Source: Clostridia bacterium
GTDB lineage: Bacteria; Bacillota_A; Clostridia; UMGS1883
Assembly (NCBI GenBank): GCA_017467965.1
Contig: JAFUJZ010000023.1
Coordinates: 1 to 29,921, forward strand
Reading direction: 5' to 3'
DNA: 29,921 nt
In this document: positions 1 to 29,921 of the stretch, in pieces
How the letters are laid out: each line of letters opens with the position of its first letter
Numbering within the stretch: position 1 is the first letter of the stretch
Made by a program: the position numbers and the translations under genes
The notes under the pieces: generated by a model
Told to the model about the DNA's origin: nothing
Seen by the model: only the letters and a program-made list of their open reading frames with translations
Database searches by the model: none

Positions 1-21
1 AAAATTCTGCTGGGTTATCAT
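1..21 (-). CDS. Start of a gene truncated by the left window edge
   Basis: On the minus strand an ATG at 21..19 opens a frame MITQQNF that runs off the window. It is preceded by a textbook ribosome binding site (AGGAGGTG, 7 bases before the ATG) that overlaps the stop region of the upstream gene. The gap to that gene is only 12 bases, so the two are probably co-transcribed. Seven codons are too few to say what the product is. Confidence 0.6.
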
Positions 22-33
22 AGCTTTCACCTC

Positions 34-1521
34 CTATTTTGTGCGATGTACTCCTTTCGGCTCATAGCCTAAAGAAGAGCTCATACCAAGATAATCACAC
101 ATAAGATATATAATGCTGAGCCACATTTCTGTACCCTTAAGGCTTGCCTCTTCTCCAAAAGCAAAGGGGAAACCTTCGGGGGTAAATTGCTTAATAAATA
201 CGGGAAGCATTTTAACACACCATGCTTCGCCTTCTGTTGCGCGATAAGATGTAAAGCCCTTTGCAAAATACAAGGGATGTATAATGTCAAGAGCATCGCA
301 GGCGTTCTGAGGCACGCCTTTTTCTTTTGAATACTTAAGAATCGTATCCACAGCTTCCTTTATATATTGGGGTTTATATTTGAACTGGTCATATGTGCCA
401 CGGGTCAAACGGTAATAGCCGTTTACTCTGAGGTTTATATCGCCCTCTCCCCACAAGCCGTCAGTACATTGATTAACCCCAAGCCAGGTAAACATATCCT
501 TTGGCATTTTTTCGCCGTAGTGTTTTTTGTTCATGTAGCACGCCGTTGCGTAAATATCCGCATGATGTCCTGCATCCCATGCGTCGGTTTTCCACGAAAA
601 GCTATCCAAGAAATCCCATGTGTCAATATTTTTTATATAATCAAACCTTAAGGGCTTTTCGCCTAAAATTTCAAGAGCGTAGGAAGCGGACATTACACAT
701 TCGTATTCGTGCTTGTCCTCCTGAAAGGCTCTTATTGTGCCGATAATTTCATCTTTGGTTAAATCCTTAGGCACAGAGTTAAAAAGAGCCGCAATTTCCA
801 CCGCGTCGCATACAGCACGGCGCGTTTCAGGGTGCTTGGAGGAGTTTATGTATTTTTCGCCGTCAAAATGCTTTGATAAGATTTGGTCGTAAGAGGCATG
901 CACCCTCTCGGCAAAATCACAAATCAGCTTTTTAAAATCTTCGGAGTTCTTTTTTTCGGCAAGGCGGTTTTTTATAACTCGCGCAGGATTGCCGCCCATA
1001 ACACTATACGGCTCAACGTCACGCGTTACGACTGCACCTGCACCTATAATGCTGTGGGCACCGATTACAACGCCGTCTGTTATAACAGCGTTTGCACCGA
1101 TCCATACATCATCCTCGATAACAATGCCCTCACGTGTGTTGGCCTGAGTGCAGATTGGTTTGTCAAGGTCACTAAAGCCGTGATTTTCGCCAAAAATTTT
1201 GGCACCCGGGGCAATACGCACATTATCACCCATGGTCACTTTACCGTGCACAACACAGTATGTGTTAAAAGAGCAGTTTTCCCCTGTGGTGATTTCAAGG
1301 CTTCTTAAAAGAGCATATGAGCCTATAAGAGTGTGCCTTCCGAAAGTGCCATTGACAGAGTACAAGTGTGCAGCATGAGATACCACACTCTCTTCACCAA
1401 ATGTAATAGGGTAATTCTGTGTAAGCTCCTCTTGCCACACCTTCTGGTCTGATTTTTCTTCGTCCGTCAGGCTGTTCCAGGGCAAAAACTCATATTCTTT
1501 TTTGAAATAATTATCAGACAT
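34..1521 (-). CDS. Hexapeptide-repeat acyltransferase fused to a large C-terminal helical domain
   Basis: The product is 495 residues from the ATG at 1521, which follows a good ribosome binding site (GAGGGGTGATAAA-ATG). An upstream in-frame extension to 1632 lies inside a palindromic element and is not used. Residues about 45-185 are a left-handed beta-helix of hexapeptide repeats (GDNVRIAPGAKIFGENHGF, IGANAVITDGVVIGAHSIIG, GGNPARVI) typical of CoA-dependent O- or N-acetyltransferases of the LacA/CatB/WbbJ type. His114 in ENHGF is the likely catalytic base. Residues about 190-495 are helical with WD/GLW/GEGD-type motifs. They look like an alpha/alpha-toroid as in some glycan-active enzymes, but I do not recognise a family. 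The fusion suggests modification of a sugar or cell-surface glycan, which fits the neighbouring galE. The substrate is unknown. Confidence 0.75.
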   Translation of the reverse strand: MSDNYFKKEYEFLPWNSLTDEEKSDQKVWQEELTQNYPITFGEESVVSHAAHLYSVNGTFGRHTLIGSYALLRSLEITTGENCSFNTYCVVHGKVTMGDNVRIAPGAKIFGENHGFSDLDKPICTQANTREGIVIEDDVWIGANAVITDGVVIGAHSIIGAGAVVTRDVEPYSVMGGNPARVIKNRLAEKKNSEDFKKLICDFAERVHASYDQILSKHFDGEKYINSSKHPETRRAVCDAVEIAALFNSVPKDLTKDEIIGTIRAFQEDKHEYECVMSASYALEILGEKPLRFDYIKNIDTWDFLDSFSWKTDAWDAGHHADIYATACYMNKKHYGEKMPKDMFTWLGVNQCTDGLWGEGDINLRVNGYYRLTRGTYDQFKYKPQYIKEAVDTILKYSKEKGVPQNACDALDIIHPLYFAKGFTSYRATEGEAWCVKMLPVFIKQFTPEGFPFAFGEEASLKGTEMWLSIIYLMCDYLGMSSSLGYEPKGVHRTK

Positions 1522-1550
1522 TTTATCACCCCTCAAACCCATCGGCTTAG

Positions 1551-1666
1551 AACTAAACGGATACAGAACCGCCCGAACGAACCCGACGGCGTATGTCGAT
1601 ACTCCGAGCGGTTCGTTCGGGCGGTAGTTCAAACATTTATGTTTGTACGGTTTGCGCCGTTTAGTT
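1551..1666. repeat. Nested palindromic intergenic element between galE and the acyltransferase gene
   Basis: Three inverted repeats are visible. The first is a perfect 16-bp stem, 1568-1583 with 1610-1625 (ACCGCCCGAACGAACC and its complement). The second is a 7-bp hairpin, 1630-1645 (CAAACAT/ATGTTTG). The third is an outer 10-bp pair, 1551-1560 with 1657-1666 (AACTAAACGG/CCGTTTAGTT), whose right arm contains the galE stop codon. No U-tract follows on either strand, so this is not a standard terminator. It is GC-rich compared with its surroundings and resembles a REP/MITE-like mobile palindrome or an mRNA-stabilising or attenuating hairpin between two co-oriented genes. Confidence 0.75.
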
Positions 1667-2671
1667 CAATCCTTTGGGATTGTTCTTCTGCCAGTTCCAC
1701 GAATCACGGCACATATCCTCAAGGTTCTTCTCTGCCTTCCAGCCGAGCTTTTCGAGAGCCTTGGATGCGTTTGCGTAGCATTCTGCTACGTCGCCGGGAC
1801 GGCGGTCTTTGATAACATAGTTGATTGTAAGGTCGTTAGCCTTTTCAAATGCCTTAACAACGTCGAGTACGCTGTAGCCAATACCTGTACCAAGGTTAAA
1901 GATTTCTGTACCTGTGTTTTTGTCAGCATATTCAATAGCCTTAACGTGACCCTTTGCAAGGTCAACAACGTGGATATAGTCACGTACGCCTGTACCGTCG
2001 TGTGTGGGGTAATCGTCACCAAATACACTGAGCTGAGGAAGCTTGCCTACTGCAACCTGTGTGATGAAGGGCATGAGGTTGTTGGGAATACCGTTGGGGT
2101 CTTCACCGATTCTGCCGCTTTCATGAGCACCAATGGGGTTGAAGTAACGAAGGAGAACAACGCTTAAGTTGCTATTTGCAACAGAAGCATCTGTAAGAAT
2201 CTGTTCAATCATATACTTTGTCCAACCGTAGGGGTTAGTACAGCCTGTGTCCATACCTTCAACAAGCGGAACCTCCTTGGGTACGCCGTAAACTGTTGCA
2301 GAGGAGGAGAATACGATTTTGTTACATCCTACTTCTTCCATAACTTCCAAAAGAGCAAGAGAAGAGTCGATATTGTTTCTGTAGTAGGAAATGGGAATTC
2401 TTACACTTTCGCCTACTGCCTTAAGACCTGCGAAGTGAATAACCGCATCAATTTTGTTTTCTGTGAAAATTTTTCTGAGAGCGTCCTTGTCGCAGCAATC
2501 TGCTTCATAGAACTTAAAATCCTTCCCGGAAATTTCTCTGATTCTGTTTAATGCTTCGGGCTTACTGTTGGAATAGTTATCCACGATAACTGCTTCATGA
2601 CCTGCAGCAAGAAGCTCGATGCAAGTATGAGAACCTATGTAACCTGCGCCACCTGTAAGTAATACTTTCAT
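1661..2671 (-). CDS. galE: UDP-glucose 4-epimerase
   Basis: This is a 336-residue short-chain dehydrogenase of the usual GalE length. It interconverts UDP-glucose and UDP-galactose (or the N-acetyl forms) with tightly bound NAD in the cytoplasm, supplying galactose for surface glycans or feeding galactose into glycolysis. The NAD-binding motif GGAGYIGS is at residues 7-14. Ser124 (SSSATVYG) and Tyr148-x3-Lys152 form the catalytic triad at almost the E. coli positions. NPYGWTK replaces the more common NPYGKTK. The ATG at 2671 is preceded by AAAAGGGGATTTGAAAC, a good ribosome binding site. A strong promoter lies just upstream (2705-2733). The stop codon sits inside a palindromic element that separates it from the downstream acyltransferase gene. 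Confidence 0.97.
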
Positions 2672-2704
2672 GTTTCAAATCCCCTTTTCTTTTTCGTCCA
2701 TATA

Positions 2705-2733
2705 ATTTTATAACAAATATCCCAACTTGTAAA
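2705..2733 (-). promoter_or_regulatory. Sigma-A-type promoter of galE
   Basis: On the minus strand TTTACA (2733..2728) and TAAAAT (2710..2705) are separated by exactly 17 bp, about 35 bases upstream of the galE start codon. Confidence 0.75.
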
Positions 2734-2753
2734 GGGTTTTAACAAATAAATGC

Positions 2754-2782
2754 TTTAATTTTTTATATATTTGTAGTACAAT
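2754..2782 (+). promoter_or_regulatory. Candidate promoter for the SpoIVB-like gene
   Basis: TTTAAT (2754-2759) and TACAAT (2777-2782) lie 17 bp apart. Transcription would start about 14 bases before the start codon, leaving a very short leader that holds only the ribosome binding site. The -35 match is weak, and a sporulation sigma factor cannot be excluded. Confidence 0.45.
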
Positions 2783-2802
2783 GATAAGGCGAGGTGACAA
2801 AT

Positions 2803-4239
2803 TTGTTATTTAACATAATCTGTATTATACTGTCGATGTTATCGACGTTTTATTTCACATATACGTACTATGATGAGTTTTATACTACGGATACAAATCT
2901 TTTGTATTTTTTGTGTATTGCGGGAATAGCAATAGCCTTCCTGCTCACAATCGGAGGGATAAAGGCAGGCAAACGTGTGACAAAGCTTATTTTTCTTTTT
3001 ACACCGTATGCAATAGTGTACTGTGTGACGTATAACGTGCTGTTTGCGGTAATGTGTTTTGCTGTACTTACCTTTACGGCGATTATATTGCCGCACAAAA
3101 GATATTATTATAAAATTGAGTTTGACGAGGGGAATGATGTTTCATACACCCTATGCAGCGTAAAGAAAACCTTTGGTCAGCTCTATCACAGGTGGGCGTG
3201 TATCCTATCGGCGGGCTTTGCTCTGCTATTTGTTTTTACGTGCATTTTTACAACCCCCACAACCATATGGCAGCTTAGGTTTTTTCCCAACAATTTTGCT
3301 GAAAAGCCCATTATTGCAAGCAATGTTTTCCCCTCAGGCAAGGTTACGAGCACTGCATGGTATGACGAAAACGCTTTGCTTGTAACGGAGTTTTTTGACA
3401 TTGCGACCCCAAACGGCACACAGTCGCCCTGCAAGGATGCAGGTATGCTGCCGGGCGATATCATAACCCATATCAACTCACAGCCAGCGTATGAATCCGA
3501 TTTTATCACAAAGGGTGCAACCCTCTCTCCGGTTACTCTCAGAGTGCTCCGTTCAAAGCCTGACGGCACGAGCGAAAATCTGACCTTTAATGTCACGCCT
3601 GTTTACAATAGTGACGAGGGCAGGTATCTTATCGGCATAACATTTTATACCTCGGCAATGGTTGCCACAAGTGTACAGACAGTGTCCTTTATATATCCTA
3701 ATACAGGATATTTTGCCGCAACGGCACACTCGTCGGAGGATGTATATGCCACAGAAAGCGACCTATTAGGCATACTTATCAACGCCAAATCCACAGGTCG
3801 CGACAATGAAGGCTTGGTTGTAAAGCCCACAAACGAAATTTTCGGAACAATTCTTTGCACCAATGACTACGGTGCCTTTGGTGTTATGGCAGAGCCAGAC
3901 CAAGAAGCGCTCCCTATCGCAAAAAAGAGCGAGGTAAGATATGGAAAAGCGGTGCTGCTCTCGGATTTTGAAGGGAAAGAAAGAAAAGAATACGATATTT
4001 TTATAACAGGCACATACCGCATTGATTCCCGCGATGTGATATGCTTTATTATAACCGATGAACGTATTATGAAGGCAGGGGGCATTACCCGAGGCATGAG
4101 CGGAAGCCCCATAATACAAAACGGCAAAATTATAGGCGCACTATCCAATATGGATCCCGGCGGCTACAGTGCATATGCTACATACGCATATGATATGGCT
4201 CATGAGCTGTTTAAGGCATCTCAAAGCTTTACAAAATAA
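2803..4239 (+). CDS. SpoIVB-like S55 serine peptidase with a multi-pass N-terminal membrane region
   Basis: Residue numbers below count from the GTG at 2794. A PDZ domain lies at about 205-270 (AGMLPGDIITHINSQ) and is followed by an S55 peptidase domain. The likely triad is His312 (AATAHSSED), Asp422 (IITDER) and Ser436 (GGITRGMSGSPIIQNGKIIGA), the last being the hallmark SpoIVB signature. In B. subtilis, SpoIVB is the signalling protease that triggers pro-sigma-K processing during sporulation. This protein is odd in having about four membrane helices (residues 4-100) and a fifth at 134-154 instead of a single one. The GAGGTG that would supply a GTG start is better read as the ribosome binding site for a TTG at 2803, so I place the start there. 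The acyltransferase gene follows after 20 bases, so they are probably co-transcribed. SpoIVB-family membership is clear; orthology is less certain. Confidence 0.85.
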   Translation: MLFNIICIILSMLSTFYFTYTYYDEFYTTDTNLLYFLCIAGIAIAFLLTIGGIKAGKRVTKLIFLFTPYAIVYCVTYNVLFAVMCFAVLTFTAIILPHKRYYYKIEFDEGNDVSYTLCSVKKTFGQLYHRWACILSAGFALLFVFTCIFTTPTTIWQLRFFPNNFAEKPIIASNVFPSGKVTSTAWYDENALLVTEFFDIATPNGTQSPCKDAGMLPGDIITHINSQPAYESDFITKGATLSPVTLRVLRSKPDGTSENLTFNVTPVYNSDEGRYLIGITFYTSAMVATSVQTVSFIYPNTGYFAATAHSSEDVYATESDLLGILINAKSTGRDNEGLVVKPTNEIFGTILCTNDYGAFGVMAEPDQEALPIAKKSEVRYGKAVLLSDFEGKERKEYDIFITGTYRIDSRDVICFIITDERIMKAGGITRGMSGSPIIQNGKIIGALSNMDPGGYSAYATYAYDMAHELFKASQSFTK

Positions 4240-4259
4240 CAGGAAAAGAGGTTTTTTGT

Positions 4260-5378
4260 ATGAGTACACAGACCCTTGAAAAAAAACAGAATACTGCAAT
4301 AACACCCAATGAACGCAATATGGGCATTGACCTTTTGAGGATTGTTGCCATGCTCATGGTGGTGCTTTTACACGTATGGGGCCCCGGCGGCATACTTTTT
4401 GAGGTAAAAAGCGGCACGGCACATTATCAGGCGGCATGGCTTTTAGAGCTTGCGATTTTTTGTGCCATTAACTGCTACGGTATTATATCGGGCTATGTTG
4501 GAATTTACGGCAAATACCGTTACACAAGCTTTGTGCTTTTGTGGCTGCAGGTTACAGGCTACAATGTTCTGATAACTCTGTTTTATCACCTTCGTCAGCC
4601 TGATGTTGTGCCTTTCAGTTCAGTTATTGATGCGTTTTTCCCAATATGCAACAACACGTTCTGGTATTTTACCGCGTATGCAGGTATGTTCTTTCTGATA
4701 CCGATTTTTAACCGTGCGGCACAAAGCTTTACAAAAAAACAGTTTAAGAGCGTTCTTATTGCTCTTTTCGTAGCTCTTTGTGTACTGCCGAGTATTTTTA
4801 ACCGCGATATTTTTCTCTCGGGCTGGGGGTACAGTGCTCTTTGGCTGAGCTTTCTGTACATAACGGGAGCATATATCAGACTGCACGGATTTTTCAAAAA
4901 CAGTACTCTTGTTGCAAGCATAATTTATGTTGCCTCGGTTTTAATATCCTGGGGTATTAAGCTTTATGAGGAATACCTCTCTCCTGCGGCATACTGGGCA
5001 GACCTTGCCTCGGGCAGAGTTGCACAGTACTCGTCGCCCTTTATGTTCCTTGCAGGCTTGTCGCTGGTTGTTATCTTTGCCAATTTAAAACTGCCAAAAG
5101 CAGTTTCAAAGGCAGTGAGCGTTATTGCGCCTTGCACCTTTGGTGTATATATTCTTCACACACAGACGAATGTATGGTACAAAATTATCACATACAAATA
5201 CGCTCACTTTGTTGACTATCCCGTATTAAAAATGATTATTGCGGCAATTGTTACCGCGGCATGTATTTTTGCAGCGCTGTGGGTTATGGATTTTGTAAGA
5301 AGCCTTATTTTCAAGCTCTTACGCCTCAAGCCGCTTCTTTTAAAGGCAGAAAAAAAACTTTTAGGCGATTTATGGTAA
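4260..5378 (+). CDS. Acyltransferase-3 family membrane O-acyltransferase
   Basis: This 372-residue multi-pass protein is of the length typical for stand-alone acyltransferase-3 proteins (WecH/OafA-type membrane domains). The family signature is at the N-terminus: NMGIDLLRIVAMLMVVLLH, with the conserved His38 in the first membrane helix. A second typical motif, NNTFWYFTAYAGMFFLIPIF, is at about 131-150. About ten hydrophobic segments follow. Members transfer acetyl or other acyl groups from the cytoplasm onto extracytoplasmic sugars, lipids or wall polymers. The ATG at 4260 follows AAGAGG at 9 bases. It lies 20 bases after the SpoIVB-like gene and ends at a strong terminator. The acceptor molecule cannot be read from the sequence. 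Confidence 0.88.
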   Translation: MSTQTLEKKQNTAITPNERNMGIDLLRIVAMLMVVLLHVWGPGGILFEVKSGTAHYQAAWLLELAIFCAINCYGIISGYVGIYGKYRYTSFVLLWLQVTGYNVLITLFYHLRQPDVVPFSSVIDAFFPICNNTFWYFTAYAGMFFLIPIFNRAAQSFTKKQFKSVLIALFVALCVLPSIFNRDIFLSGWGYSALWLSFLYITGAYIRLHGFFKNSTLVASIIYVASVLISWGIKLYEEYLSPAAYWADLASGRVAQYSSPFMFLAGLSLVVIFANLKLPKAVSKAVSVIAPCTFGVYILHTQTNVWYKIITYKYAHFVDYPVLKMIIAAIVTAACIFAALWVMDFVRSLIFKLLRLKPLLLKAEKKLLGDLW

Positions 5379-5382
5379 ACAG

Positions 5383-5413
5383 AAAGCGTGTCTCAAAAGA
5401 GACACGCTTTTTT
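5383..5413. terminator. Bidirectional terminator between the acyltransferase gene and proA
   Basis: A perfect 12-bp stem (AAAGCGTGTCTC, 5383-5394, with 5399-5410) has an AAAA loop and a T6 tract on the plus strand. On the minus strand the tract is TTTCTGTTT, so it can also end the proBA transcript, whose stop codon touches it at 5412. Confidence 0.9.
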
Positions 5414-6653
5414 ATCTAACCTGACCTGTACCTTCAATAATATATTTATAAGATGTGATTTCCCTTAATCCCATAGGGCCTCTGGCATGAAGCTTTTGGG
5501 TGGAAATACCCATTTCAGCACCAAAGCCGAACTCGCCGCCGTCAGTAAAACGGGTGGACGCATTATGATATACCGCTGCAGAATTTACCTCGCGGAGGAA
5601 TTTTTGAGCATTGTCATCATTCTCGGTAACGATTGCCTCAGAGTGGTGAGTTGAGTATTTTTCAACATGCTCAATCGCCTCTTCTACACTATCCACTACC
5701 TTGACCGATAAAATAAGGTCCAAAAACTCTGTTGCAAAATCTTTTTCGGTTGCTTTTTCGCAGGGGATTATTTCCATAGTTTTTTCACAGCCCAATATGC
5801 GGCAGCCCTTTTTTGTGAGAGCATCGTACGCCATGGGCAAGAACTTTTGGGCAACAGATGTGTGCACAAGCATCGTCTCTGCCGCATTGCATACGCCTGT
5901 ACGCTGTGTTTTTGCATTGATAATAATATCAAGTGCCATATCAAGTTTGGCTGTATTATCAACATAAACATGGCAGTTACCCGTGCCTGTTTCAATTACA
6001 GGAACCGTTGCATTCTCAACAACGCTTTTTATAAGCCCTGCACCGCCTCTGGGAATAAGCACGTCAAGATACTCATTCATTTTCATCATGGCTGTTGCGC
6101 TTTCACGGCTTGTGTCTTCACAAAGCATAATTGCATCGGGGTGGATTTTTGTTTTTTCCAGTGCCGAGCGCATCACCTTTACAATTGCCATGTTTGAATT
6201 AATGGCGTCACTGCCGCCACGCAAAAGGGCACTGCTACCGCCCTTGAGGCATAACACTGCCGCGTCACAGGTTACGTTGGGACGTGCCTCGTAAATAATG
6301 CCTATAACACCCATGGGAACACGCACTTTTTTGAGCTTAAGCCCATTAGGACGCGACCATTCTTCGCAAACCTCACCTATAGGGTCATCTAAAAGTGTAA
6401 TTTCCCTAACTGATGCTGCAAGGCTCTTTATACGCTCCTCGTTGAGCATAAGTCGGTCAACTAATGACTCCTTCATGCCTTTTTCACGAGCTGTAATAAC
6501 ATCTTTTTTATTTGCCGCTATAATTTCGGCTGTGTTTTGCAAAAGTGCATCTGCAATCATCAAGAGTGCCTCGTTTTTTTCGTCACTTGTTCTGAGCATA
6601 ATGCTCTTTGATGCTGCCTTTGCTCTTTTGCCGGCTTCTTGTACTGTAATCAT
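5412..6653 (-). CDS. proA: Gamma-glutamyl phosphate reductase (proline synthesis)
   Basis: ProA reduces gamma-glutamyl phosphate to glutamate-5-semialdehyde with NADPH, the second step of proline synthesis. The protein has the full family length (413 residues from the ATG at 6653). The conserved nucleophile is in KTQRTGVCNAAET (Cys255), with GVIGIIYEARPNVTCDAA and FGFGAEMGISTQKLHARGPMG as further family blocks. Two starts are possible: a GTG at 6662, overlapping the proB stop as GTGA, or the ATG at 6653, which has GGGTGA at proper spacing. I prefer the ATG. It directly follows proB, giving the classic proBA operon. Confidence 0.97.
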   Translation of the reverse strand: MITVQEAGKRAKAASKSIMLRTSDEKNEALLMIADALLQNTAEIIAANKKDVITAREKGMKESLVDRLMLNEERIKSLAASVREITLLDDPIGEVCEEWSRPNGLKLKKVRVPMGVIGIIYEARPNVTCDAAVLCLKGGSSALLRGGSDAINSNMAIVKVMRSALEKTKIHPDAIMLCEDTSRESATAMMKMNEYLDVLIPRGGAGLIKSVVENATVPVIETGTGNCHVYVDNTAKLDMALDIIINAKTQRTGVCNAAETMLVHTSVAQKFLPMAYDALTKKGCRILGCEKTMEIIPCEKATEKDFATEFLDLILSVKVVDSVEEAIEHVEKYSTHHSEAIVTENDDNAQKFLREVNSAAVYHNASTRFTDGGEFGFGAEMGISTQKLHARGPMGLREITSYKYIIEGTGQVR

Positions 6654-6658
6654 TTTTA

Positions 6659-7447
6659 TCACCCAAAAATTGTTCCGATTTCCTTTTCTTCAAATATTTC
6701 ATAAATATCGCGAGGCTCTTCGGCAGAGCACACAATGGTTTTAATATTTGCCTCAGATGCAATACGTGCCGCATAAAGCTTTGTAATCATACCGCCGGTA
6801 CCCCTACTTGACCCTGCAGAACCGCCAAGTGCAAGGATATCGTCAGTTATCTCTTCAACCTGACTTATAAGGCGTGCAGAGGGATTTTCGCGAGGATTTG
6901 CATCGTACAAACCGTCAATATCGGTAAGTATAACCAATAAATCGCTCTCCGACAACACTGCTACATAAGCAGACAAGGTATCGTTGTCACCAAACTCGAT
7001 TTCCTCTGTTGAAACAGCGTCGTTTTCGTTAACAATCGGCACAACGCCCATTTCAAGGAGTCGACGGAAAGTATTATGCGCATTTACTCTGCGGTCATCA
7101 TGCTCAATTGCGTCCTTTGTCAGAAGCACCTGTCCGGTTATATGACCGTATTCAGAGAAAAGCTTATCGTAAAGATACATCAGCTCGCACTGACCTACTG
7201 CCGCCGCAGCCTGCTTACTGGGCATATCCTTTGGTTTTTCACTAAGAGCAAGTTTGCCCACGCCTACTCCGATAGCACCGCTGGAAACCAATACAACTTC
7301 CATGCCGCGGTTTTTTAAATCTGCTATAACACGCACAAGGATATCAATTTTATTTATATTCAATCTGCCGTTAGGATATGTAAGAGAGGATGTACCTACC
7401 TTAAAAACAACCCTCTTTGTTTCCTTTAAGCCTTCACGTAAATTCAT
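6659..7447 (-). CDS. proB: Glutamate 5-kinase, short form without PUA domain
   Basis: ProB phosphorylates glutamate at the gamma-carboxyl group, the first and usually feedback-inhibited step of proline synthesis. The amino-acid-kinase fold is seen from VVFKVGTSSLT through VSSGAIGVGVGKL and NENDAVSTEEIEFGDND to GTGGMITKLYAA. At 262 residues it lacks the C-terminal PUA domain of the E. coli enzyme, as in several Firmicutes. The frame is open back to a TTG at 7462, but AAGGTG lies exactly 6 bases before the ATG at 7447, so that ATG is chosen. The stop lies just before the proA start, so translation is probably coupled. No promoter or leader element is obvious in the short gap to the upstream gene's terminator. 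Confidence 0.96.
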   Translation of the reverse strand: MNLREGLKETKRVVFKVGTSSLTYPNGRLNINKIDILVRVIADLKNRGMEVVLVSSGAIGVGVGKLALSEKPKDMPSKQAAAAVGQCELMYLYDKLFSEYGHITGQVLLTKDAIEHDDRRVNAHNTFRRLLEMGVVPIVNENDAVSTEEIEFGDNDTLSAYVAVLSESDLLVILTDIDGLYDANPRENPSARLISQVEEITDDILALGGSAGSSRGTGGMITKLYAARIASEANIKTIVCSAEEPRDIYEIFEEKEIGTIFG

Positions 7448-7490
7448 TTGTGTCACCTTCAAAAACGTATTTAGTTTATTATATATGCAA

Positions 7491-7516
7491 AAAGAGCAAC
7501 CGTCAAGTTGCTCTTT
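7491..7516 (-). terminator. Terminator of the SLH/CAP surface protein gene
   Basis: A perfect 10-bp stem (AAAGAGCAAC/GTTGCTCTTT) is followed on the minus strand by TTTTTGC, beginning about 19 bases after the stop codon. Confidence 0.85.
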
Positions 7517-7534
7517 CGCTTTATGTGTTATTAA

Positions 7535-10500
7535 TTATTTTACAAAGTCTACTACCCAGTACTTTGTACCATCTGTAGCTATAGCCACACTGATACCTAC
7601 CTTTGTAAAGTCAGCACTTAAGATGTTAACCTTGTGCTTATCGCTCTTCATCCATGCGTCAACAATAACCTGTGCTGTATAGTTGCCCTGTGCAAGGTTT
7701 TCTGCTGCGGCTGTAAACACAACCTTTGCGTCTGTAAGTCTCTTTACAACGTCTGCGCCTGCCTTGTTCTTCTGAGCAAGGTACTTCTGTGTTGCCATGT
7801 CAATGCCGTGTGCTTCACTAACCTTTGCAACAGCTTTATCTAATGTGAGAGCAAGAAGGTTTGCCTTTGTTCTTTCAGCGTTAATAAGCTTGAGTACTTC
7901 TTCTGCAAGCTTATTGTCAACTGTAACCTTCTTCTCTGTCAGCTCTGCGAGCACGGGGCCGTCGGGCTGTGTAGGCTGTGTTGTAGGTTCATTGGAAGGA
8001 TCATTTGTGGGCTCACTCGAGGGCTCATTAGAAGGAGCGTTTGTGGGCTCACTTGAGGGCTCATTGGAAGGAGCGTTTGTAGGTTCACTCGAGGGCTCAT
8101 TAGAAGGAGCGTTTGTAGGTTCACTCGAGGGCTCATTGGAAGGAGCGTTTGTGGGCTCACTCGAAGGCTCATTGGAAGGAGCGTTTGTGGGCTCACTTGA
8201 GGGCTCATTGGAAGGATCATTTGTGGGCTCACTCGAAGGCTCATTTGAAGGAGCGTTTGTGGGCTCACTCGAGGGCTCATTAGAAGGAGCGTTTGTGGCC
8301 TCACTTGAGGGCTCATTGGAAGGAGCGTTTGTAGGTTCACTCGAGGGCTCATTAGAAGGAGCGTTTGTGGGCTCACTTGAGGGCTCATTAGAAGGAGCGT
8401 TTGTAGGCTCACTTGTAGGTGCATCTGTAGGCTCACTTGTAGGAGCGTCTGTAGGTGCATCTGTTTCAGGCTCTGTAGGCTGTTCGGGGTCTGCGGGAGC
8501 GATTTCGTCCCAGATATCCATTGTGGGGATATCGTATCCATCCTCAGCATTAAGTCTGAAAATGAACACATCTACAACCTCTTCTTCGTATGTTCTTACA
8601 ATTACGAATGTATCGATACGGCTTGTAAGCTTAATGTCAGCAAAGCTGCCCTTTGTGTATTCTGTTGTTCTGCCTGTGTAGTTGATAAGGTAATATTCTA
8701 CATCAGAATCGTTATAGAAAGCGTCTTCAATGCCTTCAACTTCAAAACGCTTACTTGTCTTTTCTGTTACCATACCTGCGTAAACGCCTACGTCTTCGTC
8801 AGAGGGGATATCCGCGCCGACAAACGCGTTGTAAAGGTCGTCAGCGTCGTCTGTTGTTCTTGCAACAACCTCGAGCTTGTTAACGTAACCTTTAGCGTTT
8901 TCGCTTACAAGGATAATGTTACCTACTTCAACATCATAGCTTTCATCGGGGTCAACAATATATGTTACAATACTGCCTGCCTTGCGGCCTGTAATCTTTG
9001 TTGTAACCTCGTCGCCGTCTCTTACATCGGAAACCTTTGTAACGATAACTGCGTTGTCTGTATATGTTGCAGAAGCAATACCGTCTGTGATTACAACTGC
9101 TTCGATGTCTTCATTTCTTTCGCCGTAAGCAACGAATACATAGCTATCGCCGTCTGTAAAGAAATCGCTTACTGTGCCTGCTTCTATAGCATCTGTAAGG
9201 TCAGTTTCGGCATCGTCAACACGGAACGCAATTTCCTTGCCTGTGATATCGTAGTTACCGTATGTGCCTCTCTTCTTGCTGTACTCCCTGCTGTTTTCTG
9301 TAGCGTACTTTGTCTGTTCGTAGAACTCTTCATATCCGCCGGGAACATAGATTTCGCTGATTACGCCTGCAGAGGAAACCTTAACTCTTACAAGACCTAC
9401 ATATCCGTCTACATTATAGAGACTGGAAAGACCTGTCTTGTTGAACGTAAGGTAATCATAAACAGTTTTGGGAGTTACGTTCTTATAGATGTTACCTGCA
9501 TGGTCAACATACTTCATCTTGGAAGACTTAAGAGTATAAGTTTCAACCCTGCCTTCTTCTGTGATTGCCTGAACAAGGTATGTTGTCTTACTAAACTTTG
9601 TCTGTGTGTCATAGTTTGTGACAAAGATGTAGTCACCGCCTGCAACACGGCTTGCTACTGTAGAGTAAGCAATCTTGCCCTTATAGTTGAGGTAGAAGGT
9701 GCCGTAATCGCCTGCAGAAAGGTCTTCTGCGAAAGCGGGAGAAAGCTCATAGGGATCTTCATTGATATAATATTCGCCTTCGAGATAATCAACCTCGTCG
9801 ATTACGCCCTTTACAACATCGCTGGAAACATAAACAGTTAAGATGCTTCTGGATGTGTCAAGGCATGTGATCGTATCACCTAAATCGATATCGTAAGCTT
9901 CGATTTCCTTGCCGTCCTTGATAATCTTTATGAGAACGTCGTCATCTTCAAAGTCAAGCTCGATTTCGCCGTTTTCGCCTTCAAAGTAGTAACAGCCGTC
10001 GTCTTCTTCTATATCTGTAACAACAAATTCAACGCCTTCGGATTCATCGAATACATCAACAAAGATGTAATCGTATTCATTATCACGATCGTTGTCCACA
10101 AGTGTCATTACGTCAAATGTGTCAAAGTATTCTGTAATGGAATCACTTACAATTTCGCCGTTTACAACAACTACTGCATAACGGTCAAGTTCAAGCTCGG
10201 TAACGCGCTTGTCTGTAACACGCTTTGTGTAGCTAATAACGTTTTCGTTGCTTTCTTTTTCATAAAAACGTTCTTTTGTTACTTCAACTTCGGTATTTCT
10301 TGCATCGTCAACAGCTATTGCAAAGATAGTGTCTTTTCTTGTGTCTCTGTCTTCGCCTACATAAGCAACAATTGCTCTGCCGAGGTAGTTAGACGCATCT
10401 TCAAAGCTGCCTTCATCAAATTCAATAACATCGCCTTCATCGTAAAGAGTGCGGCTTGCTCTGTTGTTTAAAGTATAAACATCTGTGATTTCAAGCTCAA

Positions 10501-11245
10501 CGTACTTATCACGTGAAGAGAATGTTTCGCCTGTGAGGTATGTGTCGGTAACAATTGCATCTACCTTTTCGATTTCGAGATAATCGCGAAGAAGTGTCTT
10601 GCCGTTGTATGTGTAGGATGTGCCAAAGATACCTGTGCTGTAGCTTGTAGCGTCCATCATTTCAACTTCAAGAGCATTGTAGATAAGCTGTGCCACAAGG
10701 CCACGGGGTGCAGGATTAGCTCCTAAGCCCGAAATACCCTTTGTTACCTTTGCATCGCTTGCTGCACGGATATATCCCTGAGGATATGTGCCCAAATCCT
10801 TTGCTTTGGGTTCGTGACCGATAGCGCATACAACCATTTTTACTATCTGTTCATATGTAACGTATTCAGAGGGGTGGAATGTACCATCGGGGAAACCGTT
10901 GATAATACCGTTTTCAACAGCTATATTAATATAGCCGGATGCCCAGTGAGACGAATCAACGTCAGAGAAAATAGTGTTTCCTTTTCTTACGTTTTCGTCC
11001 ATGCCGAGTGTGCGCACGATAATCGTAGCCGCTTCGGCTCTTGTGATGTTTGATTCGGGGTAGAACTTGCCGTCATCATAACCTTGGATGATACCAAGAC
11101 CCGAAAGAAGTGTGATAGCTTCAGCGTAGCGGTCAGAAGATTTTACGTCTGTAAAACCACCAGTTGCCGCCATACTTGTTACTGCACTTGAAAGAAGCAT
11201 TGCAACAACGAGAAGCAAGCTGAAAAGTCTTTTAAGATTTTTCAT
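7535..11245 (-). CDS. SLH-anchored surface protein with repeat linker and C-terminal CAP domain
   Basis: The product is 1236 residues from the ATG at 11245, which has an AAAGGACGG ribosome binding site. A signal peptide covers residues 1-27 ([16 protein letters not shown]..., cleavage near SMA). Three SLH domains follow at about 30-73, 92-135 and 150-195 ([46 protein letters not shown]). They attach proteins to secondary cell-wall polymer. Residues about 200-920 are an acidic, beta-rich region rich in Val, Thr and Asp that I cannot assign. Residues 945-1088 are twelve 12-residue repeats, [12 protein letters not shown]. Residues about 1108-1236 form a CAP/SCP-PR1 domain ([47 protein letters not shown]) of the bacterial CAP (SCP/PR1-like) type. 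It is likely an abundant surface protein. A strong promoter lies 370 bp upstream, before a truncated SLH peptide gene. Confidence 0.92.
7982..8413 (-). repeat. Twelve tandem 36-bp repeats coding the Ser/Pro/Glu/Asn linker
   Basis: Exactly twelve in-frame 36-bp units encode [12 protein letters not shown] with few changes: A to D in units 6 and 12, P to A in unit 4, and a final T in unit 12. The units are nearly identical at DNA level. This forms a long disordered linker between the surface region and the CAP domain and is prone to unit gain or loss by slippage. Confidence 0.95.
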
Positions 11246-11276
11246 AGTTTTTTCCGTCCTTTCTTTTTGATAGATA

Positions 11277-11338
11277 AACCCGAACCGAACGAAAGCGCTC
11301 CTCCGTAGCATATGCTACCGCTGTGCCTTTTCCGGTTT
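11277..11338. repeat. GTTCG-rich palindromic element in the SLH gene leader
   Basis: This element lies 32-93 bases upstream of the SLH gene start and is GC-rich. It holds a perfect 14-bp palindrome at 11305-11318 (GTAGCATATGCTAC), flanked by CCGAACCGAACGAAAGCGC on the left and CGCTGTGCC on the right. If transcribed it would form hairpins in the mRNA leader between the truncated SLH peptide and the full SLH gene. It resembles the elements at 1551-1666 and 16132-16258 in sequence style. Confidence 0.55.
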
Positions 11339-11375
11339 AATCTTTTGTTAAATAGGGTGTTCCTCTTACTTAATA

Positions 11376-11546
11376 TCAGCCGTAACCCCACATAATGCTG
11401 AGGTCATAAAGAAGCTCAACTATAGGTGCCAGGTCGCTGTCTTCGGGCACATCTCTATACAACTGACGTGCAGAAGCAATTATGCCTGATGAAAACATTG
11501 TGCCTACAATCATTGTAACAGCAAATAACTTTTTAATATTTTTCAT
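11376..11546 (-). CDS. 56-residue secreted peptide, apparently a truncated SLH protein
   Basis: The ATG at 11546 is preceded by AAAGGAAGAG. The product has a signal peptide (MKNIKKLFAVTMIVGTMF, ending near IASA) very like that of the downstream SLH protein. Then comes the first half of an SLH repeat (LYRDVPEDSDLAPIVELLYD, then LSIMWGYG), which ends at TGA exactly where GYGDG would continue. It could be the remnant of a duplicated SLH gene, or a genuine small exported peptide or leader ORF. It sits under a perfect consensus promoter (11618-11646), about 130 bases before the full-length gene, so both are probably on one transcript. Confidence 0.7.
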   Translation of the reverse strand: MKNIKKLFAVTMIVGTMFSSGIIASARQLYRDVPEDSDLAPIVELLYDLSIMWGYG

Positions 11547-11617
11547 AGCTGCTCTTCCTTTCCTGTAGTGATATTTTTAAGTTTTAAAAAGAGGAAACTC
11601 TCCCTCATCTCACCATT

Positions 11618-11646
11618 ATTATACTGTTTCAACAATTTTTTGTCAA
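11618..11646 (-). promoter_or_regulatory. Perfect consensus sigma-A promoter upstream of the SLH genes
   Basis: On the minus strand TTGACA (11646..11641) and TATAAT (11623..11618) are separated by exactly 17 bp. The leader to the small SLH peptide is about 65 bases. A perfect consensus is rare and implies very high expression, as expected for a surface-layer protein. Confidence 0.92.
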
Positions 11647-11720
11647 TTACACGACCATTAAGGTTATATTTCGGTATTATTACAATTGTGAACATTCTGT
11701 GAAAAATAGTCCAGACCGCA

Positions 11721-11761
11721 AAAAGGGGTGTAAAAAACAATGAGTTTTTTACACCCCTTTT
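11721..11761. terminator. Strong terminator after the vWA-like gene
   Basis: A perfect 18-bp stem (11721-11738 with 11744-11761, core GGGGTGT/ACACCCC) has an AATGA loop. On the minus strand it is followed by TTTTTGCGG. It begins 3 bases after the stop codon of the gene at 11764 and separates it from the SLH promoter. Confidence 0.9.
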
Positions 11762-11763
11762 CC

Positions 11764-12300
11764 TTATCTCAAGCTTGTTATATAATCATTAATCTCTCTG
11801 AACATTCTCTGAGTATCCTTCATATTACCGCCCTTTTGAATATCAAAAGCAGTATTGCCGTCAGAGTAGAAAACAAAGTCCCACTTATATACATATTTCT
11901 GTATTTTTATCATTTCGTCTACAACAGTGTACTCATACTCCACGCTTGCGTTGTCGCTTTCGCCGATTGCAATAACGCACACTTGACAGGGACGTTCATG
12001 CTCTTCGGTTTCGCTAAGTGCTTCACCCACCATTGTCATGGCATGACCGAGTGCATCGTAAAGTGCACTGCCTCCCTTTGGCACATACGTAAGATTGGTG
12101 TACTTTCGCATGTTCTTAATGCTTTTGCACACGGCGGACGCTTTCACATTTTCGTTAAAAAACACGAGCGTATATGTGGATTCGTCCTTGACCTTTTTCT
12201 GTTTTTCAACAATAGAGTTGATACCCTCTATCATCGCCTCGGGGTTCATCCCCTCGCTTTTTCCTATTACAAACACAAATTCCTTGCGACTATCTTTCAT
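11764..12300 (-). CDS. Small von Willebrand factor A-like protein
   Basis: This 178-residue cytoplasmic protein has no signal peptide or membrane helix. The order of blocks fits a vWA/Rossmann domain: an N-terminal strand EFVFVIGKSEGM, then FNENV, then GGSALYDALGHAM, then CQVCVIAIGESDNAS, then WDFVFYSDG. In a standard metal-binding MIDAS the first block is DxSxS. Here the Asp is replaced by Gly (GKSEGM), so metal binding may be lost or altered. The GGSALYDA block keeps the usual Thr/Ser region. The ATG at 12300 follows AGAAAGGAAATCATA. It lies 22 bases after the murJ-like gene, so they form an operon. A scaffold or binding role is likely; the partner is unknown. Confidence 0.72.
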   Translation of the reverse strand: MKDSRKEFVFVIGKSEGMNPEAMIEGINSIVEKQKKVKDESTYTLVFFNENVKASAVCKSIKNMRKYTNLTYVPKGGSALYDALGHAMTMVGEALSETEEHERPCQVCVIAIGESDNASVEYEYTVVDEMIKIQKYVYKWDFVFYSDGNTAFDIQKGGNMKDTQRMFREINDYITSLR

Positions 12301-12322
12301 TATGATTTCCTTTCTGAAATGG

Positions 12323-13834
12323 TTACTGTGATTTTGCAGTTTTCGACAAAGGTGTTGTAAACAAATCCTTCAAAACCCCTGTGATAAGCATAATGAGCCC
12401 ATACACCACAAGTGCTGCCCCAAAAGGCACTATAAACCCAAACATGCTACTGCGGATTGACTGAGGTAACAGTGCATTTGTCAACACAATTGCACCCACT
12501 GCACCCACTGCCGAAACTATGATTTTGACAACTGTCACACCAAGCTCTTTTGTAAGGTATTTACCGATAACGCCCTTGAGCTTTATTGCAATAAACACCG
12601 CGTAAAGGGTAAGGAGCACGGTTGTGGTTATTGCCGCAAAGTTTGCGCCGAGACCCTTTATGGGAAGCATGTCCACACAAAGCTTTAACACAACCACCAC
12701 GATTGCACCGATAACAGTTACCTTGTATTTACCGGCAAGGTAAAAGAGCTTGTTTAAAATATTTTGTGCCAGATAGCCAAAAATACCAAAGGAGTAGATA
12801 ACAAATGCCTGCGCCACCTTGTGAGTAGACTCACTGGTAAATGCACCGCGTTCATATATAATACGGATGATATCCTCGCCAAAGAATACTACCGCCACCA
12901 GATAGAACACAAAAATCGACATCATGAGCTTTATAATATACCTCAAAAGCTCACGCACATAGTCCATTTCACCGTGTTCAAAATTCTGACTGATAGCAGG
13001 GAAAACAACACTGCTCATCGCTACAACAAATATGCCCGAAAACGTGATGAAGAGATTGCTTGCATAGCTTAGGGTTGACGCCATACCTGCATCAAAGCTT
13101 GCAAAAACCTTGTCAATCATAAAGCACAGCTGAAACATCAGCCCCGAAAGGAAGATAAAGGCGGTTTCCTTGGTGTTGTCAAGACCGCTGCCCTTTCGTA
13201 TGGATGCAGAGGATGCAAAAAAGCTGTATCCCTTGCGGTAAAAATCAGGCATAAGCATAACTATATGCAAAAACCAACCAAGAGTTGTAATCATACTGAT
13301 AGTTACAATATCTCTCACGCCTAAGAAAAGTGCACAGATTACAATCACGTTATAGGGTAGGCTCATAATAGACGGCGTAAAAAATACGCGTCTGTTCTGG
13401 AGCAGTCCGCTCATCATATATGCCACCGAAATAAAAAGAAAGCTCGGAAGCATAATATACATAATCGTCAATGCAGTGTCTGCCTCGGCACCTGTAAGTC
13501 CCGGCAACAAAAGCCCCACCAAGGGCTTTGCAAACACATACAAAACTGCTGTAACCGCCATTATAATAACAGATATCTGTCTTATAAAATGTGCGGCATA
13601 GCATTTTTGCCCGTTGCCCTGAGAATATATGGGTTTATTAACATTTTTGATGATAAGTGTTGAAAGGGCACTGCCTACTGCCGTAAAAATCAGACTGGCA
13701 ACACCGAAAACAGAAAGATAAATATCTGCTGCCATGTCCGTGCCAAAGCTTGATGCAAAAACAGCATCGCGTAAAAATCCACCTGCTTTAGCCAGGAGTA
13801 TCCCCATAACAACTAAAATATATGCGTTTGCCAC
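12323..13834 (-). CDS. murJ: MurJ/MviN-family lipid II flippase
   Basis: This approximately 503-residue polytopic MOP-superfamily protein has about 14 membrane helices. The N-terminal family block ILLAKAGGFLRDAVFASSFG keeps the conserved RDxxxAxxFG motif, and GVASLIFTAVGSALSTLII follows. The family moves lipid-linked peptidoglycan precursor (or related lipid-linked glycans) across the cytoplasmic membrane. Three in-frame starts compete: GTG at 13843, ATG at 13840 and GTG at 13834. The AGGAG at 13847..13843 is too close to the first two and lies 8 bases before the third, so I choose 13834. A good promoter overlaps the end of the upstream gene. It may be the housekeeping MurJ or a paralogue for another polymer; the window does not decide. 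Confidence 0.88.
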   Translation of the reverse strand: MANAYILVVMGILLAKAGGFLRDAVFASSFGTDMAADIYLSVFGVASLIFTAVGSALSTLIIKNVNKPIYSQGNGQKCYAAHFIRQISVIIMAVTAVLYVFAKPLVGLLLPGLTGAEADTALTIMYIMLPSFLFISVAYMMSGLLQNRRVFFTPSIMSLPYNVIVICALFLGVRDIVTISMITTLGWFLHIVMLMPDFYRKGYSFFASSASIRKGSGLDNTKETAFIFLSGLMFQLCFMIDKVFASFDAGMASTLSYASNLFITFSGIFVVAMSSVVFPAISQNFEHGEMDYVRELLRYIIKLMMSIFVFYLVAVVFFGEDIIRIIYERGAFTSESTHKVAQAFVIYSFGIFGYLAQNILNKLFYLAGKYKVTVIGAIVVVVLKLCVDMLPIKGLGANFAAITTTVLLTLYAVFIAIKLKGVIGKYLTKELGVTVVKIIVSAVGAVGAIVLTNALLPQSIRSSMFGFIVPFGAALVVYGLIMLITGVLKDLFTTPLSKTAKSQ

Positions 13835-13877
13835 CTGCATCACTCCTATGGCAAAATTCTATATGTCTAACAGATAT

Positions 13878-13906
13878 ATTTTATACCACAAATCACATCA
13901 CGTCAA
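13878..13906 (-). promoter_or_regulatory. Sigma-A-type promoter of the murJ-vWA operon
   Basis: On the minus strand TTGACG (13906..13901) and TAAAAT (13883..13878) are 17 bp apart. The -35 box overlaps the stop codon of the upstream gene, so this promoter starts the murJ operon independently. Confidence 0.78.
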
Positions 13907-14577
13907 TAAAAAGTGAAAAGCACGGGGCACTTTTTTCTGTAGGATGAAAGCTCATACTTAACATTTTCGCCCTTTTTCACAAAATGTACAAGCGTTCCCA
14001 TGCTTATATCAAAGGGAAAAAGGTCGGTTTTGAAAGAAATAGTATTCCTCGTCAAGGTAAGAGGCGATTTTTCGCCGTTTTCACAAAGGTTAATCCTCGG
14101 CACCTTAAAAACAGGGGACAAGCTTTCTCCGTTTTGCGTCACAACCATATCAGGCAGAGTTTTGAGCTTTTTTACATAGCGGATTGTAATTCCGCCTCTC
14201 ACCTCACTTTCACGGCACACCCCTACAACCGAAATCATCTTTGCATACTTTGAGCAAATTGCAATCACCTTTTCGTCCGCGGAAAACACGGCTATGCTCC
14301 CCAGAGGAAGAGTGAGTTTAAAAAACTGTGCTACGTAGGTTATCATGCTATCAAGATACTCACACAAAAAGTCATAATCGTACTCGTCAACTATCTTTAT
14401 ATAATTGCCGATCACACTGTCATTTTCAAACTCCTGTCCAAAGTACACATCCTTTATATCGCTTTTTAAAAACCTTTTCTTTGCCCGAGAGGTATTTGTT
14501 ATATAAATCATGTTGTCCTCGATTTCATATGAGGGCTGAAAAAACTTTTTCTTTTTTGCCTTTTTTGCTAAATACAT
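13903..14577 (-). CDS. Hypothetical protein, 224 residues
   Basis: I do not recognise this protein. It starts with a very basic stretch (MYLAKKAKKKKFFQPSYEIE) and has no signal peptide or clear membrane helix. It appears to be mixed alpha/beta and probably cytoplasmic. A central block (SIAVFSADEKVIAICSKYAKM) and a C-terminal block (LFPFDISMGTLVHFVKKGEN) look like conserved folds but match no family I can name. The ATG at 14577 is chosen over an upstream extension to 14652, because ACAGGTGATGAT precedes it at good spacing and the extension lies in the terminator of the upstream lipase-like gene. The stop overlaps the -35 box of the murJ promoter. Confidence 0.7.
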   Translation of the reverse strand: MYLAKKAKKKKFFQPSYEIEDNMIYITNTSRAKKRFLKSDIKDVYFGQEFENDSVIGNYIKIVDEYDYDFLCEYLDSMITYVAQFFKLTLPLGSIAVFSADEKVIAICSKYAKMISVVGVCRESEVRGGITIRYVKKLKTLPDMVVTQNGESLSPVFKVPRINLCENGEKSPLTLTRNTISFKTDLFPFDISMGTLVHFVKKGENVKYELSSYRKKCPVLFTFY

Positions 14578-14615
14578 ATCATCACCTGTAATATGATTAT
14601 TAAATAGGGCAAACA

Positions 14616-14643
14616 AAAAGAACATCTTAAAAGATGTTCTTTT
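14616..14643 (-). terminator. Terminator of the membrane lipase-like gene
   Basis: A 13-bp inverted repeat (AAAAGAACATCTT/AAGATGTTCTTTT) is followed on the minus strand by TTTTTGTTT, directly after the stop codon at 14649. Confidence 0.88.
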
Positions 14644-14648
14644 CTCAA

Positions 14649-15971
14649 TCAAAATCCTCTTTTTTTCAAATCGTGAACAAGTTGAACATAAAATTCTCTC
14701 ACATCGAAGCCTTCAATGTTTTCGCGGTTAAGGTCAATCATATCGCCGTGAGATATGCCTCTTTTGCCTGTATTCTTAAGGCAAGTATATATCTCTCCCC
14801 ACTCAAAGGATTTTTCCGATACAAGACCGTCGTTTTCACCGTCAAAAAACTTTACTATATGATACGAAAAATTAAGCGGAAATTTTCCTCCGCTTGCCTT
14901 TTCAAGCACCGAACCCACACTTTGGCAATAAATATCTTTCGGCAAAGGAAGAGATTTATTCATTTTTTCGCATGCAGTGAAGGTAAGGTCGTTTACCGCT
15001 GCCAGAAAGTCCGGCGAGGTATCACCCAGCTTTTTTGCCGCAGCGTTATAGGCATCTGCTATTTTGAGCTTTGTTTCTTGGGGAATTTTTTCCAAAATAC
15101 TGTCAGCAAATTCGCACCCTCTGTGCGGTGTATTGATAGTTGTCAGCGATGCCACAAACTCGGCTGCGCCGCATTCTGCTATTGCATAGCGACAATCCAA
15201 TCCGCCTTTTGAATGTGCGATTATGTTTACTTTTCCACCGTGATCTTTGGCTATTTTCTTAATTCTTTCGCTAAGCTCCTTTGCACTGTCTGCAACAGAC
15301 AATGCCGACTGATGCTCTCCATAAAAAAGTGTTGCACCGTTTCTTTTAAGCTCGTAGGGTATTCTGCCCCAATAGTTAAGATATTTATAATCTCTGAAAA
15401 ACACACCATGAACCAAAAGGATAGGGTATTTTGTTTTGCAAAGTTCATCTTGCTTACGTGCTCTGTTTTCCAAATCCTTTTTTGTTTCGTCATAGATTTC
15501 TTTTTCGGTTACCTTTATAATGGTGCGCAATGCGAAAAGGTTTGCAACAGGAATCATCCCGCACAAAAGTCCTATTGCACGATGCTTTATTCCAAGCTGA
15601 ACTGATGTACAATATACGCTTATAATGCCGTTCCAAAAAAGTATAAAATGAGCTATGGTGCACCACAGTGCACTCCACAAAAACTGTTTTAAGTCCCAAG
15701 GTATAATAGCTAAATATACACCATGCCACACAATTGACACCATGATAGCCGTGACAAAAATAATGAGACATTCTTTTCCGTGATTTGTGATTTTAAAAAG
15801 CCACCTCTTTACGGTCAAATCCGTAAATCCTGTAAAAAAGTTTACAACCACAAAAGCTGCAATAGCCCACACTAATACGCCGGGATTATTTAATACGATA
15901 AAATAACTGTTAGCCGCAAAGGCAAACAATATTAAAAACAATATTCTGAATATGTATTTATACCTGCTCAT
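14649..15971 (-). CDS. Membrane-anchored alpha/beta-hydrolase (lipase/esterase-like)
   Basis: The product is 440 residues. The ATG at 15971 has a strong ribosome binding site (AGGAGGGCAAAGG); longer readings run through the tRNA gene and are not real. Residues 1-150 hold about four to five membrane helices. A charged linker follows at about 155-180, then an alpha/beta-hydrolase at about 180-440. It starts with the oxyanion-hole motif YPILLVHGVFF (His188-Gly189). The nucleophile is Ser254 in IIAHSKGGLD, a variant GxSxG with Ala first. Likely acid and base are Asp378 or Asp381 (FFDGENDGLVS) and His408 (GISHGDMID). This resembles the triacylglycerol lipase/esterase group, but anchoring to a multi-helix domain is unusual. 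It sits just downstream of the tRNA-Pro terminator with no obvious promoter of its own. Confidence 0.82.
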   Translation of the reverse strand: MSRYKYIFRILFLILFAFAANSYFIVLNNPGVLVWAIAAFVVVNFFTGFTDLTVKRWLFKITNHGKECLIIFVTAIMVSIVWHGVYLAIIPWDLKQFLWSALWCTIAHFILFWNGIISVYCTSVQLGIKHRAIGLLCGMIPVANLFALRTIIKVTEKEIYDETKKDLENRARKQDELCKTKYPILLVHGVFFRDYKYLNYWGRIPYELKRNGATLFYGEHQSALSVADSAKELSERIKKIAKDHGGKVNIIAHSKGGLDCRYAIAECGAAEFVASLTTINTPHRGCEFADSILEKIPQETKLKIADAYNAAAKKLGDTSPDFLAAVNDLTFTACEKMNKSLPLPKDIYCQSVGSVLEKASGGKFPLNFSYHIVKFFDGENDGLVSEKSFEWGEIYTCLKNTGKRGISHGDMIDLNRENIEGFDVREFYVQLVHDLKKRGF

Positions 15972-15995
15972 CCTTTGCCCTCCTACCGTATATTT

Positions 15996-16036
15996 AAAAA
16001 GCAACACCATTCCGTTAAGAACAGTGTCGCTTTTTT
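15996..16036. terminator. Terminator after tRNA-Pro
   Basis: The arms AAAAAGCAACAC and GTGTCGCTTTTT pair with one G-U position. On the minus strand the hairpin follows the tRNA CCA end and is followed by TTTTT. It lies between the tRNA and the lipase-like gene, so expression of the latter may depend on read-through or on a weak promoter here. Confidence 0.75.
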
Positions 16037-16112
16037 TGGTCGAGGTGACAGGACTCGAACCTGCGGCGTCTTGCTCCCAAAGCAAGCGCGCTACCAACTG
16101 CGCCACACCTCG
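16037..16112 (-). tRNA. tRNA-Pro (anticodon TGG)
   Basis: A full cloverleaf can be drawn on the minus strand. The acceptor stem is CGAGGTG/CACCTCG, and the D-arm is GCGCAGTTGGTAGCGC. The anticodon arm CTTGC-TTTGGGA-GCAAG has TGG at the anticodon, and the T-arm is GCAGG-TTCGAGT-CCTGT. The discriminator is A and CCA is encoded. A terminator follows. Its own upstream flank is an AT-rich 20 bp next to a palindromic insert. The apparent promoter is farther upstream, in front of a broken copy of the tRNA 5' end. Confidence 0.97.
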
Positions 16113-16131
16113 AAATATTAACTTGTATTTT

Positions 16132-16258
16132 GGTAGCGCGCTACGCACGCTTCCGTTTGCGGTGCCCGACATCAACTGCCCTTCGGTTGTTGCTTGTCGA
16201 CCGCGGCACAACCCTGCACCCTCGCTCAATCGTCCGCCGGACGCGCTCGGGTTCGGTT
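16132..16258. repeat. Structured GC-rich insert between a broken and an intact copy of tRNA-Pro
   Basis: About 127 bp of GC-rich sequence lie between the tRNA-Pro 5' fragment and the intact tRNA gene. It begins with a perfect 12-bp palindrome (GTAGCGCGCTAC, 16133-16144). It contains a long foldback around 16163-16208 (GTGCC-CGAC...CAAC paired with GTTG...GTCG...GGCAC) and a CGTCC-GCC-GGACG hairpin near 16231-16243. It ends with GCTCGGGTTCGGTT against the broken tRNA. No protein frame of note is present. It looks like a REP/MITE-like element or a structured RNA. Confidence 0.65.
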
Positions 16259-16277
16259 CCAACTGCGCCACACCTCG
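16259..16277 (-). pseudogene. Broken 5' copy of tRNA-Pro
   Basis: Nineteen bases, CGAGGTGTGGCGCAGTTGG, are identical to the first 19 bases of the intact tRNA-Pro (16112..16094). The AT-rich flank just upstream (AGGTAATATAT) also resembles that of the intact gene (AGTTAATATTT). After GTTGG the sequence changes abruptly into the GC-rich insert. Confidence 0.85.
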
Positions 16278-16292
16278 ATATATTACCTATAA

Positions 16293-16321
16293 ATTATAAC
16301 TTATCAAAAATAAAAAAGCAA
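16293..16321 (-). promoter_or_regulatory. Promoter of the tRNA-Pro unit
   Basis: On the minus strand TTGCTT (16321..16316) and TATAAT (16298..16293) are 17 bp apart. The predicted start lies about 9 bases before the broken tRNA copy. The transcript would therefore carry the tRNA fragment and the palindromic insert as a leader of the intact tRNA. Confidence 0.75.
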
Positions 16322-16374
16322 GTGTATTTTATTATTAAATATATTTGCTTTTTCATTGCGTAGCCGCGAAGGGT

Positions 16375-16558
16375 ATGGGAAAGAAGGTTTCCCATATAAA
16401 ATCGACAGGGCAATCGTATTGCCCTGTCGAAAGTAGCGATTTTAGGGGGCTATCATGCCCCTTGTACGAGAAATCGCTACTTTGTTCATTATAAAACTCC
16501 AGACCGCAAAGATTGCCAACGCAAGATTTGAGGTCGCGTGTCGATTTTTTCGACACGC
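16375..16558. repeat. Cluster of four perfect hairpins downstream of the DUF4956 gene
   Basis: No gene lies between 16322 and 16561. The stretch holds four perfect inverted repeats. They are ATGGGAAA/TTTCCCAT at 16375-16395; TCGACAGGGCAAT/ATTGCCCTGTCGA at 16402-16430; AAGTAGCGATTT/AAATCGCTACTT at 16431-16482, with an inner GGGGC/GCCCC; and GCGTGTCGA/TCGACACGC at 16536-16558, immediately after the DUF4956 stop codon. Only the last could end the DUF4956 transcript, and it lacks a U-tract. The rest look like a mobile palindromic repeat or a structured RNA. Confidence 0.8.
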
Positions 16559-16561
16559 TCT

Positions 16562-17254
16562 TTAGTCTGCCAAATCGCTCGCAAGCGTAAGGGATATTTT
16601 GAGGTTACCATTAAGTGTTCTGAGTTCGTCCATAAACTCTTTTTCGCTTATGTCCTTTTTTACTTTTACGTCAAACACCAGTTCAAAAAGTGTACCGAGG
16701 TCAATATTCATAACCTTTAAAAGCTCGTACTTATTGCAATACTTGTTGAGCACCGGCTCAAACACGCCTTCGTAGTTTAAATCTTCGGGAATAACAATTT
16801 TAAGCTTTTTTGTTGTATGTGCAGGAGCAAAAAGATTGAGCTTTGTAAGTATGATTATAAACAAGCTGAGTGCAACAACACCGATTACCGACACAAGGTA
16901 TGCGCCTGCGCCCACTGCAAGGCCTGCCGCAGTTGCAAAAAGAACATAAGCAATGTCTTTAGGCTCCTTTAAGCTCATTCTGAATCTGATTACCGCCAAT
17001 GCACCCGCAAAGCTGAAAGCACCTGCTACGTTTTCGCCCACAACCATGATTATAACGGAAATAATGGTGCACATCATGATAAGGGTGATTACAAAGGACT
17101 GTGAATAGCCAAAACCCGAGTGGGTAAACTTGTACACCAAGCCTATAACCAAGCCTAAAACAAAGCTCAAAATAACTGCCGTTAACATTCTTGTCCAGTC
17201 AACGTCACTTGTGGTTGTCGTTGTCATAATATTATTTAACCATTCCATTTTCAT
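16562..17254 (-). CDS. DUF4956 membrane protein, partner of the VTC-domain protein
   Basis: This 230-residue protein matches DUF4956. Membrane helices fall at about 22-42, 53-73 and 104-140, with the conserved block GAFSFAGALAVIRFRMSLKEP around residues 78-98. A soluble C-terminal domain of about 80 residues follows, starting near KLKIVIPEDLNYEG. The family is nearly always next to a VTC-domain protein, as here, where the genes overlap by 23 bases, which implies translational coupling. The role of the pair in bacteria is not settled; polyphosphate synthesis coupled to a membrane channel or sensor is a guess by analogy to the yeast VTC complex. AGGAGG precedes both ATG 17254 (3 bases) and ATG 17248 (9 bases), so the real start may be 17248. 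Confidence 0.88.
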   Translation of the reverse strand: MKMEWLNNIMTTTTTSDVDWTRMLTAVILSFVLGLVIGLVYKFTHSGFGYSQSFVITLIMMCTIISVIIMVVGENVAGAFSFAGALAVIRFRMSLKEPKDIAYVLFATAAGLAVGAGAYLVSVIGVVALSLFIIILTKLNLFAPAHTTKKLKIVIPEDLNYEGVFEPVLNKYCNKYELLKVMNIDLGTLFELVFDVKVKKDISEKEFMDELRTLNGNLKISLTLASDLAD

Positions 17255-17954
17255 TTTCCTCCTCGTAATATTTCTTTAATACGTATTGCGAAAACTCCGT
17301 ACCGTACTTTGAAAACCGCTTTTTGCGCACACTGTTTTCGCTCATTAATCTGGCAAGCCACAAGGGTACAGATTTATCGACCTTTACTTCCATAAGCACA
17401 AAATTTTCATCCAGTATCCGCTCGCCATGACTGCCTTTTCTCAAATCCAGATCATAACGCCGTGCGCGGATATTTGTGTCAAAGGTTACTCTTAAATCTC
17501 CGTCCTCTGCCCTTGTCCCGAAAAACGCCTCGCGGTCATAGCAGAGCACCACTTTAGGCATAAGCTCAATATTTTTTGCGATAACATCAAGCTCTTTTAT
17601 AACCTGCCTTTTTACAATCTTGCTTTCGGGCACCTCTTTATGCTCCATTAAAAACGGATTAACGTCATCTATGTACATAAGCGTGCGTCGTTTATTGACA
17701 AGCCCGTTAACCTTTTTCTTTATCTCTAAAAAAGCCGTGGGATATTCGGGGTCGTAGCTGCGAAGCCTTATCTTGAAGCGGTACTTGTCTTCACGCTTTA
17801 GCCCCGTAGAGACCAAATCATCAAGCGGGGTATCGTAATAAAGATTCATTATCGTATACAGATTGCCTCCGATGTTATATTCGTCAAGCTCCATTCTGTC
17901 GCCAAAGCCCTCGACAACCTTTTTGTACTGCTCTTTTGTAATCATAAATTTCAT
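17232..17954 (-). CDS. VTC-domain (polyphosphate polymerase-type) protein, probable 5' frameshift
   Basis: The product is a VTC-superfamily tunnel-fold protein, related to the catalytic domain of yeast Vtc4, which polymerises polyphosphate from ATP. Visible blocks are NLYYDTPLDDLV, DKYRFKIRLRSYD, TAFLEIKKKVNGLVNKRRTLM and, near the C-terminus, FVLMEVKVDKSVPLWLARL. The first ATG in this frame (17954) has no ribosome binding site, and it cuts off the conserved first strand. The same frame upstream encodes VAKTVFSRYEMKF, the expected RYExK start. A strong ribosome binding site (AAAGGAGGTGG) and ATG lie at 17989 but in another frame, with a GGGG run between. One extra G would join them as MGVAKTVFSRYEMKF. 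The C-terminus overlaps the DUF4956 gene. Confidence 0.85.
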   Translation of the reverse strand: MKFMITKEQYKKVVEGFGDRMELDEYNIGGNLYTIMNLYYDTPLDDLVSTGLKREDKYRFKIRLRSYDPEYPTAFLEIKKKVNGLVNKRRTLMYIDDVNPFLMEHKEVPESKIVKRQVIKELDVIAKNIELMPKVVLCYDREAFFGTRAEDGDLRVTFDTNIRARRYDLDLRKGSHGERILDENFVLMEVKVDKSVPLWLARLMSENSVRKKRFSKYGTEFSQYVLKKYYEEENENGMVK

Positions 17955-17983
17955 TTCATAACGGCTGAATACGGTTTTTGCTA

Positions 17984-17989
17984 CCCCAT
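17984..17989 (-). other. Suspected one-base frameshift at a G4 run after the natural VTC start codon
   Basis: Minus-strand ATGGGG starts 5 bases after GGAGGTGG, so this is where translation should begin. As written it reads ATG GGG TAG and stops at once. One more G would give a continuous frame into the VTC protein. No ATG, GTG or TTG exists in the VTC frame between the in-frame stop at 18005..18003 and 17954. Sequencing error, a true mutation or slippage-based phase variation are all possible. Confidence 0.65.
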
Positions 17990-18033
17990 TGTACCACCTC
18001 CTTTATACTAAGCATAACATCCTTTTGTGTTCA

Positions 18034-18831
18034 TTATGTTAAAACTGTATGTGTAATAATAAAATTAAGGTAAATATCCACAATGTCAATATCAGTATAT
18101 GTGTAAAGCATTCTTGCTCCCACAACATCTTCCATCTCGTTGAAAATTATTTTGCCCTCGTCAAAAATAAAGTCAAGCCCTGCGTAAGCAATGTCAAATT
18201 GGTCTATAACCTTTTGGATTTCGGATTTTTCCCATTCTGACAAATCATACTCTACGGCTTTGCCTCCAAGGCAAAAATTGCTCCTGAAATCATTCTCCGA
18301 CACACGAAGCATTCCTTTTATAATGCAGTTGCCCACTACATAAACTCTCAAGTCCTTGCCCTTATCGCTGACAACCCTTTGGGCAATAATCCTGCCCTGT
18401 ACCCTATCCTTGTATGCCAAAAATTCGTCTTCGTCATTTACAATTTCAACGTCTTTTCCGCCCTTGCCGCCTGCAGGCTTTAAAACCATGGGGTAATAAG
18501 GCGGAGTGAAATCCTCCGTTACCAAAAATGTTTCGGGCAGGCGAATGTTTTTGTCCTTAAGATAGCAATATGTGTTCCACTTATCGTTTGCAATGCGACT
18601 TATAAAGGATGAGTTATACACCTTTACGCCCATGCCTTCAAGCTTTTCACTAAGCTCGGGATTCATTGTGCGCACAATTGCCGCATCGGGAAGACTGGTA
18701 AAATCAATCCCCTCTTCCACAATCACAAGAGTGAGGTCGATGTTTTTTTTACTGCATTTTTCAAAATAAAAATCTATGTAGCGGCGGTTTCTCTCCGCCT
18801 CGAAGGAATCATAAACAAGCCATAGTTTCAT
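18034..18831 (-). CDS. RimK-type ATP-grasp ligase, first of a tandem pair (promoter-distal)
   Basis: This 265-residue ATP-grasp protein has an N-terminal Rossmann-like part (about 1-95). The ATP-binding core follows: YYPMVLKPAGGKGGKDVEIV (about 112-131), then KGKDLRVYVVGNCIIKGMLR and DFRSNFCLGG, both typical of RimK-like carboxylate-amine ligases. The C-terminal metal site reads IIFNEMEDVVGARMLY: the usual E-x-N is E-M-E here, unlike the upstream paralogue. Such enzymes activate a carboxylate as acyl-phosphate and join it to an amine; the substrate is unknown. The ATG at 18831 overlaps the stop of the upstream ATP-grasp gene as ATGA, so translation is coupled. The low similarity between the two suggests an old duplication with separate roles, possibly acting as a heteromer. 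Confidence 0.85.
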   Translation of the reverse strand: MKLWLVYDSFEAERNRRYIDFYFEKCSKKNIDLTLVIVEEGIDFTSLPDAAIVRTMNPELSEKLEGMGVKVYNSSFISRIANDKWNTYCYLKDKNIRLPETFLVTEDFTPPYYPMVLKPAGGKGGKDVEIVNDEDEFLAYKDRVQGRIIAQRVVSDKGKDLRVYVVGNCIIKGMLRVSENDFRSNFCLGGKAVEYDLSEWEKSEIQKVIDQFDIAYAGLDFIFDEGKIIFNEMEDVVGARMLYTYTDIDIVDIYLNFIITHTVLT

Positions 18832-19691
18832 GATATTTTACCTTTTATATATTCAAAAATTGCATCTGCCACGTTTATGCCTGTGCAATCGAGTATATTT
18901 TTAATATGCGCATTGGAGTTAACCTCACAAAGAAGCGGACCGTCTTTTCCGAAAAGTAAATCCACGCCTGCAAAATCAAGCCCCAGGGCACAGCATGCTT
19001 TAACTGCAATGCGGCATTCCTCCTCGGAAGGGGTATAAGGCTTCATTTTTCCGCCGTTTGTAATATTGGCACGGAAATCAGAGTTATTATACCGTTCCAT
19101 TGCGGTGACAACCTTGTCTCCAACCACGTTAAGCCTTACGTCCCTGCCTGTGCTCTCTGCGATATATTCCTGAAAAATCATCGGGCGGGGGCTGATTGCA
19201 TTTGCAATCTCCACAACATCTATCATGTCATGCGCTTTATATACCTGTGAACCAAACGAGCCGTAGCTTTCCTTAATGATAAGAGGGAGCCCAAGCTTTT
19301 CAGCGGCGTTCTTTGCAAAATCGCTCATATCTTCTCTGACAAAGGACAAGGGGGCTATGATTGTTTTGGGCATACGGATACCCGATTTATTGAGTATGGC
19401 ATGGGTAAGCCCTTTGTTGTCACAGGCAGCAATAGCCGCAGACGAATTAAATACCTTTAACCCCAAGCCCTCAAGCATTCTGCACAATGTGATATCCTTA
19501 TCCCAAAAAAGTACAAAATCAATATCTTCACATTTTTCGTTGCCACCTACTGTCATTTGTGACAAAATTTCGGCATTTGTTTTGAGTACAAGCTCAATAT
19601 TACACCTTTGTGCACTTTCGCACAAAAGCCAGTTAAGCTCGTTATATTTTTCACTTACAAGATAATGGTTTGTTACAAGATACCCCTTCAT
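18828..19691 (-). CDS. RimK-type ATP-grasp ligase, second of a tandem pair (promoter-proximal)
   Basis: This 287-residue ATP-grasp protein has an N-terminal domain (about 1-100), then LGLPLIIKESYGSFGSQVY (glycine-rich ATP loop), QEYIAESTGRDVRLNVVGDKVVTAM, DFRANITNGGKM, and the metal site FAGVDLLFGKDGPLLCEVNSN with the standard E-x-N. It is therefore the more canonical enzyme of the pair. An in-frame GTG at 19700 is part of the ribosome binding site AAGAGGTGA, which lies 6 bases before the ATG at 19691, so that ATG is used. It follows ytxC by 43 bases and overlaps the next ATP-grasp gene by 4 bases. The substrate is unknown; glutamate- or amino-acid-ligase chemistry is inferred from the family only. 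Confidence 0.86.
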   Translation of the reverse strand: MKGYLVTNHYLVSEKYNELNWLLCESAQRCNIELVLKTNAEILSQMTVGGNEKCEDIDFVLFWDKDITLCRMLEGLGLKVFNSSAAIAACDNKGLTHAILNKSGIRMPKTIIAPLSFVREDMSDFAKNAAEKLGLPLIIKESYGSFGSQVYKAHDMIDVVEIANAISPRPMIFQEYIAESTGRDVRLNVVGDKVVTAMERYNNSDFRANITNGGKMKPYTPSEEECRIAVKACCALGLDFAGVDLLFGKDGPLLCEVNSNAHIKNILDCTGINVADAIFEYIKGKIS

Positions 19692-19734
19692 TTGTGTCAC
19701 CTCTTATCGATTTTATCATTTTTTTACCCAAATT

Positions 19735-20460
19735 TCAATCTTTTTTACAAATATTGCATCCTTGACATATGCTTGCACGGCTTGTAAAAATTTTCATGAG
19801 AGTTTCCGCCAAGGGCGAATTATCAGGCGGCATATGAAGCCTGAGTTTTTTTGGTGCTGCAGAAATAATCGCCGATATTGCCAAATCGTCCTCGAAGATG
19901 TTTTTTTCCTTTGCAGCCTCCATAAACTCCTTTTCATATTTTTTTGTCACGTTCCTGCCTCGCTTGTTTAAAAGCTTTATTTTATCATTCTCCCACAGAA
20001 GGTGTATAACCTCCTCGCGAGGCTCTTTTTCCGCCACAAACATGGACAAAAGATACGTAAACTCCTCATATTCCTTTTGGTCAAAAAACATGTCTGCGCC
20101 CTTTTCTGCTATCTTTTCTGCCCAGTAGTACATTTTTCTCATTCTGAAATCCACAAATCCACAGGGGACAATGGTACCCTCTTCACCAAGATAAGCCCTT
20201 ATATTATCATATACGTCCTTCCGTCTTGCTGAAAACGGCGGAAAATCCGACGTATCGTTTTTTGCGGCAAGGCTTTTTGCGTTTTTTATTATCATAGCTT
20301 GCTCATCTTTTGTCAGATAACCGTAACGGCTTTTCACAGTGCGCTCCAAAAGCACGCTTTCATATTCATTCATAACAACATCTGTGGCGGCTCGTGCCGC
20401 TTCGTCCATGGTAAATTTATCTGATACGGTAAATTGCGTATTATATCTCGTGCTGTGCAC
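19735..20460 (-). CDS. ytxC: YtxC-like sporulation protein
   Basis: The product is 241 residues and mostly helical. The block FVDFRMRKMYYWAEKIAEKG, followed by FTYLLSMFVAEKEPREEVIHLLW, matches the central signature of the YtxC family. These are cytoplasmic proteins of endospore formers with a poorly understood sporulation role. The C-terminus (CQGCNICKKD) carries three cysteines, which could bind a metal or form a disulfide. The only frame start before residue 18 is GTG at 20460, which touches its ribosome binding site GGGAGG with no spacing. Initiation is therefore doubtful, and the ATG at residue 18 (TMDEAARAA) is an alternative. It heads the run ytxC, ATP-grasp, ATP-grasp, VTC, DUF4956. 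Confidence 0.62.
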   Translation of the reverse strand: MHSTRYNTQFTVSDKFTMDEAARAATDVVMNEYESVLLERTVKSRYGYLTKDEQAMIIKNAKSLAAKNDTSDFPPFSARRKDVYDNIRAYLGEEGTIVPCGFVDFRMRKMYYWAEKIAEKGADMFFDQKEYEEFTYLLSMFVAEKEPREEVIHLLWENDKIKLLNKRGRNVTKKYEKEFMEAAKEKNIFEDDLAISAIISAAPKKLRLHMPPDNSPLAETLMKIFTSRASICQGCNICKKD

Positions 20461-20485
20461 CTCCCGAAAAAGTTTACAATTGCTT

Positions 20486-20539
20486 AAGGCGAGGTAATTT
20501 GCCGATTAGAACCACATTGGGTTCGATTCTCCTCGCCTT
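20486..20539 (+). pseudogene. tRNA-like remnant or long hairpin in the ytxC leader
   Basis: The ends form a perfect 9-bp acceptor-like stem (AAGGCGAGG/CCTCGCCTT) around 36 bases, and GGTTCGATTC near the 3' end matches the invariant T-loop of tRNAs. At 54 bases it is too short for a tRNA. It lacks an anticodon arm and a CCA end, so it may be a deleted tRNA. Read on the minus strand, it would be a hairpin in the leader before ytxC. Confidence 0.35.
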
Positions 20540-20567
20540 GAATAATACTTTACCTAAACGGATGTTT

Positions 20568-21284
20568 TTATTCTTCCCATATGGGTATGAAAGACCCAAA
20601 ATCACACAGGAAATCTTTGGTTTCTGTGCACTCAATTGTTATATTTCTTTTTTCAAGAAAAAGGCTGATTTTTTCGTAATCGGGGTGAGTTGTTATGTCG
20701 CCTTTTGTTAAAAGGGTGTTCTTGTCATAAAGGTATGCACACCCTCCGAAAAAGCCGTTATTGTAGCCGGGGAGCTTTATGGTATCATTTGTTATGCAGA
20801 GCACCTCAATTCCACTTTTTTCCGCCGCTTTGCAAAAGCTCATATCTGCACTTATTGCCCCCGTTTCATCAATGGGGCAAACAGAGCATTTGGCATAGCC
20901 CTGATTAATGTTTATGATTTCATAGCCGCACTCTTCGGCTTTATCCAAAAGTACTCTGTCGGCTATATCTTTTTTGCAAAACATTTTATCTCCCACTATC
21001 GCTACATTATATGACGCATCCTTGGGGTAGTGCATGTCAAGATATTTCTCGCCCTTTATTATCTCAAGGGACGTGTTTTCAAATGCTTTTTTGTAATAAT
21101 CATAGCTTTCGGGTGCACAAACGGCTATACCTTCTCCCAGATAACAAAAACTCAAATCTGCATGATATCGGAGCCCAATAGGCAACTTTTCAAGATAAAA
21201 TGGCTTGACTATATTTATATTACTGTGCGTTACGTCACCTATTCCGACCAAGGCTTTCCCTTGGGGAATATAGGGGGTTTTCAC
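20568..21284 (-). CDS. DUF6873-type GME-fold protein
   Basis: This 238-residue cytoplasmic protein has motifs reminiscent of the guanidino-group-modifying (GME, arginine-deiminase-like) fold: GDVTHSNINIVKP, GYAKCSVCPIDETGAISADMS and LPGYNNGFFGGCAYLYD. These recall the DUF6873 family of Clostridia. The Cys in GGCAYLYD could be a catalytic residue as in deiminases, but I cannot align the full triad. A GTG at 21293 is part of the site AAAAGGTG, which is spaced 6 bases before the GTG at 21284, so the latter is the better start. It is transcribed divergently from the M20 peptidase gene through overlapping promoters. The substrate is unknown. Confidence 0.6.
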   Translation of the reverse strand: MKTPYIPQGKALVGIGDVTHSNINIVKPFYLEKLPIGLRYHADLSFCYLGEGIAVCAPESYDYYKKAFENTSLEIIKGEKYLDMHYPKDASYNVAIVGDKMFCKKDIADRVLLDKAEECGYEIININQGYAKCSVCPIDETGAISADMSFCKAAEKSGIEVLCITNDTIKLPGYNNGFFGGCAYLYDKNTLLTKGDITTHPDYEKISLFLEKRNITIECTETKDFLCDFGSFIPIWEE

Positions 21285-21307
21285 AAAATGCACCTTTTAT
21301 TCACTCC

Positions 21308-21336
21308 TTTACAAATATGCAGAAATATGATAAAAT
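21308..21336 (+). promoter_or_regulatory. Sigma-A-type promoter of the M20 peptidase-holA operon
   Basis: TTTACA (21308-21313) and TAAAAT (21331-21336) have a 17-bp spacer, giving a leader of about 35 bases. Its -10 box overlaps that of the divergent promoter. Confidence 0.8.
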
Positions 21337-21355
21337 TAAGTATATATTTTTTCAA
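21327..21355 (-). promoter_or_regulatory. Divergent promoter of the GME-fold gene
   Basis: On the minus strand TTGAAA (21355..21350) and TATCAT (21332..21327) are 17 bp apart. The -10 boxes of the two divergent promoters share bases, so they should compete for polymerase. Confidence 0.65.
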
Positions 21356-21378
21356 TCCACCGAAAGGCAGCTGATACT

Positions 21379-22560
21379 ATGCTTACAGAAAAAATACGTG
21401 CTCTTGCAGACAGCTGGGAAAACACCGCTGTGGAAACACGGCGTATGCTTCACCGCATCCCCGAAATCCAGTTTGAAGAATTCAAAACCTCGGGCTATAT
21501 ATGCTCTGTTCTTGACACGCTTTCAATCCCCTACAAGAAAGGCTACGGCGGTGGCACGGGCATTGTTGCAATAATCGAGGGTAACGGCGAGGAAAAATGC
21601 GTGGCTTTGCGTGCGGATATTGATGCTCTTCCTATTTGTGAGGAAACCTCTCTCCCTTTTAAAAGCGAACACGAGGGTTTCATGCACGCCTGTGGACACG
21701 ACTCCCACATTGCAATTGCACTTTATGTCTCTTATATTTTAAATGAACTTCGTGACTCTTTCAAGGGCTCGGTAAAAATTTTGTTCCAGCCTGCTGAGGA
21801 AGGCGACGGCGGTGCCGAAATCATGATTGAAGAAGGTGTACTTGAAAACCCCTTTGTAGATATTTGCATTGGCGGTCATGTTATGAGCGAATACCCTACA
21901 GGTACTATCGTCTATAAAAAAGGCTCGCTTATGTCATCACCTGACAATTTTGAGGCTGTTATCCAAGGCACAGGCGGTCACGGTGCATATCCTGAAAGAT
22001 GCGTTAATCCTATAGTTGTTGCTGCAGACGCAATAAAAGCTATCACCAATCTTACTGACACAAACGTCCCAAGAGTTGTATCGGTTTGCACGGTTGAAGG
22101 CGGCAACTGTCCCAACGTTATACCCTCATCGGTAAAAATTACAGGCACTGCACGCACCTTTACGCGTCAGAGCCGTGAAGAGGCTATACGTCTTATCGAA
22201 AATGCAATTAAGGAAGCCTGCCTTAAATACGGCGCAAGCTACGATTACCGCTACATAAAGCTTTTCCCCGCTCTTATAAACGACGATGCGGTGACAGATG
22301 CTTTTGTTAAATCCGCAGCCAAAATCATCGGCGAGGAAAACCTTATCCCCACGGATACTGTTTCCATGGCAGGGGACGATTTTTCATATTTTGCAGCATC
22401 TCTTCCCTCAACATATGTACACATTGGTTGCAGGAATGAGGCTAAAGATGCTATTTATCCAATCCACAATCCCCGCTTTACGATTGACGAGGACTGCATG
22501 AAAATCGCCGCAATGTGCTACAGTCAGGTTATCACAGATTTTTTAAACGGCGAAAATTAA
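21379..22560 (+). CDS. M20-family amidohydrolase (N-acyl-amino-acid or hippurate hydrolase type)
   Basis: This 393-residue M20D metallohydrolase has the usual family length. Metal-binding motifs are CGHDSH (Cys105, His107, His110), QPAEEGDGG (Glu140-Glu141), GGHV (His167) and, near the C-terminus, IHNPRF. GTGGHGAYPE (His201) lies in the dimerisation domain, and MAGDDFSYF is another family signature. Members remove acyl groups from amino acids, aromatic acyl-amino acids or diaminopimelate intermediates in the cytoplasm; the exact substrate is not readable. AAAGGCAG precedes the ATG at 21379. holA follows after 24 bases. Confidence 0.9.
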   Translation: MLTEKIRALADSWENTAVETRRMLHRIPEIQFEEFKTSGYICSVLDTLSIPYKKGYGGGTGIVAIIEGNGEEKCVALRADIDALPICEETSLPFKSEHEGFMHACGHDSHIAIALYVSYILNELRDSFKGSVKILFQPAEEGDGGAEIMIEEGVLENPFVDICIGGHVMSEYPTGTIVYKKGSLMSSPDNFEAVIQGTGGHGAYPERCVNPIVVAADAIKAITNLTDTNVPRVVSVCTVEGGNCPNVIPSSVKITGTARTFTRQSREEAIRLIENAIKEACLKYGASYDYRYIKLFPALINDDAVTDAFVKSAAKIIGEENLIPTDTVSMAGDDFSYFAASLPSTYVHIGCRNEAKDAIYPIHNPRFTIDEDCMKIAAMCYSQVITDFLNGEN

Positions 22561-22584
22561 ATTTTTTATACGGGACGGTATACT

Positions 22585-23574
22585 ATGACCTACGATGAAT
22601 TCCGTACAATTTTAAAAACTAAAGATACTACGCCTTTATACGTTTTCACCGGGGAGGAGGATTTTTTGTCATCCTTTTGCCTTACTGAGGCAAAAAAGGC
22701 GTTTATTGACCCTGCATTTGAAGACTTTAACTACAAATGCTACGTTGAAGCTCCCGCCTTTGAGGATGCGGATGCTTTTATTAATGCTCTGCCTCTTATG
22801 AGTGAAAAAAAGCTTGTTATTTTCAACAACTGCAAGCTTTTTTCCAACGGCTTATCGCAAAAGCCCAAGTGGGAAAATCTTTTTTCCACACTTCCCTCAT
22901 ATGTGGTTTGCATTATCCGTGAGGATGTAAGCGAAAAGGGTAAAAAAGGCTCTGTTGTAGAACAAGCTGCTCTCGGCATGGGTGTAAGGGTCAATTTTGA
23001 CTACTTGCCCGAGGCACGCTTACGCCCTTGGCTTATTAAGGCCGCTGCATCCAGAGGCAAAAGCCTTTCGGATAAGGACGCTTTGTACATCATCAAAAAC
23101 CTCGGACAAAGCATGACGCTTTTAAAAAGTGAAATCGAAAAGATATCCGCCAAGGCAGAGGATTTTGTCATTACAAGAGGCGATATAGATTCTGTTATCC
23201 GCTCGGTTATAGACGAAAGTGTTTTCAATCTTATTGATGCTATCATATACAAAAGACGTGACATTGCTTTTAATACCCTCGCCCTTTTGGAGCAATCCGG
23301 TACGGAAAGTGTTTCGGTTATATCGCTTTTTGCTTCGCAGATACTGGGCATATACAAAGCCAAGCTGATGATGACCCAAAAAATGAGCATAGCAGAGGTA
23401 AAAAAAGCAATCAGCCACAATCCCTATGCTGCAGATAAAATGGTGCAAAAAGCATCCAAAACCACTCTGGAGGATTTGGAAAGCATTATTTCAATGCTTA
23501 CTGATGCCGAATACAAAATAAAAAACGGGCTTATTGATGCCCGCTGTGCTTTTGATTTAATCATTGCAAACTAA
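22585..23574 (+). CDS. holA: DNA polymerase III, delta subunit
   Basis: This 329-residue protein has the family's length and pattern. The N-terminus TPLYVFTGEEDFL is the degenerate AAA-type start of delta, and LPLMSEKKLVIF is the typical second block. SRGKSLSDKDALYIIKNLGQ then SMTLLKSEIEK lie in the middle, and the C-terminal helical collar domain contains FNLIDAIIYKRRDIAFNTLALLEQ. Delta is part of the clamp loader that opens the beta clamp and loads it on DNA. The ribosome binding site is weak (GGGACGGTATACT before the ATG). It is the second gene after the M20 peptidase and ends at a hairpin terminator. Confidence 0.92.
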   Translation: MTYDEFRTILKTKDTTPLYVFTGEEDFLSSFCLTEAKKAFIDPAFEDFNYKCYVEAPAFEDADAFINALPLMSEKKLVIFNNCKLFSNGLSQKPKWENLFSTLPSYVVCIIREDVSEKGKKGSVVEQAALGMGVRVNFDYLPEARLRPWLIKAAASRGKSLSDKDALYIIKNLGQSMTLLKSEIEKISAKAEDFVITRGDIDSVIRSVIDESVFNLIDAIIYKRRDIAFNTLALLEQSGTESVSVISLFASQILGIYKAKLMMTQKMSIAEVKKAISHNPYAADKMVQKASKTTLEDLESIISMLTDAEYKIKNGLIDARCAFDLIIAN

Positions 23575-23600
23575 AAATGCACCCTAATGGTGCATTTTTT
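23573..23600. terminator. Bidirectional terminator between holA and the AraC regulator gene
   Basis: An 11-bp stem (AAAAATGCACC/GGTGCATTTTT) with a CTAAT loop is followed by T on the plus strand. On the minus strand the hairpin also ends in TTTTTAG, so it can stop both converging transcripts. Confidence 0.87.
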
Positions 23601-23658
23601 AGTTTTATTTAGTTAACAAATAAATTCTTTATCCTTTTGTTTCAGTTTACCAAACATA

Positions 23659-24465
23659 TCAGCCTGTGTGGAAAAATTCCGACGGTGATTTACCGCTAAG
23701 CTTTTTAAAAGCACGGTAAAATGATGAATAGTCACAAAACCCACATTCTGTATATATTTTTGAGGCTTCCGCACCTTGGCTTATAAGCTTTTTTGCAAGA
23801 GCAATTTTCTGCATGTTTATATAATCCTTTAGTGACATGCCTGTTTCCTTTTTAAAAAGATGCGACAGATAATACTTATCGGTAAAGGCGTTTTCGGCTA
23901 TACAAGCCAGTGACAGGTCACCGGTGAGGTTTTTATTTATATATTCCTTTGCCGCCCTTACACGTTCGTTTTCAACCTTTTCCATAACCTCTTCACCCTC
24001 AAGGGCTCGGTTAACAAGCGCAACCAACTGAATAATATAGCTTTTAATCAGCACATCACTTTCCGCTGTACGCTCTGTTATGTACTCACCTATTTTTGAA
24101 AAAATCCACTTTATTTCAGGCTCATGTAACTTTTTGTGGGAAATCCTGTTTTTTTCGCCAAAGGGTTTTTCACGTAATAGCTTTAGTAAATCTACTCCTA
24201 AAGCCTCAAAATACTCCTCCGAAATCTGCACAAAATATCTCTCGTAGCATTTATCTGACCTAAAAGCAATGGAATGTAGCTCTCCCGGTCTTGTCACAAA
24301 CAAGTCCCCGTCCTCGGCTCGGTATTCTACGCCTTCGACCACATAGGTGGCGTCGCCCTGCACAAAATACAAAAACTCATAATATTTGTGAAGATGCGTA
24401 GAAAAAGGCTTGGGAAGCATTTTGTTATAGCTGTACATATAGTTTTTTTCGCGAAAGGATATCAT
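23659..24465 (-). CDS. AraC-family transcriptional regulator with N-terminal cupin domain
   Basis: The product is 268 residues from the ATG at 24465, which follows GGCGGTGATTGT. A longer frame to 24549 covers the promoter and is not used. Residues about 20-80 form a cupin-type sensing domain (FSTHLHKYYEFLYFVQGDAT and FVTRPGELHSI). Residues about 168-265 hold two helix-turn-helix motifs (LSLACIAENAFTDKYYLSHLFKKETGM and ASKIYTECGFCDYSSFYRAFKKLSGKSP). This layout is typical of sugar-responsive activators. It is divergent from the GH2 gene, which it most likely regulates, and direct repeats in the shared intergenic region are candidate binding sites. The ligand is unknown, presumably a carbohydrate. 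Confidence 0.94.
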   Translation of the reverse strand: MISFREKNYMYSYNKMLPKPFSTHLHKYYEFLYFVQGDATYVVEGVEYRAEDGDLFVTRPGELHSIAFRSDKCYERYFVQISEEYFEALGVDLLKLLREKPFGEKNRISHKKLHEPEIKWIFSKIGEYITERTAESDVLIKSYIIQLVALVNRALEGEEVMEKVENERVRAAKEYINKNLTGDLSLACIAENAFTDKYYLSHLFKKETGMSLKDYINMQKIALAKKLISQGAEASKIYTECGFCDYSSFYRAFKKLSGKSPSEFFHTG

Positions 24466-24486
24466 ACAATCACCGCCTTTTGTTTT

Positions 24487-24515
24487 ATTGTATAACAACC
24501 GAGCAATATTTGCAA
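24487..24515 (-). promoter_or_regulatory. Promoter of the AraC regulator gene
   Basis: On the minus strand TTGCAA (24515..24510) and TACAAT (24492..24487) have a 17-bp spacer, about 22 bases before the start codon. Confidence 0.7.
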
Positions 24516-24533
24516 TACTTTTCACAATATATG
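24504..24533 (+). promoter_or_regulatory. Candidate AraC-type operator: two direct repeats 21 bp apart
   Basis: CAATATTTG (24504-24512) and CAATATATG (24525-24533) match at 8 of 9 positions and are exactly 21 bp, two helix turns, apart. This is the usual spacing of AraC-family half-sites. The left repeat overlaps the regulator's own promoter, which allows autoregulation. Confidence 0.4.
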
Positions 24534-24536
24534 GTC

Positions 24537-24565
24537 TTTTAAAAGGCAAAATCCTTTGTTATAAT
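24537..24565 (+). promoter_or_regulatory. Promoter of the GH2 gene
   Basis: A perfect TATAAT lies at 24560-24565, with a poor -35 (TTTTAA, 24537-24542) at 17 bp. A weak -35 is typical of activator-dependent promoters and fits control by the divergent AraC protein. Confidence 0.5.
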
Positions 24566-24612
24566 AATTTTAAGAGAATTCTATTGCATTTTTTGCTGAA
24601 AGGATGATTTGA

Positions 24613-27600
24613 ATGATTTACAATCTTAACTTTGATTGGAAATTCAAAAAACCCACCATAGCGTTTCCTCTTTCTGATGCACAAAACAGCATGACAAAAA
24701 GCGGAAAAGAGTTTTTCCATATAAGTTATGACGACTCTGACTGGGAGAGGGTGTCTGTTCCCCATGCGCCCAACGCATCAGAATCCTTTGATTCACTCAT
24801 CCGCGACGCAGGCGAAGCGAGCCTATATCGTGGGTTTATGTTTTATCGCAAAAGATTTTCTCTTTTTAATGTTTCCTACAAAAAATATTTTATCGAATTT
24901 GAAGCTGTAAGACAAAGCATTTATCTTTATGTAAATGAGCAGTTTGTGGGCTATTACGAGCACGGCACGGCACCTGTCGGATTTGATATTTCTTTCTTTG
25001 TAACAGAGGGCGAAAACACACTTTGCATTGCTACAGACAATGCCGCATATCGTGAGTGCGAGTTTGTAACAACTGAGACAATCCCCGGCAACACCCCCGG
25101 AGACTGTTCTGGCGTAAGACATCAGTGGAATCAAAAGGATTTCAACGAGGTTCAAGGCGGCATCACAGGCAACGTAAAGCTTTACGAAAAGCCTCTCATA
25201 TATCAGACCTTGCCTTTATATAACAACCTCAAAACCACAGGTACATATATTACGGCATCTGATTTTGATTTTTCAAATAAAAACCTTATCTGTAACGTTA
25301 AATGTGAAATCAGAAACGAAAGCTCTTACGATGCAGACTGTTATATACAGATAAAGGTATCAGACGGCTTTGGTACATATGATTACAAATCAGCTGCTCT
25401 GCCCATAAAATCAGCTGCAGATAAGGGCGCGGTATTCCAAACCGTTGTACCCTTTGATGCCTACAGCGAAAATCCCGCCCCCACAAATGCTGACACTTGC
25501 ATTGTTGATTACATAACAGCGTCCTTCCCGATGAATGATGTGACCTTCTGGTCTATAGACAATCCGCATCTTTATGATGTGGAAATAACCCTTTTTGCAA
25601 ACGGCAAAGTCATGGATACACAGACTATCACAACAGGTTTCAGGCATGTCAGATACGATATCAATAACGGCGGTCTTCTCATAAACGGCGAGAGCGTATT
25701 TCTCAAAGGTTATGCACAGCGTTCAACAAATGAGTGGGCAGTTATAGGTGTTGCAAACGATTATCTTTCTGATTTTGATATGAATTTGGTGCGTCAATCC
25801 GGTGCCGATTATATCCGCTGGATGCACGTTACACCAAAGCCTGTAGCAATTCGTTCAGGGGACAAATACGGTGTTGTATCGGTTTGTCCTGCAGGCGACA
25901 AGGAAGCCGACCAAATGGGCAGATATTGGGATATGCGTATGGAAGCAATGCGCGATGCTATAATATATTTCCGCAATTCACCCTCCGTTATTTTCTATGA
26001 AGCCGGCAATGCGGCAATAACCGGCGAGCATATGAAAGAGATGACCGAGCTCAAAAACTCTCTTGACCCGTCCGGTTACCGATTTATGGGATGCCGAAGT
26101 CTTACCGAGCCCGAGCAGATAAAAGAGGCTGAGTGGGTGGGCACAATGGTTTACCGCTATGACAAACATGCAAAGAAAACCATGGATGAGCTCAATCACC
26201 ACATACCCATGCTGGAAACTGAATACAAGCGTGACGAGTCCCCTCGCAGAGTATGGGATGACTATTCGCCTCCGCATTTTGATTATATGAACAAATGGCT
26301 CGGTGACGGTGCAAAGAAGACAGACGGATTTGACGTCTGGGACGAAACTCAGGAGGATTTTGCCGTGCTTTCCGCATCAGATAAGGACGGATACGCATAT
26401 TTTTACAATAACCGCATTGGAGGCATCACAAAAAATGACTATTACTCCGGTGCAGCCATTATGGTATGGAGCGACTCCAATATGCACGGCAGAAATTCAG
26501 GTAGCGAAAACTGCCGTACCACAGGCAAGGTTGACCCTGTGAGAATTCCCAAAGAAGCCTTTTATGCTCTCCGTACAATGCACTCAAAAAGTCCCGAGGT
26601 ATATATTTTAGGGCATTGGAACTACCCTGACGACACGCCCGACAACTACAATTACCCCGAAAAGGAATGGAACGGTACATACTGGGAAAACACATCACGT
26701 CTCCTGTGCCGCAATCCTCATGACAAAACGGTTTATGTTATCGGTAGCGGTAGCTGTTATGCCGTAGAGCTTTATGTTAACAGTTCTCTCCGTGGCAGGT
26801 GCGACAATCCCGTGGATAATTATATTTTTGCTTTTCCGCATATTGACGTAACCGAGCATGGAGACATCGAAGCTGTTGCTTACAATAAAGACGGTACGCG
26901 CCTTGTCTCTCACCGCATTGTAACTGCAGGCGAAAAATCCAGAATCATGCTCACTCCCCATACAGGACCAAAGGGTCTTATTGCCGATGGCAGTGACGTA
27001 TGCTTTTTCGACGTTTCGGTAACAGACCGCGACGGCAATATTTGTCCGCTCTCTTATGACCGTATTGACTTTTCTTTGAAAGGCGACGGTGTTTTTCTGG
27101 GTGGTTACAACTCCGGCACATATGACGAAACAAGCGTTATTCACAAAAATTACTGCTATGCTGAATGTGGCACCAACCGTGTTTTTGTAAAAAGTACACT
27201 TTACGGTAAAAGCTTTACCCTCACAGCTTCCGCTGAAGGCTTAGAGAGTGCATCAGTACATATAAATATGACACCTATCGAGATGCAAAACGGTTTATCA
27301 CTTACTCCTCAACAGGCACAGCCTAAAAACACATTTAGTTACCTACGTAAAAATATAACAGAAGATGTTATAAGATGTTATAAACCGACTGCAGCAAATC
27401 CCAAGGATGTTTATACGGTTTTGATAAACGGTGAAGAAATCAAATTCAAATCTGCACCCTATCGACCGGACACATCCTCGGGTGTATTGTGTGCTGTGCG
27501 TCCAGTGCTTGACGCATTAGGCGTAACCTACACATACCGCAACACAGGCAAGCTTACACTAACCCTTTCTAAAAAATGTGTAAGCATTACCGAGGGTGAA

Positions 27601-27759
27601 ACCGCAATTAGAACAGGTGACGAAACAAACCTCACCAACGCAGAGTTTTATGTAGAGCAGGGCGAAATTATAGCAGAAATTTCTGCCCTTTTAGCATATA
27701 TAGAAAACGTTGAGGTCCAAACCGACAGCAACAAAAAACAGGTTATAATAACAAAATAA
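24613..27759 (+). CDS. Glycoside hydrolase family 2-like protein with C-terminal copper-amine-oxidase-N-like domain
   Basis: The product is 1048 residues with no signal peptide, so probably cytoplasmic. Domains in order are a GH2 sugar-binding jelly roll (about 1-195, SLYRGFMFYRKRF); an Ig-like domain (about 205-345); a TIM barrel (about 350-660, starting FRHVRYDINNGGLLINGESV); a GH2 C-terminal/DUF4982-like Ig domain (about 705-775); a further Ig-like domain (about 780-890); and a domain like the copper-amine-oxidase N-terminal repeat (about 930-1048, LCAVRPVLDALGVTYTY). The usual acid/base motif NE is changed: SPSVIFYEAGNAAITGEHM has Ala467 after Asn466, so the acid may be Glu463 or absent. 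Glu537 (LETEYKRD) is the likely nucleophile. The ATG at 24613 follows AAAGGATGATTTGA. It is divergent from the AraC regulator. The glycosidic substrate is not predictable. Confidence 0.85.
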   Translation: MIYNLNFDWKFKKPTIAFPLSDAQNSMTKSGKEFFHISYDDSDWERVSVPHAPNASESFDSLIRDAGEASLYRGFMFYRKRFSLFNVSYKKYFIEFEAVRQSIYLYVNEQFVGYYEHGTAPVGFDISFFVTEGENTLCIATDNAAYRECEFVTTETIPGNTPGDCSGVRHQWNQKDFNEVQGGITGNVKLYEKPLIYQTLPLYNNLKTTGTYITASDFDFSNKNLICNVKCEIRNESSYDADCYIQIKVSDGFGTYDYKSAALPIKSAADKGAVFQTVVPFDAYSENPAPTNADTCIVDYITASFPMNDVTFWSIDNPHLYDVEITLFANGKVMDTQTITTGFRHVRYDINNGGLLINGESVFLKGYAQRSTNEWAVIGVANDYLSDFDMNLVRQSGADYIRWMHVTPKPVAIRSGDKYGVVSVCPAGDKEADQMGRYWDMRMEAMRDAIIYFRNSPSVIFYEAGNAAITGEHMKEMTELKNSLDPSGYRFMGCRSLTEPEQIKEAEWVGTMVYRYDKHAKKTMDELNHHIPMLETEYKRDESPRRVWDDYSPPHFDYMNKWLGDGAKKTDGFDVWDETQEDFAVLSASDKDGYAYFYNNRIGGITKNDYYSGAAIMVWSDSNMHGRNSGSENCRTTGKVDPVRIPKEAFYALRTMHSKSPEVYILGHWNYPDDTPDNYNYPEKEWNGTYWENTSRLLCRNPHDKTVYVIGSGSCYAVELYVNSSLRGRCDNPVDNYIFAFPHIDVTEHGDIEAVAYNKDGTRLVSHRIVTAGEKSRIMLTPHTGPKGLIADGSDVCFFDVSVTDRDGNICPLSYDRIDFSLKGDGVFLGGYNSGTYDETSVIHKNYCYAECGTNRVFVKSTLYGKSFTLTASAEGLESASVHINMTPIEMQNGLSLTPQQAQPKNTFSYLRKNITEDVIRCYKPTAANPKDVYTVLINGEEIKFKSAPYRPDTSSGVLCAVRPVLDALGVTYTYRNTGKLTLTLSKKCVSITEGETAIRTGDETNLTNAEFYVEQGEIIAEISALLAYIENVEVQTDSNKKQVIITK

Positions 27760-27763
27760 CATC

Positions 27764-27798
27764 AAAAAAGTGTTTGGATGAAATCCAAACACTTTTTT
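27764..27798. terminator. Bidirectional terminator between the GH2 gene and the solute-binding protein gene
   Basis: A perfect inverted repeat (AAAAAAGTGTTTGGAT/ATCCAAACACTTTTTT) lies between two converging genes, with T6 on each strand. Confidence 0.92.
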
Positions 27799-27822
27799 AT
27801 TGCCACCCTGCATATCAAATAA

Positions 27823-29544
27823 TTAATTATTCATATTTTCTACGGCTTCTCTATATCCGTCAATGCTGATATCTGAGAAAGTATATTTTCCGAAAGCTTC
27901 GCTCCATTTCCATAATATTCCCATAGCCTCGGAATATTCGTTAACAGATGTCTTTCCGTATTCTGCCCATATCTTAACATGGTACTCTCCGATTTCGGGA
28001 TGTGTTGTATCAATACCGTAATTTCCAGCATCCACAGCGGCATATTCTTCTGCAAATTCAGCTATGGAATCCACCCCTGCCAACGCCTTATAGTATTCAT
28101 TCATATATATTTTATAAGCTGTAATTGCAATATGACTTGTTTCCTTATCAATTCCTTTTACAAGACCAACACTGTCTCCCCCGTGGTTTAAATGGCAGTA
28201 CTGCCCTTTTTCCAAAACAGGATTTGTGCCATCGGGATAGGGGAAGGGCACAATCCCTATGCCATTGCCTGAATAATCTCGTCTTATTTTCCAGGGAGCA
28301 CAGTTTGTAAAAAATGTTTTTCCTGACGTAAACATATCAGTTCCGCTCAACCAGCCAGAATTATTGGCATTTTTTTCAGCGGAAGTGCAGGAGACAAGTC
28401 CCTTTTCAAAAAGCCCTGCCGCAAATTCAACTGCACTTATTGCCTCAGGTGTAGCCGCATTTACATTTTCTCCGTCATATATGCTCGCCCCAACAGAGTG
28501 CAATGCCTGTTCCGCAAAATATGTGTAGTTTGTTTCAAAGGGAACAATTTTATAGAAGCCAGTATAGCTTTCACAATATTCACTGATAATACCCATATAT
28601 TTTTCAAAATTTGACCAGGTCCACTCTCCGCGGTAATACATTTCCGCAGGGTAAAGCGTTGTGCCGTCTTCTTCTTTTAGTTCCGGGATTTTGTCCAACA
28701 TCGTTATGTTATAAACAATGGGCCAAGTGCTTACAAAAAGGAAATCACGCTGCATAAAGTAGTAATGATTGCCAAATTTTGGTTCAAGAGGAAAGTTATT
28801 TTCTTGGTCGCTGAAAATATATCCATAATCATCAATAGGCTGAAGTATGTCGGCTTTCAAAGCATTCTTCTGGCTTCCGTTCCAAAGTATTGCCAATTCG
28901 CAGAATGGTTCGCCATTTTCAAGCGACTGGGCAATAACAGAAGTGTAATCAACAGGATATTGAACAAACTCAATATCCACACCAAGGGTTTCTTTCACCT
29001 TATTTAAAGCATATATTTTAGCCTCTGCTTTATCTTCATCCATATATCTTTCCCCTGTTTCAGGGTCAACAAAGTAAGGGTCGTCATCAACTATGGAATG
29101 TGTGCCTATGCGGATAACTTTTGTTTCTGTGAATATATTTACAGTGCGATTATCATTGTCCCAGGTAACAGTTGCGCCAAAAGCTTCACTAATTGCCCTT
29201 ACGGGAACGAAGGTTCTGTCGTTTACAATTTCAGCTACACAGTCAAGCACAACTGCCTCGCCGTTTTTATAAATCAGATTTTCCCCTACAGTTATTTCAA
29301 CGGTTGTTTCGCCCTTTACGCCACGTGCAGTTTTAGTATCATCATTCCACGTAACTAAGGCGCCCAAAGCTTCAAATATTGCACGCATAGGCACCATAGT
29401 GCGGTCGTTTTTTATGTAAGGTGCAGTATCTGTTTCCACCACAACGCCATTAACCGTCAACGTTATTACATCATCCTCCGCCATTACGGGAACTACCGAT
29501 AGAACTATACATAATACCACAAATAAACTTATAATTTTTTTCAT
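27823..29544 (-). CDS. Secreted extracellular solute-binding protein fused to copper-amine-oxidase-N repeats
   Basis: The product is 573 residues from the ATG at 29544, which follows GAGGAGTGAAGAAA. A longer frame to 29595 is not used. Residues 1-22 are a signal peptide (MKKIISLFVVLCIVLSVVPV, cleavage near VMA). Residues about 25-137 are two copper-amine-oxidase N-terminal ('stalk') repeats (RTMVPMRAIFEALGALVTW and RTFVPVRAISEAFGATVTW). From about 143 to the end is a type 1 ABC sugar-binding-like protein (IRIGTHSIVDDD, GEPFCELAILWNGSQ, WTWSNFEKYMGIISEY, FFTNCAPWKIRRDYSGNGIG). No lipobox is present, so the stalk repeats may hold it to the wall in place of a lipid anchor. No permease genes are adjacent in this window, so the transporter is elsewhere or the protein acts as a sensor. 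Confidence 0.88.
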   Translation of the reverse strand: MKKIISLFVVLCIVLSVVPVMAEDDVITLTVNGVVVETDTAPYIKNDRTMVPMRAIFEALGALVTWNDDTKTARGVKGETTVEITVGENLIYKNGEAVVLDCVAEIVNDRTFVPVRAISEAFGATVTWDNDNRTVNIFTETKVIRIGTHSIVDDDPYFVDPETGERYMDEDKAEAKIYALNKVKETLGVDIEFVQYPVDYTSVIAQSLENGEPFCELAILWNGSQKNALKADILQPIDDYGYIFSDQENNFPLEPKFGNHYYFMQRDFLFVSTWPIVYNITMLDKIPELKEEDGTTLYPAEMYYRGEWTWSNFEKYMGIISEYCESYTGFYKIVPFETNYTYFAEQALHSVGASIYDGENVNAATPEAISAVEFAAGLFEKGLVSCTSAEKNANNSGWLSGTDMFTSGKTFFTNCAPWKIRRDYSGNGIGIVPFPYPDGTNPVLEKGQYCHLNHGGDSVGLVKGIDKETSHIAITAYKIYMNEYYKALAGVDSIAEFAEEYAAVDAGNYGIDTTHPEIGEYHVKIWAEYGKTSVNEYSEAMGILWKWSEAFGKYTFSDISIDGYREAVENMNN

Positions 29545-29607
29545 TTTCTTCACTCCTCTGTTAATATAGACACAAATTTTCAAAAAAGGTTTCATTCTTC
29601 TATGAAT

Positions 29608-29636
29608 ATTTTATTATTTCTTTCCCTAAAAATCAA
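29608..29636 (-). promoter_or_regulatory. Promoter of the solute-binding protein gene
   Basis: On the minus strand TTGATT (29636..29631) and TAAAAT (29613..29608) have a 17-bp spacer and give a leader of about 60 bases. Confidence 0.7.
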
Positions 29637-29650
29637 CCTATAAATAAAAA

Positions 29651-29672
29651 AGGACTTTGCAAAGAAAGTCCT
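29651..29672 (-). terminator. Second terminator downstream of the 5S rRNA region
   Basis: The hairpin AGGACTTT/AAAGTCCT is followed on the minus strand by TTTTTTATTTA. It lies between the palindrome cluster and the promoter of the solute-binding protein gene. No gene directly precedes it on the minus strand except the rRNA, so it may be a back-up terminator for that operon. Confidence 0.75.
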
Positions 29673-29697
29673 CACCTAGTCTATTCCCTCAACCGTA

Positions 29698-29800
29698 GGA
29701 CTGACGTCCCCGACATACCATTTTAATGAAGCATTTGCTTCATATAAGTTTGCTTTTCACTGCACCGCAGGTGCAACTTCACTTGCCTACAGGCAAACTT
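29698..29800. repeat. Cluster of short palindromes downstream of the 5S rRNA gene
   Basis: Several short hairpins lie in a row. They are GGAC-TGAC-GTCC (29698-29709), TGAAGCA/TGCTTCA (29727-29742), TGCACC-GCA-GGTGCA (29761-29775) and TTGCC-TACA-GGCAA (29783-29796). An outer AAGTTTGC/GCAAACTT pair (29746-29753 with 29793-29800) encloses the last two. ACTTCAC-like linkers join them. No protein-coding frame is convincing here. This is the style of palindromic intergenic repeats seen in gut Clostridia genomes. Confidence 0.7.
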
Positions 29801-29804
29801 AGCT

Positions 29805-29854
29805 GAACAAAAAGAAAAAAGACATTGCTTTTGCAATGTCTCTTTCTTTTTGTT
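29805..29854 (-). terminator. Terminator of the rRNA operon
   Basis: Directly after the 5S 3' end on the minus strand, GACATTGC-AAAA-GCAATGTC is followed by TTTTTTCTTTTTG. A further 13-bp outer pair (GAACAAAAAGAAA/TTTCTTTTTGTTC) extends the stem. This is a very strong terminator, as expected for rRNA. Confidence 0.92.
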
Positions 29855-29921
29855 CCGGCAGCGACCAACTTTCCCAGGCAGCTTCCCGCCAAGTATCATA
29901 GGCACTACAGAGCTTAACTTC
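29855..29921 (-). rRNA. rrf: 5S ribosomal RNA, 3' part (truncated by the right window edge)
   Basis: The minus strand reads GAAGTTAAGCTC at the edge, then GATACTTGGCGGG, then GCCTGGGAAAGTTGGTCGCTGCC. These are the conserved 5S loop and 3' stem blocks of Firmicutes 5S rRNA. About 67 of roughly 117 bases are present. The rest of an rRNA operon (16S-23S-5S, minus strand) should lie to the right of the window. Confidence 0.93.

Follow-up and report, generated by a model that had tools for sequence, protein, structure and literature searches.

The window, i.e., the whole stretch of 29,921 nt analysed here, contains a single intact tRNA-Pro(TGG) gene, found by both ARAGORN and Rfam at positions 16112–16037 on the minus strand. 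Read along this strand, the locus opens with a promoter-like pair and a short AT-rich leader; the 5′ end of the tRNA then appears as a 19-nt copy, followed by the GC-rich insert, an antisense arm of 13 nt, a diverged leader and the complete tRNA-Pro with CCA. The individual features are:

16293..16321, minus strand: presumed ancestral tRNA-Pro promoter (TTGCTT, 17 nt, TATAAT), read directly and with a counterpart at the related locus L001; now upstream of the interrupted copy
16259..16277, minus strand: exact 19-nt copy of the tRNA-Pro 5′ end, from the acceptor strand to the D-loop GG, where the element starts (sequence comparison)
16152..16260, minus strand: core of the structured, probably mobile repeat, from the shared GG to CAAACGG+A (match to model R1, copies in relatives, covariation)
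16144..16152, minus strand: AAGCGTGCG, where the tRNA D-arm may continue past the element in sense orientation, though diverged; suggested by direct reading against other upstream-type copies
16130..16142, minus strand: 13-nt segment antisense to the intact tRNA, spanning the insertion point; its complement is 16085–16097 (inverted repeat, 100%)
16113..16123, minus strand: second, diverged copy of the short tRNA leader (repeat comparison)
16037..16112, minus strand: intact tRNA-Pro(TGG) with encoded CCA (ARAGORN, Rfam)
15996..16031, minus strand: probable tRNA-Pro terminator, read by eye and absent from the scan calls

The first 19 nt of the tRNA are repeated exactly at 16277–16259 (20 nt if the preceding T is counted) and the complete gene lies downstream, as a preliminary description of this DNA had it. 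The insert of ~107 nt was also correctly described there as GC-rich, its core having a GC content of 0.65 compared with 0.38–0.48 per kb across the window. At its 3′ end, GTAGCGCGCTAC, tRNA sequence had been thought to resume. At least in part, this piece repeats a tRNA arm in inverted, antisense orientation: AGCGCGCTACCAA (16142–16130) is a perfect 13-nt inverted match to the intact tRNA. A duplication of the AT-rich flank is present but weaker than claimed, covering only ~11–12 nt, mismatches included. Just upstream of the tRNA promoter, at 16402–16480, lies a separate palindromic repeat, CGACAGGGCAATACGATTGCCCTGTCG together with a AAAGTAGCGATT.../...AATCGCTACTTT hairpin; by eye, a similar unit hosts the element copies L024 and L028 in genome G002.

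The promoter that was proposed to face the 19-nt copy is legible directly in the sequence as a TTGCTT/TATAAT pair (16321–16293) with a counterpart in L001, yet it is missing from the consensus promoter scan. The scan instead scored an overlapping TTGATA/TAATAT site (16307–16280, 9/12) and gave one promoter-like site in all, compared with 0.5 expected from shuffles. As the same scan listed no promoter in the interval from the insert to the intact tRNA-Pro, we infer that the gene is likely transcribed through the insert, and on this ground it is plausible, as suggested earlier, that the intact tRNA is cut from a longer precursor with a structured leader. The terminator assigned to the gene is plausible by eye (arms at 16031–16024 and 16007–16000, followed by T4), but it is not among the calls of the scan. 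The predicted precursor folds with a z-score of −2.19, and 5 of 200 shuffles were equally stable. In its centroid fold, 12 bases of the 13-nt arm pair with the D-arm of the intact tRNA; in the minimum-energy fold the arm pairs elsewhere, mainly with the sequence directly before it.

Syntenic loci were located via the neighbouring gene (window 16562–17254) in two Clostridia drafts (L001 and L002), along with the distant L003. L001 is an empty site: its single tRNA-Pro(TGG) has a promoter and leader resembling those of the window but no insert, and both tRNA parts of the window overlap on the same 30 bp of it. L002 has one uninterrupted tRNA-Pro, also without the insert and in inverted orientation. 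The genomes behind these loci, G001 and G002, gave one match each to the window tRNA-Pro, and the remaining genus genomes compared, G004 and G005, gave none at E ≤ 1e-8. Because L001 is empty and L002 lacks the insert, the insertion at tRNA-Pro is specific to the lineage of the window among the relatives compared. At L002, where the tRNA-Pro(TGG) at 6723–6798 is inverted relative to both the window and L001, the local sequence order is altered.

With the insert and its flanks as query, 12 places were found in G001 and 21 in G002 (E ≤ 10, weak ones included); in G003 there were 6 places at E ≤ 10, none of them convincing (best E 0.12). A covariance model, R1, was built on 16 cores taken from the window, G001 and G002; the window copy, itself one of the 16 rows, scores 123.2 bits. 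R1 gave matches in 12 of the 21 genomes that share the family of G001 (E ≤ 0.01; G007 and G017 with one weak match each), in 14 of 28 genomes of the order (E ≤ 1e-4) and in 42 of 391 genomes of the class (E ≤ 1e-5, stricter filters), and a DNA pattern gave eight stretches on six IMG/VR contigs. The preliminary description had suggested a small mobile element that rebuilt its target, and both the syntenic empty site and the dozens of dispersed copies agree with this: the insert is neither conserved at the locus nor unique to it.

The 137 copies analysed consist of 60 at the family level (window included) and 77 from the class level and viral contigs. The former were used out of 61 matches, two pieces of one interrupted L020 copy having been merged. 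The latter were used out of 82: L133, L135, L138 and the first L139 row, which have the same flanks as L132 or L137, were left out, as was the second L139 row, a distinct, truncated copy, and L134 lay outside the R1 search. Tandem and contig-end duplicates were otherwise retained. The core starts with GG in 92 of the 137 copies.

Covariation was evaluated in alignments of the core. In A2 (MAFFT, 16 cores, not structure-fitted) 97.0% of the cells are paired and 16 of 29 pairs have two-sided changes; covariation is 0.474 compared with 0.181 after shuffling, a score reached by 0 of 500 shuffles, and slid structures collapse, with the caveat that the structure comes from these very rows and is thereby favoured. 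Further pair types show no excess in A2, being reached by 323 of 500 shuffles. In A4, which holds 77 distinct class-level and viral-contig rows, 94.3% of the cells are paired and 26 of 29 pairs are two-sided (matched by 2 of 500 shuffles); covariation is 0.619 versus 0.161 (0 of 500) and further pair types were matched by 10 of 500, where none of the rows is from the window, G001 or G002, the sources of R1, but the alignment is fitted to R1. From these comparisons the element core has a conserved predicted fold that covaries strongly. When pairs with G-U as the commonest type are omitted, G-U exceeds A-C on the strand used (29 vs. 9 in A4, 24 vs. 12 in A3 and 6 vs. 0 in A2), which mildly supports this strand as the folded one. 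The reported self-complementarity of the insert is seen as covariation across copies, but not in its own folding energy, which is ordinary (z −0.82 for the insert and 0.08 for the window core; 1 of 5 cores folded below −2).

No family of Rfam 15 matches the element, and in the window only tRNA lies above the gathering score. At relaxed thresholds, with 16 loci given, the element had only sub-gathering, chance-level matches at its edge (S774 and rli62 in the window, or the edge of L011); apart from these, there were tRNA matches, one to Gut-1 at another place on L022 and weak ones. The plasmid and phage collections searched held no DNA similar to the insert. A literature search, with passages of PMC9755519, PMC8040213 and PMC2864571, gave no description of the repeat, although the candidate lists of PMC8040213 may contain it unnamed. 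The elements apparently form an undescribed, structured family in Clostridia that strongly prefers tRNA genes.

Eighty of the 137 copies lie at most 500 bp from a tRNA gene, a count that hinges on ARAGORN and on flanks ending at contig ends. This compares with 153 of 5930 placements (2.6%) near a tRNA in a small control, 61 kb in 20 same-family loci that had been chosen for unrelated reasons and of which one carries all 8 tRNAs. The copies show a target bias towards tRNA genes, and those concerned are for Pro, Leu, Arg, Met, Asn, Ser, Lys, Gln, Trp, Thr and Glu. All but one of the linked copies (79/80) are on the same strand as the tRNA (binomial p 1.3e-22, with related and tandem copies treated as independent), 57 of them downstream and 22 upstream of the intact gene. 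The sole opposite-strand copy is at the tRNA-Ser of G001 (L011) and has its GG run on the opposite strand.

The break points that could be mapped in the tRNAs are in the D-loop (sense 5′ part ending at 16–19), the anticodon arm (28–40) and the stretch from the variable arm to the T-arm (51–64); in tRNAs for Ser the sense 3′ part starts as late as position 75. Downstream copies have the order intact tRNA, flank, segment antisense to that tRNA, short sense piece, element, sense 3′ part. In 60 of 79 copies (52/57 downstream and 8/22 upstream) the inner flank matches its own tRNA in antisense better than any other isotype, and in 59 of 79 the outer flank does so in sense. Where a downstream copy has a clear 3′ part, the antisense segment spans the start of that part in 29 of 36 cases, and it is the strongest tRNA-like match in 29 of the 57 downstream copies. 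The window copy is of the upstream kind, with its perfect 13-nt antisense arm. As an origin of the duplicated leader, a retroposed, transcript-limited pre-tRNA leader was set aside, since leader lengths seemed to vary between loci in flanks compared by eye.

The other 57 copies are without an intact tRNA within 500 bp. In 17 of these the flanks score at least 32 against tRNA pieces, compared with a peak of 28 for shuffled flanks (sense only); the remaining ones lie elsewhere or are unassigned, e.g., in phage-like palindromes and at guaA-like 3′ ends. The palindrome, AGCTCCCCT..AGGGGAGCT, that the element interrupts on phage-like contigs is also present uninterrupted on the same contig, GG being shared at the site. 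In L132, L133 and L139, copies are seen within AGCTCCCCT..AGGGGAGCTGTC palindromes, and the genes on either side look structural when judged by eye. At L079, L162, L194 and L196 the element recurs in several genomes at the 3′ end of a gene that we take, from its peptide end, to be guaA. We also scored hairpins in the flanks of the 127 of 137 copies with enough sequence. A score of at least 22 in the left 90 nt was obtained for 12 of 79 tRNA-linked copies, 8 of 48 others and 8 of 277 controls, and in the right 90 nt for 19, 7 and 8, respectively, a separation of copies from control that is modest only.

A tree of 55 of the 60 family-level cores mixes genomes and loci; many of its forks are weak, with 18 of 52 inner branches well supported and 12 open. 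Two copies of G018, at tRNA-Gln and tRNA-Arg, are 96% identical over 159 nt and 0.0096 apart in the tree. Near-identity at two tRNA genes points to movement, and the sequences suggest that this was recent or, alternatively, that the two loci recombined. The Pro-TGG-linked copies of G018, G020 and G022 cluster in the tree, and such tRNA-linked groups spanning genomes suggest old insertions, with retained function also fitting. Tandem copies exist as well, e.g., at the tRNA-Leu of G002.

Taken together, we consider it probable that the repeat is a small (~107 nt), non-autonomous mobile structured element of Clostridia, which needs its fold for spread and favours GG in hairpins, above all those of tRNA genes. 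It would insert next to GG, on the GG-carrying strand, with a preference for hairpin-forming DNA, chiefly tRNA genes. A single-ended event appears likeliest, with a clean join to the target at one end of the element; at the other, the strand end would fold back and copy the tRNA arm, giving rise to the antisense arm. A template switch to the flank would then copy an intact tRNA gene. For the transposition chemistry we infer a helper acting in trans, via a single-stranded or RNA intermediate, and joining at GG. Survival would act as a filter: tRNA genes are essential, so only insertions that leave a working tRNA would persist. At the loci that survive, an additional, partial tRNA copy would contain the element, and a short fold-back copy of the disrupted arm would often link it to the intact gene.

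A smaller share of our belief goes to a class-wide structured RNA family that lives as tRNA-gene chimeras, with the core in a broken tRNA copy beside an arm antisense to the intact tRNA. It might act on that tRNA through folding, processing or decay, or it might spread by RNA- or ssDNA-based copying for which tRNA arms serve as targets. We found no description of an element or RNA of either kind.

Somewhat more doubtful is that element and antisense arm form a functional regulatory RNA module, where the arm would pair with the tRNA or pre-tRNA and the core recruit a protein, thereby tuning tRNA maturation or amount. The location of 79 of 80 tRNA-linked copies on the tRNA strand would fit such a module, as would the inner flanks that are best antisense to their own tRNA (52/57 downstream) and span the start of the 3′ part (29/36). 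The distinctive antisense arm is found in only 8 of 22 upstream copies, however. The 13-nt arm of the window complements the intact tRNA perfectly and has 12 bases paired with it in the precursor centroid, but it pairs elsewhere in the minimum-energy fold. The module is absent at tRNA-Pro of two close relatives, the kinds of tRNA vary, 57 of 137 copies have no intact tRNA nearby, and copies also occur in phage-like palindromes and at guaA-like 3′ ends.

Mobilisation of a REP-like element by a RAYT-like Y1 tyrosine transposase would fit the hairpin preference and the single strand polarity. REP hairpins are smaller than the core of the element. Like REP/BIME and other RAYT-mobilised repeats, the element is short, non-coding, dispersed, folded and strand-polar; unlike them it has a larger, multi-helix core and is located at tRNA genes. 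Of the 21 family genomes, 13 have Y1 transposases and 11 have RVT_1, and neither follows the carriers, so that Y1 transposase and RT are unsupported as partners. Y1 frames of 250–305 aa, presumably RAYT-like, are present in the carriers G005, G016, G018 and G020, but also in the non-carrier G006, and shorter pieces (183 and 124 aa) in the carrier G002; one frame, of 284 aa, reads through its locus. No element was found in any of the Y1 loci searched (L092–L101). A Y1 match is missing from the carriers G001, which has 12 element copies, G017, G019, G021 and G022, drafts that may be incomplete. We regard the RAYT reading as improbable. At the RT locus L111 of G005, a single case, one element copy, already counted above, lies ~1.4 kb from the RT domain.

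It is still less credible that the repeat is the guide-RNA scaffold of an IscB/TnpB-type nuclease. Its compact, RNA-like folded core and target-related flanks recall HEARO/IscB omegaRNA, likewise a structured RNA of mobile elements, but RF02033 matched neither the element nor the window nor any locus tested, in line with the lack of any Rfam match, and no associated nuclease was found. PF07282 (TnpB-type) has matches in 4 of 21 family genomes, over the cut-off only in G006, a non-carrier, and G007, which has one weak element match; the other 11 carriers in the family, high-copy ones included, have none over the cut-off. The RRXRR (IscB-type) search gave 0 of 21 family genomes, with 0 of 14 controls giving signal.

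Plain recombination between tandem tRNA copies without any element, the other origin considered in the preliminary description, would explain the direct and inverted tRNA pieces at the locus, but we give it almost no credence, as the same folded core is found at many differing sites, non-tRNA ones included, and beside Leu, Ser, Arg, Met, Asn, Lys, Gln, Trp, Thr and Glu tRNAs.

As a putative mobile element, the repeat can be compared with two further known systems. With MITEs and mini-elements such as nemis/Correia, BOX and the Rickettsia palindromic elements it shares the lack of an ORF of its own, many copies and a position in or near genes, and it is, as these are, dispersed, non-coding and multi-copy. 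In contrast to them, its ends are GG...CGG only, with no evident terminal inverted repeats and apparently no target duplication beyond GG, and it shows RNA-type covariation, favours tRNA arms and is accompanied by antisense fold-backs. tRNA-att integrative elements resemble the window locus in that a tRNA gene is interrupted yet regenerated by a duplicated end. In those elements the att duplication is of the 3′ end, whereas the window duplicates the 5′ end; furthermore, ~107 nt is too small for an integrase, the breaks are in D-, anticodon and T-arms, and an inverted arm is often present. No integrase family was found among the 8 neighbouring ORFs scanned, 3 of which are without any family.

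Given that tRNA genes are essential and some of them single-copy, repeated insertion of an element into tRNA arms, with an intact copy remaining alongside, is unusual. The finding extends beyond one locus, the repeat often being beside or inside tRNA-gene pieces in related gut bacteria and commonly next to an intact tRNA copy, and in gut Clostridia the element gives rise to broken pseudo-tRNA copies that turn up in draft genomes. As the family has a covariance-supported fold, lacks an Rfam match and can be searched for with a simple model, its spread, its helper and its effect on tRNA expression are directly testable.

Two further repeats were observed alongside the element. At L050, L051, L056 and L061, another dispersed family (CGCCCCTGCGAGG.CGTT ... 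GGGGGAATCG.AACCCC ... CCAAAAGNAC) seems to host it in several species. At L082 (1226–1500) and in the right flank of L075, a second element-like unit with a longer hairpin (GAGCGTATAAAAACGATTGATAATCGTTTTTAGCGA...) is located beside tRNA genes in G018.
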